Source: Hymenobacter monticola
Lineage (GTDB): Bacteria > Bacteroidota > Bacteroidia > Cytophagales > Hymenobacteraceae
Direction of reading: 5' to 3'
Assembly: GCF_022811645.1 (NCBI RefSeq)
Contig: NZ_CP094534.1
Location: 5,146,001-5,210,000 of the forward strand
Length of the DNA: 64,000 nt
The notes beneath the pieces were generated by a model. The model worked only from the letters and a program-made list of their open reading frames with translations, did no database searches and had not been told where the DNA came from. Position numbers and translations under genes: made by a program. Shown here one piece after another: positions 1 through 64,000 of this stretch. Each line of letters starts with the position of its first letter. Position 1 is the first letter of the stretch.

Positions 1-438
1 GTGATTCTGGGCAACAAAGTGAACGAAGATGGCACTTTGTCGGCGCGGCTGGAAAGCCGCCTGCGCTGCGGCCTTGCGCTTTACCGCCGCGGGCGGGTGC
101 GCCGCCTGTTGGTGAGTGGCGGCCTGGGCCGGGAAGGTTATTTAGAAGGCCAGAAAATGAAGGCTTATTTGCTGGCCCATGCCGTCCCCGATTCTCTTAT
201 TGTCGTTGATAACCACGGGGACAACACGCAAGCCACAGTGGCTAATACCTTGCGCCTCCGCGACAGCCTGCACTTCCGCAGCCTGCTCATCGTGTCGCAG
301 TACTACCACCTGACCCGCACCAAAATGCTTTTTCGCAAGCAGCATTTCAACGCCATCAGCAGTGCCAGTCCCCGCTATTTCGAAGCCCGGGATGCCTACT
401 CTCTTATCCGTGAATTCTTTGCCTATTACAGCGAGTAA
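1..438 (+). CDS. YdcF/SanA-like DUF218 protein (5' partial)
   Basis: The 145 visible residues match the DUF218 fold (YdcF, SanA, ElyC), linked in known members to envelope or peptidoglycan metabolism. Visible landmarks are an opening LGNKVNEDG loop, RLESRL, LLVSGG near residue 40, and the polar DNHGDNTQATVANT segment near residue 70, which in the family lines the pocket. The reading frame begins with a GTG at base 1, but the first family strand normally lies just upstream, so the gene is almost certainly cut by the window edge. The next gene starts inside its last 50 bases, suggesting co-transcription. Substrate unknown. Confidence 0.75.
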   Translation: MILGNKVNEDGTLSARLESRLRCGLALYRRGRVRRLLVSGGLGREGYLEGQKMKAYLLAHAVPDSLIVVDNHGDNTQATVANTLRLRDSLHFRSLLIVSQYYHLTRTKMLFRKQHFNAISSASPRYFEARDAYSLIREFFAYYSE

Positions 439-1237
439 AGCCCTTGCGAATAGCTTTTTCCGCAAACCACGCAGCTATTCCTCAGGGCAGGTACCTCCGT
501 CGCGCCAGCTGGTTCAGGCCATAATTTGGCGTATTTGCCTATTGGGGCTGGGCCTGCTAGTGGCCGCCTGCGAACCTGCCCCGGCCGTGAAAACAAGCTA
601 CGTCAGCTACCGGCTTGACCCGCGGCGGCAGGCCCTGCGCATGTACTGGCGCGATTCGCAGGGCCGCCGCTACGCCAGCTTGGGTGGCCTGCGCCAGGCA
701 CTGGCCACCCAGCACGACAGTATGCTTTTTGCCATGAACGGTGGCATGTTTGACCCCAGCTTCACCCCGCAAGGGCTATTTATTGAAGCCGGAAAAACCG
801 TGGTGCCGCTGGACACCGCCACCGGCGCGGGCAATTTCTACCTCAAGCCCAACGGCGTGTTTTACCTAACTACCGACAGCACCGCCCACATTTGCCAAAC
901 GGCCGCTTTTCGCAATAATGGCCGGGTGGCCTACGCCACGCAGTCGGGCCCCATGCTGCTGATTGATGGGCGCCTCCATCCCGCCTTCCGGCCGGGCTCG
1001 GCCAACCTGCAAATCCGCAACGGGGTGGGCATTTTGCCCAATGGCCAGGTGCTGCTGGCCATGTCGCGCCGCAAAATCAACTTCTACGATTTTGCCGAGT
1101 ACTTCCGGAAAGCAGGCTGCCGGCAGGCGCTCTACTTGGATGGCTACGTGTCGCGCACCTACAAGCCAGCCGCCGGCTCAACGCAGACGGACGGCGATTT
1201 TGGGGTGATAATCGGCGTGACTATTCCGAAACCATAG
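392..1237 (+). CDS. Phosphodiester glycosidase (NAGPA-like) family protein, probable lipoprotein
   Basis: The body matches the NAGPA/phosphodiester glycosidase domain: FAMNGGMF near residue 110, a GVFYLT segment, TQSGPMLLIDG, RNGVGIL, and a C-terminal LYLDGY block where the family has its Asp-Gly motif. A hydrophobic stretch ending LLVAAC at about residue 60 looks like a lipobox, implying a lipid-anchored periplasmic or outer-membrane product. The start is uncertain: ATG 392 and GTG 362 lie inside the preceding gene and leave a long region before the lipobox, with no ATG closer. The 3' end overlaps the convergent cytochrome gene by 17 bases. Substrate not inferable. Confidence 0.72.
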   Translation: MPTLLSVNSLPITASKALANSFFRKPRSYSSGQVPPSRQLVQAIIWRICLLGLGLLVAACEPAPAVKTSYVSYRLDPRRQALRMYWRDSQGRRYASLGGLRQALATQHDSMLFAMNGGMFDPSFTPQGLFIEAGKTVVPLDTATGAGNFYLKPNGVFYLTTDSTAHICQTAAFRNNGRVAYATQSGPMLLIDGRLHPAFRPGSANLQIRNGVGILPNGQVLLAMSRRKINFYDFAEYFRKAGCRQALYLDGYVSRTYKPAAGSTQTDGDFGVIIGVTIPKP

Positions 1238-1751
1238 CCACCGCAGCAGGTGCGGCCGCGCCGCCTTCTTCCGACTTGACGTAGGCGATGATGGAGGTAA
1301 TTTCCTTGTCGGACAGCGCAAAGGAGGGCATCTGCTGCTTGTTGAACTTGTTGAACAGGGCCACGGCGTAGTCGTCGCCGCTGGCCACCACTTTGCTCGA
1401 GTTCTTAATCCACGGAATCAGCCAGGAAACAGGGCGACGCTTGCTGATGCCGGCCAGAGCGGGGCCTACCACCTGTTCGTTCACGGCGTGGCACTGGGCG
1501 CAGTTGCCTTTAAAAAGCGCATCGCCGGCGGCAATTTCGGCGGCTTCGGCGGGCGAAGCTGCCGGGCTGGGTGCTGCAGTTTGGGAAGCCGGCAGCATGC
1601 CTACTTCCTGCAGTTCGGGCTCACTAGCTTGCGCCACGTCATTGGCCGAAAACCCGGCCAAACCCGCTGCGCTCAGCAGCGTGAAACCAATCAACACCAC
1701 AACCAACGCCATGCCCACCGAAAGGGCAAAACCAACCGACTTGAACCACAT
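1221..1751 (-). CDS. Membrane-anchored mono-heme cytochrome c
   Basis: 176 residues. A hydrophobic segment at residues 8-30 serves as signal or anchor, followed by an Ala/Pro/Ser linker to about residue 70 and a class I cytochrome c domain. The heme site is CAQCH (Cys84, Cys87, His88); the likely sixth ligand is Met141 in QQMPSF. Single small c-type cytochromes like this carry electrons in the periplasm between respiratory complexes, but no oxidase genes are nearby to name a partner. A perfect TAAATTTG -7 element lies 35 bases upstream of the ATG. Confidence 0.88.
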   Translation of the reverse strand: MWFKSVGFALSVGMALVVVLIGFTLLSAAGLAGFSANDVAQASEPELQEVGMLPASQTAAPSPAASPAEAAEIAAGDALFKGNCAQCHAVNEQVVGPALAGISKRRPVSWLIPWIKNSSKVVASGDDYAVALFNKFNKQQMPSFALSDKEITSIIAYVKSEEGGAAAPAAVAMVSE

Positions 1752-1785
1752 GAGTACCGGGGTTTGAGATGGAATATATATGCGG

Positions 1786-1793
1786 CAAATTTA
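1786..1793 (-). promoter_or_regulatory. Bacteroidota -7 element for the cytochrome c gene
   Basis: The minus strand reads TAAATTTG, a full match to the TAnnTTTG consensus used by the Bacteroidota housekeeping sigma factor. It lies 34 bases before the cytochrome ATG at 1751, giving a short leader. No convincing -33 TTG was identified. Confidence 0.5.
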
Positions 1794-1844
1794 CCATCCA
1801 AGCCCCGCGGCTGCCATTTTTCAGCAAATTCTCTGCGAGTATAA

Positions 1845-3026
1845 CTACTTCACCGCCCGCCCCTTCCACTGGTAGCCGCCGCGCAGCCCGGCCAGGCCCA
1901 CGCCCAGCGCATAGGGCGCATAGAGCACCTGCAGCAGCGGCAGCAGCGGTAGCCACCGGCGGCGCCCCAAAAACCGCAGCACCGGCGCCATCAGCCAGGC
2001 ATCGGCGCCCAGCTTGAGCGCCCAGGCGGCCAGCACCCAAGGCCACAGCACCGGCCACACCAGCCCCGCCCCTGCCCCGGCAGCCAGGGCCACGTTGGCA
2101 CCCAGCACGAGCAGCGCCAGGCGGCGCGAAGCCGGGCTTTGGTAGTGCCGCCACTTGCTGGCCCAGCGCACCCGCTGCCGCAGCAGCGCCCGCAGCGTGG
2201 GCGGCGCGGCCGTGCGCACAACGGCGGCCACATCGGCCAGGAAAAACGTGGTGCCGGGAAAGGCCGCGTGGATTTTGTGGAGCAGAAACTCGTCGTCGCC
2301 ACTGGCCAGGTGGGCGTTGTCGGCAAAGCCGCCCACGGCCGCAAAGGCGGCGCGCCGGTAGGCCAGGTTGGCGCCGTTGCACATGGTGGGCCACTGCCGG
2401 GCCAGGCAGGCGCCGCCCACGCCCACCAGCCCGGCAAATTCCAGCCCCATGAGCCGGGCGAAATGCGTATCGAGCCCCGTGAGCAGCACCGGCCCGCTGA
2501 TGAAATTGGCGTTGGGCTTTTGGGCGATGAGCGCCGCGTAGGCCGCCAGCCAGCCAGGGCCGAGGCGGCAGTCGGCATCGGTACACACCAGCCAGGGCGC
2601 GCGGGCCGTTTGCAGGGCAGCTTGCAAGGCCGCTTTCTTACCGGTTTCAGCCGCCGGAAGCCTGACCAAACGCAGCGGAAACGCTGAAGCGGCCGCAGCC
2701 GCAGCCACCAGCGCTGCTGTGGCGTCGGTGGAATGGTCGTCGGCGATGAGGACTTCAAACTGCGCCGCCGGCAGCGTTTGAGCAGCTAAGTCGCTCAGTA
2801 GCTGAGGCAAGTTTTCGGCCTCGTTGCGGGCGGCGATGAGGATAGAGAAGGTGGGCGCTTCGCCTGATGCGGAATGGAGGAATGAAGAATTTTCAGCCGT
2901 CCCCCATTCCTCATTTCTCATTCCTAATTCTTCATTGAGCGAAGCATCCCACCCCCCGCGCAACCAGCCCATCAGGCCCGCATACAGCGCCGGCAGCACC
3001 AGCAGGCTAATTCCAGCCGCCAGCAT
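1845..3026 (-). CDS. Family 2 glycosyltransferase, membrane anchored, with an in-frame repeat insertion
   Basis: 393 residues. An N-terminal membrane helix is followed by a GT2 domain: FSILIAARNEAENL, a nucleotide-binding IADDHS, the metal-binding DADC, a GGACLARQ stretch, SGDDEFL, and a Q-x-x-R-W-like RQRVRWASKW. Two or three C-terminal membrane helices follow. The start is ATG 3026, overlapping by one base (TGATG) the stop of the upstream flippase-like gene, so the two are translationally linked. Between helix 1 and the GT domain about 25 residues come from a palindromic repeat (2881-2936) absent from the family fold. Acceptor unknown; a glycolipid or polysaccharide step at the inner membrane is likely. 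Confidence 0.85.
   Translation of the reverse strand: MLAAGISLLVLPALYAGLMGWLRGGWDASLNEELGMRNEEWGTAENSSFLHSASGEAPTFSILIAARNEAENLPQLLSDLAAQTLPAAQFEVLIADDHSTDATAALVAAAAAASAFPLRLVRLPAAETGKKAALQAALQTARAPWLVCTDADCRLGPGWLAAYAALIAQKPNANFISGPVLLTGLDTHFARLMGLEFAGLVGVGGACLARQWPTMCNGANLAYRRAAFAAVGGFADNAHLASGDDEFLLHKIHAAFPGTTFFLADVAAVVRTAAPPTLRALLRQRVRWASKWRHYQSPASRRLALLVLGANVALAAGAGAGLVWPVLWPWVLAAWALKLGADAWLMAPVLRFLGRRRWLPLLPLLQVLYAPYALGVGLAGLRGGYQWKGRAVK
2881..2936. repeat. Palindromic repeat inside the glycosyltransferase gene
   Basis: Arms AATGAAGAATT (2881-2891) and AATTCTTCATT (2926-2936) are perfect inverted 11-mers. Between them are short tandem-like units of the ATTCCTCATTTCTC type. The composition is AT-rich against a GC-rich gene. 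The frame stays open across it and adds a polar Asn/Glu/Ser segment between the membrane helix and catalytic domain. Confidence 0.7.
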
Positions 3027-4063
3027 CACCGGCCGGCGCGCTTTTCGCGGAGCACGCGCAGGCCGGGCACCAGCAGCAGGCCGGCCGCGCTGGGCAGGGC
3101 GATATTGATGACCCACAGGCTGAGGCTGGCCGAGAGCACCGGCAACGCCGGCTGACCCAGCAGCCCAAACAAGTGCGTGGCCGACAGCTCGCGCACGCCC
3201 ACGTCAGCTAGTGCATTAAGCGAGGGCACCAGCGACTTCAGCAAAAACGTGCCCGCCACGGCCGCCAGCCCCGGCCCCAACGGCCCGCCCACGCCATAGG
3301 CTCCCAGCAGCAGCAGAAACTGGGCGCAAAACACCCCGTAGCGCAGCCCCGAAATGGCCAGCACCGCCGTGAGCGCCCGCGCCGGGTAGGTGGGCATGAT
3401 GGCCAGCGCCGGCCGAAACCGCCGCAACGGCCGCCACAGCCCCAGCGCCGCCAGCAGCAGCCGCGACCGGTACAGCGGAACCAGCACCAAGGCACATAGG
3501 AGCACCGCCGACACGCTTACGCCCAGCCCGGCGGCCGGGTAGCCTTTCAAGTAGAATTTCAGCAGAAAATACAGCAGGCCTGCCACGCCCGCCAGCACCG
3601 TGGCCACCAACTGGCAGTAGCGCCCCAGAAAAACCGCCCCCAACGCACTCACCCGGCGGCTTTTGAGCTCGATGATGCGGCCGGCGTAGTCGCCCACCCG
3701 GTTGGGGGTGGCAAAGCCCAGCGTGAGGCCCACCAGCACTGCCCGGAAGCTGCGCCCGAACGTGACGGGCTCCAGGTGCTGGGCCAAGCGGTGCCACTTC
3801 CAGGCCTCTAGGCCCCAGTTGAGCGGCACCAGGGCCAGGGCCAGTAGCACCGGCCCGCGCCCGGCCCCGCGCAGGGTAGCGCCGAGCAGCTGCCGCCAGG
3901 CCGCGGCCGTGTCTGGCGCCGCGAAGATGCTGTTGTAGAGCAAGCCCAGCGTGAGCAGTGTAACGCCCACCTTGCCCCAAAACACCAGGCGACGCCACTG
4001 CCGGGCGCGGCGCGTTTCGGGCTCGGGTTCTGGCTTGCCGCCCGGACCTTTCGGGCTCGGCAC
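3026..4063 (-). CDS. Lysylphosphatidylglycerol synthase-type transmembrane (UPF0104) protein
   Basis: About 345 residues with roughly eight hydrophobic helices. The sequence around NWGLEAWKW, GLTLGFATPNRVGDYAGR and SLNALADVGVRE is typical of the transmembrane domain of MprF/AglD (UPF0104). No soluble aminoacyl-transfer domain is present, so this is a stand-alone flippase-like protein rather than a lysyl-PG synthase. GTG 4063 is chosen because longer readings run antisense through ruvC. The one-base overlap with the downstream GT2 gene suggests both act on one lipid-linked sugar. Confidence 0.8.
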   Translation of the reverse strand: MPSPKGPGGKPEPEPETRRARQWRRLVFWGKVGVTLLTLGLLYNSIFAAPDTAAAWRQLLGATLRGAGRGPVLLALALVPLNWGLEAWKWHRLAQHLEPVTFGRSFRAVLVGLTLGFATPNRVGDYAGRIIELKSRRVSALGAVFLGRYCQLVATVLAGVAGLLYFLLKFYLKGYPAAGLGVSVSAVLLCALVLVPLYRSRLLLAALGLWRPLRRFRPALAIMPTYPARALTAVLAISGLRYGVFCAQFLLLLGAYGVGGPLGPGLAAVAGTFLLKSLVPSLNALADVGVRELSATHLFGLLGQPALPVLSASLSLWVINIALPSAAGLLLVPGLRVLREKRAGR

Positions 4064-4115
4064 GGTGTTGGCCGGAACCAGCTCCTCGGCTGGTGCCCCG
4101 GGCTGCCCGGGGTCG

Positions 4116-4123
4116 TAACTTTG
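4116..4123 (+). promoter_or_regulatory. -7 element just upstream of ruvC
   Basis: TAACTTTG matches the TAnnTTTG consensus exactly. Its last base is only six bases before the ruvC ATG (4130), so transcription would begin at or very near the start codon and give a leaderless or nearly leaderless mRNA. Confidence 0.55.
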
Positions 4124-4129
4124 TGTGAG

Positions 4130-4780
4130 ATGCCTGCCCCCCAACGCCCCCGTCCCGTTCCCGCCATCGAGCTGCTGCCCAAGATTATTCTGGGCGTCGA
4201 CCCCGGCACCCAGATTATGGGCTACGCCCTGATTGAGGTGCGCGGCCAGCGCGTGGACGTGCTGTGCTACGACGTCATCAACATGAAGGCCTTGGGGTCG
4301 AACCATGCCGTAAAGCTAAAGCGGATTTTCGACCGCATGCTGGAGCTCATCGACGAGTACCTGCCCGACGAGTTGGCCATCGAAGCCCCTTTCTTCGGCG
4401 TCAACGTGCAGAGCATGTTGAAGTTGGGCCGGGCCCAGGGCGTGGCCATTGCCGCTGCCCTTTCCCGCCAGATTCCCTACGTGGAGTACGCGCCCACCAA
4501 GGTGAAGCAGTCCGTCACGGGCTCGGGCTCGGCCACCAAAGAGCAGGTGGCCCACATGCTGCGCCAGACGCTCACGCTGCCGCCCGTGGCCGAAGCCAGC
4601 AAGTTCCTCGACGCCACCGATGCTCTGGCCGTGGCCCTCTGCCACCACTACATGAAGGGCAACAACGTGACGGCCAGCGGCGGCAAAAGCTGGGGCAAGT
4701 TCCTGGCCGAGAACCCCGAGCGGGTGGGCGCCAGCACGGGAGCGGGCAAGAAAACCAGCGTCAAAAGCGTTAAGGAATAA
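4130..4780 (+). CDS. ruvC: Crossover junction endodeoxyribonuclease RuvC
   Basis: 216 residues. RuvC dimers cut Holliday junctions in recombination repair, working with RuvAB. The RNase H-like fold is clear: LGVDPGTQIMGYA carries Asp24, IEAPFFGVN carries Glu85, and DATDALAVALCHH carries Asp161 and Asp164, completing the acidic active site. KLGRAQGVA and the VKQSVTGSGSA segment are conserved too. A 17-residue N-terminal extension and a basic, Ser/Lys-rich tail after residue 180 are additions to the usual 160-190 residues. ATG 4130 is preferred over TTG 4121 because the -7 element lies just before it. ruvA and ruvB are not in the window. Confidence 0.95.
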   Translation: MPAPQRPRPVPAIELLPKIILGVDPGTQIMGYALIEVRGQRVDVLCYDVINMKALGSNHAVKLKRIFDRMLELIDEYLPDELAIEAPFFGVNVQSMLKLGRAQGVAIAAALSRQIPYVEYAPTKVKQSVTGSGSATKEQVAHMLRQTLTLPPVAEASKFLDATDALAVALCHHYMKGNNVTASGGKSWGKFLAENPERVGASTGAGKKTSVKSVKE

Positions 4781-4791
4781 ACTCTCATCAA

Positions 4792-5544
4792 ATGATGTCT
4801 GCTTTGCCCCATGCGCTTCAGCCTCTCTGGCGTGGCCGCAAACGGCTAACTGGCTTTAGCTTCTTCCCTCGGATTTCGACGCTTGCCATCTTTCGGTTAG
4901 CTGCAGCTATTTATCTGCTGGCTTATGGCTACCTGGGGTTCCGGCTCATTCACTTTCAGCAGTCCGCTTTTCACTTCAAGCCCAATGCTCGAATTGGGAA
5001 TACAACCTTTAAGCTGTTGAAATCTAAATTCTCTGACAGCTGGCAGGGAGGTCCTTCCTGTACTCACTACCAACAAGACTTTCTGTTAATTCAGGCTTCA
5101 GCCGCCTGCTTTGAAGACTTGATTTCTTATTCGCGTTTGATTGCCTCTCCAAACGACCATGATTTAGTAGCAGTATTTGTGCGTGATTCCATCCCGGGTC
5201 AACCCTGGGAACTACTGGCCCGGAACGGCCCCCATAGGGTCGATAATCAGCCGGTTTATCCAGAGAATTGGGTTGCTAAACTATCCATCCGGCAAGGCGG
5301 TATGGTAAGCGACGCGGTGACCTCACAACTATTAGACATAGCTGCCTATCGCGCAAATGGCGAACTGTGGGCATGGCAAACAAAAACCAATTTCCATACC
5401 GACTCGGTTTTTGAAAAAATAGTACATTGGAACCAAGCCGAACCGTTACCCTCGCACGTCAGCCCGCTTAGAGCAGGCCGGCTACGGCCGGCCGACGCCG
5501 CTTACCATTCTCCTTACCGCCTTCGGCTTCGCCAAAAACTTTAA
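4792..5544 (+). CDS. Hypothetical membrane-anchored protein, low GC
   Basis: 250 residues, not recognised. One membrane helix near residues 28-50 is followed by a soluble, probably periplasmic domain with three cysteines (two around CTHY and ACFED). The gene is visibly more AT-rich than its neighbours, hinting at recent acquisition or relaxed selection. The last 25 residues are Arg/Ala-rich and encoded by a GC-rich palindromic stretch near 5470-5495, so the original stop may have been upstream. It begins 11 bases after ruvC and ends three bases before the convergent phzF-like gene. Confidence 0.55.
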   Translation: MMSALPHALQPLWRGRKRLTGFSFFPRISTLAIFRLAAAIYLLAYGYLGFRLIHFQQSAFHFKPNARIGNTTFKLLKSKFSDSWQGGPSCTHYQQDFLLIQASAACFEDLISYSRLIASPNDHDLVAVFVRDSIPGQPWELLARNGPHRVDNQPVYPENWVAKLSIRQGGMVSDAVTSQLLDIAAYRANGELWAWQTKTNFHTDSVFEKIVHWNQAEPLPSHVSPLRAGRLRPADAAYHSPYRLRLRQKL

Positions 5545-5547
5545 CTT

Positions 5548-6339
5548 TTAAATAAGCAGCTCCCCCGCTGCATACGTCACCGCGTAGCCGCTGATGTCGA
5601 CCCGGTCGCCGCGCAGGCGGCACCACAGGTCGCCGCCGCGGGGTGAAATCTGGCGGGCGCGCAGCTCGGTTTTGCCCAGCTTTTCGGCCCAGTACGGGAT
5701 GAGCGTGCTGTGGGCCGAGCCGGTGACGGGGTCTTCGGGCACGCCCACGCGGGGGCCGAAGAAGCGCGACACGAAATCCAGCTCGCCGGTGCCGGGCGCG
5801 GTGGCGATGACGCCCACGTACTCCAGCGCGGCCAGGCGGGCCATGTCGGGCTTGAGTGCTCGCACTTCGGCTTCGGAATTGAACGTCACCAGCAGGTCGC
5901 GGGCGGCCAGCACCCGGAGCGGCGTGGCGCCCAGCGCATCGGTGAGGCCGGTGGGGTGCGTGGTGAGTTCCTGCGGTGGGCGCGAGGGAAAGTCCAGCGT
6001 GAGGCGGCCGTCGGCTTCGCGGGTCACGCGCAGAGGGCCGCTTTGGCTGTGGAAGGTGATTTGCTTTTCGGTGAAGCCGAGGTGGGTAAACAGCACGTGG
6101 GCCGAGGCCAGGGTGGCGTGGCCGCAGAGGTCGATTTCGACAGCGGGCGTGAACCAGCGGATGTCGTACTCGGCCGCTGTGCCGGCGCGGGGCACAATGA
6201 AGGCGGTTTCGGCCAGGTGGTTTTCGGCGGCAATTTGCTGCATGAGCGTGGCGGCGGGCCAAGCATCGAGGGGGCACACGCCGGCGGGATTGCCGGTGAA
6301 GGGCGTTTGGGCGAAGGCGTCGACGTGGAAGTAGCGCAT
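5548..6339 (-). CDS. PhzF family isomerase/epimerase
   Basis: 263 residues, the normal PhzF length. The fold is two diaminopimelate-epimerase-like halves. The N-terminal FHVDAFAQTPFTGNPAGVC and ENHLAETAF (catalytic Glu44) are diagnostic; RWFTPAVEIDLCGHATLA and DPVTGSAHSTLIPYW mark the second half. PhzF itself isomerises a phenazine precursor, but most homologues, including this one with no phz genes nearby, have unknown substrates. The gene is convergent with the upstream orphan and divergent from the sigma factor operon. Confidence 0.9.
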   Translation of the reverse strand: MRYFHVDAFAQTPFTGNPAGVCPLDAWPAATLMQQIAAENHLAETAFIVPRAGTAAEYDIRWFTPAVEIDLCGHATLASAHVLFTHLGFTEKQITFHSQSGPLRVTREADGRLTLDFPSRPPQELTTHPTGLTDALGATPLRVLAARDLLVTFNSEAEVRALKPDMARLAALEYVGVIATAPGTGELDFVSRFFGPRVGVPEDPVTGSAHSTLIPYWAEKLGKTELRARQISPRGGDLWCRLRGDRVDISGYAVTYAAGELLI

Positions 6340-6438
6340 GGAAGAAGGATGTTCGGAGCGTGGTGGGATTTCGAGAGCAAGAATACGGCTTATTCAGATG
6401 CAGAGGGCGCGGCCCCCGGGCGGCAATTGATTTCAAAA

Positions 6439-6446
6439 TATCTTTA
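6439..6446 (+). promoter_or_regulatory. Possible -7 element for the sigma factor operon
   Basis: TATCTTTA differs from TAnnTTTG at the last base. It lies about 87 bases before the preferred ATG at 6533, in the 193-base divergent gap with the PhzF gene. No -33 element at the right spacing was found, so an autoregulated ECF promoter with another sequence is equally possible. Confidence 0.25.
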
Positions 6447-6532
6447 GACCCCGTGCAACCGCGTGGGCCGGCCACCGGTCATGGCTCCACACAGCCGGTC
6501 CTGTACAGCCGGCTTTGCCATCTGCTTTCTAC

Positions 6533-7108
6533 ATGCCGCCTTCCATTGTCACCGTCGATGAAGCGCTGCTGGCGGCGTGCCGGCGTGGCGAGTCGGCGGC
6601 GCAATACCAGCTCTATAAAAAACTGTCGTACAACCTGATGGGTGTATGCCTGCGCTATTGCCCCAACCGGGCCGAGGCGGAGGACGCGCTGCAAAACACG
6701 TTCGTTAAAATTTTCACCCGCCTCGACCAGTACCGCGGCCAGGGGCCGTTTGAGGGCTGGGCGCGCCGCATTGCCGTCACCACCTCGCTGCACGCCGTGG
6801 AGCAGTACCGCCTGCGCCACCCCGGCCCCAGCGGCGACGCCCTCGACGAGCTGGCCGACGGCCTGCCCACGGCTGAGCCTTCGGCTGTGGACCAGCTGGC
6901 CGCCGACGACCTGGTGGCGCTGATGGCCACCCTGCCGCCCGGCTACCGCACCGTGCTCAACCTCTACGCCGTGGAGGGCTACTCGCACCAGGAAATCGGC
7001 GAGCTGCTGGGCATTGCCGAAGGCACCAGCAAATCGCAGCTGGCCCGCGCCCGGCGCCTGCTCGAAACCCGCCTGGCGGCCCTAAAAATCCCGAATTACC
7101 ATGTCTGA
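6533..7108 (+). CDS. ECF-type RNA polymerase sigma factor
   Basis: 191 residues. Region 2 (about 15-85) contains LMGVCLRYCPNRAEAEDALQ and FEGWARRIAV; region 4 (about 125-180) contains LPPGYRTVLNLYAVEGYS followed by the HTH EIGELLGIAEGTSKSQLARA. There is no region 3, as expected of the ECF (group 4) class. ATG 6533 is chosen over TTG 6515. The stop lies inside the start of the next gene (eight-base overlap), which fits the usual sigma/anti-sigma operon. Target promoters cannot be predicted here. Confidence 0.93.
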   Translation: MPPSIVTVDEALLAACRRGESAAQYQLYKKLSYNLMGVCLRYCPNRAEAEDALQNTFVKIFTRLDQYRGQGPFEGWARRIAVTTSLHAVEQYRLRHPGPSGDALDELADGLPTAEPSAVDQLAADDLVALMATLPPGYRTVLNLYAVEGYSHQEIGELLGIAEGTSKSQLARARRLLETRLAALKIPNYHV

Positions 7109-8906
7109 CCCTACACCCCAAGATTTGTACGACGCCCTGCGCAAGCGCCTGGCCGACTACGGCCAGGAGCCGCCGCCCGATATGTGGGCCGGCATCCGGC
7201 AGCAGCTGCCGCCCCCGGTAGCCGTGCCGCGCCGGCGGCGCTGGCGGGCCAGCCTGGCGCTGCTCAGCCTGCTGTTTGTGGTGGCCTCGCTGGCCACTTG
7301 GCAGTGGCAGCGCGCAGGCCATTCGGCCGTGCAAACGGGCGTGGCGGCGCGGCGCGGGCCGGCAGCAGAATCGGTTCTTAATGGGTCAAATAAGCAGTCG
7401 AATAACTCAATTGCCACAGCGCCAGCAGGCGAAGCTTCCAGCGCAGTGACGGCGACGAGCTCTGCTGGTTCGGCTTCGGGCGCGATGCCGACGAGGCTAG
7501 GTGCCGGGGTGCCGGGTGAGGCCCCTGCTGCTAGCCCCGGGCCGCGTGCAGTGGCTTCGGCCACACCAGCACCGGCCGCAGAAGCCGGGGCAAGACCGGC
7601 CGCTGCGCCTGCGGCCTCAGCTTCGGCCGGGACTACGGCAACAGCTGGCCGCACCGTCCGGCCCAAACGGGCGCTGGCCGGAGTCGGTTCCAAAGCTTCG
7701 ATAGCCCGGACGCGGCCCTTGGTGCGCCCAACGCGAGCAGCTGGCCTGGGGCATGAGCCGGCAACAACAGGGCAGCCAGGTGGCGCTGTCTCGCTGGGCA
7801 CGGCGGCTACGGTTCGGGCTTCGCGGTCGGCCACGCCACGTTCCTCTACAACGACTTTCGCGCCCGTAACTCCAGCGGCGCTTGAGCCCGTTGCCACCGG
7901 CCGGCCGGCTTCTTCTACTTCGCCCCAAGGAGCTACCAGAGTGGTGTCCGCCACAGCTGGAACAGTTCCGGCATCAGCCCCCTCGGAGCCAGCCATTGCG
8001 GCAGCGCAGCCCGATGTGAGCCCAACCGCTCAGTGGGAGTGGCTCAACGCACGTCTGATAAGCCTACAATTGCCCGGTGGGGCCACCCCGGCCGCCCCTA
8101 AGCCAGTAGAGGTACCGGCCCTGCCGCCGCTGGTGCCCACCGTTGTGTCGCGGTGGGCGGTGCAATTTGTGGCGGGGCCGGGCCTGACCTACCGCCACCT
8201 GGGCTCGTCGCCGCTTTCCTACACCACTCTTACCACCCTCGCCCCTGCCCCCACCTCGCCCGCTACTTCGAGCGGCAACATCAGACCGGTTGTTGTTTCA
8301 ACCACCACAACCTCTAGCTCCGGATTGGAACGCCCGGCCCTGGGCTACGGCGCGCAGTTGAGCGTACGCCGCACCCTCACGCCCCACTGGACCCTGAGCG
8401 CCGGCCTGGGCTATGCCGAATACGCCACCCAGCTGGCCCTGCGCCAGGTGAATGCTTCCCAAATCACGCGGTCCAACTACGACTTTGCCTTTCTCGACAG
8501 CCTCAGCCGGACCGATGGCACCACCATCCGCCAGCGCGACACCTACCGGTTTCTGACGGTGCCGCTGCGGGCCGGCTACGCCTGGACCACCGGGCCGCGC
8601 TGGCAGGTGGGCTTGCTCGGGGGCATCGATGCCGCCATCTACCTCGGCGGCACCACCACCGAAGGCTCGGCCTGCGCCTGCCAGCCCCAGGCCTGGCGCG
8701 CCTCGGGCAGCCCCTACCGCAGCCTGAGCCTGGCCGCCAGCCTCGGGGCCGAGGTGCGCTACCGGCTGGCCGGGCCCTGGCAGCTGTTGGCTCAGCCCAC
8801 CGCCAGCTACCTGCTCACGCCGCTGGCCAAGCCGGTGAGCGGTTATTCCATTCGCCACCTGTTCGGCGCCACGGCGCTGCTGGGCGTGTCCTACGACCTG
8901 CCCTAG
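7101..8906 (+). CDS. Probable dual membrane-spanning anti-sigma factor (Dma-like)
   Basis: 601 residues in four parts. Residues 1-48 are a short cytoplasmic region with EPPPDMWAGI, resembling the N-terminus of ECF-linked Bacteroidota proteins. Residues 50-67 are one membrane helix behind a basic RRRRWR. Residues 70-345 are low-complexity Ala/Thr/Pro/Ser, apparently disordered. Residues 351-601 alternate like outer-membrane beta strands and end in an aromatic-containing YDLP. The order fits the dual membrane-spanning anti-sigma factors described in Bacteroides, with one protein reaching from sigma factor to outer membrane. The eight-base overlap with the sigma gene supports this. No sequence comparison could be made; a plain barrel protein is the alternative. 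Confidence 0.68.
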   Translation: MSDPTPQDLYDALRKRLADYGQEPPPDMWAGIRQQLPPPVAVPRRRRWRASLALLSLLFVVASLATWQWQRAGHSAVQTGVAARRGPAAESVLNGSNKQSNNSIATAPAGEASSAVTATSSAGSASGAMPTRLGAGVPGEAPAASPGPRAVASATPAPAAEAGARPAAAPAASASAGTTATAGRTVRPKRALAGVGSKASIARTRPLVRPTRAAGLGHEPATTGQPGGAVSLGTAATVRASRSATPRSSTTTFAPVTPAALEPVATGRPASSTSPQGATRVVSATAGTVPASAPSEPAIAAAQPDVSPTAQWEWLNARLISLQLPGGATPAAPKPVEVPALPPLVPTVVSRWAVQFVAGPGLTYRHLGSSPLSYTTLTTLAPAPTSPATSSGNIRPVVVSTTTTSSSGLERPALGYGAQLSVRRTLTPHWTLSAGLGYAEYATQLALRQVNASQITRSNYDFAFLDSLSRTDGTTIRQRDTYRFLTVPLRAGYAWTTGPRWQVGLLGGIDAAIYLGGTTTEGSACACQPQAWRASGSPYRSLSLAASLGAEVRYRLAGPWQLLAQPTASYLLTPLAKPVSGYSIRHLFGATALLGVSYDLP

Positions 8907-8940
8907 CGCCTCCCGGCTCCGGCCCAACCGCACTTTTTTT

Positions 8941-9924
8941 ATGAACCGACTTGTGCTAACAGGTCTGGGCGTGACGCTGCTGGCCAGTAGTTGCCGCCAA
9001 GACGACCTGGTGCTCTACACCCCGGCGGCCGATTCGTTGGCGGCGGCCACCAGGCCCTTTGCGCCTGCCGTGCAGACGTTCACTGTAAATCTGGGCCAGG
9101 CGCAAACCTTGCGCACCCGCGGCGGCGCCACCATCGCATTCGCAGCCAACTCGTTGGCACTGCCCAACAATGCCCTGGCCACGGGTACGGCCACGCTGCG
9201 GGTGCGCGAGCTGCGCACGGTGGGCGACATGCTGCTCACGGGTATGCACACCAACCTGGCGGTTTCCTCGGCCCAGCTGCTGGTGTCGGGCGGCGAATAC
9301 AACGTGCAGGTTTGGCAGGGCAACACCCGCCTGCGCTGGAGCAGTCCGTTCATTGGCTCGGGGCCGGCCACGCCGGGCTGGCCCCGGCTCAGCGCGCCCG
9401 TTCCCACGGCGGGCCTCGACACCACCCGCATGTTTCTGTGGGCCATGCCCCTGAATAGAAACGCGGCGGTGAATGGCGCGGCCGATTCCGTTGGCTGGCA
9501 GCCGGCCATACAGGGCGGGGCCACGGGCTGGGCCCCGGTTCGCCCAAGCGGGGGATTCTACAGCGTCAATTTTCCGCTTGACACCATCAGCTGGCTGAAT
9601 TTCGACCAGTACTGGCGCCCCGTGAACAACGCAAACTGGACCACGGCCCAGGTGCGCGTGCCCGCCGGCGCCACCGAAACCCGGGTGTACCTCCGCCCGG
9701 TGGGCTACACCAGCCTCAGCCGCACCTTCGCCACCGCCGACCCCACGCTGTGGCAAAACCATCTGCCCGAAGGCACCGACACGCAAGTCATTGTGCAGCA
9801 GTTGCGCGACGGTCAGCTTTATTTCGCGGCGGAACGCTACATCTGGCGCCGGAATGCGGTGTACGCTCCCGCGCTAAAGGCCTATACGGCCGCTGAATTG
9901 GCGCAGCTAGTGCAGCAGTTGTGA
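8941..9924 (+). CDS. Hypothetical lipoprotein of the sigma factor operon
   Basis: 327 residues, family not recognised. The N-terminus is a short signal with lipobox LLASSC, giving a mature Cys at residue 18 followed by RQDD. The rest is predicted mainly beta, with segments such as RTRGGATIAFAANSL and GTATLRVRELRTVGDMLLTG that recall the ZU5-like or carboxypeptidase-regulatory beta sandwiches of Bacteroidota surface lipoproteins. It starts 34 bases after the barrel protein, so it probably belongs to the same transcript and may be a partner or stress-sensing lipoprotein in the outer membrane. Confidence 0.7.
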   Translation: MNRLVLTGLGVTLLASSCRQDDLVLYTPAADSLAAATRPFAPAVQTFTVNLGQAQTLRTRGGATIAFAANSLALPNNALATGTATLRVRELRTVGDMLLTGMHTNLAVSSAQLLVSGGEYNVQVWQGNTRLRWSSPFIGSGPATPGWPRLSAPVPTAGLDTTRMFLWAMPLNRNAAVNGAADSVGWQPAIQGGATGWAPVRPSGGFYSVNFPLDTISWLNFDQYWRPVNNANWTTAQVRVPAGATETRVYLRPVGYTSLSRTFATADPTLWQNHLPEGTDTQVIVQQLRDGQLYFAAERYIWRRNAVYAPALKAYTAAELAQLVQQL

Positions 9925-9955
9925 CCAGTATGTGGGGTGGGATGAGCCAGCACGG

Positions 9956-10023
9956 GTACCCCGAAGCTCCGCTTCGGCTCGCGGCTGCATCGTTCGCCGA
10001 GCCGAAGCAAAGCTTCGGGGTAC
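9956..10023. repeat. Long hairpin between convergent genes
   Basis: Arms of about 26 bases starting GTACCCCGAAGCTCC and ending CTTCGGGGTAC pair with two mismatches around a 16-base loop. It sits between the lipoprotein gene and the convergent hutI, so it may act as a bidirectional terminator. It also looks like a member of a dispersed palindrome family. Confidence 0.75.
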
Positions 10024-10048
10024 ACGTGCTGCTTGTTCAGGCAGCCAG

Positions 10049-11311
10049 TCAGGCGCTCTCGCCCCCAATCACCACCTCGCGCACCGGGTTTTCGCCCAGC
10101 CAGTACGGAATTTCGGCCACGCTGCCCACGTTAAGCACCAGCAGGTCGGCGCGCTTGCCGGGTTCCAGGCTGCCACAGTCGGCAGCGTGGCCAATGGCCC
10201 AGGCGGCGTTGAGGGTGGCGGCAGCCACGGCTTCTTTGGGCGTGAACCCCATCTTGAGGCAGGCGACTGATAGGGCAAGCCACAGGTTTTTGCTGGGGCA
10301 GGAGCCCGGGTTAAAATCGGTACTCAGGGCCACGGGCAGGCCATTTTCGATGAACTCACGGCCCGGCGCGTATTTCTCCTGCCGCAGAAACAAGGGCACC
10401 AGCGGCAGCAGCACGGCCACGGTGCGCCCATCGGTTTGCTGGGCAATGCGGGCGGCGGCGGCGGGCGTGAGGTAGTCGCAGTGGTCGACGCTGGTGGCAC
10501 CCAGCTCGGCGGCCATTTCGCAGCCGCCGAGGTCGTGCAGCTGCTCGGCGTGGATTTTCAGGCCGAAGCCCATTTTGTGGGCCTGCCCCAGGAAATAGCG
10601 CGCCACGTTCAGCGGAAAAGCCCCTTCCTCGCAGAAAATATCCACAAAAGCCGCCTCCCCTTTCAGGTCAGACAGCACTTCGCGCAGTATGAAATCGACG
10701 TAAGCGCGCGGGCCGGCTTCCTTGAACTCGGGCGGCACCACGTGGGCGCCCAGGAAGGTGGGCACCACCCGCACCGGCTGCCGGCCCCCGGCCGCGCGGG
10801 CCACCCGCACCAGCCGTAGCTCGGTGTCGCGGTCGAGGCCGTAGCCGCTCTTGGCTTCGAGCGTGGTGATGCCGTAGTGGCGAAATCCTTCGAGGTGGTG
10901 CAGGGCGTTTTCCATCAGCTCCTCTTCCGAGGCGGCGCGGGTGGCCCGCACGGTGCTCAGGATGCCGCCGCCACTGGCCAGAATGTCGAGGTAGCTTTCG
11001 CCGCGCAGCTTGCGCTCGAACTCGTGGGCCCGGTTGCCGCCGAAAACGAGGTGGGTGTGGCATTCTACCAGGCCGGGCATCACCACACGGCCGGTGGCGT
11101 CTACCACGCGGGTTTCGGGGGTTATGTAAGTAGTATCCAACGCTGCCATTGGACCCACGGCGGCAATTTTATCGCCTTGGCAGGCCACGTAGCCATTTTC
11201 GATGATGAGCCAGTTGTTCAGGTCGGCGCCGGCCAGGGGGCGGTCGGTGGGGCCGCCGGCCAGGGTGAGCACCTGCGCGGCGTTTTGGATGACGAGGGTG
11301 TAGGGAAGCAT
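10049..11311 (-). CDS. hutI: Imidazolonepropionase
   Basis: 420 residues. Opens the imidazolone ring to give N-formimino-L-glutamate, third step of histidine degradation, in the cytosol. The amidohydrolase barrel is complete: metal ligands His85 and His87 in ECHTHLVFGG, the substrate-binding ESYLDILASGGGI, KSGYGLD, the His ligand in KIHAEQLHD, DHCDYL, and the Asp of STDFNPGSCP. ATG 11311 is chosen because the preceding frame runs through the repeat element. No hutH, hutU or hutG are visible within the window, so the pathway genes are scattered or outside. Confidence 0.95.
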   Translation of the reverse strand: MLPYTLVIQNAAQVLTLAGGPTDRPLAGADLNNWLIIENGYVACQGDKIAAVGPMAALDTTYITPETRVVDATGRVVMPGLVECHTHLVFGGNRAHEFERKLRGESYLDILASGGGILSTVRATRAASEEELMENALHHLEGFRHYGITTLEAKSGYGLDRDTELRLVRVARAAGGRQPVRVVPTFLGAHVVPPEFKEAGPRAYVDFILREVLSDLKGEAAFVDIFCEEGAFPLNVARYFLGQAHKMGFGLKIHAEQLHDLGGCEMAAELGATSVDHCDYLTPAAAARIAQQTDGRTVAVLLPLVPLFLRQEKYAPGREFIENGLPVALSTDFNPGSCPSKNLWLALSVACLKMGFTPKEAVAAATLNAAWAIGHAADCGSLEPGKRADLLVLNVGSVAEIPYWLGENPVREVVIGGESA

Positions 11312-11365
11312 GCAGCAAATAACGCTGCGCTTCGTGAGGAATGCAGCATAATCAGGGCGCGGAAC

Positions 11366-11561
11366 TGTCATTGCGAGCAGAGCGAAGCACCCGAAGGACA
11401 GCGTAGCTAATCCGTCCTGCCAAAACCAGAGACTTCCTTTTACCAGAAAGCCCCGGCACCACAATGGCGCAGGGGCTTTGTCATAGTATTAGGTTGGTCG
11501 CTGAGAACAGGATGGATTAGCTACGCTGTCCTTCGGGTGCCGCGCTTCGCTCGCAATGACA
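11366..11561. repeat. Composite palindromic repeat with nested terminator (copy 1)
   Basis: Outer arms of 54 bases begin TGTCATTGCGAGC and end GCTCGCAATGACA. Within the loop, AAAGCCCC (11447-11454) and GGGGCTTT (11472-11479) form a second hairpin. The internal 39 bases at 11421-11459 recur with three mismatches at 36211-36249. It lies between two minus-strand genes, hutI and the SPL-like gene, and could stop transcription of the upstream gene. Confidence 0.8.
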
Positions 11562-11571
11562 GGGCTTACGC

Positions 11572-12699
11572 TTACGTCCAGTACTGCACCGGCGCATGGG
11601 GGAAGCGGCGCTGCCACTCGGCGTAGAACCACGCCTTCATGGCCTTCATCTGCTCGGGCTGGTACACGTATTTGAGGCCGCCGAATTTGTTGCGCTTCAC
11701 AGCGCGGCCGTCCTCGCTCAAGTCGAGGCTGGTGTTGGGGTACCACTGCAGCAGCACGTCTTTCGAGCCGGGCGTGAAGCGGTGGGTGATGAACTCCACG
11801 GTCAGGTCGCAGTCGAAATCCAGGGCCTGTTGCAGGCGGTCGAACAGGTCGGTGTAGTGCTGCTGCCAGTCGGGAATGGGCATGATGGGGGCCAGCACCA
11901 CGCCCACGCGGTAGCCACCCCCGCCCTCGCCCACCGGCAAGGCCAGCCGGCGCAGGGCCTGAATGCGGGCTTCGACCGAAGCGGTGCCACCTTCGAGGCG
12001 CCGCACCACCGGCTCGGCGTTCAGCGAGAAACGGGCGCGGGTGCGGCCTTGGTGCGGCAGGCTCAGCAGGGAGTCGATATGGTTGTACTTGCTCACGAAG
12101 CGCAGCTGGGCACCTTCGCGCTGGCTGAAGTGACGCACGGCCGCGGCCAAGCTACCGGTGAGGTGCTCGATGCCCAGCACGTCGGTGTAGCAACTGGCTT
12201 CGAAGCTTACCACGCGGCCGGCCTGCTCGTAGCTGGCGGTGTTTTGCAGCAGCTGGGGCAGGTTGGCAAAGGCCTTGACCACGGGCGGGCCGCTGAGCGA
12301 GCCGGCCAAGTAGCAGTACTGGCAGTGAGCGGGGCAGCCTTCGGCCAAGTTCAGCTGCCAGTCGGCCGAGGGCGGAGTGGGCTGCAGGCGCAGGGCACCG
12401 GCGGGGGCCTTCACCACGGCCAGGGTGTTTTTGGCGGTGCGGTAGGTGGCGCGCACGTCGCCGCCGGGGTCGCGCAGGCCGGTGAGGCGGTTGCTTTTCA
12501 GCAGCTCCACTTCCAGGTTCTGGGCCGTGACGCGAGCCAGAATTTGCTGGCCAAATTCTTCGTCGAGGGCGTCGGGCGTGAACACCACGCGCTGCGGCAG
12601 CCACAGCTTGGCCGAGTGCGTGCGGGGCGCCAGGGCGGGCGCGGGCACGTCGGTAAGCAAGGTATCGGAAAGGGCAACGAGCGAGCCAGAAGTCAGCAT
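11572..12699 (-). CDS. Spore photoproduct lyase-family radical SAM protein
   Basis: 375 residues. The radical SAM cluster motif is CPAHCQYC (Cys122, Cys126, Cys129) followed by YL, and the SPL-like N-terminal segment comes first. SFEASCYTD places Cys170 about 41 residues after the cluster, close to where spore photoproduct lyase has its hydrogen-donor cysteine. SPL repairs a thymine dimer in bacterial spores; Bacteroidota do not sporulate, so the substrate here may be another DNA photoproduct or something unrelated. RFSLNAEP and VVLAPIMPI are further family blocks. A stand-alone gene, separated from hutI by the composite repeat. Confidence 0.85.
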   Translation of the reverse strand: MLTSGSLVALSDTLLTDVPAPALAPRTHSAKLWLPQRVVFTPDALDEEFGQQILARVTAQNLEVELLKSNRLTGLRDPGGDVRATYRTAKNTLAVVKAPAGALRLQPTPPSADWQLNLAEGCPAHCQYCYLAGSLSGPPVVKAFANLPQLLQNTASYEQAGRVVSFEASCYTDVLGIEHLTGSLAAAVRHFSQREGAQLRFVSKYNHIDSLLSLPHQGRTRARFSLNAEPVVRRLEGGTASVEARIQALRRLALPVGEGGGGYRVGVVLAPIMPIPDWQQHYTDLFDRLQQALDFDCDLTVEFITHRFTPGSKDVLLQWYPNTSLDLSEDGRAVKRNKFGGLKYVYQPEQMKAMKAWFYAEWQRRFPHAPVQYWT

Positions 12700-12894
12700 A
12701 AAACCGGGTTGGTGACGGATAATAGCTCAACGCTTTTGGCGCGAAATAAAGTCCGAAAAAACAGCCTAAAACCGACGAAAATCAGCCTTTTTACTTATTA
12801 GCCCCCTTGTCAAATGCCCTGCTGAATATACCCGCAGTGCAGCGCCGGTTAGCGGATTTGCGTACCCGCTTTAGCCTTCTGCTTATCCTGCTCC

Positions 12895-13413
12895 ATGTCC
12901 CAACCCGACGACGCCCCGCTCATCCTCACCCTCACGCTTGATGCCACCTCACAGACGTATTTCAACGACCTGCGGCAACAGCACTTCCCACCAAAAATAA
13001 ACTACCTCGCTGCCCACCTCACGCTGTTTCACCACTTGCCCGGCCCGGAACTGGCCACCGTGAGCGAGGAGCTGCGCCACTTCAGCCGCGAACAGAAGCC
13101 GTTGCCGCTGCAAGTGGCCGGCCTGCGCTCGCTGGGCCGGGGCGTGGCCTTCACCCTCGAAAACGACGAGCTGCGCGCCCTGCACCGCCGGCTGCAAACC
13201 GCCTTCGCCGCCCACCTCACGCCCCAGGACCGGCAGAAGCTGCAGCCCCACGTCACCATCCAAAACAAAGTAGACCCCGCAGAAGCCCGCCAGCTACTAG
13301 CCGAACTGCAAGCCACATTCGTACCCTTTGAGGCCCAGGGCACGGGGCTGCACCTGTGGGCCTACCGCAACGGGCCGTGGGAAAGCCTGGCCGAGTTTCC
13401 GTTTGGGGGTTAG
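12895..13413 (+). CDS. 2'-5' RNA ligase (LigT) family / 2H phosphoesterase
   Basis: 172 residues. Two His-x-Thr motifs define the 2H phosphoesterase fold: HLTLFH at His41/Thr43 and HVTIQN at His119/Thr121, 78 residues apart as expected. Known members act on 2',5' or cyclic phosphate bonds in RNA; the natural substrate of the bacterial enzymes is usually unclear. The gene stands alone, divergent from the SPL-like gene across a 195-base gap with no clear consensus promoter. Confidence 0.85.
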   Translation: MSQPDDAPLILTLTLDATSQTYFNDLRQQHFPPKINYLAAHLTLFHHLPGPELATVSEELRHFSREQKPLPLQVAGLRSLGRGVAFTLENDELRALHRRLQTAFAAHLTPQDRQKLQPHVTIQNKVDPAEARQLLAELQATFVPFEAQGTGLHLWAYRNGPWESLAEFPFGG

Positions 13414-13499
13414 CAGCATTCCGAATTCAGCCAATAAGCTGGGTTGGAGCAAGAATGTTGCTTGGTCTAAAGTGCGGCCTGACGGTCGCGTTTCGTTTG

Positions 13500-14774
13500 C
13501 TACTTCTCTTCCTGGGCCGGCTCGTAGGGAAAAGGCAGGCTCACGCGGATTTCGTGGTCTTGCCCCGCTGCGTTCTGGTAGCGCGCGGCGCGCATGACGC
13601 GCAGGGCCTCCTCGTCGCAGCCGTAGCCCAGCCCTTTGACCACCATCACGTCTTGCGGCACGCCCGCTGGGTCTATTCGCATTTGAAGCGTCACCTTGCC
13701 CCGCACCTGCTTGGCCCGCGCGTCGGCCGGGTACTGCACCTGGGCCTTGAGCGCCTCGTAGCTCCCAATTAATTCCACCGCCGACGCCTCGCGGGCTGCC
13801 ACCACTGGCGCCGCGGCCGACGGAGCGTAGAGCGTGGGCGGGTTGGGGTTGTGCGTGGCGGTGGGCACTTGGTAGGCAATGCCCCAGTGCTGCAAATACT
13901 CCGCTAGGGGTGGCAGCCCCACCTTGGCCCGGCGCACGTCCACATTGGGCTCGTCTTCGATAGGTTGGAGTTGGTAGTGCCCATCGGCCTCGCCCCGGAA
14001 CTGCGAGCCGTAGACCTGCGGCTCGCCCCGCTCCTTCTTGATGCGGTCGATAAAAATGGCCACCGACGACCACGCCAACTCTTTTTTATCGGCCGCCGCC
14101 GTCAGCAAGGGCAAGTATTTTTCATCGGGGTTGTGCTGAAGCACCAGAAAGGCCGCACTTTTCTGGTACTCGCCCACCAGCGACCGGCCCGGATACCCAT
14201 GCCGGGCAATCAGGCTGTCGACCTGCCGGGCCAGCCGGATGTCCACGGGCGCCTGCCGCCGCATGGCTTCGGCTATCTGCGGGGCATTGATGCCGAATTT
14301 TCGCTCGGCCGCCTCGGCCTCTATCCGGTATTGCTGGTCCTGGAATTGAATTTTCTTCAGCAAGGCTACCAGGGCCGGGTCGAAGGCTGCTTCGTGCTGC
14401 TGTTGCTTGGTGCGGGCCTGCGCCAGCAACCGCGGCCAGGTGGATTGGGACTCTAGCGAGGCAAAATCCGCCTCCGCCCGCAGCTGCGCTTCGGAGAAAT
14501 ACCCCTTGGCCACAGCCTGGCTTAGCCAATCCAGGGCCCGCTTCGGCTCGTGGTTGCGGGCAGCGGCCTGCGCCGCCTGGTAATAGTCCCGCGCTTTGCC
14601 GCTCGTTTGCTTGAGGCCCTTTTGGTAGCTGGCACTGGCCGCGCCGTATTCCTGGTGCAGAAAGTGTTGCCGGGCCGGAGCCAGCACATCAGGCGCGGCC
14701 TGGGCCTCGGCAGTGGACAGGCTGGCGTGGGCGATGACCAGGGCCAGGAAGGCAACGGAAAGGGGGTGGCGCAT
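13500..14774 (-). CDS. Secreted TonB C-terminal domain protein with DUF6624-like region
   Basis: 424 residues. A signal peptide ends around AEAQAA (residue 20). Residues 25-110 look like TPR-type helices (YQKGLKQTSGKARDYYQAAQAAARN). A middle block including DSLIARHGYPGRSLVGEYQ and HNPDEKYLPLL resembles DUF6624. The last 90 residues are a TonB C-terminal fold: YPADARAKQVRGKVTLQMRI and VVKGLGYGCDEEALRVMRAA. With no transmembrane anchor it is not a classic energy transducer; soluble periplasmic proteins with this ending are common in Bacteroidota. ATG 14774 is picked for the signal peptide. It follows the GT39 gene by 130 bases. Confidence 0.78.
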   Translation of the reverse strand: MRHPLSVAFLALVIAHASLSTAEAQAAPDVLAPARQHFLHQEYGAASASYQKGLKQTSGKARDYYQAAQAAARNHEPKRALDWLSQAVAKGYFSEAQLRAEADFASLESQSTWPRLLAQARTKQQQHEAAFDPALVALLKKIQFQDQQYRIEAEAAERKFGINAPQIAEAMRRQAPVDIRLARQVDSLIARHGYPGRSLVGEYQKSAAFLVLQHNPDEKYLPLLTAAADKKELAWSSVAIFIDRIKKERGEPQVYGSQFRGEADGHYQLQPIEDEPNVDVRRAKVGLPPLAEYLQHWGIAYQVPTATHNPNPPTLYAPSAAAPVVAAREASAVELIGSYEALKAQVQYPADARAKQVRGKVTLQMRIDPAGVPQDVMVVKGLGYGCDEEALRVMRAARYQNAAGQDHEIRVSLPFPYEPAQEEK

Positions 14775-14904
14775 GCAGAAAAGGAGGTAGCTGGGGCGTG
14801 CTGCGAAAACAGCGGTCGGTTTCGCAGCAGCAAGATATTGCTGCCCGCCAATAAATGCCACGCCAGTCCAATCCGTTAGCACCGGCTTCGCGCCGCCCCC
14901 AGAG

Positions 14905-16470
14905 CTATTTTGGCGCCGTGGGGCCTTCCCAGGCATCCAGCTCGGCCTGACGCTCCCGCCGAATCTGAGCCAGTACGGCGCTGTCGGGCCGCAGGCCGAT
15001 GGTGATGGCTGTGCCCCGCTCGCGGGCATAAGGGTCCGTGATGGCGGCGACGCGGCGGTAGGAGGCAAAGCGCGGCGCTAATTCAAGGTGCGGCTCGTCG
15101 TCGATGATGAGGATGGCCTGGCAGGAGTCAAGTGGCGGGTACCAGTAAATGAAGCTGCCGTTGAGGCTGTTGGCAATGGGTAGCTTGCGGTGGCGGTTGA
15201 AGTAGTTGATGGCGCTGGCCTGGCCGTAGTTGACGCAGTGAATGAGCGTGTGGGCGCGGGCCGCGGCGGGCAGGCTTTGGTAAGCGGCCCAGGTTTTGTC
15301 GGCCAGTTCGCGCCAGCCGCGCATGTCGGCGTAGTCCTGCGGCAGGGCGTGGTTTTGGCCGTCTTCCCAGCGGTATACGCCCAGCGAGGCGTATTTGGGC
15401 TGTAGCGCGGCCATGGTAGCGGGGCTATACAAGGGGAACAAAATGGGCGCGAAAAAGATGGGGAAGGCCAGCGGCAGCAGCACCAAAGCCACCTGCAAAG
15501 CCGGCCGCCAGCCAAAGCCAACCGGCCGCACCACCCGCTGCGACGGGCGCAGCCGCGCCTCCCACCACACGGCCCCGAAGGCGTACAGCACCGGGTAGTA
15601 GCCCAACGCATAATAATCTTTGCCGTGCAGCGCGGCCAGCAACCCCACGCCCAGCACCGATACCCACCCCACAGCCCGATACGGCCGAAACGCCCGGCTC
15701 AGCAGCAAGGCCAGCAGGCCGGGTAGCCATACCCAGGTAGCGGGCAGGTTCATCAGCAGCTGCGCTTTCCAGAAATCGAGAGGGTTGACGTGCATCAGCT
15801 GGCTTTCCTTGAGCAGGGCCATGTGGTGCACAAACGGAATGCCGTGCCGGATTTGCCACAGCGCGTTCGGCAGCCACAGCAGTAGCGCCAGCGCCGCCGC
15901 GCCCCAAAAATGCCGGTTCAGCAGCAGCCGGCGCCAGGGGGTGAGCAGCAGCGCGCCGCCCAGCGCCGCGATGAAAAACAGCGTGGTGTACTTGTTCAGC
16001 AAGCCCAGGCCCAGCGCCGCGCCCAGCAGGTAGAGGTAGCGCGGCCGCTTTTCCTGCCCGAAGCCCACCAACGCATACAGCGCCAGCACAAACCCAAACA
16101 CCTCGAACGAATTGGGCTGAAACAGCAGGTTGAGCCGAGCAAAGGCCGCCGCCAGGTAGCAGGTGCCCGCCAGCGCCTGCCCAAACCAGCCCGCGCCCAG
16201 CCGCCCGGCCAGCCGCACCACCAGATACACCGTGGCCGCGCCCCACAGAAACGGCCAGAAATGCACCCAGCCCTCGCCCCCGCCCAGCGCCAGCGTCAGC
16301 CAGCCCTGCGCGGCCAGCAGCGGCGGCACCTCCAGGTAGCCCCAGGCCAGGTGCTGGCCCTGGTTGAGGTACAGGTATTCGTCGCGCTGCAGCTCGTATT
16401 GCGGGCTGATGAGGAAGTAGCCCGACACGAACTTGACCAAGGCGAAGGCGAGCGGCAAAAGGCGTTTCAT
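14905..16470 (-). CDS. ArnT/PMT-like family 39 glycosyltransferase
   Basis: 521 residues with about eleven membrane helices. Early after helix 1, ELQRDEYLYLNQGQHLAWG carries the acidic pair typical of the first periplasmic loop in GT39/GT83 enzymes, which use polyprenyl-phosphate sugars to modify lipid A, proteins or other envelope targets. Other landmarks are LNKYTTLFFI and HGKDYYALGYYP. The C-terminal 180 residues form a soluble domain. A near-consensus TACCTTG lies a few bases before the ATG. Sugar and acceptor unknown. Confidence 0.82.
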   Translation of the reverse strand: MKRLLPLAFALVKFVSGYFLISPQYELQRDEYLYLNQGQHLAWGYLEVPPLLAAQGWLTLALGGGEGWVHFWPFLWGAATVYLVVRLAGRLGAGWFGQALAGTCYLAAAFARLNLLFQPNSFEVFGFVLALYALVGFGQEKRPRYLYLLGAALGLGLLNKYTTLFFIAALGGALLLTPWRRLLLNRHFWGAAALALLLWLPNALWQIRHGIPFVHHMALLKESQLMHVNPLDFWKAQLLMNLPATWVWLPGLLALLLSRAFRPYRAVGWVSVLGVGLLAALHGKDYYALGYYPVLYAFGAVWWEARLRPSQRVVRPVGFGWRPALQVALVLLPLAFPIFFAPILFPLYSPATMAALQPKYASLGVYRWEDGQNHALPQDYADMRGWRELADKTWAAYQSLPAAARAHTLIHCVNYGQASAINYFNRHRKLPIANSLNGSFIYWYPPLDSCQAILIIDDEPHLELAPRFASYRRVAAITDPYARERGTAITIGLRPDSAVLAQIRRERQAELDAWEGPTAPK

Positions 16471-16500
16471 GCCCGGCAAGGTAGCAGCGGGGGCAAGTTG

Positions 16501-16580
16501 TAGCGCGAACTTTGTAGTTCGCGTCCCCACGCCGATTCGATGATTGTTGTGCTGGCACGCGAACCACAAAGTTCGCGCTA
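16501..16580. repeat. Palindromic repeat in a divergent promoter gap (family i, copy 1)
   Basis: Arms TAGCGCGAACTTTGTAGTTC and, at the other end, ACCACAAAGTTCGCGCTA pair imperfectly around a 30-base loop. The same family recurs at 49223-49302. Both copies sit upstream of genes rather than after them, so a simple terminator role is unlikely. Confidence 0.75.
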
Positions 16581-16609
16581 CGGCTCGCGCCGCTGCCCCA
16601 AATCCCTCC

Positions 16610-16617
16610 TAACTTTA
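16610..16617 (+). promoter_or_regulatory. Near-consensus -7 element upstream of the zinc-ribbon gene
   Basis: TAACTTTA matches TAnnTTTG at all but the last base. It is 53 bases before the ATG at 16671 and downstream of the palindromic repeat. Confidence 0.3.
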
Positions 16618-16670
16618 CCCGTCTTCATCAATTCCTTTCCAGCGCCTCTGGCTAAAACCCCTACCCTTTC

Positions 16671-17288
16671 ATGATTTTCTACGGAACCAACGGTTCGCAC
16701 GTGCGCACCGCCCCTTTGCCCGGCGTGGCCTGCCCCAACTGCTCAACGATGGATAGTGTGAACGCCAGCGTTTTCAGCCGCTACGCCCACATCTACTGGA
16801 TTCCGCTGTTTCCCTACAGCAAGCCCATCGTGGCCCAATGCGAGCACTGCCAGCAGGCTTGGGAGGAGAAAGTCATGCCCGCCGAGGTGCGCGAGCCGGC
16901 CAAGGCGCTGAAGCAGGACACCCGCTCCCCGCTGCTGCACTGGGCCGGCCTGGGCGTCATCGCGGTGCTCATCTGCGTGGGGGCTCTGATGGGCGCCCGC
17001 AACGACCGCGAAGACAAGGCTTTCCTGGAAAATCCGCGCGTGGGCGACATCTACACGGTTCGGACCAAGGAAGATGACAAAACCTACTCGCTGCTGAAAG
17101 TAGTGGCCGTGAAAGGCCCCACCGTGGACGTGGTGCCCAACGAGTACACCATCAACCAGCGCAACGCCCTCGACGAGCTCAACGACCCCGCCAAGTACAG
17201 CAAAGAGTCCTTCACGCTAAGCCAGTTCGAGCTGAAAACCATGCAGAACAAGGGCCAGCTCACCGACGTGGACCGGCTGGAGAAGTAA
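16671..17288 (+). CDS. Zinc-ribbon membrane protein of unknown function
   Basis: 205 residues. The N-terminal zinc ribbon uses Cys21/Cys24 (CPNC) and Cys57/Cys60 (CEHC), with YIPLFPYSK-like hydrophobic loop residues between them, as in small zinc-ribbon 'YIPFFP' proteins. One membrane helix spans about residues 90-108 (GLGVIAVLICVGALMGA). The C-terminal 90 residues contain GDIYTVRTKEDDKTYSLLKVV, an SH3-like beta sequence. The topology would place the ribbon and beta domain on opposite sides of the inner membrane. No function is known to me. Confidence 0.75.
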   Translation: MIFYGTNGSHVRTAPLPGVACPNCSTMDSVNASVFSRYAHIYWIPLFPYSKPIVAQCEHCQQAWEEKVMPAEVREPAKALKQDTRSPLLHWAGLGVIAVLICVGALMGARNDREDKAFLENPRVGDIYTVRTKEDDKTYSLLKVVAVKGPTVDVVPNEYTINQRNALDELNDPAKYSKESFTLSQFELKTMQNKGQLTDVDRLEK

Positions 17289-17310
17289 AGCCCGCCCGCG
17301 GCCGTGCCAG

Positions 17311-18309
17311 CTATTGCGGCCACAGGCCCGCCCAGCGCAAAAAGTCCTCCCCCACCTGCTCCCAGTAGAAGTCGTCGTAATTGACCCGCCCGTTTTTCAT
17401 GCCGAAGAAGTTGTGTTCGCGGCCGGGGTACTCCCGGAAGGTGAAGTTGGTGCGGTGCTGCCGCGTGGCTTCCAGGCGCAGGTGGTCGTCGCCGGCCACG
17501 CCGCTGTCGAGGGTGCCGAAGCCGATGAACATGGGTACTTTGGTGCGCAGCAGCACCGGCATTTCGGAGGTGCCGAAGCCGTAGGTGTTGCGCGGGTCGT
17601 CGCCCTTGCAGTCAGCAACAGTAGGGTCGGCCACCACCTGCTGCCAGCGGCGGAAAATCCAGCCCGCCGCCGCCGTGTCGGCTTCCTGCCGGGCCTGGGC
17701 CAGCATCGACATGAGGCGGCCCAGCGGGTTGCCGCTCAAGTACACGGCCCGGCTCACGAGGCCCGGCACGGCCGCCAAGTGCGCCACCACCGCCGTGCCC
17801 TGCGAGTGCCCGCCGATAACGACATGTGCCGCATCCACCCAGGGCTGCTTTTTGAGGTAGCGCAGCACGGCCTCGTCGCGCCGCACGTAGTAGTCGAGGT
17901 AGTTGCGGGCGCAGTAGTAGGCCGGCGGCTGGGTCTGCTGAAAGATGACGTTGGGATTCTGCCCCGTCACGTCGAAGGTGAGCGGCAGGCCAGGCTTGCT
18001 GATGATGGCCAGGTGGCAGGTTTCGAGCACCTTTTTGGGCCGGAAGGGAAACACCGGGAAGGCCCCGCGCTCGTCGTAGAGCACCAGGGGCATGGGGAGC
18101 GAGCCCTGCTCCCAGAGCAGCAACGGCTTCTTCCGCTGCTCCTCGCCGGGCTTCGCCATAAGCAGCACCTGCACGCTGTCGCGCCCGAACATGACCACCA
18201 GGCGGCGGTAGCCAAAGGACTCGGGCGAGCGCGGGGCGGGTTTGGTTTGAGCAGAAGCCGGCCGGGCCAGGCTCAGCAGTAACCCTAGTAGTAGTAACAG
18301 GTGCCGCAT
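17311..18309 (-). CDS. Secreted alpha/beta hydrolase
   Basis: 332 residues. Signal peptide residues 1-20 end at ASAQ. The nucleophile elbow GGHSQG puts the catalytic Ser at 169; LYLSGNPLG follows, GFGTLDSGV probably carries the acid, and PGREHNFFG the catalytic His. The dienelactone-hydrolase or prolyl-oligopeptidase-like fold suggests an esterase or peptidase in the periplasm. Substrate unknown. Convergent with the zinc-ribbon gene (22-base gap). Confidence 0.82.
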   Translation of the reverse strand: MRHLLLLLGLLLSLARPASAQTKPAPRSPESFGYRRLVVMFGRDSVQVLLMAKPGEEQRKKPLLLWEQGSLPMPLVLYDERGAFPVFPFRPKKVLETCHLAIISKPGLPLTFDVTGQNPNVIFQQTQPPAYYCARNYLDYYVRRDEAVLRYLKKQPWVDAAHVVIGGHSQGTAVVAHLAAVPGLVSRAVYLSGNPLGRLMSMLAQARQEADTAAAGWIFRRWQQVVADPTVADCKGDDPRNTYGFGTSEMPVLLRTKVPMFIGFGTLDSGVAGDDHLRLEATRQHRTNFTFREYPGREHNFFGMKNGRVNYDDFYWEQVGEDFLRWAGLWPQ

Positions 18310-18357
18310 CTAATGTTTTTCTGGCACCGGCTACGCTGCCGGGGCGGCGCAAGGACT

Positions 18358-18603
18358 TTAGAGGCCGCTGGGCAGTTGCACCAGCCGCAGGTAGTCGCCC
18401 AGGCCCGCGGGCTTCTGGAACACGTGGATGAAGAGGATGTGCTCTTCGCCGCGGCTGCGCCAGATTTCGGCGTAGAAGCCCGCCACGGCATACAGCGTCA
18501 GGTCGAAGCTGTCTTCCTGGCGCTCGGCCAGGCGGGTGCCGTGCCGGGCGAGGTGCTCGGCCTGGCGGCGCTGGTGCAGGGCTTTAAAATCGGTGAAATT
18601 CAT
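18358..18603 (-). CDS. Small conserved-looking hypothetical protein
   Basis: 81 residues, no recognised domain. It reads MNFTDFKALHQRRQ at the start and later FYAEIWRSRGEEHILFIHVF, a balanced composition that looks genuinely coded. It lies just upstream of the hydrolase (48 bases), probably in its transcript, and diverges from the SPFH gene. Confidence 0.6.
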   Translation of the reverse strand: MNFTDFKALHQRRQAEHLARHGTRLAERQEDSFDLTLYAVAGFYAEIWRSRGEEHILFIHVFQKPAGLGDYLRLVQLPSGL

Positions 18604-18703
18604 GAAAATAAACAGGCGGTAGAACCGATGGTAGCGGGCCGTTTCGGTTGTCGGTTTTTCTCCTTAGGTTGCACCAAAATACATCCACCTTGCTTGCCGC
18701 CGC

Positions 18704-19696
18704 ATGGGCCTCTTCGACTTTATTCGCAACGAGCTGATTGAGATTATCGACTGGGTTGATAACTCAACCGATACCGTCATCTGGAAATTTCCCGACCACG
18801 AGAATAACATCAAAAACGGCGCCCAGCTCGTGGTGCGCGAGTCGCAGGTGGCCATCTTGCTCGACGAAGGCCGCGTGGCCGACGTGTACGGCCCCGGCCG
18901 CCACGTGCTCAGCACCGCCAACATGCCCGTGCTCACCACCCTACGCGGCTGGAAATACGGCTTCGAGTCGCCCTTCAAAGTCGACGTTTACTTTGTGTCC
19001 ACCAAGCAGTTCACCAACCTGAAGTGGGGCACGCCCAACCCCGTCATCCTCCGCGACCCGGAGTTCAAGCAGGTGCGGATACGCGCCTTCGGCACCTTCG
19101 CCCTGCGCGTGAGCGAGCCGGCTAAGTTTCTGACCGAATTTGCCGGCACTAACTCCCTCGTGCGCATCGCCGATGTGGAAGGGCAGCTGCGCTCGGCCAT
19201 CGTCAATAAATTTTCCGACACCCTGGCCGAGGCCAACGTGTCGGTGCTCGACCTGGCCCGCAACTACCAGGAGCTGGGCGAGCGGCTGCGCCCACTGCTG
19301 CAAGACGATTTCGGCGCCTACGGCCTGGAGCTCACGCGCTTCTACCTCGAAAACGCCAGCCTGCCGGCCGAAGTTGAAGCCTTCCTCGACAAGACTTCGC
19401 AGATGAACATGGCCGGCGACATGGCCCGCTTCCAGCAGTTCCAGGCCGGCTTGGCCGTGGAGAAAGCCGCCGAGCAGGAAGGCGGCATTGGCGGGGCGGC
19501 CGTGCTGCTGGGCGGCCTGGGCAACATGATGGGCCAAGCCACCGCGCCCACCGCCCCGGCGGCCGCCCCAGCCGCCGGCCCCAGCAAGGAACAGGTGATG
19601 CAGCTGCTCCGCGACTTGGGCCAGCTGAAAGCCGACGGCATTCTGACCGAGGAGGAATTCAACACCAAGAAGGCGGAGCTGTTGGCGCGGCTGTAG
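18704..19696 (+). CDS. SPFH-domain protein (YdjI / virion core-like) with SHOCT tail
   Basis: 330 residues. The SPFH/band 7-like domain covers about residues 25-230: NGAQLVVRESQVAILLDEGR, GPGRHVLSTANMP and RIRAFGTFALRVSEPAKF match the YdjI-type 'virion core protein' subgroup. A Gly/Ala/Pro linker follows and residues 295-330 are a SHOCT module (LGQLKADGILTEEEFNTKK). There is no membrane helix; SPFH proteins scaffold membrane microdomains. In Bacillus subtilis ydjI lies with pspA, ydjG and ydjH; here the next gene on the same strand is a double zinc-ribbon membrane protein resembling YdjG. No PspA homologue is visible. Confidence 0.85.
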   Translation: MGLFDFIRNELIEIIDWVDNSTDTVIWKFPDHENNIKNGAQLVVRESQVAILLDEGRVADVYGPGRHVLSTANMPVLTTLRGWKYGFESPFKVDVYFVSTKQFTNLKWGTPNPVILRDPEFKQVRIRAFGTFALRVSEPAKFLTEFAGTNSLVRIADVEGQLRSAIVNKFSDTLAEANVSVLDLARNYQELGERLRPLLQDDFGAYGLELTRFYLENASLPAEVEAFLDKTSQMNMAGDMARFQQFQAGLAVEKAAEQEGGIGGAAVLLGGLGNMMGQATAPTAPAAAPAAGPSKEQVMQLLRDLGQLKADGILTEEEFNTKKAELLARL

Positions 19697-19719
19697 CTAG
19701 CTGGAAAGTCAGATAACTC

Positions 19720-19862
19720 GCGGGTTTCGTTCTGGCGTGGGGCCTCGCCCCCAGCCCCTCTCCCAAGGGAGAGGGGGGCCAGTCGTCAGTGCAAAACCGG
19801 TGCTTCCTCTCCTTTGGGAAAGGGGGTCAGGGGGTGAGGCCCCACGCCAGAACGAAACCCGC
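19720..19862. repeat. Palindromic repeat between SPFH and zinc-ribbon genes (family l, copy 1)
   Basis: Perfect 27-base arms start GCGGGTTTCGTTCTGG (19720-19746) and end CCAGAACGAAACCCGC (19836-19862). The interior has a second CT-rich/AG-rich hairpin and a central GCCAGTCGTCA that recurs in the related element at 27172-27274. Confidence 0.85.
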
Positions 19863-19898
19863 AAGTAGCTTTCGCGGCATCATAAATATTCTCCCCCG

Positions 19899-21062
19899 AT
19901 GGACCCCGCCACCGAAGCCACGCTGCGCCAATTGCGCGAAACCGACCTGCTGCGGGCGCCCTGCGCCGGTTGCGGGGCCCAGTTGGTATTTCAGGCTGAT
20001 ACCCAGCAGCTGGGCTGCACCCACTGCGGGGCCACGCAGGCGCTAGAGTTCAGCCAAAACCGCCTGAAGGAAAACGAGCTAACCGGCGAAATCGGCCAGG
20101 AGCTGGACCCCAGCCGCTACGTGGAACAGCAGCTTTTCAGCTGCCCCAGCTGCGGGGCTCGCACCCGCGTGGCCGCCGATGCCCCCACGTTGAACTGCGG
20201 CTTCTGCGGCAGCCGAGCCATCAACCCCGAGGCCCAGCGCACCCGCCTGATTGAGCCCGCCGGGGTGCTGCCCTTCCGCCTGAGCCGGGCGGCGGCCGTG
20301 GAGCGGTTTCGGGGCTGGATTGGGACGAGCTGGCTGGCGCCCAACGACCTGGCCAAGGCCGCCAACCTCGACAACCTGCACGGCATCTACCTCCCCTTCT
20401 GGACCTTTGATGCCCAAGCGCATTCCGACTGGGACGGCGAGCGCGGCGACTATTATTATGTGACCGTGAGCGACACCGACGGCAAAGGCCGCACCGTGAC
20501 CCGCCAGGAGCGCCGCACCAACTGGAGCTACCAAAGCGGCACCCACGACGACTTCTACGACGACCTGCTGCTGCCGGCCTCGCGCGGCCTCACCCGCCAC
20601 CACAAAAACGCCGAAGAAGTGCTCGACTACGACCTGCAGGAGGTGGTAGACTACGACCCGCGTGTGCTCTTGGGCTGGGAAGCCGAGGTGTACGACCTCG
20701 ACCTGCACGCCGGCCGGGCCCAGGCGCACGACATCATCCGCCAGCGCGAGCGCGACGCCTGCTCCGAGTTGCTGGGCGGCGATACCCAACGCGGCCTGCA
20801 CGTGGACACTTCGCTCAGCTACGAGTCGTTCAAGCACTTGCTGCTGCCGCTGTGGCTGTGCGCCTACACCTACCGCGGCAAGCTCTACCATTTCCTGGTG
20901 AACGGGCAGACGGGCAAGGTGTCCGGCTCGCGCCCACTCTCGTTCTGGAAGGTGTTGCTCCTGGTGCTGCTGGGGCTGGCCGTGGCCGGCGCAGCGTTCT
21001 ATTTCTGGAACGAAGCGCACGGCCACACCACGGTCCAAACGCATTTCGAGTACCGGCCTTAG
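19899..21062 (+). CDS. Double zinc-ribbon, C-terminally anchored protein (YdjG-like)
   Basis: 387 residues. Two TFIIB-type zinc ribbons: Cys22/25/40/43 and Cys82/85/100/103. After these comes LPFRLSRAAAVERFRGWI, a sequence block shared by 'zinc ribbon/primosomal-like' membrane proteins including B. subtilis YdjG. Residues 350-367 form one membrane helix near the C-terminus. With the SPFH gene upstream this suggests a membrane-quality complex akin to the YdjGHI stress system, but that is inference from architecture and context. TAGCTTTC at 19866-19873 is a near-consensus -7 element, so it may also have its own promoter. Confidence 0.72.
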   Translation: MDPATEATLRQLRETDLLRAPCAGCGAQLVFQADTQQLGCTHCGATQALEFSQNRLKENELTGEIGQELDPSRYVEQQLFSCPSCGARTRVAADAPTLNCGFCGSRAINPEAQRTRLIEPAGVLPFRLSRAAAVERFRGWIGTSWLAPNDLAKAANLDNLHGIYLPFWTFDAQAHSDWDGERGDYYYVTVSDTDGKGRTVTRQERRTNWSYQSGTHDDFYDDLLLPASRGLTRHHKNAEEVLDYDLQEVVDYDPRVLLGWEAEVYDLDLHAGRAQAHDIIRQRERDACSELLGGDTQRGLHVDTSLSYESFKHLLLPLWLCAYTYRGKLYHFLVNGQTGKVSGSRPLSFWKVLLLVLLGLAVAGAAFYFWNEAHGHTTVQTHFEYRP

Positions 21063-21078
21063 GCGGCCGAACGATGTA

Positions 21079-21198
21079 TAGACGCGACACTTCGCGTCTC
21101 CACGTTGAACGACCAGAACCGCGCCGTTCGGGGTATTGTGTCCCTGCTCATTCAGCCGTTTGCCGTTCAACGAGGAGACGCGAAGTGTCGCGTCTCTA
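21079..21198. repeat. Palindromic repeat with nested inner palindrome (family k)
   Basis: Arms begin TAGACGCGACACTTCGCGTC (21079) and end with GACGCGAAGTGTCGCGTCTCTA (21198); the shorter GACGCG...CGCGTC palindrome is nested in each arm. It separates the zinc-ribbon gene from the YfcC transporter. Confidence 0.8.
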
Positions 21199-21240
21199 CC
21201 TTCGCACCGCGTTTTTGTGGGCGTTGCCCGGCTTTTTCCT

Positions 21241-22587
21241 ATGAACACCTTTCGCTTCCCCCACCCGCTCGTCTTGCTGGTGGGCTTCATCATACTGGCC
21301 GCGGCCCTGAGCTACGTGCTGCCCGCCGGCCAGTTTGCCCGCCAGAAAAACGAGGCCACCGGCCGCGAGGTGGTGGTACCTGGCTCCTATCAGCGCGTGC
21401 CAGCCACCCCCGTAAGCCCGCTCGACATGTTGGTGGACATTCCCAAGGGCATGGCCGACGCGGCGGGCGTCATCTTCCTGATTTTCCTGGCCGGCGGCGC
21501 TTTCACCGTGCTCGACCAGACGGGCGCCCTGCGCCACGGCGTGGACTGGCTGCTGGCCCGCGCCCACGGCCGCGAAGTGCTCGTTATCCCCATCATCAGC
21601 CTGCTTTTCGCCACCATGGGCGCACTGGAGAATATGGGCGAAGAAATTGTGCCTCTCATCCCGGTGCTGCTGGTGCTCATGCGGCGGCTGGGCTACCCCG
21701 TTATCACGGCGGTGGCGGCCAGCCTGGGCGCGGCCATCGTGGGCGCTGCCTTTAGCCCCATAAACCCCTTCCAGGTGGGTGTGGCCCAGAAACTGGCGCA
21801 ACTGCCGCTGCTCTCGGGCGGCGGCTACCGGCTGGCGCTGTTGCTGCCCGCCGTGGCCCTCTGGATAGCCGGCGTGATGCGCCACGCCATTCGCCACCGC
21901 GTGGCCCCGGAAATCACCACCGATGAAGTGGCCGCCGATGCCCGCGGGGCTGGGCGCCACGGGCTGGTGCTGCTGTTGCTGCTGGTGTGCTTCAGCATCT
22001 TCGGCTACGGGGTGGTGAGCCTGGGCTGGGACTTCGACCAGATGGGCGCGCTGTTTTTCGTGCTGGGCGTGGGGGCCGGGCTGCTGGGCGGGCTGGGCCT
22101 CTCGGGCACGGCCGAGGGCTTCGTGACGGGCTTCCGCGACATTGCCTTTTCGGCGCTGCTGATTGGGTTTGCCCGCGCCATTTTCGTGGTGCTGGAGCAG
22201 GGCCACATCGTCGACACCATCGTGCAGGCGCTGTCGGCACCACTGGGGAACCTGCCGGTCACGCTCTCGGCGCTGGGCATGATGGTGGTGCAGACCGCCC
22301 TGCACCTGCCCGTGCCCAGCGTCAGCGGGCAAGCCACGCTCACCATGCCCCTGTTCGCCCCGCTGGCCGATATTATCGGCCTCTCCCGCCAGGTGGTGGT
22401 GCTGGCGTTTCAATACGCCGCCGGGCTGTGCGAACTCATCACGCCCACCAACGGCTCCCTGCTGGCCATCCTGGCCATCTGCGGCATTCGCTTCGACCAA
22501 TGGCTGCGCTACGTGTGGCCGCTGTATGCGCTGCTGCTGGCGCTGGGCGTGGCCGGCGTGGTGGCGGGCATCTGGCTGGGCGTTTAG
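21241..22587 (+). CDS. YfcC family (DcuC-like) membrane transporter
   Basis: 448 residues with about twelve membrane helices. The N-terminal VLLVGFIILAAALSYVLPAG, the internal FPRMGA-like ATMGALENMGEEIVPLIPVL and the C-terminal LCELITPTNGSLLAILAICG, where a re-entrant loop motif sits, match the YfcC/DcuC branch of the ion transporter superfamily. Homologues are annotated as C4-dicarboxylate or basic amino acid carriers; the substrate cannot be assigned. ATG 21241 replaces an upstream frame running through the repeat. The stop overlaps the convergent phosphatase gene by four bases. Confidence 0.83.
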   Translation: MNTFRFPHPLVLLVGFIILAAALSYVLPAGQFARQKNEATGREVVVPGSYQRVPATPVSPLDMLVDIPKGMADAAGVIFLIFLAGGAFTVLDQTGALRHGVDWLLARAHGREVLVIPIISLLFATMGALENMGEEIVPLIPVLLVLMRRLGYPVITAVAASLGAAIVGAAFSPINPFQVGVAQKLAQLPLLSGGGYRLALLLPAVALWIAGVMRHAIRHRVAPEITTDEVAADARGAGRHGLVLLLLLVCFSIFGYGVVSLGWDFDQMGALFFVLGVGAGLLGGLGLSGTAEGFVTGFRDIAFSALLIGFARAIFVVLEQGHIVDTIVQALSAPLGNLPVTLSALGMMVVQTALHLPVPSVSGQATLTMPLFAPLADIIGLSRQVVVLAFQYAAGLCELITPTNGSLLAILAICGIRFDQWLRYVWPLYALLLALGVAGVVAGIWLGV

Positions 22588-23120
22588 GCGCCGGTCCGGT
22601 ACTGCCGCACGAACGCAAACTGAGCCGGAGTCTGAGGCGAGGTTGGTTCGCGGTATACCTTGGCCACGGTTTGCCACTCGCGGGCAATGTGCGCCAGGGC
22701 TTCTTCGCCGCTCAAGCCAAGGGCTTGCTGCAAATGGCAGCCTACCACCACCCCGGTGCGGCCAATGCCACCCCAGCAATGCACCGCCGCCCGCCGGCCC
22801 GCCGCCGCGCTGTCGGCCAAGGCTTCCAGCACTTCGGCCAGCCGTTCGTCGCTGGGCACATCCATGTCCGTCACCGGAAACCGGCGGTAACGCACCTGCC
22901 CCGGTTCCAGGCCGTGGTGGGTGGCCCGCTGCTGCAACAGGGCTTCGTAGGGCCGCAGCTCGCCCGGTTCGGTCAGGTCGTAGAAGTCGCGGATGCCCGC
23001 CGCCAGCAGCACATCCAGCTTAGCCACGGCCTTGGCGTCAGTCAGGTCGCCGGGGTATTCGCAGGCTAGCAGCAAGGGGGTAGCCCAGTACGAATTGGGC
23101 ATGGGGCGGGGAGCAGACAT
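22584..23120 (-). CDS. Dual-specificity/tyrosine phosphatase-like protein
   Basis: 178 residues. The P-loop HCWGGIGRTG gives nucleophile Cys115 and Arg121, the HCx5R signature of cysteine-based phosphatases. FPVTDMDVPSD supplies a candidate general acid Asp. The sequence is closest in style to small bacterial dual-specificity phosphatases; no kinase is adjacent. Starts at 23120 and 23102 are both plausible; the longer is given. Cytosolic, with no signal or helix. Confidence 0.85.
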   Translation of the reverse strand: MSAPRPMPNSYWATPLLLACEYPGDLTDAKAVAKLDVLLAAGIRDFYDLTEPGELRPYEALLQQRATHHGLEPGQVRYRRFPVTDMDVPSDERLAEVLEALADSAAAGRRAAVHCWGGIGRTGVVVGCHLQQALGLSGEEALAHIAREWQTVAKVYREPTSPQTPAQFAFVRQYRTGA

Positions 23121-23174
23121 GGACGTAGCTTGGCTTGAAGGCTGAAATTTAGGTTGACGTGGCGCCAAATCCGA

Positions 23175-23582
23175 CTAATCGGCCCGCAGTTCGCTGGCCT
23201 GGAACACGCGCGGCAGCTTGCGCTTGCGCTCCACAATCTGAAAGGAAGCCGAGTCGGTCGATTCATCCCAGAACACGTCCGACACGTGGCCGAAGTGGCG
23301 GTACTGGCCCGGCTGGGGCGTCACCTCCTCCACCGAATCGCCGAAGCTGAACTTGGGCTTGTGGTAGATTTCCTTGAACAGCTCGGGGCGCACCAGAAAC
23401 TGCTGCTCGTCGTAGCGAATGGTAATCCATTCGCCATCCTCGTCTTCGCTGATTTTCTCGAACAGCTTGCCTACGGGCTCCAGCAACTCAAACGAGCGAC
23501 GGTTGGCGGGGTGAATGTAGCGGAAGCCGTACTCAGGCGACCAGCCGTAGAGGCCAAAAACAACGGGTTTGGGACGGGGCAT
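23175..23582 (-). CDS. Hypothetical protein, Bacteroidota type
   Basis: 135 residues, unknown function. FGLYGWSPEYGFRYIHPANR at the N-terminus and YRHFGHVSDVFWDESTDSA later look like a conserved small beta-rich domain, perhaps SH3-like. It starts at ATG 23582; AATCTTTG on the minus strand at 23603-23610 is a near match to the -7 element about 20 bases upstream. The phosphatase gene begins 54 bases downstream on the same strand. Confidence 0.68.
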   Translation of the reverse strand: MPRPKPVVFGLYGWSPEYGFRYIHPANRRSFELLEPVGKLFEKISEDEDGEWITIRYDEQQFLVRPELFKEIYHKPKFSFGDSVEEVTPQPGQYRHFGHVSDVFWDESTDSASFQIVERKRKLPRVFQASELRAD

Positions 23583-23656
23583 TGGGCAGGTTAAGGGCGG
23601 GGCAAAGATTACCTGTAAAACCCCAAATAGCCAGCCGAAGTTGCTGCGAAAGGCGT

Positions 23657-24057
23657 TTAGTTTGCCTTTGGCGCAGGGGCCAAATGCCCGGCGGCGTGCG
23701 CCAGCAGACGGTCGCGGTGCGCGGCGCCATCGTGCGTGTTGGCAAACGAGATGCGGTGCTTTTGGCCATCAATGCGGTGCACCAGCGCGTCGGCCGGGCC
23801 ATCGGCTCGCGGTGGAAGGGATTGTGGCGCAGGTGGCGCATCTCGCGCACCATCAGCACGAGGTAGGCAGCGCCCACGGCTATTTCCAGGGCTCCCAACA
23901 GGGTAAAATGCTCAGCTCCCGTGAGAATGGGAACTACACCGAAAAACAGCACCAGGGCCGGCGCCACATGCCCCAGCGACTTGCCCACCTGCTGCTTGGC
24001 GTGGCGGCGGTGGTAGAGCGTGGTGCGGCCCTCGACGGCGGGAGTGGGAGTGGCCAT
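23657..24057 (-). pseudogene. Small membrane protein gene with an apparent single-base frameshift
   Basis: From ATG 24057 the frame reads a sensible protein: a basic start, LVLFFGVVPILTGAEHF and a second hydrophobic stretch to MVREMRHLRHNPFHRE. Beyond about 23800 this frame turns into Pro/Thr/Arg/Trp-rich text that runs into the next gene. Shifting the frame by -1 there gives DGPADALVHRIDGQKHRISF and a clean TAA at 23657. The total of 401 bases is one short of 134 codons. So this is a lost base, a sequencing error or, less likely, programmed -1 frameshifting. Function unknown; two-helix membrane protein with a soluble C-terminus. Confidence 0.6.
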
Positions 24058-24099
24058 ACCCAAAAAGGTCGGCAGAATTTAACAAACCAGCAATTAAGC

Positions 24100-24206
24100 C
24101 CGGTGCCAGGCCCCTAACCAACAGCCCCTAGGCCCCACGGCTGCGGCCGAGCTAGCCAAAAGTTCGGCAGTTGCGTATTGTTCAGCTACCGCTTGCCTGG
24201 CACCGG
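24100..24206. repeat. Inverted repeat upstream of the GH13 gene
   Basis: Perfect 12-base arms CCGGTGCCAGGC (24100-24111) and GCCTGGCACCGG (24195-24206) with an 83-base loop, in the 191-base divergent gap between the frameshifted gene and the GH13 gene. Confidence 0.55.
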
Positions 24207-24248
24207 CCAAATTTCTGGCTGCCTGGGCAAGGGGCTTTGCTTTTTTAA

Positions 24249-26132
24249 ATGACTGCCATTTCCGCCTCCAAACCGGCGCCCCGCGCCAAAACTTCCCCCA
24301 ATACCGCTACTCCCAAGCCTACCCCCCAGCCCGCCGGGCCCGCGCCGCAGCCCGGCATGGGCGCCGTGCCCCACGCCGAGGGCACCACCTTCCGGGTGTG
24401 GGCGCCCCACGCCGATGGTGTGTCCGTCATTGGCACCTTCAACGAGTGGCAGGCTGACAAAAACCCGCTAACGCACGAAAGCGACGGCTACTGGGCGCTC
24501 GACGTGCCCGGCGCCAAGCCCGGCGACGAGTATAAATTCCACATTACCAACGGCCAGCAGCAGTTCGACCGGAACGACCCCTACGCCCGGCAGGTGACCA
24601 ACTCGGCCGGCTCGTCGGTGGTGCACGACCCGCATTTTGACTGGGCCGACGACGAATTTCACATGCCGGCCTGGAATGAGCTGGTGATTTACGAGCTGCA
24701 CGTGGGCACCTTCAACGCCCCCGACGCCGACAAAGTGGGCACCTTCGCCGATGTGGCCGAAAAGCTGCCCTACCTGCGCGACCTGGGCATCAACTGCATC
24801 GAGTTGCTGCCGGCCACCGAGTTTCCGGGTAGCCGCTCCTGGGGCTACAACCCGGCCAACCCATTTGCGCTGGAAAGCGACTACGGCGGACCGGTGGCCT
24901 TCAAGGAACTGGTGAAAGCGGCCCACCAGCATGGCATCGCCGTGGTGCTCGATGTGGTATACAACCACTTCGGGCCCGGCGACCTGGACTTGTGGCAGTT
25001 CGACGGCTGGAGCGAGAACGACGGCGGCGGCATCTACTTCTACAACGACTGGAAGGCCGAAACGCCCTGGGGCCACAACCGCCCCGACTACGGCCGTCCC
25101 GAAGTGCGCCAGTACATCCGCGACAACGCTCTGATGTGGCTGCAGGACTACCGCGTCGACGGCCTGCGAGCCGACGCCATTGCCTTCATCCGCAACGTGA
25201 AGGGCGAGGAAGACCCCGGCGCCGACCTGCCCGAAGGCTGGAGCCTGATGCGCTGGATTAACGAGGAAATCGACCAGACCATGCCCTGGAAAATCACGAT
25301 TGCGGAAGACATGCGCGGCAACGCCGGCATCACCGAAAGCGTGGCCCACGGCGGCCAGGGCTTCGATTCGCAGTGGGACAGCTCGTTTGTCTACCCCATC
25401 GTGGACGCCCTCACCGCGCCCTTCGATGCCGACCGCAACATGCAGGCCGTGGCCCAGGCCCTGGCCGTGAGCTACAACGGCGACGCCTTCCGCCGCGTCA
25501 TCTACACCGAAAGCCACGACGAGGTGGCCAACGGCAAGCACCGCGTGGCCGACGAAATCATGCCCGGCGCGGCCGACAGCTACTTCTCCAAAAAGCGCAC
25601 CACGCTGGGCGCCGCGCTGGTGCTCACGGCGCCGGGCATCCCGATGCTGTTTCAGGGCCAGGAGTTTCTGGCCGATGGCGAGTTCAACGACGCCGAGCCG
25701 CTGGAGTGGGCCCACGTGGAAACCCGCGCCGGCCTGGTGCACCTCTACCGCGACCTCATCAGCCTGCGCCGCAACTACCACGGCACCACCCGGGGCCTGA
25801 GCGGGCAGCACACCCACGTTTTTCACGTCAACGACGCCGACAAGCTGGTGGCCTTCGCCCGCTGGAATGAAAGCGCGGACGCGCCCCACGACGCCACCAT
25901 CGTGCTGGCCAACTTCGCCAACGAAGCCCGCGAAAACTACACCATCGGCCTGCCCGGGCCCGGCCGCTGGACGGTGCGCTTCAACAGCGACTGGCGCGGC
26001 TATGATGGTGAATTCGGCGATTTCGACAGCTTCGGCGTCGATGCCGAGGCGGGCGAATACGACGGCTACGCCTGGCACGGCCGCATCGGCGTGGCGCCCT
26101 ACGCGGTGCTCATTTTGTCGCGCGAAGCCTAA
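24249..26132 (+). CDS. GH13 alpha-amylase family enzyme with CBM48 (glucan branching enzyme-like)
   Basis: 627 residues. After a Pro/Ala-rich start, residues 35-125 form a CBM48 (GTTFRVWAPHADGVSVIGTF, typical of GlgB). The GH13 barrel follows with its four regions: DVVYNHFGP, GLRADAIAFI (nucleophile Asp about 308), TIAEDM (acid/base Glu about 352) and ESHDEV (Asp about 423). A C-terminal beta domain ends the protein. The CBM48 plus barrel order fits 1,4-alpha-glucan branching enzymes or related intracellular amylases; no signal peptide, so it acts on cytosolic glycogen. The GT3 glycogen synthase 2.8 kb downstream supports this. Branching versus hydrolysis cannot be settled here. Confidence 0.85.
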   Translation: MTAISASKPAPRAKTSPNTATPKPTPQPAGPAPQPGMGAVPHAEGTTFRVWAPHADGVSVIGTFNEWQADKNPLTHESDGYWALDVPGAKPGDEYKFHITNGQQQFDRNDPYARQVTNSAGSSVVHDPHFDWADDEFHMPAWNELVIYELHVGTFNAPDADKVGTFADVAEKLPYLRDLGINCIELLPATEFPGSRSWGYNPANPFALESDYGGPVAFKELVKAAHQHGIAVVLDVVYNHFGPGDLDLWQFDGWSENDGGGIYFYNDWKAETPWGHNRPDYGRPEVRQYIRDNALMWLQDYRVDGLRADAIAFIRNVKGEEDPGADLPEGWSLMRWINEEIDQTMPWKITIAEDMRGNAGITESVAHGGQGFDSQWDSSFVYPIVDALTAPFDADRNMQAVAQALAVSYNGDAFRRVIYTESHDEVANGKHRVADEIMPGAADSYFSKKRTTLGAALVLTAPGIPMLFQGQEFLADGEFNDAEPLEWAHVETRAGLVHLYRDLISLRRNYHGTTRGLSGQHTHVFHVNDADKLVAFARWNESADAPHDATIVLANFANEARENYTIGLPGPGRWTVRFNSDWRGYDGEFGDFDSFGVDAEAGEYDGYAWHGRIGVAPYAVLILSREA

Positions 26133-26156
26133 CCATTCATCCGCTGTTCGTATAGC

Positions 26157-26190
26157 AGAACGTCATGTGGCAAGCGCCGCATGACGTTCT
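26157..26190. repeat. Short palindrome of the GTCATG family
   Basis: Arms AGAACGTCATGTGGC and GCCGCATGACGTTCT around a four-base loop. The AGAACGTCATG ends are shared with elements at 40464, 43631 and 47271. It could terminate the GH13 transcript. Confidence 0.75.
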
Positions 26191-26246
26191 TGCATTTTGT
26201 ATTGCCCACGTTCTGAGGTTTCGCGCCTCGCTCCTTTTCCTAGCTT

Positions 26247-27143
26247 ATGATGCCAACCGACTCCCCTCCTACTCAATTCAATAACGCCCCGAACTCTGAG
26301 TTCAAGAACGCACTCTTTATTGCCACCGGGGTTATTTCGGCCGCGTTCGGGCTCAAATCTTTCCTGCTTTCGAGCCACTTCATTGATGGCGGCGTCACGG
26401 GCGTTTCAATGCTGCTGGCCACGGGCTTCCGGCTGCCGCTGTCCATTCTGATTCTGGTCATCAACCTACCCTTTATTGCCTTGGGCTATAACCAACTGGG
26501 CCGGCGCTTTGCCTTGCGCAGCGCCATTGGCATTGGTGGGCTGGCACTGGTGCTGGCCGTGGTTCCCTTCCCCGACGTGACGCACGACCTACTCCTGACG
26601 GCCGTGTTCGGGGGGGTATTTATTGGAGCAGGCATTGGGCTGGCCATGCGCGGCGGGGCCGTGCTCGACGGCACCGAAATTGCCGCCCTACTCGTAAGCC
26701 GCTACTTGGTGCTGCTCAAAGTCAGCGACTTAATCCTGATTCTCAACGTCGTCATCTTCGGCGTGGCGGTGCTGGTGCTGGGCACCGAGCCGGCCTTGTA
26801 TTCGATGCTCACGTACTTCGCCGCTGCCCGCGTGCTGGAGTTCGTGCTCAACGGCATCGAGCAGTACACGGGCGTCACCATCGTGTCGGAATACAGCAAC
26901 GACATCCGCCGGGTCATCACCGAAAAGCTGGGCCGGGGCGTCACGATGTACCAAGGCAAGTCGGGCTACGGCAAGCGCGGCGAAATGGGCATTGAGCGCG
27001 ACATCGTTTTCACCGTCGTCACGCGCCTGGAGCTGCCCGCCCTGCGCACCGCTGTGCAGGAAGTAGACCCCCGCGCTTTTATCGTGCAGTATCGCATCGA
27101 CGATGCGCAGGGCGGCATTATCAAGAAGCGGGCGCTGCATTAA
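26247..27143 (+). CDS. YitT family membrane protein
   Basis: 298 residues. Five or six membrane helices cover residues 20-195, including FGLKSFLLSSHFIDGGVTGV near the start, characteristic of YitT/DUF161. The C-terminal cytosolic DUF2179 domain (residues 210-298) contains GVTMYQGKSGYGKRGEMGIE and VVTRLELPALRTAVQEVDP. The function is unknown in all homologues, though transport has been proposed. Flanked on both sides by palindromic repeats, so probably transcribed alone. Confidence 0.88.
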   Translation: MMPTDSPPTQFNNAPNSEFKNALFIATGVISAAFGLKSFLLSSHFIDGGVTGVSMLLATGFRLPLSILILVINLPFIALGYNQLGRRFALRSAIGIGGLALVLAVVPFPDVTHDLLLTAVFGGVFIGAGIGLAMRGGAVLDGTEIAALLVSRYLVLLKVSDLILILNVVIFGVAVLVLGTEPALYSMLTYFAAARVLEFVLNGIEQYTGVTIVSEYSNDIRRVITEKLGRGVTMYQGKSGYGKRGEMGIERDIVFTVVTRLELPALRTAVQEVDPRAFIVQYRIDDAQGGIIKKRALH

Positions 27144-27171
27144 GGCTTTCTCCAACGCGCCGCCTGCTGTA

Positions 27172-27274
27172 GCGCCTCACCCCCAGCCCCTCTCCCCAAG
27201 GAGAGGGGAGCCAGTCGTCAGGAGCATGGCCGGTTCCTCCTCTCCTTGGGGAGAGGGGGTCAGGGGGTGAGGCG
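27172..27274. repeat. Palindromic repeat (family l, copy 2)
   Basis: GCGCCTCACCCCC opens and GGGGGTGAGGCGC closes the element; inner CT-rich and AG-rich blocks pair again. The central GCCAGTCGTCA and following CTCCT text match the element at 19720-19862. Confidence 0.8.
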
Positions 27275-27305
27275 CCACGGCACCGCGCACTCCAACACTA
27301 TCCTC

Positions 27306-28619
27306 ATGCCCACCTTCACCGCCCCCGCCGGCACCATCATCGGCCGGGCCGATGGGCCGGTGCTGCGCGCCACGGGCATTCGCTACGCCCGCGCCGCGCG
27401 CTTCCAGCCGCCGGAGCCCGAACCACCCGCCACGGAACCAATTCAAGCTACGGCGCCCGCACCCGCCTGCCCGCAGCTGGCCGACCCGCGCGTGGACCAG
27501 GTAATGGGCGACCTGTTTGCCGCCCTGAGCTTCGACGAAGACTGCCTGCGCCTGTCCATCACCCTGCCCGCCGACTACCGGCCGGGCGAAGGCCTGCCGG
27601 TCATCGTGTGGGTGCACGGCGGCTCCTACGTTTCGGGCGCGGGTGACTTGGCCATCTACGACCCCGCCACCTGGGTAGCCGAGCAGCGCGTCGTATTCGT
27701 GGCCGTCACGTACCGGCTGGGGCTGTTTGGGTTTCTGGGCAGCGGCAGCACGCCGCCCAATCTGGGCTTGCTCGATTTGCTGGAAGCCCTGCGCTGGGTG
27801 CAGCGCAACATCGCCGCTTTCGGTGGCGACCCGGCCCTGGTTTCCCTGTTCGGCCATTCTTCGGGAGCCGATGCCATTGCTCAGCTCATGCTGACGAAGG
27901 GGGCGGCCGGTTTGTTCCGACGCGCCATCATGCACAGCGCGCCACTGGGCCTCACCCGGGGCCGCCAGCGCATGCTGCGCGCCATGAGCCTGGCCGTGGG
28001 CCCGCTCCTTCCCACCGCCTCCGTGGCCGAGGTACTGGCCCGCGAAAGCGCCGTGGTGCGGGCCGCCCGCTGGCAGGGCCTGAAAAGCGGCATGCCCTTC
28101 GGCCCTCAGTACGACGCCGCCCCGCTCCCACCCGAAACCGAAATTGACGCCACCTGGGCCGCCGTGGCCCCGCACATCGACGTGCTCATCGGCGCAACGG
28201 CGGAGGAAACCCGCTTTTTTGCGGTCATCGACCCGACTTTCAATTGGCTGCAGCGCCTGCCGGTGGCGGGCCGCCACGTGGTGCGCCTGCTTACGGAAGT
28301 CACCTCGCGGCGCATCTACCTGGGCCCGGCGCAGGCGTTTGCGGCGCGCCAGGCCCGCGCGGGCGGCCGGACCTGGCGGTTTGTGCTCACCTATCAGCCG
28401 CCGGGCAGTCCGTTCGGGGCCGCGCACGTGGTCGACTTGCCGCTCTTGCTGGGCAACCGCGCCAGCTGGGCTGCCACGCCGCTGCTGGGCGAGGCCGACT
28501 GGGAAGAATTCGATGCCGCCGGCCGGCAGGTGCGGCAGTTATGGGCCGATTTTGCCCGCACCGGTGCGCTGCCCGCGCGGGTTGATATTCCGGGCGTGCT
28601 GAAGGTGGAGAAGGCGTAG
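27306..28619 (+). CDS. Type B carboxylesterase/lipase family protein
   Basis: 437 residues. VIVWVHGGSYVSGAG forms the oxyanion hole, and FGHSSGADA carries the nucleophile Ser near residue 185. NLGLLDLLEALRWVQRNIAAFGGDP is the standard family block. The catalytic Glu is probably in GATAEETRFF and His in the FGAAHVVDLP region, somewhat reduced compared with eukaryotic members. No signal peptide, so cytosolic. ATG 27306 follows the repeat; earlier in-frame codons lie inside it. Substrate unknown. Confidence 0.88.
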   Translation: MPTFTAPAGTIIGRADGPVLRATGIRYARAARFQPPEPEPPATEPIQATAPAPACPQLADPRVDQVMGDLFAALSFDEDCLRLSITLPADYRPGEGLPVIVWVHGGSYVSGAGDLAIYDPATWVAEQRVVFVAVTYRLGLFGFLGSGSTPPNLGLLDLLEALRWVQRNIAAFGGDPALVSLFGHSSGADAIAQLMLTKGAAGLFRRAIMHSAPLGLTRGRQRMLRAMSLAVGPLLPTASVAEVLARESAVVRAARWQGLKSGMPFGPQYDAAPLPPETEIDATWAAVAPHIDVLIGATAEETRFFAVIDPTFNWLQRLPVAGRHVVRLLTEVTSRRIYLGPAQAFAARQARAGGRTWRFVLTYQPPGSPFGAAHVVDLPLLLGNRASWAATPLLGEADWEEFDAAGRQVRQLWADFARTGALPARVDIPGVLKVEKA

Positions 28620-28628
28620 ATAAAGACT

Positions 28629-28716
28629 GTCATCCTAAGCGTAGCGAAGGACCTTTTCACGCTTGAACAGTAGCCGTTCGGACGTGAGAAGGTCCTTCGC
28701 TACGCTCAGGATGACA
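28629..28716. repeat. Palindromic repeat (TGTCATCCT type)
   Basis: Arms TGTCATCCTAAGCGTAGCG... and ...CGCTACGCTCAGGATGACA pair over about 35 bases around a short loop. It resembles the TGTCATTGCGAGC family in its outer end but differs inside. Confidence 0.8.
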
Positions 28717-28848
28717 GGCGAAAAACAGCGTGTTCCTAGTTGAGGCGCTTGATGCTACCGGTAGCTAGGCAACTACTGCCTCGTCAATAATTACCCTATA
28801 TCCCCGAAAAAAGCCTCTCGCAGTTGGCAGGTGCTGCTTAAATCGGCT

Positions 28849-28856
28849 TACCTTTC
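28849..28856 (+). promoter_or_regulatory. Probable promoter of the glycogen synthase gene
   Basis: TACCTTTC is one base from the TAnnTTTG consensus; a TTG at 28824-28826 sits 22 bases upstream, near the usual -33 position. The ATG follows 37 bases after the element. Confidence 0.45.
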
Positions 28857-28893
28857 GCCACGTTCTAACCCGCTGTTCTTCGCCCCCACCCGT

Positions 28894-30732
28894 ATGCCAA
28901 CCACCGCCACCGCCCCCGACGCCCTCTTTCCCGATTCGCTGCTTGTGGAAGTGGCGTGGGAAGTCTGCAACCAGGTGGGCGGCATCTACACCGTTATTCG
29001 CTCGAAGGTGCCGGCCACCGTGCCCGTGTGGGGCGACCGGTACTGCCTGCTGGGCCCCTACTTCCCCAACATGGCCCAGGGCGAGTTTGAGCCCTACGAC
29101 GACCTGGCCGTACACACCGCCGCCGACCCGTTTGGGGCGGCCGTGCGCACCATGCGCGCCCAGGGCTACGACGTGCAGATTGGCACCTGGCTGATAACCG
29201 GCCGCCCCCGCGTAGTGCTCATCAACCCTTTCCAGGCCTACGGCCAGCTGGGCCAGCACAAGGCCGACCTGTGGCAGCGCCACGGCATCCCTTCGCCCGA
29301 TAACGACGACCTGCTGCACCAGGTCATTGCCTTTGGGCACCTCACCACCATCTTCTTCCAGCACGTGGCCGCGCAGGTGAAGCCCGCGCAGCGCCTGCTG
29401 GGCCACTTCCACGAGTGGATGACCGGCGTGGCCATTCCGGAGCTACGGCGCCTGCAGGTGCCGGCGCACCTGCTCTTCACCACCCACGCCACGCTGCTCG
29501 GCCGCTACTTGGCCATGAACGACCCCGCTTTCTACGACCACCTCATGTGGGTGAACTGGGAGAAAGAGGCCAAGCACTTCAACATCGAGCCAGCCGTGCG
29601 CATGGAGCGCGCCGCCGCTCACGGCAGCCACGTGTTCACCACCGTCAGCGAGCTGACGGTACGCGAGTGCATATACCTGCTCGACCGCATTCCCGACGCG
29701 GTGCTGCCCAACGGCCTCAACATCGAGCGCTTCGTGGCCCTGCACGAGTTCCAGAACCTGCACCAGCAGTACAAGGCCAAAATTCACGAATTCGTGATGG
29801 CGCACTTCTTCCAGTCGTACGCTTTCGACCTAGATAAGACCCTGTATTTCTTCACCTCGGGCCGCTACGAGTACCACAACAAGGGCTTTGACTTGACTTT
29901 GGAAGCCCTGGCCCGCCTCAACCATCGCATTCAGCAAAGCGGGCTCGATGGCCAGGTGGTGATGTTTTTCATCACCAAGCGCCCCTACACCAGCATCAAC
30001 CCGCAGGTGCTGGAGCGCCGCGCCCTGCTCGACGAGGTGCACGAAACCTGCCAGGCCATTGAGCGGCAGGTGGGCGAGCGCCTGTTCTACGCCGCCGCCG
30101 CCAGCTCCGACCACAAGCTGCCCGACCTCAGCGCTATGGTGGACGACTACTGGAAGCTGCGCTACCGCCGCACGCTGCAAAGCTGGAAAACCAACACCCT
30201 GCCGCCCGTCATCACCCACAACCTGGTGAACGACCAGGACGACGACATCCTGAACTTCATGCGTCGGGCCAGCCTGCTCAACCACAAGCACGACCGGGTG
30301 AAAATGGTGTACCACCCCGATTTTGTGTCGCCGGCCTCGCCCCTGCTGGGCATGGAGTACGGGCAGTTTGTGCGCGGCTGCCACATGGGCGTGTTTCCAA
30401 GCTACTACGAGCCCTGGGGCTACACGCCGCTCGAATGCGTGGCCCGCGGCGTGCCCGCCATCACCTCCGACCTGTCGGGCTTTGGCGACTACGTGCTCCA
30501 AACCATCCCGGAGCCCGAGCAGAAAGGCATTTTCGTGGTGCACCGCCAGGAAAAATCCTTCGACGAGTCGGCCGAGGAGCTGTGCAACATGCTCTGGGAC
30601 TTCGTGCAGCTCAACCGCCGCGAGCGCATCATGCAGCGCAACGCCGTGGAAAGCTCCGCCGAGCTCTTCGACTGGAAAAACCTGCGCGTGCACTACGACC
30701 GGGCCTACGCGCTGGCGTTGGAACGGCAGTAG
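28894..30732 (+). CDS. Eukaryote-type (GT3) glycogen synthase
   Basis: 612 residues. Unlike the usual bacterial GT5 GlgA, this follows the animal/fungal GT3 pattern: EVAWEVCNQVGGIYTVIRSK at residue 20, LLGHFHEWMTG, TTHATLLGRYL, FTSGRYEYHNKGFDL, and the catalytic E-x7-E in YYEPWGYTPLE near residue 505. GT3 enzymes extend alpha-1,4-glucan, normally from UDP-glucose. Animal-type phosphorylation tails are not evident. Such GT3 synthases occur in several Bacteroidota. With the GH13 branching-type enzyme upstream it covers chain extension and branching. ATG 28894 is preferred over the in-frame codon at 28831 because conservation begins here. Confidence 0.93.
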   Translation: MPTTATAPDALFPDSLLVEVAWEVCNQVGGIYTVIRSKVPATVPVWGDRYCLLGPYFPNMAQGEFEPYDDLAVHTAADPFGAAVRTMRAQGYDVQIGTWLITGRPRVVLINPFQAYGQLGQHKADLWQRHGIPSPDNDDLLHQVIAFGHLTTIFFQHVAAQVKPAQRLLGHFHEWMTGVAIPELRRLQVPAHLLFTTHATLLGRYLAMNDPAFYDHLMWVNWEKEAKHFNIEPAVRMERAAAHGSHVFTTVSELTVRECIYLLDRIPDAVLPNGLNIERFVALHEFQNLHQQYKAKIHEFVMAHFFQSYAFDLDKTLYFFTSGRYEYHNKGFDLTLEALARLNHRIQQSGLDGQVVMFFITKRPYTSINPQVLERRALLDEVHETCQAIERQVGERLFYAAAASSDHKLPDLSAMVDDYWKLRYRRTLQSWKTNTLPPVITHNLVNDQDDDILNFMRRASLLNHKHDRVKMVYHPDFVSPASPLLGMEYGQFVRGCHMGVFPSYYEPWGYTPLECVARGVPAITSDLSGFGDYVLQTIPEPEQKGIFVVHRQEKSFDESAEELCNMLWDFVQLNRRERIMQRNAVESSAELFDWKNLRVHYDRAYALALERQ

Positions 30733-30743
30733 TGGTTATCGCC

Positions 30744-30775
30744 TGTCATTGCGAGCGCAGCGAAGCAATCCGTCC
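30744..30775. repeat. Solo half of the composite repeat
   Basis: These 32 bases, beginning TGTCATTGCGAGCGCAGCG, are identical to the left arm of the element at 36176-36207, but no matching right arm follows. It looks like a decayed or half element after the glycogen synthase stop. Confidence 0.75.
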
Positions 30776-30814
30776 TGTTCTAAGTGACCAGCCCTCTATT
30801 GTGACAAAGCCAAA

Positions 30815-31423
30815 ATGTACAGGCATTTCCTAATCTGCTGCCTATCAATTTGCGCCGCTGAGACACGGGCACAAACCTGCGTTCACACCGGTTTGTCCAA
30901 GACCCACACTTTCAAAATCACCTCCCAAAGATTCAAGCGGGCAGATAGCATCAGGGATTCGTGCATGGTTACAATTTCGGTGTTTGACAAACAGAATCAA
31001 AAGCTGCTGCAAAACATCAGTTATCCATCTACCCATTTTTTCAGCAACGTTTATCGTCGCTGCAATGCGGTGCGGTCGTATTCAACTGGTACAAATAAGA
31101 ATACGCCAGCAACCGATAACGATTATGGCGACTTCATCGTCGCTGATTTTAATTTCGATGGCAAGGACGATTTCGCTGCTAAAAACGACTCTGGCGGAAA
31201 CGGTGGCCCAACTTACAACTACTACATCCAAAACCGGACCGGCAAATTTGTTATCGACCACTTTCTGACGCAGTACGTGGCCCATTTTCCATACAAGATT
31301 AGTAAGCAGCAGAAAACCCTTGCAACGCTTGTCCATGCCAATGCTGACCAGCTAAAGGGAGCCGCCTATCAGTTTGACAGCGCCAAAAATGAATGGCGCA
31401 GAATCCTACACTGGTGGCAATAG
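30815..31423 (+). CDS. Secreted XAC2610/FG-GAP-like hypothetical protein, low GC
   Basis: 202 residues. A signal peptide ends around TRAQ (residue 20). Near residue 110, DFNFDGKDDFAAKNDSGGNG resembles the calcium-loop motif found in XAC2610-like periplasmic proteins. The C-terminus has ATLVHANADQLKGAAYQFD. The gene is clearly more AT-rich than its neighbours, with different codon use, suggesting acquisition. It follows a half repeat element and precedes the DUF4198 gene by 16 bases. No function assigned. Confidence 0.68.
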   Translation: MYRHFLICCLSICAAETRAQTCVHTGLSKTHTFKITSQRFKRADSIRDSCMVTISVFDKQNQKLLQNISYPSTHFFSNVYRRCNAVRSYSTGTNKNTPATDNDYGDFIVADFNFDGKDDFAAKNDSGGNGGPTYNYYIQNRTGKFVIDHFLTQYVAHFPYKISKQQKTLATLVHANADQLKGAAYQFDSAKNEWRRILHWWQ

Positions 31424-31439
31424 CCAGCTATTTACCATA

Positions 31440-32309
31440 ATGAATCGTAGGCTTTACTGTTGCTTACTGCTGGTATTGCTGGCCAGCGCCGCCCTCGCCC
31501 ACGAGTTCTGGCTCGAGCCGCCGCGCTTCCGCCTCGCGCCCGGCGCCACGGCCCACGTGCACACCTTCATCGGTGCCGACTTCGCGGGCAAACCCTGGAC
31601 CACCAAGGCCATCAAGGTGCTGCGCCTGGTGCGCTACGGCCCTGCCCCGGCCGACAGCACCAGCCTCACCCCTCAGAACGCCGCCGAAACCGACACCTTC
31701 CGCACCGATTTTTATTTCCAGCACCCCGGCACCCACGTGGTGCTCCTGCGCTCCACCAACTCTTTCCTGGAACTACCCGCCGAGCAGTTCACCGCCTACC
31801 TGCGCGAAGAAGGCCTCGACTACGCCCTGAAGCTGCGCCAGGAAAACGAGCAAATGGCTCTGCCCGGCCGCGAAACCTACCGCCGTTGCGCGAAAGCCCT
31901 GGTGCAGGTGGGCGAAGCCGGCGCCACCGCGCCCGCCACCGACAGCGCCTGCCGCCGCGTGTACGGCCTGCCGCTGGAGCTGGTGCCCGAGCAAAACCCC
32001 TACCGCGTGGCCCTCGATAAATCCCTCACCGTGCGCGTGCTGCGTGCTGGCAAGCCGGCTTTTGGAGCGGCCGTGCAGGTGTGGCAGCGCCAGCCGGGCG
32101 GCCTGCCCACCACGCATTACACTACTCGCGCCAACCAAAACGGCCGGATTTTGTTACGTTTGTCCGGACCGGGCCCGTACCTGCTGGCGGCAGTGGATAT
32201 GAGCCCGGCTCCGGCCCGGCTGCGCGACCGCGCCGACTGGCAATCAACCTGGGCCTCGCTCACGTTTGCCGGGCCGGCGGCTCCCCTGCGGCCGGGCACA
32301 AAACATTAA
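31440..32309 (+). CDS. DUF4198-like exported protein
   Basis: 289 residues. Signal peptide residues 1-20 end at LAHEFWLEPP; the HEFWLEP start is the hallmark of DUF4198 proteins, some annotated as nickel-uptake accessory proteins. An N-terminal beta domain is followed by a Transthyretin-like second domain (KSLTVRVLRAGKPAFGAAVQVW). The His just after the signal cleavage could bind metal. The start ATG lies close to the end of the preceding gene, but the base composition changes sharply between them. Confidence 0.72.
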   Translation: MNRRLYCCLLLVLLASAALAHEFWLEPPRFRLAPGATAHVHTFIGADFAGKPWTTKAIKVLRLVRYGPAPADSTSLTPQNAAETDTFRTDFYFQHPGTHVVLLRSTNSFLELPAEQFTAYLREEGLDYALKLRQENEQMALPGRETYRRCAKALVQVGEAGATAPATDSACRRVYGLPLELVPEQNPYRVALDKSLTVRVLRAGKPAFGAAVQVWQRQPGGLPTTHYTTRANQNGRILLRLSGPGPYLLAAVDMSPAPARLRDRADWQSTWASLTFAGPAAPLRPGTKH

Positions 32310-32326
32310 CGAACTTCACCCGCAGT

Positions 32327-32349
32327 TTTGGGTTTTTTCTTTACCTTCG
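32327..32349 (+). promoter_or_regulatory. Possible promoter of the STAS gene
   Basis: TTTGGG-type text followed by TACCTTCG, one mismatch from TAnnTTTG, in the 70-base gap before the ATG at 32380. Confidence 0.3.
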
Positions 32350-32379
32350 CCGTTCCCTTACTCCCCCCGCTTACGCTGT

Positions 32380-32754
32380 ATGAAGTACACGATTGATAAA
32401 AAAGATAGCTACACCATCATCACCATTGAGGAGAAGAAGCTCGACACCACCGTGGCGCCCGACCTCAAATCGGAGTTTGTGAAGCTGAACGCTGAAGGCA
32501 TCAACAATTTGATTCTGGACCTCACCAACGTGAAGTACACGGATTCGTCGGGCCTGAGCTCCATTCTGATTGCCAACCGCTTGTGCAACTCCACCGGCGG
32601 CCTGCTGGTGCTCACCGGCCTGCAAGACCACGTGCTCAAGCTCATCACCATCAGCAAGCTGGAATCGGTGCTGCACATCCTGCCCACGGTGGAAGAAGGC
32701 ATTGACCGCGTGTTTCTGCACGCCATCGAGCGCGACCTGACGGACAAGGAGTAG
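32380..32754 (+). CDS. STAS-domain anti-sigma factor antagonist-like protein
   Basis: 124 residues. A single STAS domain: the beta strand ITIEEKKLDTTVAPDLKSE, then LILDLTNVKYTDSSGLSSIL with the conserved Asp-Ser-Ser where SpoIIAA-type proteins are phosphorylated, and a C-terminal helix. In Bacillus such proteins bind anti-sigma kinases; Bacteroidota homologues are often stand-alone with unknown partners. No serine kinase is adjacent, and nothing links it to the ECF operon 25 kb away. It leads a plus-strand series ending with trpS. Confidence 0.88.
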   Translation: MKYTIDKKDSYTIITIEEKKLDTTVAPDLKSEFVKLNAEGINNLILDLTNVKYTDSSGLSSILIANRLCNSTGGLLVLTGLQDHVLKLITISKLESVLHILPTVEEGIDRVFLHAIERDLTDKE

Positions 32755-32775
32755 ATTTTTTAGCCGCAAGCTATA

Positions 32776-32837
32776 AGCTGCAAGCCGCAAGCTGCTGTTC
32801 TGCTTTTAGCCAGGACAATAGCTTGCGGCTTGCAGCT
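32776..32837. repeat. Palindrome between the STAS and RNase Z genes
   Basis: AGCTGCAAGCCGCAAGC (32776-32792) pairs with GCTTGCGGCTTGCAGCT (32821-32837) with a 28-base loop. The right arm ends only ten bases before the RNase Z ATG, so the hairpin would occlude its leader if transcribed from the STAS side. Confidence 0.75.
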
Positions 32838-32847
32838 TTTTCAACGT

Positions 32848-33759
32848 ATGACCTTCGAGCTGAAGATATTAGGGTCGGCCTCGGCCACGCCTACCGCCGG
32901 GCGCCACCCCACGGCGCAGGTGCTCACGGTAGGCGCCGCCAGCTACCTCATTGACTGCGGAGAGGGCACCCAGTGGCAGATGCTCGAATACCGGGTGCGG
33001 CCCCACCACCTGCGCACTGTCTTCATCTCCCACCTGCACGGCGACCATTACTTCGGGCTGTTTGGCTTGCTGGGCACTATGCACTTGCAGGGCCGCACCG
33101 CGCCGCTCACCGTGGTGGGCCCGCCCGGCCTCGACGAGGTGCTGGTGACGCAAGCGCGGGTGTCAAACATGCAGTTGGGCTTTGTGATGGAGTTCCTTCC
33201 CGTCGACACCGAGGCGCACGCCGTGGTGTATGAGGACGAGCTGATTACGGTGTCCTCGCTGCCCATGCGCCACCGCATTCCGTGTGCCGGCTACCTGTTT
33301 GCCGAAAAGCCGCGCCGGGCCAACCTGCTGAAAGAGAAGCTGCCGCCCGGCCTCACGCCCGCGCAGCTGGCCCGCCTAGCCCAGGGTGAAGACCTGCCGG
33401 CCGACGAGCAGCAGCCCGGCCTGCGCCACGCCGACGTGTCAACGCCCGCCCCCGCCCCACGCCGCTACGCCTTTTTTTCCGACACGCTCTACACGCCCGC
33501 CCTGGCCGAGTTCATCCAGGGCGCCGATTTGCTTTACCACGAGGCTACCTTCCTGGAGGAGTTGCGCGAGCGGGCCGCCCAAACGCACCACAGCACCGCC
33601 CGCCAGGCGGCTTCCATGGCCGTCGCGGCCCACGCCAAGCATTTGCTCATCGGCCACTTCTCCAGCCGCTACAAAACCTTGGGGCCGCTACTGGAGGAGG
33701 CCCAGGCCGTGTATCCGGCGGCAGAACTGGCTTTAGAAGGCCTGACGGTGAATTTGTAG
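32848..33759 (+). CDS. rnz: Ribonuclease Z
   Basis: 303 residues. Removes 3' trailers from tRNA precursors in the cytosol. The metallo-beta-lactamase zinc motif HLHGDH is at residues 62-67, with earlier GSASATPTAGRHPTA and the MRHRIPCAGYLF exosite-adjacent block of RNase Z. DTLY and ADLLYHEATF and GHFSSRY carry the remaining zinc ligands. Length matches the family. Its start is just behind the palindrome. Confidence 0.95.
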   Translation: MTFELKILGSASATPTAGRHPTAQVLTVGAASYLIDCGEGTQWQMLEYRVRPHHLRTVFISHLHGDHYFGLFGLLGTMHLQGRTAPLTVVGPPGLDEVLVTQARVSNMQLGFVMEFLPVDTEAHAVVYEDELITVSSLPMRHRIPCAGYLFAEKPRRANLLKEKLPPGLTPAQLARLAQGEDLPADEQQPGLRHADVSTPAPAPRRYAFFSDTLYTPALAEFIQGADLLYHEATFLEELRERAAQTHHSTARQAASMAVAAHAKHLLIGHFSSRYKTLGPLLEEAQAVYPAAELALEGLTVNL

Positions 33760-33768
33760 CTTTTTCGC

Positions 33769-34515
33769 ATGGACACCTTTACCCACAAAAAACAGCAGCT
33801 TTACCTGGTGCTCAGCGGCATTTTCATCGTGAATGCGCTCTTGGCTGAAATCATTGGGGTCAAGATATTCTCGCTGCTGCCGCTGCTGGGGCGCGACGAT
33901 AACCTGACGGCGGGCGTGCTCATTTGGCCGGTGGTGTTTGTGACGACGGACATTATCAACGAGTACTTTGGCAAGGCCGGGGTGCTGCGCGTGAGCTACC
34001 TCACCATGGCCCTGATTCTGTTCGCCTTTGGCGTTATCTACCTCACCACCAAGTTGCCGCCGGCGGCTTTCTGGCTCGATGTGAACAAGACCGACAACCT
34101 GGGGCGGCCTTTCAACATCGATTTTGCCTACCAGAGCATTTTCCGGCAGGGCCTGGGCATCATCACGGGGTCCATCGTGGCGTTTGCGGTGGGGCAGGTG
34201 CTCGATGCCACCATTTTTGCGGCGTTGCGCAAGGCCACGGGCGGGCGCTACGTGTGGCTGCGGGCCACGGGCTCCACGCTGGTGTCGCAGCTGGTCGATT
34301 CGTTCGTAGTGCTCTACGTGGCCTTTTATGTGTTTGGCAACTGGAGCTTCGACCAGGTTATTTCGGTAGCCAATACCAACTACTGGTATAAGTTTGCGGC
34401 GGCTATTCTGCTCACGCCGGTGCTCTACCTGGCGCATTTCCTGATTGACCGGTATCTGGGTTCCGAAGAGACGGCCGAGCTTCAGGAAGAAGCGGTGGAA
34501 AACGCCAGCGTGTAA
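33769..34515 (+). CDS. yhhQ: Queuosine precursor transporter (YhhQ/VUT family)
   Basis: 248 residues, six or seven helices. LLAEIIGVKIFSL, FVTTDIINEYFGKAGVLRVSY and RATGSTLVSQLVDSFVVLYVAFY match the YhhQ/DUF165 family, which imports 7-cyano- or 7-aminomethyl-7-deazaguanine to supply queuosine for tRNA. Other que genes are not visible. It begins ten bases after rnz, another tRNA-related gene, so co-transcription is likely; TAGCTTTT at 33757-33764 is only a near match to a promoter element. Confidence 0.92.
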   Translation: MDTFTHKKQQLYLVLSGIFIVNALLAEIIGVKIFSLLPLLGRDDNLTAGVLIWPVVFVTTDIINEYFGKAGVLRVSYLTMALILFAFGVIYLTTKLPPAAFWLDVNKTDNLGRPFNIDFAYQSIFRQGLGIITGSIVAFAVGQVLDATIFAALRKATGGRYVWLRATGSTLVSQLVDSFVVLYVAFYVFGNWSFDQVISVANTNYWYKFAAAILLTPVLYLAHFLIDRYLGSEETAELQEEAVENASV

Positions 34516-34545
34516 CTTTTTAGCGCGCGCCGTCCTTTCACCGGG

Positions 34546-35157
34546 ATGCGACTTTCTTTTTTCCTGCTGGCGGCCGGGGCCGTGCTATTGCCCGCTGCCG
34601 TCCGCGCCCAATACAACTTTGCGCCGGGCACTTACCAACTGGCAAATGGCTCCAAAGGCGAGGCTTCGCTTAAACTGCAGCTGGCCGAAAACGGCAGCCC
34701 AACCATGATGGTGGGCGTGAAAAACGGCAAGGAGCGCCGGTTTCGAGCCGCTGAGGTCACGGCTTTCACTGTTGACAACCACCGATTTGTGCGGGTGAAT
34801 GACTTCCGCTTCCTCAGCGGCACCGATACGGATTTCAAAGACCCCACGCTGCTCGAAATCCTGGAAACCGGGCCGGTGGAGCTGTTTTACTACCACTATC
34901 AGGTGGAGATGGGTCCTAATTTTAAGGCCCACGTGAAGCTGCCGGTGCTGCGCAAAGCCGGCACGAGTACGTTCTTTGCATACTGTCCCGGCCGCACGCC
35001 GGGGTTCGACCAGAAATTAGCGCCGGACGGCTTCGTAGCTGCCCTATTTCCGGCCGACCCCGCCCTGCAACGCCAATTTGCCACCAATACCGTCAGCCGG
35101 GCCCAACTTGCTGCCGCCGTGCACACCTACAACCAAGGCGTACGCTTAACTCCTTAA
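34546..35157 (+). CDS. Secreted hypothetical protein
   Basis: 203 residues. Signal peptide to about residue 22 (AVRAQ). Beta-rich middle part with NGSKGEASLKLQLAENGSP; the remainder, including GPVELFYYHYQVEMGP, resembles Bacteroidota periplasmic proteins of unknown role. It lies between yhhQ and trpS with short gaps (30 and 8 bases), probably in the same transcript. Confidence 0.65.
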   Translation: MRLSFFLLAAGAVLLPAAVRAQYNFAPGTYQLANGSKGEASLKLQLAENGSPTMMVGVKNGKERRFRAAEVTAFTVDNHRFVRVNDFRFLSGTDTDFKDPTLLEILETGPVELFYYHYQVEMGPNFKAHVKLPVLRKAGTSTFFAYCPGRTPGFDQKLAPDGFVAALFPADPALQRQFATNTVSRAQLAAAVHTYNQGVRLTP

Positions 35158-35165
35158 TTACCCGC

Positions 35166-36143
35166 ATGTCCCGCATTCTCACCGGCATCCAAAGCACGGG
35201 CCGCCCCCACCTGGGCAACCTGCTGGGCGCCATCCTGCCCGCTATCGAGCTGTCGAAAAACCCGGCCAACGACTCGCTGTATTTCATTGCCGACCTACAC
35301 TCGCTCACCACCGTGCGCGACGCGGCCGTGCTGCGCGCCAACACCTATGCTGTGGCCGCCGCGTGGCTGGCCTGCGGCTTCGACACCGAGAAAAACCTGT
35401 TTTACCGGCAGTCCGACGTGCCGCAGGTGACGGAGCTGACTTGGTACCTGAGCTGCTTCACGCCCTACCCCATGCTGGCCAACGCGCACAGCTTCAAGGA
35501 CAAGAGCGACCGGCTGTCGGACGTGAACGCCGGCCTCTTCACCTACCCCGTGCTGATGGCGGCCGACATCCTGCTCTACGACGCCGAGTTTGTGCCCGTG
35601 GGCAAAGACCAGATTCAGCACCTCGAAATCGCGCGCGACATTGCCAACGCCTTCAACAACCGCTACGGCGACACGCTGGTGCCGCCGCAGGCCCGCGTCG
35701 ATGCCGAACTGATGACCATTCCCGGCACCGACGGCGCTAAGATGAGCAAGAGCTACGGCAACATCATCGACATTTTCCAGCCCGAGAAAGACCTGCTCAA
35801 AGCCATCAAAAGCATTATTTCGGACAGCACCCCGCTCGAAGCGCCCAAGAATCCGGACGCCGATATCACGTTCAAGCTCTACTCGCTGCTGGCCTCGCCG
35901 GCTGAGACGGAAACGATGCGCCAGCACTACCTGGCCGGCGGCTACGGCTACGGCCACGCCAAAAAAGAACTCTACGAGTTGATTCTGCGCCGCTTTGCCA
36001 CGGAGCGCGAGCAGTTCAACTTCTACATGAACAACCTGCCGGAGCTGGATGCCAAGCTGGCCGTTGGGGCCAGGCGGGCCCAGGAATACGGCGCCGGCGT
36101 GCTGGCCAAAGTGCGCCAGAAGGTGGGCTACGGCCCGGCGTAG
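35166..36143 (+). CDS. trpS: Tryptophanyl-tRNA synthetase
   Basis: 325 residues. Class I synthetase charging tRNA-Trp. HLGN at 15-18 is the HIGH signature and KMSKS is perfect at 192-196. GDRLSD-like and FTYPVLMAADILLY, VPVGKDQ segments are standard TrpRS. Length typical. A strong hairpin at 36237-36268 downstream would terminate the operon-like series. Confidence 0.97.
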   Translation: MSRILTGIQSTGRPHLGNLLGAILPAIELSKNPANDSLYFIADLHSLTTVRDAAVLRANTYAVAAAWLACGFDTEKNLFYRQSDVPQVTELTWYLSCFTPYPMLANAHSFKDKSDRLSDVNAGLFTYPVLMAADILLYDAEFVPVGKDQIQHLEIARDIANAFNNRYGDTLVPPQARVDAELMTIPGTDGAKMSKSYGNIIDIFQPEKDLLKAIKSIISDSTPLEAPKNPDADITFKLYSLLASPAETETMRQHYLAGGYGYGHAKKELYELILRRFATEREQFNFYMNNLPELDAKLAVGARRAQEYGAGVLAKVRQKVGYGPA

Positions 36144-36175
36144 TTACCGTTAGGATGCGTGCGGTCGGTGCCTGT

Positions 36176-36341
36176 TGTCATTGCGAGCGCAGCGAAGCAA
36201 TCCGTCCGGTCAAAACCAGACACGTTCTTTTACCAGAAAGCCCCGGCACTGTGTAGTGCCGGGGCTTTTTATTAGTGCTTGTCGTAACTGAAGGCGAGTC
36301 ACAAAGAGAGGACGGATTGCTTCGCTCCGCTCGCAATGACA
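36176..36341. repeat. Composite palindromic repeat with nested terminator (copy 2)
   Basis: Outer 32-base arms start TGTCATTGCGAGCGC and end GCGCTCGCAATGACA-like text. Between them is the 39-base internal segment also present at 11421-11459, followed by the perfect hairpin AAAGCCCCGGCACT / AGTGCCGGGGCTTT. Confidence 0.85.
36237..36268 (+). terminator. Intrinsic terminator after trpS, inside the repeat
   Basis: Perfect 14-base stem (36237-36250 with 36255-36268), four-base loop and a T-run after it. It would also read as a terminator on the opposite strand, for the minus-strand gene starting at 37266. Confidence 0.8.
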
Positions 36342-36351
36342 GGCGGATGGG

Positions 36352-37266
36352 CTAGGCCTCGTGCGGCTGCTGGTGCGAAAAGCTGAAACCCACCTTACTT
36401 CCCCGGCTCACCTGCTGATTTTCAACCTTTTGCTTTACGCTGATTTTCTGAATCTCGGGCAGCAGCGGGGCCACGAGGTCGTTGTTGACGGCGGCAATCA
36501 TGGCGCTTTCCACAAAGAGGCGCATGGCTTCGGGCGTGATGGGGTTGTCGGACATGTCGTTATCCGGTAGTTCCAGCTGCTGCACGCCCTCGAGGTAGTA
36601 GTGGTTTTCGATGTTGACCAGCAGGCGGCCCACGAGGTAGCCGGGGTCGTTGAGGCGCTGGTATTTGATGCTGTCGGCCATGAAGTTGTAGGCCATGATG
36701 TGCCCGAAGAAGCGCCGCCGGAAGTCGGCTTCCACGTATTTGCCGGGCATGGGGCCGTAGTCGTCGGGGAAGGTGACGACGTTGGAGTGCATCACAAACA
36801 CCAGCAAATCGCCCGAAAACTTGATTTGAAACTCCATGTCGTTCACGGAGCGGTATTCGATGATGACGCTGGAATCCAGCGGCGTGAGCTTGCGCGAGAG
36901 TTCCACCACCAGTTCCTGCGACACGAGCCGCAGGCAGTCGAAGGCCGCCTGGGTGTTGCGGAAGATGGCCTGCTTGGCCACCGACTTTTGCTTGAGGCCT
37001 TCGAAAATCTGGTCGAGGCGGTCGGCGGGCGCGGCCACGGGCGAGCCGGCTTCGGCGGTGGGCTGGTTGTTGGTGGCGGTGGCGCCGCTATGGCCGGTTT
37101 CCGGGGCCGCCGCGGGCGAAGCCGTGCCCTTAGGGTCAGCTTCTTTGCGCGGTTTGGCCGCTTTTTTCCGGGCGGGCGCCGTGGGCATCTGTTCAGGAGC
37201 AGGGGTTGTTTCGGATGGGGCGAACAACTCGGGCTCGGTTCCTTTTTTGCTGGATGATTTAGCCAT
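36352..37266 (-). CDS. Hypothetical protein with disordered N-terminus
   Basis: 304 residues, family not recognised. Residues 1-80 are Lys/Ala/Pro/Glu-rich and look disordered (KKAAKPRKEADP). Residues 85-290 are well-mixed alpha/beta, with MEFQIKFSGDLLVFVMHSNV and YNFMADSIKYQRLNDPGYLVGR conserved-looking. No signal or membrane segment, so cytosolic. ATG 37266 is chosen at the MAKSSSKK sequence. Stand-alone, with a 139-base gap to the CoA-transferase gene that holds nothing I recognise. Confidence 0.68.
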   Translation of the reverse strand: MAKSSSKKGTEPELFAPSETTPAPEQMPTAPARKKAAKPRKEADPKGTASPAAAPETGHSGATATNNQPTAEAGSPVAAPADRLDQIFEGLKQKSVAKQAIFRNTQAAFDCLRLVSQELVVELSRKLTPLDSSVIIEYRSVNDMEFQIKFSGDLLVFVMHSNVVTFPDDYGPMPGKYVEADFRRRFFGHIMAYNFMADSIKYQRLNDPGYLVGRLLVNIENHYYLEGVQQLELPDNDMSDNPITPEAMRLFVESAMIAAVNNDLVAPLLPEIQKISVKQKVENQQVSRGSKVGFSFSHQQPHEA

Positions 37267-37405
37267 TCTATCTAAGAATAGAGCGCCCTGAACTGGCGGC
37301 GCCGACGAGAAACGAGGACCGTACTTTCTACCGGAAAATGCTTTTCCAGTGCGGCTCACTAGCTGAGCGTACGCAAGGAAGCAGGGCTACAGTTACAGCC
37401 CGGAC

Positions 37406-38569
37406 TCAGGGCAATGGTTTTTCCAGGCTGTAGCTGGCCGAATTCAAAGGCGGTGGCGTGTTCAACTCCGCCCGTTCCGGCCACTGCGGGCTGCGAAATG
37501 CCACCGTGCGCAGGCCCGCCCGCACCCCGCCGGCTCCCGGCAACAGCATGGCCTGCGCCGAGGGCTGGGCCAGCGCCTCCCCTACCGAGCGCACGGCCCC
37601 GGCCGGCACGGCCCGGCGCTCCAGCTCGGCCAGCAAGTCGTCGCCATTAACCTCGGCAATGCGCTGGGTGAGTAGCGCCTCCAGCTCGGCCCGGTGCGCC
37701 ACCCGGGCAGCGTTGGTTTGGAAGCGGGCGTTGGCAGCCCATTCGGCCCGGTCCAGCGCGGCGCACAGGTGGCGGAACTGCCCATCGGAGCCCACGGCCA
37801 GCACCAGCTGGCGGCCGCCAGCGGCGCGGTACACGGTGCCGTAGGGCACAATGCTGGGGTGGCCCGAGCCTAACGGCTGCGGGTCGTGGCCCGTGACGAG
37901 GCGGGTAGCGGCCTGGTTTGCGAGTGAGGCCAGGGCGCTGTCGAGCAAGCTCACCTGCACCAGCGCGCCGCGCCCGGTGCGCTCCCGATGAAACAGGGCC
38001 GTCAGCAATCCTTCCTTGAGCTGGTGCGCGGCAAGCAGGTCAATCATGGCCACGGGCATTTTCTGGGGCGGGTGGCCGGGGCCGGCGGCGTTGAGGTGCA
38101 TGAAGCCAGCCTCGGCCTGCAGCACGGCGTCGTAGCCGGCGCGGGTGTTTTCGGGGCCGTAGCCGGTAAGGTGGCCGTATATCAGGCGCGGGTTCTCCGC
38201 CGACAAGGTTGGGTAATCGGCGCGCAGCTTTTCGGCATCGCCGGGCTTGTAGCTGGCCAGCACAATGTCGGCCGAGGCGGCCAGCAGGTGCAACTGGGCC
38301 TGGCCGGCGGCGGTGGTCAGGTCGAGCACCAATGACGTTTTGCCCCAATTGGAAGCGGCGAAATAGGCCGAAACAGAGGCGTCGGCAGCTGCTGGCGCAG
38401 CCGAGGTTTCGGCGCTGGTTTTCCAGGTGCGGGTGACGTCGCCGGCGGGGCTTTCAATTTTCAGAACTTCGGCGCCCAGCTCGGCAAAGAATTGGCCCAC
38501 CTGCGGCCCAGCCAGCACGGAAGCCAGCTCCAACACGCGGAGGTGGGCAAAGGGAAGGGAAGAATCCAT
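37406..38569 (-). CDS. CaiB/BaiF-type CoA transferase
   Basis: 387 residues. Family III CoA transferases move CoA between carboxylic acids. Visible: LRVLELASVLAGPQVGQFFAELGAEVLKIE at the start, GYGPENTRAGYDAVLQAEAGF, and Asp177 in VAMIDLLAAHQL as the catalytic aspartate. YRAAGGRQLVLAVGSDGQFRHLC follows near residue 250. Length is slightly below the usual 400. Substrates cannot be inferred; no dehydratase or hydratase genes are adjacent. Confidence 0.88.
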   Translation of the reverse strand: MDSSLPFAHLRVLELASVLAGPQVGQFFAELGAEVLKIESPAGDVTRTWKTSAETSAAPAAADASVSAYFAASNWGKTSLVLDLTTAAGQAQLHLLAASADIVLASYKPGDAEKLRADYPTLSAENPRLIYGHLTGYGPENTRAGYDAVLQAEAGFMHLNAAGPGHPPQKMPVAMIDLLAAHQLKEGLLTALFHRERTGRGALVQVSLLDSALASLANQAATRLVTGHDPQPLGSGHPSIVPYGTVYRAAGGRQLVLAVGSDGQFRHLCAALDRAEWAANARFQTNAARVAHRAELEALLTQRIAEVNGDDLLAELERRAVPAGAVRSVGEALAQPSAQAMLLPGAGGVRAGLRTVAFRSPQWPERAELNTPPPLNSASYSLEKPLP

Positions 38570-38620
38570 AACGGCAACGTGAGAAGGACGGCAAGCTACG
38601 CGCGAAGGCCACAAAGCACC

Positions 38621-39310
38621 TCAGCTTGCGAGGTAGCCATAGTCGCGCAGTTGCTCGCCCACGTCGCCATCCAAGCGCAGGAGGCGGCCCTGATGCAGCA
38701 GATACACCACGTCGCAGAGGGGCAGCACCTCGGCGTAGCGGTGGTCGGTGATGAGCAGGCCCTTGCGCTGCCTGAGGCGCTGCATCTCTTCGGCCAAGGT
38801 TTCGACGTGTACCGGCATCACGCCGGAAAATGGCTCATCGAACAGCGAAAAAGCCGTATCGGCGTGGAGCAACAGCAGCGCCTGCACCAGCCGCGCCGAG
38901 CCGCCCGAAAGCTCGCCGATTCGCTGGCCGAACTGCGGTTGCAGCTCCGGAAACCGGACCGTGGCCGCTTCAATATCAACTCCCAGCAGCCGCGCGGCCT
39001 GGGCCAACGTGAGCGAAGGCGGCAGCAGCGGCTCCTGCGGTAGGTAGTTGAGCAGCCCAGGCTCGCGGAAGGCGGGCACCACGCGTCGGCCGTTCAGGCG
39101 CACGGAGGCATCGGCCACCGTTCGGGCACCGAAAATGGTTTGGAGCAGTACCGACTTGCCGCTGCCGTTGCGGCCCAGCAGGCCCACAATCTGACCGGTC
39201 TGCACCCGCATGTAAACGCTGCCCAGCACCTGCTGCCCACCAAAGGCTATGCGGATGCCGTCGGCTTCCAGCACTTGTGGACCGGTCGGATTATCAAGCA
39301 ATTGGCTCAT
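38621..39310 (-). CDS. ABC transporter ATP-binding protein
   Basis: 229 residues. Walker A GRNGSGKS at 46-53, signature LSGGS at 134-138, Walker B FSLFDEP with DEP at 158-160, and H-loop TDH near 185. It starts with ATG 39310, overlapping the stop of a 110-residue membrane protein by four bases, so the two are translationally coupled. That protein is the only candidate permease visible; a homodimer of three-helix subunits would be unusually small for an ABC transporter, and other subunits may be encoded elsewhere. Confidence 0.88.
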   Translation of the reverse strand: MSQLLDNPTGPQVLEADGIRIAFGGQQVLGSVYMRVQTGQIVGLLGRNGSGKSVLLQTIFGARTVADASVRLNGRRVVPAFREPGLLNYLPQEPLLPPSLTLAQAARLLGVDIEAATVRFPELQPQFGQRIGELSGGSARLVQALLLLHADTAFSLFDEPFSGVMPVHVETLAEEMQRLRQRKGLLITDHRYAEVLPLCDVVYLLHQGRLLRLDGDVGEQLRDYGYLAS

Positions 39311-39639
39311 GCCAGCACCGCCCGCATGAGCAGAGCCGCTACCCCAAACAACAGGCCATCCAGCACCACCACGCCGGCCCACAGCCGCCGCCGGGAGATG
39401 TTCAGGTTAAAGTAAAACCAGTATTGGCCCGGCCGCATCTGCTCGGAAAGGTACCACACCACCGGCGCCGTGGCCAGCTTGATTAGCAGCAACTTGGGCA
39501 ACAGGTTACGACCCCAGCCTTCGACCAGGGCCGGCAGCAGTACGGCCAGCAGTATCAGGGCCGACACCCCCACCATGAACGGCGCAACGCTGCGGTAGAA
39601 TAAGGCCACGGCCCGCAGTTGGGTAGCCAATAGGGTCAT
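39307..39639 (-). CDS. Small three-helix membrane protein coupled to the ABC ATPase
   Basis: 110 residues. Hydrophobic stretches lie near 15-40 (APFMVGVSALILLAVLLPAL), 45-63 and 85-108. Between the second and third, YWFYFNLNISRRRLW is amphipathic and could be a coupling helix for the ATPase. The family is not recognised. It overlaps the ATPase start (ATGA). The opposite strand has no convincing gene. Confidence 0.75.
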   Translation of the reverse strand: MTLLATQLRAVALFYRSVAPFMVGVSALILLAVLLPALVEGWGRNLLPKLLLIKLATAPVVWYLSEQMRPGQYWFYFNLNISRRRLWAGVVVLDGLLFGVAALLMRAVLA

Positions 39640-39681
39640 AAATAAGGCTTGGTGCGGTGGAGCAACGCGGCGGGAAGAAAA

Positions 39682-40428
39682 TTATTCTACCCGCCCCGTG
39701 CGCACGAATACCGGAAACGTAATTTCCCGCGCCCCTGGCCCCCACAGCTGCGTCAGCTCATCGGCCACCAAGGCCACCAGGTCGGCGCCGTCGTGTTGCT
39801 TGGCGTAGTTGGCCGCGGCCGACCACGTGCTCAGGTAGCCCAGCATGTCGGCCACCGTCCACTGCCGCTTTTCTTCAAAGCGCGCCCGCTGCACGTCGGC
39901 AAAGGGGAAAGGGATGCGGGCGTATTCATCGGTGATGTGCCAGCGGTTGGCGTCCCAGTACGGCGCGGAGGTTTCGTCGTGGAAACGGTCGAGGGCCACA
40001 TTCAGGGCACTGCTGTCGGTGCGGCAGAAGTTGTAGCCCCACTCGGCCAGCACGGCGCCGGGCCGGGCCACGCGGCGCACCTCGGCGTGGTAGGCGGCGT
40101 GGTCGAACCAATGCACGGCCTGCGCCACGGTGATGAGGTCGAAGCGCTGGGCGGGGAAAAGCGTGTGCTCGGCTTGGGCTGGCTGGTAGTGAATGTTGGG
40201 GCGCGGCGCGGCCTGTGCCAGTTGCTTCTCACTGAGGTCGGTGGCGTCCACGCGCACGAAGCTGTCGGCCAGCACCACGGCCACCTGGCCGTTACCGGTG
40301 GCGCAGTCCCAGGCCCGCTCGCGGCTTTCTACCTGCGGCAGCAGCCAGTCGTAGAGCGCGGTGGGGTAGTCAATGCGGTAGCGGGCGTAGTCGGCGGCCT
40401 GGGTGGAGAAACGGTCGAGGGTGGGCAT
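39682..40428 (-). CDS. Class I SAM-dependent methyltransferase
   Basis: 248 residues. SAM-binding motif I is WDCATGNGQVAVVLAD; the acidic motif II VDATDLSEKQL follows, and AQAVHWFDHAAYHAEVRRVA is motif IV and V of the UbiE/Methyltransf_11 type. Substrate unknown. The gene has its own perfect -7 element 17 bases upstream (40446-40453). Confidence 0.88.
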   Translation of the reverse strand: MPTLDRFSTQAADYARYRIDYPTALYDWLLPQVESRERAWDCATGNGQVAVVLADSFVRVDATDLSEKQLAQAAPRPNIHYQPAQAEHTLFPAQRFDLITVAQAVHWFDHAAYHAEVRRVARPGAVLAEWGYNFCRTDSSALNVALDRFHDETSAPYWDANRWHITDEYARIPFPFADVQRARFEEKRQWTVADMLGYLSTWSAAANYAKQHDGADLVALVADELTQLWGPGAREITFPVFVRTGRVE

Positions 40429-40445
40429 GGGCGCGGGGTTGGAAG

Positions 40446-40453
40446 CAAAGCTA
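40446..40453 (-). promoter_or_regulatory. -7 element of the methyltransferase gene
   Basis: Minus strand reads TAGCTTTG, a perfect TAnnTTTG match, ending 17 bases before the ATG at 40428. No TTG is seen at -33. Confidence 0.5.
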
Positions 40454-40463
40454 GCGCTGTAAA

Positions 40464-40499
40464 GAACGTCATGCCTAGGCGGCGCTCGGCATGACGTTC
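40464..40499. repeat. Short palindrome of the GTCATG family
   Basis: GAACGTCATGCC and GGCATGACGTTC are perfect 12-base arms with a 12-base loop, just upstream of the methyltransferase promoter. Outer ends match the elements at 26157, 43631 and 47271. Confidence 0.75.
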
Positions 40500-40545
40500 C
40501 TTGCTGCTCATTCTACGCCCAATACGCAACACCCGCCGCCCGCCT

Positions 40546-40553
40546 TATCTTTA
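40546..40553 (+). promoter_or_regulatory. Near-consensus -7 element for the helicase gene
   Basis: TATCTTTA, one base off consensus, lies 68 bases before the TTG start at 40622, leaving a leader that could carry cold-responsive structure as in other DEAD-box genes; no such structure was resolved. Confidence 0.3.
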
Positions 40554-40621
40554 CCTCAAATCAAGCGGTTTGCTGACCACGGCATCACGGTCAGCCTTTT
40601 ACAACTCTCATTAGCTGAACC

Positions 40622-42325
40622 TTGACGTTTCACGAATTTAGCCTCCATGACGACCTGCTGGCCGGCATCGACGCCATGAATTACCAGCAGGCCACCCCCA
40701 TTCAGGAGCAGGCCATCCCCAAAATCATCGAAGGCAAAGACCTGATTGCCTGCGCCCAAACCGGCACCGGCAAAACCGCCGCCTACCTGCTGCCGCTGCT
40801 CGACAAGATTTCGCATGCCAAGCACGGCCACACCACCACCCTCATTCTGGTGCCCACCCGCGAGCTAGCCACCCAGATTGACGAGCAGGTGATGGGCTTC
40901 GGCTACTACGTGGAAGCCAGCAGCATCGCCATCTACGGCGGCGGCAAATCGGAAAACTGGGAGCAGCAGAAGCGCGCCCTCACCTCCGGGGCCGACATCA
41001 TCATTGCCACGCCCGGCCGCCTCATTGCGCACTTACAAATGGGCTACGTGAAGTTCGACCAAATCAAGTACCTGGTGCTGGATGAAGCCGACAAGATGAT
41101 GGACATGGGCTTCTCCGACGACATCTTCAACATCGTGCGCCAGCTGCCCAAGGAGCGCCAGACGCTGCTGTTCTCGGCCACCATGCCGCAGAAAATCCGG
41201 GAGTTTTCGCAGCAGATTCTGCAGAACCCCGATGAAATCCGGCTGGCCGTATCCAAGCCCGCCGCCGGCATCGACCAGCAATTTTACATGGCGTATGACC
41301 GCCAGAAAATCTACATCCTCGAGCACATCATCAAAACCCAGGATGTGCAGAGCATGGTGCTGTTCACCAGCCAGAAAGCAGCCGTGGGCGGCATTGTGCG
41401 GGCCGTGAACAAGCTCGGCATAGAGGCCCGCGGCATCAGCTCCGACCGCACCCAGGAGGAGCGCGAGGAAATCATGCGCGCCTTCAAAAACAAGCAGTTC
41501 CCCATTCTGGTGGCCACCGACGTGCTCAGCCGCGGCATCGATATCGACTCGCTGAGCCACGTGGTGAACTACGACATTCCCCGCGCCGCCGAGGACTACG
41601 TGCACCGCATTGGCCGCACCGCCCGCGCCGCTACCAAAGGCACGGCCATCACCTTCATTTCCGACCAGGACCAGGACCGGGTGGTGAAGATTGAAAAGCT
41701 CATCGAGCGCGACATCGAGAAGCAAAAAATCACCGAAGAGCTGGGCCTGGGCGAAGCCCCCGAGTTCGACCCCAAACGCTTCGCCGGCCTGGGCGGCAAA
41801 ATCGGCGGTCGTCCGGCCCGCGGCGGCAGCGGCGGTGGCGGAGGCCGCGACCGTGGCCCCCGCGCCGAAGGCGACCGCGGCCCGCGCCGTGAAGGCGGCG
41901 GCCGGGGCGGACGCGACGGTGGCCGCGACGGCAGCAAGCCCCGCCGCGACGCCCCCGACCCCAAAGACCCCAAGCACCTGGAGCGCCTCGCCGCGGCCAA
42001 AAACGCCCTGGCCGCCCTCGACGCCGGCCACGCGCCCGCTGTGCCCTACCAGCGGCCGCCGCGCCCCGAAGGCGAAGAGCGCCGCGACCGGGGCCCCCGC
42101 CCCGAGCGCGCCCCACGCCCGGAAGGCGAGGCCCGCCCGCCCCGCGAACCGCGTGAGCCCCGCGCTCCACGGCCGGAGGGTGAAGCCCGTCCGCCGCGCG
42201 AGCCCCGCCCCGAAGGTGAAACACGCGAGCCGCGAGCCGAAGGTGAGCGTCGCCGCAGCCGTGGTGGCCGCAACCGCAAGCGCGGGCCAAAGCCGGAAGA
42301 CTCAGGGGCTCCGGCAGCGGAGTAA
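40622..42325 (+). CDS. DEAD-box RNA helicase with long Arg/Gly/Pro/Glu tail
   Basis: 567 residues. ATP-dependent RNA unwinding in ribosome assembly or mRNA decay. The Q motif precedes AQTGTGKT (45-52), then VLDEAD, SAT and the C-terminal HRIGRTAR. The core ends near residue 380. The tail is low complexity: an RGG-like block, then a repeating PEGEARPPREPREPR pattern that likely binds RNA. The start codon is TTG 40622: a TGA lies two codons upstream and the first ATG (40676) would cut off the conserved FHEFSLHDDLL. A strong terminator follows the stop. Confidence 0.95.
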   Translation: MTFHEFSLHDDLLAGIDAMNYQQATPIQEQAIPKIIEGKDLIACAQTGTGKTAAYLLPLLDKISHAKHGHTTTLILVPTRELATQIDEQVMGFGYYVEASSIAIYGGGKSENWEQQKRALTSGADIIIATPGRLIAHLQMGYVKFDQIKYLVLDEADKMMDMGFSDDIFNIVRQLPKERQTLLFSATMPQKIREFSQQILQNPDEIRLAVSKPAAGIDQQFYMAYDRQKIYILEHIIKTQDVQSMVLFTSQKAAVGGIVRAVNKLGIEARGISSDRTQEEREEIMRAFKNKQFPILVATDVLSRGIDIDSLSHVVNYDIPRAAEDYVHRIGRTARAATKGTAITFISDQDQDRVVKIEKLIERDIEKQKITEELGLGEAPEFDPKRFAGLGGKIGGRPARGGSGGGGGRDRGPRAEGDRGPRREGGGRGGRDGGRDGSKPRRDAPDPKDPKHLERLAAAKNALAALDAGHAPAVPYQRPPRPEGEERRDRGPRPERAPRPEGEARPPREPREPRAPRPEGEARPPREPRPEGETREPRAEGERRRSRGGRNRKRGPKPEDSGAPAAE

Positions 42326-42342
42326 AATCTATCCCTATTACC

Positions 42343-42379
42343 AAAAGAAAAGGCGACTTAAAGGGTCGCCTTTTCTTTT
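42343..42379 (+). terminator. Intrinsic terminator after the helicase gene
   Basis: Perfect 15-base arms AAAAGAAAAGGCGAC and GTCGCCTTTTCTTTT with a seven-base loop, T-rich on the 3' side and A-rich on the 5' side, so it can serve both convergent transcripts. Confidence 0.85.
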
Positions 42380-42403
42380 AACCTATTGCTTCTACTGACA
42401 TCG

Positions 42404-42691
42404 CTAAAAACTGGAGTTATCAGCCCCTGTGTTATCTGTTGCATCGAGTAGCAGATAGGCTTTGATTGCTTCGTCGGAAACGCCCCAGTCATCTCCTTTA
42501 TGCTCGTGGATGTAAATCAGACCGCATAGTTCGATAGTGCTGTAAGCCAAAAATTTCGATTCGCCCTTCGTTGCGGTCCACCACTCTCGAACGGCGTCAA
42601 ATGCCACATCATAACCTTGTGCCTTGAGCACATAGTACGCTGGTGCCAGCACATTTGAGGCAGCAACAAGGGTGTTAAGTTGATTGCTCAT
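42404..42691 (-). CDS. Small hypothetical protein downstream of menA
   Basis: 95 residues, unknown. Rich in Tyr, Asp and Trp (VREWWTATKGESKFLAYSTIEL), plausibly a small cytosolic helical protein such as an immunity or antitoxin-like factor, though nothing proves this. It starts six bases after the menA stop, so it is probably on the same transcript. Its base composition is lower in GC than menA. Confidence 0.6.
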   Translation of the reverse strand: MSNQLNTLVAASNVLAPAYYVLKAQGYDVAFDAVREWWTATKGESKFLAYSTIELCGLIYIHEHKGDDWGVSDEAIKAYLLLDATDNTGADNSSF

Positions 42692-42697
42692 TGCAGA

Positions 42698-43594
42698 TTA
42701 CCCCAGCACCTGCCCTACCCCGAACAGCACCGTGAACACCAGCGTGCTCAGGGCCATCTGTTTTAGCAGCGGGTCAATCTGCATCGATTCCTGCCGTTGC
42801 CACACCTGAATGGCGTTGAAAGCGAACAGCGGCACGGCCAGCGCATACAGCCACTGCCAGGGCGAGTGGTACGTAAGGGCCACAAACACCGTGGCGCAGC
42901 CCAGCCCGATGATGAGCAGCAGCCAGTGGTAGCGCCGGGCATGCACCGCCCCCAGCCGCACCGGGATGGTTATTTTGCCGGCCAGCACGTCGGAGTTGAT
43001 ATCGCGGATGTTGTTCACGTTCAGTACGGCGGTGGCGAAGCAGCCCAACGCAGCGGCGGGCAGCAGCACCTGCAGCGGCAGGTTGCGGGCTTGCAGGAAG
43101 TAGGTGCCGCACACACCCACCAGCCCGAAAAACAGGAACACCGAAATGTCGCCTAGTCCGGCGTAGCCGTAGGGGTTTGAGCCCGCCGTGTAGTTCACCG
43201 CTGCCCAGATGGCCGCCAGCCCCAGCGCCAGAAACCCCAGAAACAAGCCCAACCCGGCCGCGCCCAGCGCCACCCACAGCAGCGCCAGCCCGCTGCCCAG
43301 CGCCAGCAGCCCGCAAATCCACATGCCGCGCTTCATCTGGGCCGGCGTGATGGTGCCGCTTTGCACGGCGCGCTGCGGGCCCTGGCGGTGGATGCTGTCG
43401 GCGCCGTTCTGCGAGTCGCCGTAGTCGTTGGCGAGGTTGCTCAGGATTTGGAGCAGGATGGTGGTGAGGGCGGCCAGGCCCACCACGGGGCCGTTGAACT
43501 GGCCGTTGGCTTTGGCCAGGAAGCCGCCCGTGAGGATGCTGGCCAAGGCCAGCGGCAAGGTGCGGGGGCGGAAAGCGGAAATCCAGGGAGACAT
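42698..43594 (-). CDS. menA: 1,4-dihydroxy-2-naphthoate polyprenyltransferase
   Basis: 298 residues, eight to nine membrane helices, UbiA family. MenA joins dihydroxynaphthoate to a polyprenyl diphosphate in menaquinone synthesis at the inner membrane. MSPWISAFRPRTLPLALAS at the start, the first Asp-rich motif NLANDYGDSQNGAD and the second RDINSDVLAGKIT are all present and typical of MenA. ATG 43594 is used; upstream codons run through a palindromic repeat. Other men genes are not here. Confidence 0.93.
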   Translation of the reverse strand: MSPWISAFRPRTLPLALASILTGGFLAKANGQFNGPVVGLAALTTILLQILSNLANDYGDSQNGADSIHRQGPQRAVQSGTITPAQMKRGMWICGLLALGSGLALLWVALGAAGLGLFLGFLALGLAAIWAAVNYTAGSNPYGYAGLGDISVFLFFGLVGVCGTYFLQARNLPLQVLLPAAALGCFATAVLNVNNIRDINSDVLAGKITIPVRLGAVHARRYHWLLLIIGLGCATVFVALTYHSPWQWLYALAVPLFAFNAIQVWQRQESMQIDPLLKQMALSTLVFTVLFGVGQVLG

Positions 43595-43630
43595 GAGCAG
43601 CGGGGAGCAGAATGGAACAACAGAACAACA

Positions 43631-43742
43631 AAAGAACGTCATGGGGAGCGCAGCCGAAGCATCTCGCGTGTGGTAGCAACTCAATCGTATGAATTACTGC
43701 CCCGAGCAAGATGCTTCGGCTGCGCTCCCCATGACGTTCTTT
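43631..43742. repeat. Palindromic repeat (GTCATG family, long form, copy 1)
   Basis: AAAGAACGTCATGGGGAGCG opens and CGCTCCCCATGACGTTCTTT closes arms of about 34 bases. The inner GAAGCATCTCGCGTG recurs at 47271-47380. It separates menA from the glutathione peroxidase gene. Confidence 0.85.
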
Positions 43743-43763
43743 CAGGTCACAACAAAGCGAAAA

Positions 43764-44351
43764 TTATTTCGTGATGTCGGCCAGCAGCTCGGGGCTCAGC
43801 GGCTTCACTTTCGAGGGGTAGAACTTCACCACGTGGCCTTTTTCATCGACTAGGTATTTGCAGAAGTTCCAGTTCGGTGCGTCAGACACAGCCCCGTTTT
43901 TGGTTTTGTCGGCCAGGTACTTGTAGAGCGGTGCGGCGTTGTCGCCCTTCACGGCCACGGTTTCGAAGAGCGGAAACGTCACGCCATAATTCTTCTCGCA
44001 AAAGGCCGCCACCTCCGAATTCGAGGCCAGCTCCTGGTTGAAGCTGTCGGACGGGAAGCCCAGCACCACCACTTTGCCCGCGTATTTCTTCGACAGCTCC
44101 TCCAGCTCCTTATACTGCGGGGTGTAGCCGCACTTCGAGGCGGTGTTCACGATGAGCAGCTTCTTGCCTTTGTACTGGCTCAGTTTCACGTCTTTGCCAT
44201 CAATGGATTTCACGGTGAAATCATACACGGAAGGCGCGACTTTGGTGGCTTCGGCGGGCATAGGCATGGCGGGGGAATGAGCGGGTTTGGCGGCGATGAA
44301 AACCACGGCCGTGGCGGCGGTGGCCAGCGTGAGAAACAGGGAATTTTTCAT
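43764..44351 (-). CDS. Exported glutathione peroxidase-family thiol peroxidase
   Basis: 195 residues. An N-terminal signal or anchor (residues 1-22) and short linker precede a glutathione peroxidase fold. NTASKCGYTPQY carries the peroxidatic Cys74; VLGFPSDSFNQE (Gln) and PNWNFCKYLVDEKG (Trp-Asn) complete the catalytic set. The usual Thr after WNF is Cys here. Bacterial members generally use thioredoxin rather than glutathione, reducing peroxides; this one would act in the periplasm. TACCTTCA lies four bases before the ATG, a near-consensus -7 element giving a nearly leaderless mRNA. Confidence 0.92.
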   Translation of the reverse strand: MKNSLFLTLATAATAVVFIAAKPAHSPAMPMPAEATKVAPSVYDFTVKSIDGKDVKLSQYKGKKLLIVNTASKCGYTPQYKELEELSKKYAGKVVVLGFPSDSFNQELASNSEVAAFCEKNYGVTFPLFETVAVKGDNAAPLYKYLADKTKNGAVSDAPNWNFCKYLVDEKGHVVKFYPSKVKPLSPELLADITK

Positions 44352-44355
44352 GGGT

Positions 44356-44363
44356 TGAAGGTA
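44356..44363 (-). promoter_or_regulatory. Near-consensus -7 element at the peroxidase start
   Basis: Minus strand TACCTTCA, two bases from the TAnnTTTG consensus, ends four bases before the ATG at 44351. Confidence 0.3.
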
Positions 44364-44496
44364 ATAGCTTGCGCGGTTGTGAGCCTAACCATAAGAGGGC
44401 CGGCAGGGTTTCGGACCGGGGCTTAGCAACATTGCTGCCAGGAAAAATAAGGCCTAGGGGTGGGCTTGGCCCCGCTCCTACGTCGTTATGGCCAGG

Positions 44497-46539
44497 CTAT
44501 TGCAGAAACGCCGTTAGCTCACCTGAATACGTGAGCGTGAGGCGGTGCATGGCGCGGGTGCAGGCCACGTAGAGCATGCTCTTGTCCACTTCCGTTTTGA
44601 AGTTGCGAGCCGAAACGAAGGGCACGATGACCTCATCAAATTCCAGCCCCTTCGCCAGATGCGCCGTGGTGAGGATGACGCCTTCCTTAAAATGCGTGGA
44701 ATCTTCGGTGAGCAGCTGCACGCCTTGGCCTTCCAGTGCCTGCTGCACTTGCTCCGCCTGCTTCGGCGTTTTGCAGATGACGCCCAGCGAGTTGCTGCCG
44801 GAGGTTTTGAAATTGGCAACCAGCTGCTTCAGCGTCTCCACTTCTTCGCCCTGGCCGTTGCAACGCATGAGGCCTGGCTCCTGCCCGTGCCGCTCCAAGG
44901 GGATAATGTCGGGGTTGGGCGTGATGCGCTGCGCGAATTTGGTAATCTCGACGGTGGAGCGGTAGCTGCGGTTCAGCCGCACCACGTCGGCCTGCGGGAA
45001 GACGCGCTCGATGGTTTCGGCCGACGACGCGCTGTAGGGGTTCACCATCTGGTTCACGTCGCCCAGAATGGTTTTGCGGCAGTTGAATACCCGGGACAGC
45101 ACCGCGTATTGCACCGGCGTGTAGTCCTGCATCTCGTCCACGAGCAGGTGCTTCACGTGGTCGTAGGCCGATATGCCTTCCAGCCGGATGCGCAGGTAAA
45201 CCAGGGCAAATACGTCGGCGTACTCCAGCGTTTGGCCGTGCTCGTAGCGGAACAGCTCGGGCCGGCCCAGCCAGCGGTAGAAGTCGCGGTAGAAATCCAG
45301 CACGGTGTTGAAGCGGAACATGCGCGTCAGGGCCTCGCCTATCGTGTTTTTCTCCCCGTTGGTGAGCTTGCGGTTGGCGGCGGTGCGCACGTAGGCGCGC
45401 ACATCATCACTCACCAACGGGAAGCGTTTCAGCAGCGGCACGCGGTGGTAGCCCTTGAACTTGTCAAGCAGTAGCTGGCGCGGCACCGCCGTGCGCCCCA
45501 CCCGCAGCTCGCTCGCATTGAAGTAGTTGTTCTCAACGTGCAGCAGGTACTTGTTGAGCTGGCTCAGAAACTCAAACGAGGACTTGAACCGGATGCGCTC
45601 GATAAACGCCGGATTGTGCTGCTCCAGCAAGGCCGAAACCTGCTCGAAAAAGGTCTGAAACTGAAACTGGTTGCCTAGCAGGTCGGCGGCCAGCTCCTCC
45701 ATCACGGTTTCGGGAATGTGCTCCTCGCCCAACTCGGGCAGCACGTTCGAGATGTAGTCGGCGAAGACCTTGTTGGGCGAAAGAATGAGAATGTCCTTGG
45801 CCGAAATGCTGTCGCGAAAGCGGTAGAGCAGGAAGGCAATGCGGTGCAGGGCAATGGACGTTTTGCCCGAGCCGGCCACGCCCTGAATCACCATCACCGA
45901 GGCCTCCTCGTTGCGAATCACCGCGTTCTGGTCGCGCTGAATGGTGGCCACGATGTTCTTCATCTTGTCGTCCGAGGATTTGGCCAACTCGCGCTGCAGC
46001 ACCTCATCGTGGATGTTCACGCCGTTTTCAATCAGAAACTCCAGCCGCCCGTCCTGGATTTTGTACTGCCGCTTGAGGTCGATGCGGCCCTGAATGGGGC
46101 CCGACGGCGTCTGGTAGGACGCCTCGCCCAGCTCATAATCGTAGAACATCGACGAGATGGGCGCCCGCCAGTCGTAGATGAGGCCGCGCCGCTGCCGCTC
46201 TTCCACAAACGAATGCACGCCGATGTACACTGGCACGCGCACGCCGCCCGCCGGCTTAAAGTCGATGCGCCCGAAATAGGGCGACTGCAGCAGCTTGAGC
46301 AGCTTGCGCTTGCGGGCCACGGCGCCGGCCCCGGTATAGGCCATGCGGTCGATGGACTGGCCGGCGGCCACCATGTCGGCGTCGTCCATGCCCGACTGGT
46401 TTTCGTGGATGTACTCCTTCTTCTCCCGCAGCTCGCTGGAAAACTGCCGCACGGAGTCGTCGACGCGCCGCACCGCCAACGCCAGCTGTTCCTTGATGAC
46501 TTCCAGGTATTCGCGTTCTTCTTGTTCAGTTGCGTTCAT
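44497..46539 (-). CDS. helD: HelD-like UvrD-family helicase
   Basis: 680 residues. HelD proteins are helicase-like motors that free stalled RNA polymerase from DNA. The N-terminal 60 residues are a coiled-coil arm (YLEVIKEQLALAVRRVDDSV) typical of HelD; then IYDWRAPISSMFYDYELG, Walker A GVAGSGKTSIALHR near residue 220, LLVDEMQDYTPVQYAVL, LNRSYRST, HLAKGLEFDEVIVP and YVACTRAMHRL. There is no nuclease domain, unlike AddA/RecB. Stand-alone, flanked by a repeat upstream. Confidence 0.92.
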   Translation of the reverse strand: MNATEQEEREYLEVIKEQLALAVRRVDDSVRQFSSELREKKEYIHENQSGMDDADMVAAGQSIDRMAYTGAGAVARKRKLLKLLQSPYFGRIDFKPAGGVRVPVYIGVHSFVEERQRRGLIYDWRAPISSMFYDYELGEASYQTPSGPIQGRIDLKRQYKIQDGRLEFLIENGVNIHDEVLQRELAKSSDDKMKNIVATIQRDQNAVIRNEEASVMVIQGVAGSGKTSIALHRIAFLLYRFRDSISAKDILILSPNKVFADYISNVLPELGEEHIPETVMEELAADLLGNQFQFQTFFEQVSALLEQHNPAFIERIRFKSSFEFLSQLNKYLLHVENNYFNASELRVGRTAVPRQLLLDKFKGYHRVPLLKRFPLVSDDVRAYVRTAANRKLTNGEKNTIGEALTRMFRFNTVLDFYRDFYRWLGRPELFRYEHGQTLEYADVFALVYLRIRLEGISAYDHVKHLLVDEMQDYTPVQYAVLSRVFNCRKTILGDVNQMVNPYSASSAETIERVFPQADVVRLNRSYRSTVEITKFAQRITPNPDIIPLERHGQEPGLMRCNGQGEEVETLKQLVANFKTSGSNSLGVICKTPKQAEQVQQALEGQGVQLLTEDSTHFKEGVILTTAHLAKGLEFDEVIVPFVSARNFKTEVDKSMLYVACTRAMHRLTLTYSGELTAFLQ

Positions 46540-46563
46540 TTCGGGGGATGGGTATTGAACGAT

Positions 46564-46649
46564 GTAGGGGCGGGGCTTGCCCCCGCCCGCCGTTTTAACG
46601 ATGCCACGCGGGCCGTCCAATGGCGGGCGGGGGCAAGCCCCGCCCCTAC
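46564..46649. repeat. GC-rich palindromic repeat upstream of helD
   Basis: Perfect 28-base arms begin GTAGGGGCGGGGCTTGCCCC (46564) and end CAAGCCCCGCCCCTAC (46649); a further GAACGA/TCGTTC pairing flanks them. Sits between helD and the LOG gene. Confidence 0.85.
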
Positions 46650-46661
46650 TCGTTCAGTAAA

Positions 46662-47243
46662 TCAGGTGGTCGGCGGCGTCAGCCACTTCTCTAGCTGCAC
46701 CGGCTGGTAGGCGGCCATTTGCGCCAGCAAATCCTCGGGGTTGGCCGATTGCAGAAGCTGGTCGCGGTTTTCGGCGCGCAGCAGGTGGTCGTCGCGCATG
46801 CGGTCGAGGGCTTGCAGAAGCATATCGTAATAACCGTCCACATTCAGCAATGCCACTGGCTTGCGGTGCAGGCCGAGCTGCCCCCAGGTGAGCACCTCAA
46901 ACAGCTCTTCGAGGGTGCCGTAGCCGCCGGGCATGGCAATGAAGCCATCGGCGCGGTCGGCCATCATCAGCTTGCGCTCGTGCATGGATTTCACCACATG
47001 CAGCTCGGTGCAGCCCTTGTGGGCCAGCTCCTTGGCATCCAGAAAATCGGGAATCACGCCGATAACCTGGCCGCCCTGCGCCAGCACGGCATCGGCGATG
47101 GTGCCCATGAGGCCCACGCGCCCGCCGCCGTACACCAGCGTGAGGCTTTGGGCCACCATGGCTTTGGCGAGGGCTTGCGCTTGGGTGATGAAATTCGGGT
47201 TGGTTCCGGCGCTGGAACCGCAGTAAACGGCAATGGATTTCAT
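46662..47243 (-). CDS. LOG-family phosphoribohydrolase (TIGR00730)
   Basis: 193 residues. Lonely-guy-type enzymes release nucleobase from nucleoside 5'-monophosphates. AVYCGSSAG at the N-terminus, VYGGGRVGLMG near residue 38 and PGGYGTLEE at 105-113 are the complete signature, with the catalytic Arg/Glu in SMHERKLMM and the PGG motif. Cytosolic. The physiological role outside plants is often just purine salvage. ATG 47243 is chosen over an upstream frame running into the repeat. Confidence 0.92.
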   Translation of the reverse strand: MKSIAVYCGSSAGTNPNFITQAQALAKAMVAQSLTLVYGGGRVGLMGTIADAVLAQGGQVIGVIPDFLDAKELAHKGCTELHVVKSMHERKLMMADRADGFIAMPGGYGTLEELFEVLTWGQLGLHRKPVALLNVDGYYDMLLQALDRMRDDHLLRAENRDQLLQSANPEDLLAQMAAYQPVQLEKWLTPPTT

Positions 47244-47270
47244 ATCAATTCGATTTCGAAGAATAACACG

Positions 47271-47380
47271 GAACGTCGTGCAGAGCGGAGCGAAGCATCT
47301 CGCGTGCGTTACTAAACCGTTTTTCAACGACTAGATTACCACCACAAGCGAGATGCTTCGCTGCGCTCTGCATGACGTTC
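47271..47380. repeat. Palindromic repeat (GTCATG family, long form, copy 2)
   Basis: Opens GAACGTCGTGCAGAGCGGAG and closes CTGCGCTCTGCATGACGTTC, about 30-base arms with mismatches. Shares GAAGCATCTCGCGTG with the copy at 43631-43742. Lies between LOG and argS. Confidence 0.85.
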
Positions 47381-47399
47381 TGCTACATCGTTCTGGCAA

Positions 47400-49196
47400 T
47401 TACATGCGCTCGGGCACCGCGATGCCCAGCAAGCCCAACGACGCCTTAATCTGCTCGCCCACGCGGGCCGAGAGGGCCACCCGCAGGCTCCGCTTGGCCG
47501 GGTCGGTTTCCTGAAAAATCGACACCTCGGCGTAGAAGCGGTTGTAGGCTTTGGCCAGGTCGTAGGCGTACTGCGCTACCACGGCGGGCGAAAGGTTGCG
47601 GGCGGCTTCGGCTACGACCGAGGCGTAGCGGGCCAGCTCCTGAATCAGCTCCTGCTCGGTGGGCTCAAGGCCGGCAAGCTGGCTCCAATCGGCCTGGCCA
47701 TCAATGCCCAGTTCGGCGGCTTTGCGGCGGATGGCGGCGATGCGGGCGTGCGAGTACTGAATGAACGGGCCGGTGTGGCCTTCGAGGCTCACGGACTCTT
47801 CGGGGTTGAAGAGCATGCGCTTCTTGGGGTCCACCTTCAGCAGGTAGTATTTCAGCGCGCCCAGGCCCAGCATGTGGTAGAGCTCTTCCAGCTCATCCTC
47901 CGAGAGGCCTTCGGTCTTGCCTTTTTCGAGGGTGGCGGCTTTGGCGGCGGTTACCACGTCGCGCACCAGCTCGTCGGCGTCCACCACGGTGCCTTCGCGC
48001 GATTTCATCTTGCCCGAGGGCAGGTCCACCATGCCGTAGCTGAGGTGGTGGATGGCGTCGGCGTAGGGCTTGCCCAGCTTTTTGAGCGTGGCCTGCAGCA
48101 CCTGCATGTGGTAGTTCTGCTCGTCGGCAATGACGTAGATGCTGCTGTCATAGCCGAAATCCTGGTATTTCAGCTCAGCCGTGCCCAGGTCCTGGGTGAT
48201 GTAGACGCTGGTGCCATCGGCGCGAAGCAGGAGCTTTTCGTCCAGCCCTTCGGCTTGCAAATCGACCCAGACGGCACCGTTGTCCTTCTTGAAGAATACG
48301 CCTTTTCCGAGGCCTTCTTCCACCCGCTCCTTGCCCAGCAGGTAGGTTTCGGACTCATAGTAATACTGGTCGAAATCGACGCCGATGTTCTTATACGTCT
48401 CGTCGAAGCCTTCGTACACCCAGCCGTTCATCTGGCTCCAGAGGGCTTTCACGGCAGGGTCGCCGGCTTCCCAGGCCTGCAGCATCTGCTGAGCCTCCGT
48501 CATCAACGGCGCCTGTTTCTTAGCGATGTCGGTGGCCACGCCTTCGGCTTCGAGCTGCTTGATTTCCTCGCGGTAATGCTTCTCAAACAGCACATAGTAC
48601 TTGCCGGCGAGGTGGTCGCCCTTCATGCCGGCGCTCTCGGGGGTTTCGCCCTGGCCGAAGTGCTGGTAGGCAATCATCGACTTGCAGATGTGGATGCCGC
48701 GGTCGTTCACCAGGTTGGCTTTGGTGACGGTGGCGCCGGTGGCTTTCAGAATCTCGGCCACCGAGTAGCCCAAGAAGTTGTTGCGCAGGTGGCCCAGGTG
48801 CAGGGGCTTGTTGGTATTGGGCGACGAATACTCCACCACCACGCGCTGCGGGGCGCCCTCGGTGGGCACGGGCGCAGCGGCGGGCTGCTGGCGCAGCTGC
48901 TCGAACAGGGCCAGCCACTCGGCATCGGCAATTTCGAGGTTGAGGAAGCCTTTCACCACGTTGTAGCCGCGCACGCGGGGCTCGTTGCTTTTCAGCCACT
49001 CGCCCAGGGCTTGGCCGATTTGCTCGGGGCCCTTGCCCAGGGCCTTGGTGAGCGGGAACGTGACGAGGGTGAAGCTGCCGGCAAACTCCTTGCGCGTGGG
49101 CTGGAGCGTGAGGCTGGTGGTGGGCACTTCAACGCCAAAAACGGCCTGAGCGGCGGTTTGCAGGGCGGTTTTGAGGGAGGATTCTAGCTGTTGCAC
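47400..49196 (-). CDS. argS: Arginyl-tRNA synthetase
   Basis: 598 residues. Class I synthetase charging tRNA-Arg. The N-terminal Add-1 domain is followed by SSPNTNKPLHLGHLRNN with HLGH at 133-136. The KMSKS region is replaced by KMKSREGT, as in many ArgRS, and the C-terminal DALR anticodon-binding helices include QYAYDLAKAYNRFY and LRVALS. GTG 49196 is preferred because a perfect -7 element lies four bases upstream and longer readings enter the repeat. Confidence 0.96.
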   Translation of the reverse strand: MQQLESSLKTALQTAAQAVFGVEVPTTSLTLQPTRKEFAGSFTLVTFPLTKALGKGPEQIGQALGEWLKSNEPRVRGYNVVKGFLNLEIADAEWLALFEQLRQQPAAAPVPTEGAPQRVVVEYSSPNTNKPLHLGHLRNNFLGYSVAEILKATGATVTKANLVNDRGIHICKSMIAYQHFGQGETPESAGMKGDHLAGKYYVLFEKHYREEIKQLEAEGVATDIAKKQAPLMTEAQQMLQAWEAGDPAVKALWSQMNGWVYEGFDETYKNIGVDFDQYYYESETYLLGKERVEEGLGKGVFFKKDNGAVWVDLQAEGLDEKLLLRADGTSVYITQDLGTAELKYQDFGYDSSIYVIADEQNYHMQVLQATLKKLGKPYADAIHHLSYGMVDLPSGKMKSREGTVVDADELVRDVVTAAKAATLEKGKTEGLSEDELEELYHMLGLGALKYYLLKVDPKKRMLFNPEESVSLEGHTGPFIQYSHARIAAIRRKAAELGIDGQADWSQLAGLEPTEQELIQELARYASVVAEAARNLSPAVVAQYAYDLAKAYNRFYAEVSIFQETDPAKRSLRVALSARVGEQIKASLGLLGIAVPERM

Positions 49197-49200
49197 GGGG

Positions 49201-49208
49201 CAAAGGTA
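49201..49208 (-). promoter_or_regulatory. -7 element immediately upstream of argS
   Basis: Minus strand TACCTTTG is a perfect match to TAnnTTTG and ends four bases before the GTG start at 49196, implying a leaderless or nearly leaderless transcript. Confidence 0.55.
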
Positions 49209-49222
49209 CGGGCGGCGGTTAG

Positions 49223-49302
49223 TAGCGCGAACTTTGTAGTTTGCGTCCCCGCGCCGCTTGCCCAATTATCATTCGGCCACGCGAACCACAGCGTTCGCGC
49301 TA
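49223..49302. repeat. Palindromic repeat upstream of argS (family i, copy 2)
   Basis: TAGCGCGAACTTTGTAGTTT and ...ACCACAGCGTTCGCGCTA pair; the element is a near copy of 16501-16580. It directly precedes the argS -7 element. Confidence 0.75.
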
Positions 49303-49320
49303 CCGCCCCGCGGCCCGCAC

Positions 49321-49460
49321 CGCTCCCGAACCCGGAGCAACGCAAAGCCCCGTCAGTGGCTGGCGGGCCTTTTTAGCGGCGTGCTGCCGAAGCTCAGGGA
49401 ACTCATATACAAGAGGGATTTCCTGAACTTTGCTTAGTAAACGAGTTCCTTTACCCCGGT
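49321..49460. repeat. Divergent repeat shared with the 59.7 kb gap; fills the argS-49594 gap
   Basis: The 397-base gap 49197-49593 holds the argS promoter, the family i palindrome and this segment. It contains GCAGTGGC-like CAGTGGCTGGCG followed by TTCCTGAACTTTG, then GAGTTCCTT. The same three landmarks in the same order occur at 59700-59850. GGAACTC and GAGTTCC form an imperfect inverted repeat within it. The remaining bases 49461-49593 show nothing I recognise. Confidence 0.5.
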
Positions 49461-49593
49461 CCTATTGGTTGAGGCTTGTTTCTTTCCCCTGCAGCATTAG
49501 CTCGTGCCTTGGTTTCGTAGCTCAAGGAAAGCAGCTATTTCCGTTGTCTTTTAGCTCTTCCAATTTAACCGAAACGAATGGGGCTCTTACTTA

Positions 49594-49920
49594 GTGGATG
49601 AAATGGGCATCTTCATTGCCGGCGGCCTTTACATTCTCTTCTGGACAATCATTCCGCTACTGCTCGCGAGCCTCATGGTCAACCTGCCGTTGTGTCTGCT
49701 GGGCGCGCCGCTCTTCTTCAGCCGTAAACGGCTCTTGCATGGCGGCAACGCCTGGGTGCGCTCGTTGGTGATTGTTCCACTGATAGCGAGCCCGCTCATT
49801 GTTGGCACGCAGGGCGGTATCATCTTCAATAGCTACGGCTCAATCTCCTTTTTCACGGTGTGCCTGTTATCGTCGGTGAGCGGACTTCTGGTCGAGAAAG
49901 CCAAGGCCGCCAGGGCGTGA
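49594..49920 (+). CDS. Small hypothetical membrane protein
   Basis: 108 residues with three hydrophobic stretches (about 8-35, 60-78 and 83-100). Not recognised. GTG 49594 and ATG 49603 are both possible starts, three codons apart. It lies downstream of the shared repeat and is convergent with another membrane protein gene. Composition is somewhat lower in GC than the surroundings. Confidence 0.5.
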   Translation: MDEMGIFIAGGLYILFWTIIPLLLASLMVNLPLCLLGAPLFFSRKRLLHGGNAWVRSLVIVPLIASPLIVGTQGGIIFNSYGSISFFTVCLLSSVSGLLVEKAKAARA

Positions 49921-49962
49921 GGCATGCGGCCTTCAGGCAAACGGTTTGAAGGCAGGCACGCC

Positions 49963-50430
49963 TTATTCGTTCGTGTTGCTGTGCGGCAAAAGCCATAGGC
50001 CCGCGACGAGGGAAGCCCCGGCCCAGGGAAGCAACACGGTTTGGAGAAAGCGATAAAATCCCGCGTCTACCGCCTTCGTGCGGTACATCAGCAGCAGGCC
50101 CAGGTACAGCCCGGCGTAGGCCAGGGCGAGGCCGCCGCCCACCACCAGATGCGCCCGCCCGGGCCGGCCGGGCAGGCAGGCCAAGGCGCCGCGGAAAAGC
50201 GCGGCCGGCAGCCACAGGCCCAGCCCCCCCAGCGCAAAGCCCATGAAGGCGATGAAGGCAGCGAAGGCCAGGTCCGTTCGCCAGTCCGCGCCGGCGAAAC
50301 TTGTCAGCCCGAAGAGCATGGTGAGCGCAACGGCCACCAGCGTGGTCAGCACCCAATGGGCACAAGCCAAGGCCCAGGCCGAGGGCGGGGGAAAGGCTTG
50401 GAACGCGAACCCCTTGGAAAAGCGCCTCAT
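49963..50430 (-). CDS. Hypothetical four-helix membrane protein
   Basis: 155 residues. Hydrophobic segments near 18-45, 55-75, 95-115 and 130-148 indicate four membrane helices with short loops. No family recognised. It is convergent with the small membrane protein at 49594 (42-base gap). Proteins of this size occur widely in Bacteroidota without assigned roles. Confidence 0.62.
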   Translation of the reverse strand: MRRFSKGFAFQAFPPPSAWALACAHWVLTTLVAVALTMLFGLTSFAGADWRTDLAFAAFIAFMGFALGGLGLWLPAALFRGALACLPGRPGRAHLVVGGGLALAYAGLYLGLLLMYRTKAVDAGFYRFLQTVLLPWAGASLVAGLWLLPHSNTNE

Positions 50431-50577
50431 TGCATAATCATCCGGAACAATAACAGCCCTTAAAGTTGGCGAAAGTTTGCTAAAGCGATAGAATCCTTTG
50501 ACTTTTCACAAGTCAGCTTAACTAAGCCCAAAAAGCATTGCCTTACACCGGGCGGGGCTTTTTGTTTCTATCGCGGC

Positions 50578-50784
50578 CTAGGCTTTCGGCTGCGGGTCGT
50601 TGCCTTTGGGGGCACCACCGCCGGGGACGATGAGCTTGGTATAGCCCTGGAACCGCTCCCACACTTTATGCTTGGTAGACGAGCTTTGGTTGGGCTTGAG
50701 CTGCACCCGCATTCCCTTGATGAGGTTGGCGTTGCGGCGCAGCAGGGCGATGGGGGGGGGTTGAAGGTCGGTGTCGCCGGCCAC
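50578..50784 (-). CDS. Doubtful small ORF with a nine-base G/C homopolymer
   Basis: Up to 68 residues from GTG 50784. The end reads GMRVQLKPNQSSSTKHKVWE, which looks coded (Lys/Gln/Ser-rich, unlike shadow frames). A run of nine G (50752-50760, C on the coding strand) near its start encodes Pro-Pro-Pro and is a potential slippage site. Upstream it abuts the end of the broken acyltransferase. No family recognised; it could be part of a longer frame-disrupted gene. Confidence 0.25.
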   Translation of the reverse strand: MAGDTDLQPPPIALLRRNANLIKGMRVQLKPNQSSSTKHKVWERFQGYTKLIVPGGGAPKGNDPQPKA

Positions 50785-50857
50785 CCCGGTGCTGCGCGGC
50801 CGGGTTTGCTTCTGCTCGAAGCAGGCCGGCGGGCGGTAGCACAGCGCCCGCAGCCCC

Positions 50858-52021
50858 TCAGTTGCTGGCCCGCACCCGCTCCAGCCGGGCTTTGCGGCGC
50901 AGGAAGGGCCGCTCCAATCCATAATAAGAGGCCATGGCCAGCCCCACCGACAGGGCCAGCGTGGCCAGCAGCGTGAGCAGCCAGCGTAGCCCGGCCGCCT
51001 GCGTGTCGAGCCAGGGGCCGAGTTCTATCAACACCAAGGCCGCTGCCAGGTAGTGCAGCATTTAGAGCCCGTACGAGAGCTTGCCCAGGTAATTCAGCCA
51101 GCCCGCTTCCAGGCTAATGACGGGCTTATCGGCGGCGGCCAGGTTCAGAATCAGCACCGCGAATAAGGCGGCGTACACTTCCTCGTGCAGCGGAAAGGGC
51201 CTTCCCCAAACTAGTAGCCCTGCCACAGCCGCCAGGCACAGCCACTGCGTGGCCGGGGCCATGAGCCCACGCAGCACCGCCGTGCGCCGCTGAAACAGCA
51301 GCACCGCCGGCATCGCCCCCAGCACCAGGCAGTCGAGCCGGAAGTAATAGAGGAAGTTGAAGGCAAAAGTCAGCCAGGGCGCCGGCGCGGGCTGGGCCGC
51401 GTGAAACGCCAGCACCACGCCCCGCTGCGCCCACAGCAACAGCAGAAACACCCCGCCTACCGCCGGCAGCACGTGCCGGCCCGCCTGCCGCAGCACCCAG
51501 GGCCACAGCAGGTAAAACTGCTCCTCGGTGCCGATGGACCAGGCCTGCGACAGAAACGGAATGCCCCCGTGGAGCACCAGCGCCACGTTGGGCAGCAGCA
51601 GCGCGTGCAACAGGGCTTTGCCGGGCAGCTGCGTGATGTGGGCGCTGAAATCGTGGGTGCGCAGGTACGCCACGTGAGGCAGCACCAGCAGGGCCAGTAG
51701 CACCACCGCGTAGTAGAGCGGCCAGATGCGCAACGCCCGCCGCCGGTAAAACCGGCCCACCGCCACCTGCCCAAACTGCTCCTGCTCCAGCAGCAGCAAG
51801 TAGGTGATGAGAAACCCGCTGAGCACGAAAAACAGCGTCACGCCCTCGTCGCCGAGGCGCTGCACCACCGGCACCGCGCTCCACGAGGGCCGCCCATGAA
51901 ACAGCCGCTGCTGCTCCACGTGGTTGACGATGACCAGCAGCGCCGCCACAAAGCGCAGCCCGTTGAGGTTGGGAAAGTAAACCGGGCTGCTTGGGCGGCG
52001 GTAGAACGAAGGGGCCGACAT
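50858..52021 (-). pseudogene. OafA-like acyltransferase interrupted by one in-frame stop
   Basis: A multi-helix acyltransferase 3 protein (O-acetylation of envelope sugars in known members). FPNLNGLRFVAALLVIVNHV contains the catalytic His-type NHV, and FVLSGFLITYLLL, FYRRRALRIWPLY and SIGTEEQFYLLWP are standard. After NYLGKLSYGL the frame meets TAA at 51062-51064, immediately followed by ATG and MLHYLAAALVLIEL... ending YYGLERPFLRRKA. Family members read SYGLYxxH here, so a Tyr codon has become TAA. The two parts (about 319 and 67 residues) are otherwise intact. True nonsense mutation or sequencing error; a coupled restart is conceivable. Confidence 0.82.
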
Positions 52022-52026
52022 GCTGG

Positions 52027-52034
52027 CAAAGCTA
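52027..52034 (-). promoter_or_regulatory. -7 element immediately upstream of the acyltransferase
   Basis: Minus strand TAGCTTTG, a perfect consensus match, ends five bases before the ATG at 52021; probably a leaderless or very short leader. Confidence 0.5.
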
Positions 52035-52141
52035 GCAGCTGGCCCGGTCCCCGCCGCCCTGAATCGCGTCGGCGCAATGCCGCCGCGAAAGCATCTGCCA
52101 CTATCTTCGCGCCAATTCCGACACATTCCGACAACTGCTTG

Positions 52142-55100
52142 ATGATAAAACTTCTACCTATTCGATTTGTCCGAGTTGGCGCATTGCTGGCCCTTGCGGC
52201 GGACTTCCTGCCCGGGGCAGCCACGGCGCAACCCATCGTAACCAGCTTAACGCCCGCCCGCAATGCGCAGGCCGCGGCCAGCACCAACGTAACGGCTGGG
52301 CTCTCGCAAGCCCTGGATGCCCGCTCTACCCGCGCCCTGCGGGTTTTTAGTGCCCAAACGGGCGGCAAGAAAGCCGGCGTGGCCAGCCTGAACGGCAATT
52401 CGTTGGTTTTCAACCCGACAATCGACTTCAAAGCCGGCGAAACCGTGTGGGCCACGCTGGATACGGCGGCCCGCACCGCTGGGCGGGTGCCGCTGGCAGC
52501 CCCGCAGGTGTGGCAGTTCACTGCTGCTTCGGGGGGCACGGGCGTCTTCAGCGGCGGCACGGTGACCACGGTGTCGGGCAACGCGGCGCTGGTGATGGGC
52601 GACGTGGACGGCGACGGCGACCTGGACCTGCTCACCGGCGACCTGAACAGGTACACCGCGCACGTGGGCATCAGCCTCAACGACGGCACCGGCACGTTTG
52701 AGCCCGCGGCGGACCTGCCCTCGACCTCCACGGTCGCATCAACTGCCCTGGGCGACCTCGACGGCGACGGCGACCTGGATTTAGTGACGAGTGGCATGGA
52801 CCGCGCCACCAACTCCAGGTCGATGTATTCGGTGTATTTAAACAACGGCAACGGCAGTTTTGCCGCCCCGGTGGCCCAATACGGAGGCCAAGCGGGGGCC
52901 GCCATCACTCTGGTCGACCTGGACGGCGACAGTGATTTGGACCTCGTGCACGGAACGCAAGCCATGCTAAACGACGGCCGGGGCACCTTTGCCGGCGCGC
53001 TACTAAACTCGCCGGCCATCTCGGTGATGGCCGCGGGCGACGTGGACAACGACGGCGACGTGGACATTCTGGGCATCACCAACACAACTTCTCTGAGCGT
53101 GCGGCTCAACAACGGGCGGGGCACATTCACCAGCGGCAGCAGCAGCCCGTACGCCGGCCCAGGCCCCTGGAAGATGAGAACAGCCGATGTCGACGGTGAT
53201 GGCGACTTGGACGTGGTCACGTCCAACCTGTCGCTTAGTGGCAACTATTCCATCACCATCCTGCTGAACAACGGCAGCGGGGGCTTCGGCAACCTGCGCA
53301 CGCTGCCGGGCGGAGCAGATTTTGTGCTCTCCAACCTCGACGCCGACGGCGACATCGACCTGCTGGTGCTCAACCGCGCCACGATGGTGGCCGAAACCTG
53401 GCGCAACGACGGGTTGGGTGTTTTCAGCAAAACCGCCGACACGGCCCTGGGCACGTTGGCGCCCGAGCTGCTGGCCGCCGCTGACGTGGACGACGACGGC
53501 GACGTCGATTTAATTGCGGGCAGTGGCGACGTGTACGTGCTGCGCAACGGCGGCAACGCGCCGGCGCCCTACGCCGTGACGGTGGTAGCCCCCGCCGCCA
53601 ACCGTCCCGCCGCCCGCAACGCCGCTGTTTCGGTTACTTTTTCGACGGCCATGGGCGGGGCGGTTGCTTCGGGGGGCGCCGTGCGGGCGTTTAGCGCGCA
53701 GGCCGGGGGGCGCAAGGCCGGCACGGCGGCGGCCACGGCCAGCACCCTGGCGTTTGCGCCGGCCACGCCTTTCAAGCCGGGCGAGGTGGTGGACGCCACG
53801 GTTTCGAAAACGGCGCGCAGCGCGGCGGGCCTGCCGCTGGCCCAGCCCTACGTGTGGCAGTTCACGGCGGCGGTGAGTGGCGGCACCGGCCGCTTCAACA
53901 GCGGGCCGGTGCTGTCGGCGGGTCTGGGCGGGGTCGAGCCCGTCTACTCGACGCTGGCCGACATCGACGGCGACCAGGACCTGGACCTCGTCACTTCCTA
54001 CTCGTCGTCGCCTAATGTGCCGGTGGGCGTGCGGCTCAACAACGGGACCGGCGGGTTTGGGGCATCGGCGCCGCTGCTGGGCACCCTGGTTTGTGGCGAT
54101 TTTTTCAACATGGCCGACGTCGACAACGACGGCGACCTGGATTTCGTGGGCTTCACCGTGAACGGCGCTACGACGGCGCTGACATCCAATTTTGTGTGGC
54201 TCAACAACGGCCAGGGCCAATTCACTGCCCTCAGCACCCTGCCCCACCCCGTTTCTTCCTCCTTCCGAAACCACGGAGCGCTGGGCGACATCGACGGCGA
54301 CGGCGACCTGGACATGGTGGATGGGTACGTCCGCTTCAACGACGGCCGGGGCAACTTCTACGGGGCCGCCTATGTGCCCAACTTCGCAAACGCTTTTCAG
54401 CACGCGCTGGCCGACCTGGACGGGGACGGCGACCTGGACTGGGTCATTTATTATAACTCGATTAACTTCGGCACCACCTGGTATCGCAACGACGGTACGG
54501 GCACGTTTTCCAACGAAACCGTGCTGAATCCGCGCGGGCGGAACGACGCCATCTTTGCCCGGGATTTGGACGGCGACGGGGATGTGGACCTGCTGGAGTC
54601 CGAACGCAACCGGGGCATTCACGCCTTGTTCAACAACGGCCAGGGCGTGTTCAGCAGCGGGCCATTCTACGTGACAACGGCGGGCGACTTTGCAACCTCG
54701 GCCGTGGGCGATGTGGACGGCGACGGCGACCTGGACGTCATCCAACAAAACCTGTTGGCGCGGGAACTGCTGCTCAACGATGGCCAGGGCGGCTTCAGCC
54801 CCGGGGCTGCCCTCCCCAGCGGCAACGGCTCCCTAATTCGGGGCAGCCAGCCGGCCATGGGCGACGTGGACGGCGACGGCGACCTGGATTTCATCGATAC
54901 CGGCCTCAGTGCCACCCTATGGACGGTGCAGTTCAATGCCAATGCCACCGCCAGCCGGGGGCCGCAGGCCGAGCCGACGTTCCAGGCCTGGCCCAACCCC
55001 GTGCCCCGGGGCGCGGCCATCCAAATCAAAATTCCGCAGGCGGCCACGGCGGTGCTCACCGTGCGCACGCTGCTGGGCCAAACGGTAAGTACTCAGACTC

Positions 55101-55213
55101 TCAGTGGTGCAGATGCCCGTCTGGATACCGGCGCCCTGGCCCCGGGAGTTTACGCCCTGACGTTGCAGCGGCCCAATCTGCTTCCCAGCACACAGCGCAT
55201 CACCATCGAATAG
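52142..55213 (+). CDS. Surface/secreted double beta-propeller FG-GAP protein with T9SS sorting domain
   Basis: 1023 residues. Signal peptide to about residue 27. Two similar halves follow. Each begins with an SbsA/Big_5-type Ig domain (residues 30-130 and 475-570), then seven VCBS/FG-GAP units of about 50 residues, each with a DxDxDGDxD calcium-type loop: seven near 52600, 52757, 52918, 53040, 53188, 53334 and 53484, and seven near 53962, 54117, 54289, 54415, 54567, 54714 and 54868. The last 75 residues (FQAWPNPV ... LAPGVYALTLQ) are a T9SS type A sorting signal, so the protein is exported by T9SS. Likely adhesin or scaffold; no catalytic domain. Confidence 0.92.
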   Translation: MIKLLPIRFVRVGALLALAADFLPGAATAQPIVTSLTPARNAQAAASTNVTAGLSQALDARSTRALRVFSAQTGGKKAGVASLNGNSLVFNPTIDFKAGETVWATLDTAARTAGRVPLAAPQVWQFTAASGGTGVFSGGTVTTVSGNAALVMGDVDGDGDLDLLTGDLNRYTAHVGISLNDGTGTFEPAADLPSTSTVASTALGDLDGDGDLDLVTSGMDRATNSRSMYSVYLNNGNGSFAAPVAQYGGQAGAAITLVDLDGDSDLDLVHGTQAMLNDGRGTFAGALLNSPAISVMAAGDVDNDGDVDILGITNTTSLSVRLNNGRGTFTSGSSSPYAGPGPWKMRTADVDGDGDLDVVTSNLSLSGNYSITILLNNGSGGFGNLRTLPGGADFVLSNLDADGDIDLLVLNRATMVAETWRNDGLGVFSKTADTALGTLAPELLAAADVDDDGDVDLIAGSGDVYVLRNGGNAPAPYAVTVVAPAANRPAARNAAVSVTFSTAMGGAVASGGAVRAFSAQAGGRKAGTAAATASTLAFAPATPFKPGEVVDATVSKTARSAAGLPLAQPYVWQFTAAVSGGTGRFNSGPVLSAGLGGVEPVYSTLADIDGDQDLDLVTSYSSSPNVPVGVRLNNGTGGFGASAPLLGTLVCGDFFNMADVDNDGDLDFVGFTVNGATTALTSNFVWLNNGQGQFTALSTLPHPVSSSFRNHGALGDIDGDGDLDMVDGYVRFNDGRGNFYGAAYVPNFANAFQHALADLDGDGDLDWVIYYNSINFGTTWYRNDGTGTFSNETVLNPRGRNDAIFARDLDGDGDVDLLESERNRGIHALFNNGQGVFSSGPFYVTTAGDFATSAVGDVDGDGDLDVIQQNLLARELLLNDGQGGFSPGAALPSGNGSLIRGSQPAMGDVDGDGDLDFIDTGLSATLWTVQFNANATASRGPQAEPTFQAWPNPVPRGAAIQIKIPQAATAVLTVRTLLGQTVSTQTLSGADARLDTGALAPGVYALTLQRPNLLPSTQRITIE

Positions 55214-55218
55214 CCTTC

Positions 55219-55291
55219 CATCGAAGCACTGCCCGGGGCTCCGACAGCCCGGCAAAGCATCCCCCGTTGGGCGGAGGCTTGCGCTTCGATG
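55219..55291. repeat. Inverted repeat after the T9SS protein gene
   Basis: CATCGAAGC (55219-55227) and GCTTCGATG (55283-55291) are perfect nine-base arms with GC-rich interior; possibly a weak terminator between the two convergent genes. Confidence 0.4.
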
Positions 55292-55359
55292 AAGGGGCTT
55301 GCGGTTTCTGCGGCGGCGTCGGCAGCGGGCCGCGTCGGCAGTGGAGCCGCCTGCCCCAT

Positions 55360-56097
55360 TCACCACGGGCAGGTGGCCGGGGCGGGGAAATATTCTTCGC
55401 TGAAATACTGGCCGGTGGGGCCGTCCGGGCCCAGCAGGGCGTATTTCACGATGCGGGCGCCGGCCTCGGCGGGCGTGCTGGTGCCCTGGTGGTCCGTGAA
55501 GTCGGTTTGGGTGTAGCCCGGGCACACGGCGTTTACTTTGAACGGGGTGCCGCGCAGCTCGTGCGCCAGGTTGAGGGTGTACATGTTCAGGGCCGCTTTG
55601 GAGGCTTGGTACACGGGGACCCGAAAGGCGAAATTTGAGTTGTCGAGGTCGGCGTAGAGCGAGAGCGAGGCCATGGCGGTGCTCACGTTCACGATGCGCG
55701 GTTGCGGTGCCGGCTGCAGCAAGTCGAGGAAAGCCTGCGTGACGCCGGCCACGCCAAACACATTGGTTTCGAACACGGCCCGAAACTGCTCCGGCGTGGC
55801 CTGCAAAGCCCCTTGCGGCTGCCCGCCCGAAATGCCGGCGTTGTTCACCAGCACGTCCAGCACCGGGGTTTTGGCCCCCACCGCCGCCCGGGCGGCCTGG
55901 ATGGATTTGGGGTTGGTGACGTCCAGCTGCACCGCTTCGACAGCAGTGAGGCCGGCGGCCCGAAGCTGCTGCGCCGCCGCCTCGCCGCTGGCCAGGCTAC
56001 GGCTGCCGAGGTACACGTAAAAACCCTGTTGGGCGAGTTGTTTGGCCACTTCCAGGCCAATGCCTTTGTTTGCGCCGGTTACCAATGCTGACTTCAT
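55360..56097 (-). CDS. Short-chain dehydrogenase/reductase
   Basis: 245 residues, classic SDR length. The NAD(P) motif is VTGANKGIG near residue 6, followed by VNNAGISG, the catalytic Ser of NVSTAMAS, and YQASKAALN with Tyr and Lys. ATG 56097 gives the canonical start; the frame extends upstream without meaning. The closest resemblance is to carbonyl-reductase-like SDRs. The next gene upstream, on the same strand, is an AraC regulator, which may control it. Substrate unknown. Confidence 0.92.
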   Translation of the reverse strand: MKSALVTGANKGIGLEVAKQLAQQGFYVYLGSRSLASGEAAAQQLRAAGLTAVEAVQLDVTNPKSIQAARAAVGAKTPVLDVLVNNAGISGGQPQGALQATPEQFRAVFETNVFGVAGVTQAFLDLLQPAPQPRIVNVSTAMASLSLYADLDNSNFAFRVPVYQASKAALNMYTLNLAHELRGTPFKVNAVCPGYTQTDFTDHQGTSTPAEAGARIVKYALLGPDGPTGQYFSEEYFPAPATCPW

Positions 56098-56273
56098 GGG
56101 GGTTGCTTGAAAAGAAGAAAAATGAACCGCGGAAACCGTTTCCCCGGCGGCGGCCGGGGGCATGCTCCGGCCAGCAAGGCATCTTGCGGATGCCTGCATA
56201 AGGTGTTCTTGGAAAGATGGGAGGGCCCACCCGGGTCCGTTTGCCGAGGTGAGGGCGCGGGCGGGTGGCTTCG

Positions 56274-57110
56274 TCAGCCGGCGGCTGGCGGGTGGGCGCC
56301 GCCCGGGGCGGGCAGGAACGTGGGCGGGTAGCCGAACTGCTTTTTGAACGCGTGGGAGAAATGCGCGAGGTTTTCGAAGCCCACCTCCAGGTACAATTCC
56401 ACAGGCTTGCGGCTTTTTTCGGCCAGCTGGTAGTGGGCCAGCGCCAGGCGCTTCTGCGTGAGCCAACGCTGGGGGCTCAGCTGGAAGGCTTTTTTGAAGT
56501 CGCGCTTGAAGGTGGTGAGGCTGCGGCCGGTGAGGCGGCTGAACGTGGCCAGGGGCAGGTTGAAGCGGTAGTTGGCTTCCATAAACGCCACCAGGTTCAG
56601 CTTGCCGGGCTCGGCGAAGTCGGCCAGCACGCCGTCGCTATGCGGGTCGAGGGTGCGCAGCACTTCCAGCACCTCGGTGGTTTTGAGGGCCAGCAGGGCT
56701 TCCGGCAGGCGGTGCTCCAGCTCCAGGTAGGGCAGCAGCGAGGCGAAGAGGCTCTGCAGCAGCGGGTGCTGGGCAAACACCAGCAGGCCGGTGGTGGCCC
56801 GCTGGGCGGGCGCGGGCGCGTGCCCGGCGTAGTAGGCCCGCACCTGGGCGGTGGGCAGCGTCAGCACCACGGCCTGGTAGGGGGCGCCGGCTTGCGGGTA
56901 CTTGATGAGGGTGGCGGGCTGGTTGCGGGGCAGCAGCACCGTGTCGCCGGCGCCGCAGTGATGGGTGCGGTCGGCCAGCACCACGCGCAGCTCGCCGGCC
57001 CGCACGTGCACCAGCACGTGGTCGTGGTAGGTTTTCTCGCCCCCGTAGCGCTGGTCGCCGCGGCACACGGCCAGCAGGTTGGCGTAGGGATTGATTTGCT
57101 TCGAGGTCAT
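56274..57110 (-). CDS. AraC family transcriptional regulator
   Basis: 278 residues. An N-terminal cupin-like sensor domain (residues 10-130: KTYHDHVLVHVRAGELRVVL, GDTVLLPRN) is followed by two HTH motifs in the last 100 residues, LPLATFSRLTGRSLTTFKRD and LYLEVGFENLAHFSHAFKK, ending in GYPPTF. The sensor form suits small-molecule effectors. Adjacent SDR gene in the same direction (176-base gap) is a plausible target. It has a perfect -7 element at 57175-57182. Confidence 0.93.
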   Translation of the reverse strand: MTSKQINPYANLLAVCRGDQRYGGEKTYHDHVLVHVRAGELRVVLADRTHHCGAGDTVLLPRNQPATLIKYPQAGAPYQAVVLTLPTAQVRAYYAGHAPAPAQRATTGLLVFAQHPLLQSLFASLLPYLELEHRLPEALLALKTTEVLEVLRTLDPHSDGVLADFAEPGKLNLVAFMEANYRFNLPLATFSRLTGRSLTTFKRDFKKAFQLSPQRWLTQKRLALAHYQLAEKSRKPVELYLEVGFENLAHFSHAFKKQFGYPPTFLPAPGGAHPPAAG

Positions 57111-57662
57111 GGCGGGTGGTGGCTACATGCTCGCCAGGCAGCGCCGCTTCGACGGAGACAGCTGCTTGACAACACAAAATTAGGTGGCACCGCACCGCAG
57201 CACTTTGCCCAAAAGGCCGAAGTTGCTTTGCTCTGCGGACCAGAACCCCGGGCAACGAAAAGCCCCCTCCGTTTTTACTGAAGCTTGGGGGCGTAATGCA
57301 CCGATGAAGTACTAGAAACTTCTAATTGGACAGAACTTTTCGAACGCGGATTGGCAGACAACTTTCTTACACTCGACCCGCTGACCGAGGTTCGTCACAG
57401 TGCCACATGGCATTGGTCAGCACCTCAGCTTAGTAGCCCGGATAATGCCGCGCTGTGCACGTTGAAAGAGAATTGCTTGTCCTCCCTAGCTGCCTTGGCC
57501 ACGGTCTCCGTCCGGCTCTCCCAGCGCCGGGCGGTTGTAGCTTTGAAACGGGTGCGCCAGCGAACTGATGCTCCGGAAGAGCCTTTCCTTTATTGGTTTC
57601 GGCTGTTCTGGTCGTGTACCTTCAACATTTGTAGCCAGACCGCCGAACTTCCCGCCGTAGTG
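57111..57662. promoter_or_regulatory. Divergent control region between the AraC gene and the histidine kinase gene
   Basis: This 552-base gap has, on the minus strand, TAATTTTG (57175-57182), a perfect -7 element for the AraC gene with a 65-base leader. On the plus strand, TTG (57593-57595) is followed after 21 bases by TACCTTCA (57617-57624), the best promoter for the kinase, 38 bases before its ATG. Around 57255-57290 a weak GCCCCC/GGGGGC hairpin occurs. A frame open from 57351 exists, but its peptide shows no conserved features. Confidence 0.45.
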
Positions 57663-59657
57663 ATGCCGCTGCCCGACCTGCTACCTGTTTTCAATGCTCA
57701 GCCCGGCGCCACCCTGTTGCTGTCGCCGGACTGGGTGATTGTGGGCGCCAGCGACGACTACCTAGCCGCCACCCTGACCCAGCGGGACGCCATCGTGGGC
57801 CAATACATTTTCGACGCCTTTCCCGACAACCCGCTCGCGCCCGAGGCCAACGCCGTGGCCAACGTGCGCGCCTCCCTGGCCCGGGTGATGGCCACGCGCC
57901 AGCCCCACGACATGGCCCCGCAGCACTACGACGTGCCCGACCGCGCACAGCCCGGCCGGTTTGTGGAGCGCCACTGGCTGCCGCGCCACACGCCCGTGCT
58001 CGACGCGGCCGGCCAGGTGCAATTCATCATTCAATCGGTGCAGGACATCACCGCCAGCCGCGTGGCCGCGCGGCAGCTGCGCGAAAGCCAGGCCAGTGAG
58101 CAGGCGGCCCGCGCCGAGGCCGAGCACCACCGCCTCGAGCTCCGGCATTTCCTGGAAGTGGCCCCCGTGGCCGTGGCGATATACCACGGGCCCCACCACC
58201 GCGTGGAGCTGGCCAACGCCACCACCCTGGCCATCTGGGGGCGCCCGCGGGAGGCGGTGCTGCACCGGCCCGTGTTTGAAGTGATGCCTGAAGCCGCCAC
58301 GCCCGACGTGCTGGCCATCTTCGAGCGCGTGTTCACCACGGGCACCTCCCTCACGGCCAACGAGCAGCCCACCATCATTCACCGGCACGGCCGGCAGGAA
58401 GTGGTGTACTGGAACATGGTATTTGAGCCCCAACGCGGGCCCGACGGGCAGGTGAGCGGCATTTTCACCGTGGGCACCGAAGTGACCGAGCAGGTGCGCG
58501 CCCGCCAGCAAGTGGAGCAGCTCAACCTAGCGCTCGAAACCCGCGTGCAGGAGCGCACGGCTGCGATGCAGGAAAGCGAAGCCCGCTTCCGGACCATGGC
58601 CGACGCCGCCCCCAACCAGGTGTGGGCCGTGCACCCGGACGGGTCCATCCGCTACACCAACCGAGCCTTTCTCGACTTTGTGGGGCTGGAAACCGGCGAG
58701 CAATACGCGGCCACCGGCTGGACTCCCTACCTGCACCCCGACGAGCGGGAGCTGGCCCAGGCCACCCTGGTACAGGCCATTGCGCAGCGCCAGCCCTACG
58801 TGCTGGAGCACCGCATGCGCCGCCACGACGGGCAATACCGCTGGCTGCTGGCCCAGGGGGCACCCAGCTACCTGCCCGGCGGCGAGCTGTACGGCTACGT
58901 GGGCTCGGCCATCGACATCACCGAGCTTAAGCAAGCCAACGAGCAGCTGCGGCGCACCAACGCCGACCTCGACAACTTCATTTACACCGCCTCGCACGAC
59001 TTGCGGGCCCCCATCAGCAACATCGAGGGCCTGCTCTACCTGCTGCGCCACGAGCTGCCGCCGGACCTGGTGGCCGCGCACGATACCATTGGCCCCACCC
59101 TCGCCCGCATGCTCGATTCGGTGGAACGCTTCAAGCGCACCATCGACCACCTCACCGATGTATCCAAGCTGCAGAAGGAGCACGCTCCGGCCATCAGCGC
59201 CGTGGACCTGGCCGCCGTGGTGGAAAGCGTGTGCCTCGACCTGGCCCCGCTGCTGCGCGAAACCAACGCCGAGCTCGGCGTGCACCTCGACGGCTTGCCG
59301 GCCATTGCGTTTTCGGAAAAAAACCTGCGCTCGGTGGTGTACAACCTGCTCAGCAACGCGCTCAAGTACCGCCACCCCGACCGCCGTCCCCACGTGGACG
59401 TGCGCGGCCACCGGCGCAGCGGTTTCACGGTACTCGAAGTGCACGACAACGGCCTGGGCATTGCGCCCCACCAAGTGCCCAAGCTGTTCACCATGTTCCA
59501 GCGCTTCCACGACCACGTGGAGGGCTCGGGCGTGGGCCTCTACATGGTGAAGCGCATGGTGGAAAACGCCGGCGGCCGCATCGAAGTGCACTCGCAGCTT
59601 GGGGCCGGCACCACCTTCTTCGTGCACCTGCCCCACGCCGACAGCGGCCAACCGTAA
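57663..59657 (+). CDS. Soluble PAS-domain sensor histidine kinase
   Basis: 664 residues without membrane helices. Three PAS-type domains: about 10-150 (LLSPDWVIVGASDDYLAAT), 160-295 (VAVAIYHGPHHRVELANATT) and, after a coiled coil, 305-430 (RFRTMADAAPNQVWAVHPDG ... GYVGSAIDITE). The HisKA H-box is ASHDLRAP, then N-box NLLSNALKYR, G1 DNGLGI and G2 GSGVGLYMVK. Autophosphorylates the His of ASHD; partner response regulator not adjacent, so it is an orphan kinase. Signal is cytosolic or membrane-independent. Confidence 0.92.
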   Translation: MPLPDLLPVFNAQPGATLLLSPDWVIVGASDDYLAATLTQRDAIVGQYIFDAFPDNPLAPEANAVANVRASLARVMATRQPHDMAPQHYDVPDRAQPGRFVERHWLPRHTPVLDAAGQVQFIIQSVQDITASRVAARQLRESQASEQAARAEAEHHRLELRHFLEVAPVAVAIYHGPHHRVELANATTLAIWGRPREAVLHRPVFEVMPEAATPDVLAIFERVFTTGTSLTANEQPTIIHRHGRQEVVYWNMVFEPQRGPDGQVSGIFTVGTEVTEQVRARQQVEQLNLALETRVQERTAAMQESEARFRTMADAAPNQVWAVHPDGSIRYTNRAFLDFVGLETGEQYAATGWTPYLHPDERELAQATLVQAIAQRQPYVLEHRMRRHDGQYRWLLAQGAPSYLPGGELYGYVGSAIDITELKQANEQLRRTNADLDNFIYTASHDLRAPISNIEGLLYLLRHELPPDLVAAHDTIGPTLARMLDSVERFKRTIDHLTDVSKLQKEHAPAISAVDLAAVVESVCLDLAPLLRETNAELGVHLDGLPAIAFSEKNLRSVVYNLLSNALKYRHPDRRPHVDVRGHRRSGFTVLEVHDNGLGIAPHQVPKLFTMFQRFHDHVEGSGVGLYMVKRMVENAGGRIEVHSQLGAGTTFFVHLPHADSGQP

Positions 59658-59963
59658 GGGATGTTTAGGGGCGGGTAGGCGTGCGCTCGCCAGACAATTT
59701 CTCCCGCAACTTGGAGCAAAGCACAGCTACGGCAGTGGCTGGCGCGGCTTTGTGTTTGCTGCGGTAGGGTTATTTGCGGCGGAAGTGGTTCGGAAATTCG
59801 TCTTTGGGCCGAGCTTCCTGAACTTTGATAAACAGGCGAGTTTCTTAAACTTGGGGCTACATGTTCAGTTCTGTTTCTGACTTATGTGAAATCAGCCGGC
59901 TTTTCGGATTAGTAGTTTACTAGATAGAGCCAGAATGCATTCACTCAAGTAACCCCTAGCACT
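59658..59963. repeat. Gap holding a divergent copy of the 49.3-49.5 kb repeat
   Basis: In this 306-base gap CAGTGGCTGGCG (near 59731), TTCCTGAACTTTG (59815-59827) and GAGTTTCTT occur in the same order as at 49350-49450, with AAAC between. The spacing differs. Both copies precede small low-GC orphan genes. The remaining bases show nothing else. Confidence 0.45.
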
Positions 59964-60386
59964 ATGCCTGCAACGAACTCCGAGCAACCCATTGCTGACG
60001 CCATTGGAAAGATGGTGCTGCTCCCTGATTACAACAGCGTAGAAGCGGCACTCCGAAGGGAAGTCCGAGAGCTTGATGCGGCGTATGCGTTACGAACCCT
60101 AGAAGAAGACATAAAGGGACCATTTGTTAAGTACGGCTATTTGGACTTGACGTTTCAGCACCGACAAACTCCGCATTTGCTGAAGGTTTTTTGTGAAGCA
60201 ACGACTGTTGGCTACTTCAACCCCGTTTTCAAAAAGGAAAAAGCGTACGACCAGGACGAGATGTACGCCTACTATGCGAAGTACATTCGGGCGATTGATG
60301 AGCTCTTCCCTGCGGAGGTTAAAATCGTCGACTGCTGCCTCACCACAGACGAGGACGTATGGTTGGATAAACACTTCTACATCTAA
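59964..60386 (+). CDS. Hypothetical protein, low GC
   Basis: 140 residues, not recognised. Highly charged and aromatic (YAYYAKYIRAIDELFPAEVK, VWLDKHFYI) without signal or membrane segment, so cytosolic. The gene is distinctly poorer in GC than its neighbours and follows the divergent repeat at 59700-59860. Its style resembles small immunity or SMI1-like proteins, but no partner toxin is visible, so this is not claimed. Bases 60387-60636 (250) hold no gene; a GCCCCGCC-type hairpin near 60495 is the only feature. Confidence 0.6.
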   Translation: MPATNSEQPIADAIGKMVLLPDYNSVEAALRREVRELDAAYALRTLEEDIKGPFVKYGYLDLTFQHRQTPHLLKVFCEATTVGYFNPVFKKEKAYDQDEMYAYYAKYIRAIDELFPAEVKIVDCCLTTDEDVWLDKHFYI

Positions 60387-60636
60387 AGTCAATTGCCTTA
60401 AGCACAGACGCTCGATTACTCCAGAGACCTTCACCTTAAGTGAATACACTTCACCTAAATGGTGGCATCGATAGTTCATGAGCCATTTACCACCCAAAAA
60501 AGCCCCGCCCACGACCGGATGCGGCTTCCGGTTTCTACAACGTGACATGCTACTTCGCGGCTGCGTCGCCCGCGCTGCCCCCACCGCCGTGGATGCTGGG
60601 CCGGTGTAGCCCTTTCTGCCACCGGGAGGACCCGGC

Positions 60637-61647
60637 CTACAGCCCCAGCTGCTGCGAGTGTAGCAGCGCGTCGCGGCTGTGCTCGAAGTAGCAGGTGGCC
60701 ACACCGGCGGCTTGCAGCTGCGCCAGGGCAGCTTCGGCGGCGGGGCGGCCCCGGGGGTGCACCTGCCGCAGGTACACCACCCGGATGCGGCCGGGGTAGC
60801 GCTGGGCCACCGCCGCGTAGATGCCAGGGTCCTGCTGCGAGTCGTCGCCGAGCAGGCCGAACTGCTGGCCCGGGCAGGCATCGAGGATGCGCACGATGCG
60901 GTCGAGCTTGGTGAGGTGCTTGTTCTGGCCCGATTGCAGCAGCTGCCACAGCCGCTTGAGCTGGCTGAGCTGCAGCACGCCTTTGGGCAGGTGCTGAAAA
61001 TCGATGAACTCGGCGATGAAGTTGTAGAGGTTCCACTCGCTGCTCGACACGTAGAAAAAGGCGTTGGGCTGCGCGGGGCCGGGCGCCTGGGCCTGGGCCA
61101 GCCACTGGTAGTGGGCCGCCACGTCGGCAAAGGCGGCGCGGGTGCGGGCGTTGCGGCTCAGCAGCACCCACAGCCGCTGCCAGCGGGTGGCCGAATGCGA
61201 CACCAGCAAGGTGTCGTCGATGTCGGAAATGAAGGAGTACGGCGTTTCGTAGGGCACCAACGCCTCGGCCGTGGCCTGGGCCAGCGCCTGGCCGGTGGCG
61301 GCGTCGAGGAGGTCGGCTTCGGCGGGGTGCCAGCCCGGGGGCAGCGGGGCGGGCAGTTCCAGCTCGACGCGAAAGAAGCCGTCGGCGTCGGTGCGGGCCC
61401 CGGCCGTTTGGCCGGCCAGGCGTACTTGCACGGGCACGTCGGCCCAGGGGCGCACCGCAAACAAGCGCACCAGCCCCCAGGCATTGGCCCAGAGCTGGGT
61501 GCCGTAGCGGGTGCGCGGCAGCGGGCTTTGCTGCAGGGCGTGGCCTTCGAGCACCACCCGGGTGGGGCTGCCGAAGCCCCGGTAGAGCCGGAGCGCAGGC
61601 TGGCGGGTGAGGCGTAGCCAGGTTAGGAATTTGTTGCGAATGCTCAT
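60637..61647 (-). CDS. App1-like phosphatidate phosphatase family protein (DUF2183)
   Basis: 336 residues. The HAD-type catalytic motif SDIDDT is at residues 141-146, then YVSSSEWNLYNFIAEFI and GDDSQQDPGIY complete the APP1/DUF2183 signature. Yeast App1 removes phosphate from phosphatidate to give diacylglycerol. An N-terminal beta-sandwich (residues 20-130) precedes it. No signal peptide. The gene diverges from the diacylglycerol kinase-like gene with only 71 bases between, a plausible functional pair. Confidence 0.88.
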   Translation of the reverse strand: MSIRNKFLTWLRLTRQPALRLYRGFGSPTRVVLEGHALQQSPLPRTRYGTQLWANAWGLVRLFAVRPWADVPVQVRLAGQTAGARTDADGFFRVELELPAPLPPGWHPAEADLLDAATGQALAQATAEALVPYETPYSFISDIDDTLLVSHSATRWQRLWVLLSRNARTRAAFADVAAHYQWLAQAQAPGPAQPNAFFYVSSSEWNLYNFIAEFIDFQHLPKGVLQLSQLKRLWQLLQSGQNKHLTKLDRIVRILDACPGQQFGLLGDDSQQDPGIYAAVAQRYPGRIRVVYLRQVHPRGRPAAEAALAQLQAAGVATCYFEHSRDALLHSQQLGL

Positions 61648-61718
61648 GAAAAGGGGCGCGCGGGTGGCCGGGCGGGGCCGAAATGCGTTACGGCCCTGTA
61701 CCGTTCACTGTTCCACTC

Positions 61719-62642
61719 ATGCCCGATTCCGCTTCAGCCCTGCGCTTCCTCTTCGTGGTTAACCCCGGCTCGGGCAGCACCGACAAAACCGACTGGGACA
61801 CCACCATCCGCGACTACTTTGCCCCCCTGCCCCACACGGCCGACGTATTCCGCCTCAGCGGCCACGACGACGGCGCCGCCCTGCGCGCCGAAGCCGACCG
61901 CCGCCACCCCGACCGCCTGGTGGCCGTGGGCGGCGACGGCACCGTGAAGCTGGTGGCCGAGGTGGCCATGGCCCTCAACCTGCCCCTGGCCCTGTTGCCT
62001 GCCGGCTCGGCCAACGGCATGGCCAAGGAGTTGGACATCCCCCTTGACCCCGCCGAGGCCCTGCACATTGCCGTGCACGGCCCCGAAAAAGCCGTGGACG
62101 TGCTCTACCTCAACGGCAACGACCTATGCCTGCACCTGAGCGACATCGGCCTGAATGCCCAACTGGTGCGCCACGCCCAAACCAACAACTGGCGCGGCCT
62201 GCTGGGTTATGCGCGGGCGGCGTTCTGGTCGCTGCTCCACCGCCGGCTGATGCGGGTGCGCGTGCAGTGCGACGACGAGCAAGTAGAGCGCACGGCCTTC
62301 ATGGTGGTGCTGGCCAATGCCCGCGTGTACGGCACCGGCGCTGCCATCAACCCCGACGGCGACCTCACCGACGGCCAATTTGAAGTGGTGGTGCTGCGCC
62401 GCCTGGTGGGCCGCGAGCTGCTGAAAATGTTCTGGCGCTTTCGCCCCTTCGACCCCACAGCCGTCGAAATCTTTAGCACCACGTCGGTTAGCCTCGACCT
62501 CACGCGCCCCGTGGCCTTGCAGGTCGACGGCGAATACCGGGGCCGCACCGCCCACGTCGACGCCGCCATTCGGCCCGGCGCCCTGCGGGTGGTGGTGCCG
62601 CCCGCGCCGGAAGCTGTCCCGGAACGCCCGGTGAAGGAATAA
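61719..62642 (+). CDS. Diacylglycerol/lipid kinase family protein
   Basis: 307 residues. FVVNPGSGS near residue 12 and VAVGGDGTVKLVAEV at 69-83 form the ATP-binding site of DAGK catalytic domain; LLPAGSANGMAKEL follows. The C-terminal half is the beta-sandwich with VDGEYRG. Homologues phosphorylate diacylglycerol, sphingosine-like lipids or other membrane lipids. Divergent from the App1-like phosphatase, which performs the opposite reaction on the same type of lipid in the best-known members. A terminator follows. Confidence 0.9.
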   Translation: MPDSASALRFLFVVNPGSGSTDKTDWDTTIRDYFAPLPHTADVFRLSGHDDGAALRAEADRRHPDRLVAVGGDGTVKLVAEVAMALNLPLALLPAGSANGMAKELDIPLDPAEALHIAVHGPEKAVDVLYLNGNDLCLHLSDIGLNAQLVRHAQTNNWRGLLGYARAAFWSLLHRRLMRVRVQCDDEQVERTAFMVVLANARVYGTGAAINPDGDLTDGQFEVVVLRRLVGRELLKMFWRFRPFDPTAVEIFSTTSVSLDLTRPVALQVDGEYRGRTAHVDAAIRPGALRVVVPPAPEAVPERPVKE

Positions 62643-62668
62643 GCCCTTCGAAACCTGCCGCAACAAAA

Positions 62669-62694
62669 AGCCCCGCAGTGTCTGGCGGGGCTTA
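62669..62694. terminator. Bidirectional terminator
   Basis: AAGCCCCGC (62669-62677) and GCGGGGCTT (62686-62694) make a perfect nine-base stem with an eight-base loop between convergent genes; A-run on the left, T-poor right side. Confidence 0.65.
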
Positions 62695-62704
62695 AGCTCA
62701 TTAC

Positions 62705-63436
62705 TTATTCGTCGATTGCGGGCGGCATCAAAAAATACCCACAGCCATCCTGGCCAATGGCCAGAAGCATGACTTTGACGAGAATTTCCCGAATGTATTC
62801 CTGATTAGCCAGCTGTGCTTTGCTGTAGAAGGTTTCCAATTGCGGACGGCTGGCGGCCAGGTTTTTCCGAATCAGTCCTTCCACTAGTACATCTTGCTGA
62901 TTTACCGTGCGCTTGCTGATGGCCGACTCCTTGTCGGCATCTGCCAATCCCTTACACACTTTAGTAGCGACTGGCAGCAGCACCAACCTTTCGGCCGCGC
63001 CTGTATCCAAAAGCCGGGCAGCCAGAAACTGCTTCATCTGTTCCGTTTGGGCAAACTGGGAAAAAAGGGTAGCTGAATTTGGGCACTTGCGCCACAGCGA
63101 CGCCTGGACGTCCTGAGCCACCCGTTTCACCGCTTCCTCGTGCTTTATGCCGGCCTTATCGGAGGTGTCCAGTAAGGCGTGATAGGCAGCACTGTTCTGA
63201 TTTACCGCTGCGGCATACAGCTGTCGGGCATATTGAGTAGCCTCAGCACCAGTTCTTTTCTGGTCGGAGCTTGAGCCACGGCCAGGAAGCGAAGCACACA
63301 TGCTTTGCATCAGCTTGCGCACCAGATGGGCGTGTCCCGACACCGTATCGACCGGCGCAACGGGCAAAGGCGCGGCATTCGCAACGCCCGGCAGCGTGCA
63401 CCCGCACAATAGCCCAAGGAATAATAGCTGTTTCAT
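62705..63436 (-). CDS. Secreted hypothetical protein
   Basis: 243 residues. Signal peptide to about residue 22 (VANA). The mature protein is mainly helical, containing four or five cysteines (MCASLP, WRKCPN, TKVCKG, GQDGCGYF), consistent with a periplasmic helical protein of unknown role. GC is lower than the neighbours. TACTTTTC on the minus strand (63441-63448), a near-consensus -7 element, ends four bases before the ATG. Confidence 0.68.
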   Translation of the reverse strand: MKQLLFLGLLCGCTLPGVANAAPLPVAPVDTVSGHAHLVRKLMQSMCASLPGRGSSSDQKRTGAEATQYARQLYAAAVNQNSAAYHALLDTSDKAGIKHEEAVKRVAQDVQASLWRKCPNSATLFSQFAQTEQMKQFLAARLLDTGAAERLVLLPVATKVCKGLADADKESAISKRTVNQQDVLVEGLIRKNLAASRPQLETFYSKAQLANQEYIREILVKVMLLAIGQDGCGYFLMPPAIDE

Positions 63437-63744
63437 CCCCGAAAAGTAAGGCGGCCTTGCTGGTTTAGCTGTGGTTGAAATTGCAGTTCGTCTTGACGGT
63501 TGCTTGATAGGGTGCCGTTGCGGCGCTGCATCGTGGTAGCGAAGTGAGATTGGGGCTGCCGTCCACCAGGGCCTTGAGCTAGCTGGCGCGCTTCTGCTCG
63601 AAGCTGGCGGCGCGTCCTCTTTCAGCGGGCTTTGCCACAAACGAACCGGGGCTGCGGGTGAGATTCCCGCTAGAACGATACCCCCCGGAACGCCTGCGCC
63701 ACCCGCCGGCGTTATCCTTTTGCAACTACTTATCTCCTGCCCTC
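63437..63744. other. Intergenic region without a clear gene
   Basis: 308 bases. Apart from the near-consensus -7 element of the minus-strand gene, it holds a GC-rich stretch around 63640-63710 with short stems that did not fit a known riboswitch. The divergent lipoprotein gene starts at 63745. Confidence 0.5.
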
Positions 63745-64000
63745 GTGTCTTTATTCTCGTTTTCCTTGCTTTCTAAGTCCTGTTTCCTGCCCTTAGTCGC
63801 GGCCCTGCTCGCTACGCCGGCCTGCAAATCCACCGCCGCCGAACCTGCTGCCCCTACCGAAGCCGAGGCCAACGCCGCCGTGCTCACCGGCAGCACGCTC
63901 ATTGGTGAATACAGCGCCGCCACCCTGGCCGGCCGCGTGCAGGGCGTGCCGCTGGCCGGCTCGCTGGTGCGCTACCCCATCAAGGTGTACCGCCTCACCT
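63745..64000 (+). CDS. Lipoprotein, 3' partial
   Basis: 85 complete codons from GTG 63745 before the window ends. Residues 1-25 look like a lipoprotein signal, with LATPAC as lipobox (Cys about residue 27). The mature start is Ala/Glu-rich (AAEPAAPTEAEANAAV), followed by GSTLIGEYSAATLAGRVQGV. A hydrolase or other secreted enzyme is likely, but the domain is not recognisable from this fragment. Confidence 0.6.
   Translation, partial: MSLFSFSLLSKSCFLPLVAALLATPACKSTAAEPAAPTEAEANAAVLTGSTLIGEYSAATLAGRVQGVPLAGSLVRYPIKVYRLT

Follow-up and report, generated by a model that had tools for sequence, protein, structure and literature searches.

We conclude that an operon in the window (the whole 64,000-nucleotide stretch of Hymenobacter monticola DNA analysed here) is probably a three-part switch from the cell surface to the genes, made up of an ECF sigma factor, a protein of the dual membrane-spanning anti-sigma factor (Dma) kind, and a lipoprotein that would dock on it. 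This reading is carried by computed results: the proteins have the Dma architecture, their genes keep the same neighbours across relatives, the lipoprotein and a pair of cysteines in the Dma-type protein were lost together, and a promoter motif is enriched in genomes that have the system but not in those that lack it. Although the Dma kind is already known, the three-part arrangement with a lipoprotein is new. Pardue et al., in PNAS in 2024, reportedly described Dma1 and Dma2 with Das1 and Das2 of Bacteroides thetaiotaomicron. In our searches of the open PMC literature, neither Dma in Hymenobacter nor a lipoprotein partner for such a protein came up as the subject of any paper. PMC13088901 gives Dma architecture and phenotypes and, in the sections consulted, names no surface input. 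The joint loss seen in natural relatives points to a first concrete sensing input of a Dma protein, offering two residues (C525 and C527) and one gene as testable targets in a non-pathogenic bacterium.

Architecture of the operon products

Three open reading frames lie on the forward strand, and the order given in the initial annotation is borne out: an ECF sigma factor gene (6533..7108, 191 aa), the gene of a 601-aa protein (7101..8906), which overlaps the sigma stop by 8 nt, and a lipoprotein gene (8941..9924, 327 aa), which begins 34 nt after the preceding stop. The sigma factor gene starts with ATG, with an alternative in-frame TTG at 6515, and its product exceeds the Pfam cut-offs for Sigma70_r2 and Sigma70_r4_2 and the NCBIfam cut-off for TIGR02937. 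The 601-aa protein had been read as a short tail, one membrane helix, a linker of about 275 residues, and a barrel at 351-601, and prediction of its structure alone, one of the checks proposed for this reading, returned the barrel. The AlphaFold2 model, built on a 32-row alignment, has helices at 6-19, 26-35, and 47-77, pLDDT below 50 across 78-155 and 157-330, and eight strands between residues 352 and 600, so the layout of tail, helix, linker, and barrel holds. Ten-residue means of pLDDT in the barrel are mostly 92-97 in strands and 50-76 in long loops; the whole-model mean is 61 because of the disordered linker. Pfam places PF13568 (OMP_b-brl_2) at residues 405-554, scoring 32.7 bits where 27 is required, and the family is matched at E≤0.01 in 35 of 36 aligned orthologs.

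The predicted cytoplasmic, putatively sigma-binding helical domain (residues 1-46, 7101..7238) is followed by the membrane helix (residues 47-77, 7239..7331), which AlphaFold2 and hydrophobicity both indicate; it is preceded by PRRRRWR, and by the positive-inside rule we take its orientation to be N-in. Each of the 36 proteins has a single hydrophobic 19-mer, the runner-up being much weaker. The Ala/Thr/Pro/Ser-rich tether (residues 78-351, 7332..8153), predicted to be disordered, is net positive and free of Cys. It ranges from 215 to 318 residues in 36 orthologous proteins, and over the 76 of 90 loci compared (14 were dropped) its identity to the window sequence is 30%, against 28% for shuffled linkers; what it conserves is length, positive charge, and absence of Cys, and not sequence beyond composition. 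The chain ends in a predicted eight-stranded barrel of the outer-membrane type (residues 352-601, 8154..8903), whose loop between strands 5 and 6 (residues 520-541, 8658..8723), extracellular by topology, holds Cys525-x-Cys527 (8673-8681).

The described Dma proteins consist of an N-terminal domain, a membrane helix, a disordered tether, and a C-terminal barrel, and are encoded beside an ECF sigma gene (PMC13088901). The 601-aa protein shares with Dma1 and Dma2 this order of domains, its single membrane helix and long tether, and the adjoining ECF sigma gene, as well as a third gene that follows (there BT_1557, in the dma2 operon). Its membership of the Dma kind, as first proposed, is supported as an assignment by layout, every computable part of which was found. 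Unlike in the Bacteroides dma2 operon, where BT_1557 is annotated as DUF4943 and is dispensable for the vesicle phenotype (PMC13088901), the third gene here encodes an unrelated-looking lipoprotein; the dispensability of BT_1557 tells against the three-part reading.

That lipoprotein has a lipobox, LASS|C18, whose lipid-attachment Cys18 (8992-8994), invariant in 31 of 31 sequences, is the only Cys of the window protein. Neither Pfam nor NCBIfam has a family that it matches, no Pfam match at E≤1 is common to its 31 relatives, the best E against PDB sequences is 0.87, and Foldseek gave weak hits (TM at most about 0.2) with folds other than ZU5 ranked first. Candidate folds are ZU5-like and Ig/transthyretin-like. 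The ZU5 superfamily takes in ankyrin ZU5 and GAIN, and its autopeptidases carry a CxH motif (PMC3482391); unlike these, the window lipoprotein has no CxH. The lipoprotein export signal is given as C-x-K-(D/E)2, or a polar residue plus two acidic ones (PMC5080379), and the window's C-R-Q-D-D agrees with the relaxed form. Among the 69 readable sequences of 72 orthologs with the lipoprotein gene (three were unreadable), the signal is clear (C-x-[KRQ]-[DE]2) in 22, suggestive (at least two acidic residues at +3 to +6) in 13, weak (one) in 29, and absent (none) in 5.

Joint loss of the lipoprotein and the cysteine pair

Among other genomes of the same bacterial family, the best lipoprotein match was fetched from 37, and in all 37 it lies beside the sigma gene and a barrel gene of the 601-aa protein's family, so the grouping of the genes exceeds chance; one additional, second-best match (L071) has neither alongside. 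Farther away, sigma-Dma pairs adjoin the lipoprotein in 6 of 18 loci fetched from the order and in 3 of 20 from the class, partly in other gene orders; the 20 class loci are the best or near-best matches rather than a random draw. The Dma-type proteins of these distant loci have no Cys-x-Cys in 9 of 9, which rejects the pair as a general trait of lipoprotein-linked Dma; in two of them (L271 and L364) the barrel itself is not confirmed.

Within the 90 orthologous loci, 73 have both the lipoprotein and the Cys pair, 15 have neither, one has the Cys pair only, one is uninformative, and none has the lipoprotein only. Put otherwise, Cys-x-Cys is found in loop 520-541 at every one of the 73 lipoprotein-bearing loci, and the lipoprotein at none of the 15 loci without the motif. 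The trait was first noticed in L104, L105, L107, and L108 (G094, G132, G102, and G070) and then counted in all 90, those four included. One locus (G153) was scored as lipoprotein-bearing with the gene next door in the barrel's open frame, in one lipoprotein-bearing locus hutI lies 142 nt from the scored end, and in G021 (L043) the sigma and dma frames are both interrupted. The locus with the Cys pair only belongs to H. terrenus (G139/L103), whose genome has no lipoprotein match. The tree requires the pair to have been lost five times, always on lineages without the lipoprotein, and the starred branches force five changes. The chance by branch length of five losses so placed is about 7e-5, treating branches as independent; without the two discovery-set clades, the three further lineages give about 3e-3. 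A sign test on independent pairs gave a median p of 0.0625, values below 0.05 being unreachable with five pairs. The tree was made by a quick method, G072 is a long branch on it, and G191, whose contig ends 23 nt after dma, was omitted.

The pair was lost in different ways, by deletion in G094, G130, and G132 and by replacement within an intact loop in G157 and G180. Twenty-three barrel columns are conserved at 90% or more in lipoprotein-bearing loci, and ten of these are kept in all 15 lipoprotein-less loci, which rejects a general decay of the barrel in those lineages. The seven columns least kept without the lipoprotein are C525 and C527 (0), P412 (0.13), L409 (0.27), R411 (0.40), Y364 (0.53), and T520 (0.60), and in the model they lie at extracellular strand ends or in the loop; E410 and R479 are likewise on the extracellular side, yet are kept in 15 of 15. 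In G072, a different lipoprotein gene, with no detectable relation to the first, occupies the same place, and the loop also differs. No relocated copy of the lipoprotein was found in the 15 genomes, G102 and G122 having only partial matches inside larger ORFs. A disulphide linking the barrel to the lipoprotein is unlikely in the window because the only Cys of its lipoprotein is the lipid-bearing C18. The lipoprotein had been put forward as a possible third component, and this proposal is strengthened by its joint loss with the Cys pair and by the conserved neighbourhood in some distant relatives. The pattern in the sequences suggests that the lipoprotein is the surface partner of the Dma-type protein rather than a bystander; the two could also have been lost together without contact, through one lost input.

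A candidate mechanism and its alternatives

From these results we infer sigma factor binding, insertion of the barrel into the outer membrane, docking, a surface location of the lipoprotein, and the direction of the signal. The Dma-type protein would be a single chain from cytoplasm to outer membrane. Its N-terminal helices may keep the ECF sigma factor bound at the inner membrane, its disordered tether would span the periplasm, and its barrel, about the size of OmpA, would be inserted in the outer membrane. The lipoprotein, predicted to be two-domain and all-beta, would lie at the outer face and dock on the extracellular rim of the barrel, above all on loop 520-541, the shape of which the Cys-x-Cys may fix, probably by forming a disulphide or by binding a metal. 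An event at the surface, such as the lipoprotein arriving, leaving, or binding something, would alter the barrel, and the tether would relay this by tension or cleavage, releasing the sigma factor. The freed sigma factor would then read GCAAC-N15-CCGGTCA promoters, those of its own operon and of a small set of mostly lipoprotein genes.

Enterobacteria report on the outer membrane through the surface-reaching lipoprotein RcsF, an OmpA-type small barrel, and the inner-membrane regulator IgaA. The parts envisaged here are alike, but barrel and regulator would be one chain, the output would be an ECF sigma factor, and the sequences are unrelated as far as compared. In TonB-dependent transducer signalling, too, the state of an outer-membrane barrel controls an inner-membrane anti-sigma factor, as it would here; there the barrel is a separate 22-stranded transporter, whereas here it is eight-stranded and fused by a tether to the anti-sigma factor.

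A more specific version, which we regard as possible but less likely than not, is that the barrel is the dock of a dedicated surface lipoprotein, with the chain sensing the arrival of lipoproteins at the cell surface and the sigma factor making more lipoproteins and envelope proteins. The system would then be a sensor of lipoprotein export on the plan of RcsF, OmpA, and IgaA, with barrel and regulator fused; the Cys-x-Cys loop would be the docking site, rewired where the lipoprotein was lost or, as in G072, swapped. It is also possible, if somewhat doubtful, that lipoprotein and barrel work together at the surface in another role, as a receptor or effector in ligand capture or adhesion, the Dma part only reporting their assembly. 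The candidate folds of the lipoprotein are common among surface binding proteins, and its family is widely distributed through the class, with matches at E≤1e-15 in 163 of 345 genomes, and stands away from sigma genes in 17 of the 20 fetched loci. Against this, 11 Hymenobacter genomes without a Dma ortholog have no full-length lipoprotein, with no matches or partial ones in larger ORFs, so the lipoprotein does not occur on its own in this genus.

One could instead suppose a plain Dma system in which the lipoprotein is a co-transcribed output that contributes nothing to sensing, comparable in this to the auto-induced BT_1557 or NigD1 of Bacteroides. In B. thetaiotaomicron, neighbours of dma2 are strongly induced on its deletion and three are dispensable for the vesicle phenotype (PMC13088901). 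In H. monticola, five of six other promoter-like motif sites in the genome precede lipoprotein genes, which makes lipoproteins typical outputs. We nevertheless consider this reading unlikely, since it leaves unexplained why the loop motif and residues on the extracellular side disappear in just those loci that lack the lipoprotein, with ten other conserved columns unaffected, and why lipoprotein and loop are both swapped in G072. Highly improbable, in our judgement, is the reading of the 601-aa protein as a barrel protein whose long disordered N-terminus has no anti-sigma role, the sigma gene next to it being incidental. Pfam matches no anti-sigma family at its N-terminus, as that reading would have it, but tblastn places the sigma gene beside dma in 88 of the 89 other orthologous loci (in the exception, L165, the contig ends within the locus), most often overlapping it by 4 or 8 nt, and the N-terminus is better conserved (53%) than the linker (30%). 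L13, L17, and W29 are invariant across 36 rows, and the domain resembles the N-termini of two other proteins encoded downstream of ECF sigma genes in the same genome (37-39%, E 1.4e-7 and 1.9e-5); the second match, a weak one, is to a protein of 247 aa.

Candidate promoter motif and downstream repeat

Expression of the operon is probably turned on by the sigma factor that it encodes. The candidate promoter, GCAAC-N15-CCGGTCA, lies at 6455..6481 on the forward strand, 51 nt before the sigma ATG, and its two blocks line up in all 22 of the upstream regions that were aligned. A search for GCAAC-N14..16-CGGTCA ahead of the sigma core gave matches in 61 of 89 loci (exact in only 45 of 73 lipoprotein-bearing loci and in 16 of 16 others), and the reversed pattern gave none. 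Ten genomes with the system, hand-picked and mostly from the window's side of the genus, have 78 motif sites against 13 of the reversed control, a sixfold enrichment; 16 genomes without the system have 13 against 18. This last count, together with the absence of the motif before the three paralogous sigma genes tested, does not support reading the motif as one that ECF sigma factors use throughout the genus. The motif can serve directly as a reporter, and the genes behind it form a brief list of candidate outputs. At the other end of the operon, a 34-nt inverted repeat (9948..10031, no strand assigned), 91% complementary, lies between the lipoprotein gene and a convergent hutI-type gene and is possibly a terminator or a repeat element.

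Layout and distribution of the operon

Re-checking of the sequence and domain searches bore out the open reading frames, coordinates and layout of the initial annotation: an ECF sigma factor gene (6533–7108), the dma gene for a 601-residue protein (7101–8906) and a lipoprotein gene (8941–9924), all on the forward strand. With an 8-nt overlap between the sigma and dma genes and a gap of 34 nt from dma to the lipoprotein gene, the three are likely to share one transcript. In all layout features tested, the 601-residue protein resembles the dual membrane-spanning anti-sigma factors (Dma) described in PMC13088901, and it is a putative Dma that would work like them. The closest named relatives of its barrel belong to Hymenobacter species (H. 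properus, 83% identity across 251 residues), which places the window in Hymenobacter or a close relative. The open PMC literature searched yielded no account of a three-part Dma system in which a lipoprotein coevolves. The lipoprotein gene and a convergent hutI-type gene are separated by a region that holds a nearly perfect 34-nt inverted repeat (9948–10031).

Within the family, 38 of 150 genomes match the lipoprotein, and in all 37 besides the window's own the sigma and barrel genes adjoin the best match. At a threshold of E≤1e-15, a barrel profile hit 85 of 120 genus genomes: 83 reached 7e-39 or better, and the other two gave weak, paralog-like matches. The 83 loci, with seven from a sister genus, form the 90-locus set.

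Joint loss of the lipoprotein and the cysteine pair

Among 31 named loci fetched by barrel, the downstream lipoprotein gene is absent from five, and four of these five also lack a Cys-x-Cys (C525, C527) in the loop between strands 5 and 6 that is otherwise invariant in this set; one locus (L116) was misread at this stage owing to the overlap of its lipoprotein ORF with dma. Across the 90 loci, 73 have both lipoprotein and Cys pair, 15 have neither, one has the pair only and one is uninformative, and none has the lipoprotein without the pair. A first count had given 72, 15 and 3, the last being genomes G153, G191 and G139: in G153 the lipoprotein is directly downstream, inside the barrel's open frame, and was scored as having both; the G191 sequence ends 23 nt after dma and is uninformative for the lipoprotein; and G139 (H. 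terrenus) keeps the pair and truly lacks the lipoprotein. At the G153 locus (L207), barrel and lipoprotein share a 592-aa open frame and the dma gene is interrupted, through a frameshift, an assembly error or a fusion.

No full-length lipoprotein was found across the whole genomes of the 15 loci with neither trait; G102 and G122 hold partial matches within larger ORFs. A hutI-type gene lies behind the locus in most cases, with or without the lipoprotein; its distance from dma is 30–175 nt in 11 lipoprotein-less loci and 700 and 896 nt in two more, and among the 50 loci with the lipoprotein in which this gene was detected it is 1070–1440 nt in 49. The Cys pair was lost through loop deletion in G094, G130 and G132 and, in G157 and G180, by replacement of its residues within a loop that is otherwise intact, and a nine-genome clade without the pair has loops shortened in other ways.

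A tree of sigma factor and barrel minus the loop (89 loci) needs five changes of each trait, the starred branches forcing five. A losses-only model gives six losses of the lipoprotein and five of the Cys pair, and all five of the latter fall on lipoprotein-less branches, which make up 14.7% of tree length (five of five by chance, ∼7e-5). For the lineages outside the discovery set (G157, G072 and G180), three of three would occur by chance at ∼3e-3; a stricter pairwise sign test gave p = 0.0625, the floor for five pairs.

A candidate interface and its role

We compared 23 barrel columns that are at least 90% conserved in lipoprotein-bearing loci, scoring retention in the 15 others. The seven least kept (C525, C527, P412, L409, R411, Y364 and T520) all map to the loop or to the extracellular ends of strands; G359, E410, G435, G437, R479, P488, G508, Y554, P566 and G595 persist in all 15, E410 and R479 being exceptions in that they are on the extracellular side and yet retained. 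The simplest reading is that the barrel's outer face holds an interface that decays or gets rebuilt once its partner is gone; H. terrenus would then represent a recent lipoprotein loss. In G072 (L170), a different 232-aa lipoprotein, with no detectable relation to the lipoprotein profile, takes the usual one's place downstream of dma, and the barrel loop is unlike that of every other locus; this may be a partner swap.

We favor a mechanism in which a surface lipoprotein that docks on the barrel would be the input of the Dma switch, either holding it off or turning it on, and the tether would hand tension or a cleavage event on to the anti-sigma domain. In lipoprotein-less lineages the sigma factor, anti-sigma domain and promoter are intact, with the exact promoter motif in 16 of 16 such loci, which suggests that the system can work without the lipoprotein.

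Candidate promoter motif, candidate regulon and further loci

That motif, upstream of the sigma gene (6455–6481), consists of conserved blocks GCAAC and CCGGTCA spaced by 15 nt, a two-block form typical of ECF promoters. Ten genomes with the system contain 78 motif sites versus 13 of the reversed pattern; the figures are 13 versus 18 in 16 same-genus genomes without an ortholog (best sigma match at most 55% identical). The window's genome has 12 sites versus 2 for the control: one is the operon itself, four lie inside or across open frames, six precede an ATG by 31–64 nt (for one small barrel protein and five that are lipoprotein-like), and one lies 206 nt before a secreted-type protein whose relatives in G112 and G164 it also precedes. 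For four targets, the counterpart in relatives is also preceded by the motif (loci L307/L323, L310/L317/L318, L312/L319/L320 and L313/L324). Given this enrichment and the recurring targets, the probable targets of the sigma factor are its own operon and a small envelope regulon. One of the five lipoprotein-like targets (L311, near 2577340 on contig C1 of the genome; PF00079, E 4e-110) is a serpin of 413 aa that carries a lipoprotein signal; it would be an outer-membrane serpin and is a candidate stress output.

Elsewhere on contig C1 of this genome, three or more other ECF sigma genes are directly followed by genes for long tethered barrel-type proteins, near 1398724–1401053 (L054) and 863000–865200 (L273), where PF13568 passes its cut-off in both, and near 1076889–1079113 (L274), where it does not pass; the genome thus has four or more sigma–Dma pairs. 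A fifth sigma match (4300391) is close to another PF13568 match. Behind the genome's second Dma comes a secreted-type protein of 969 aa (L054, 5104–8013), possibly another partner or output, and at two loci (L363 and L364) the lipoprotein family occurs in tandem copies next to sigma–Dma-like genes.
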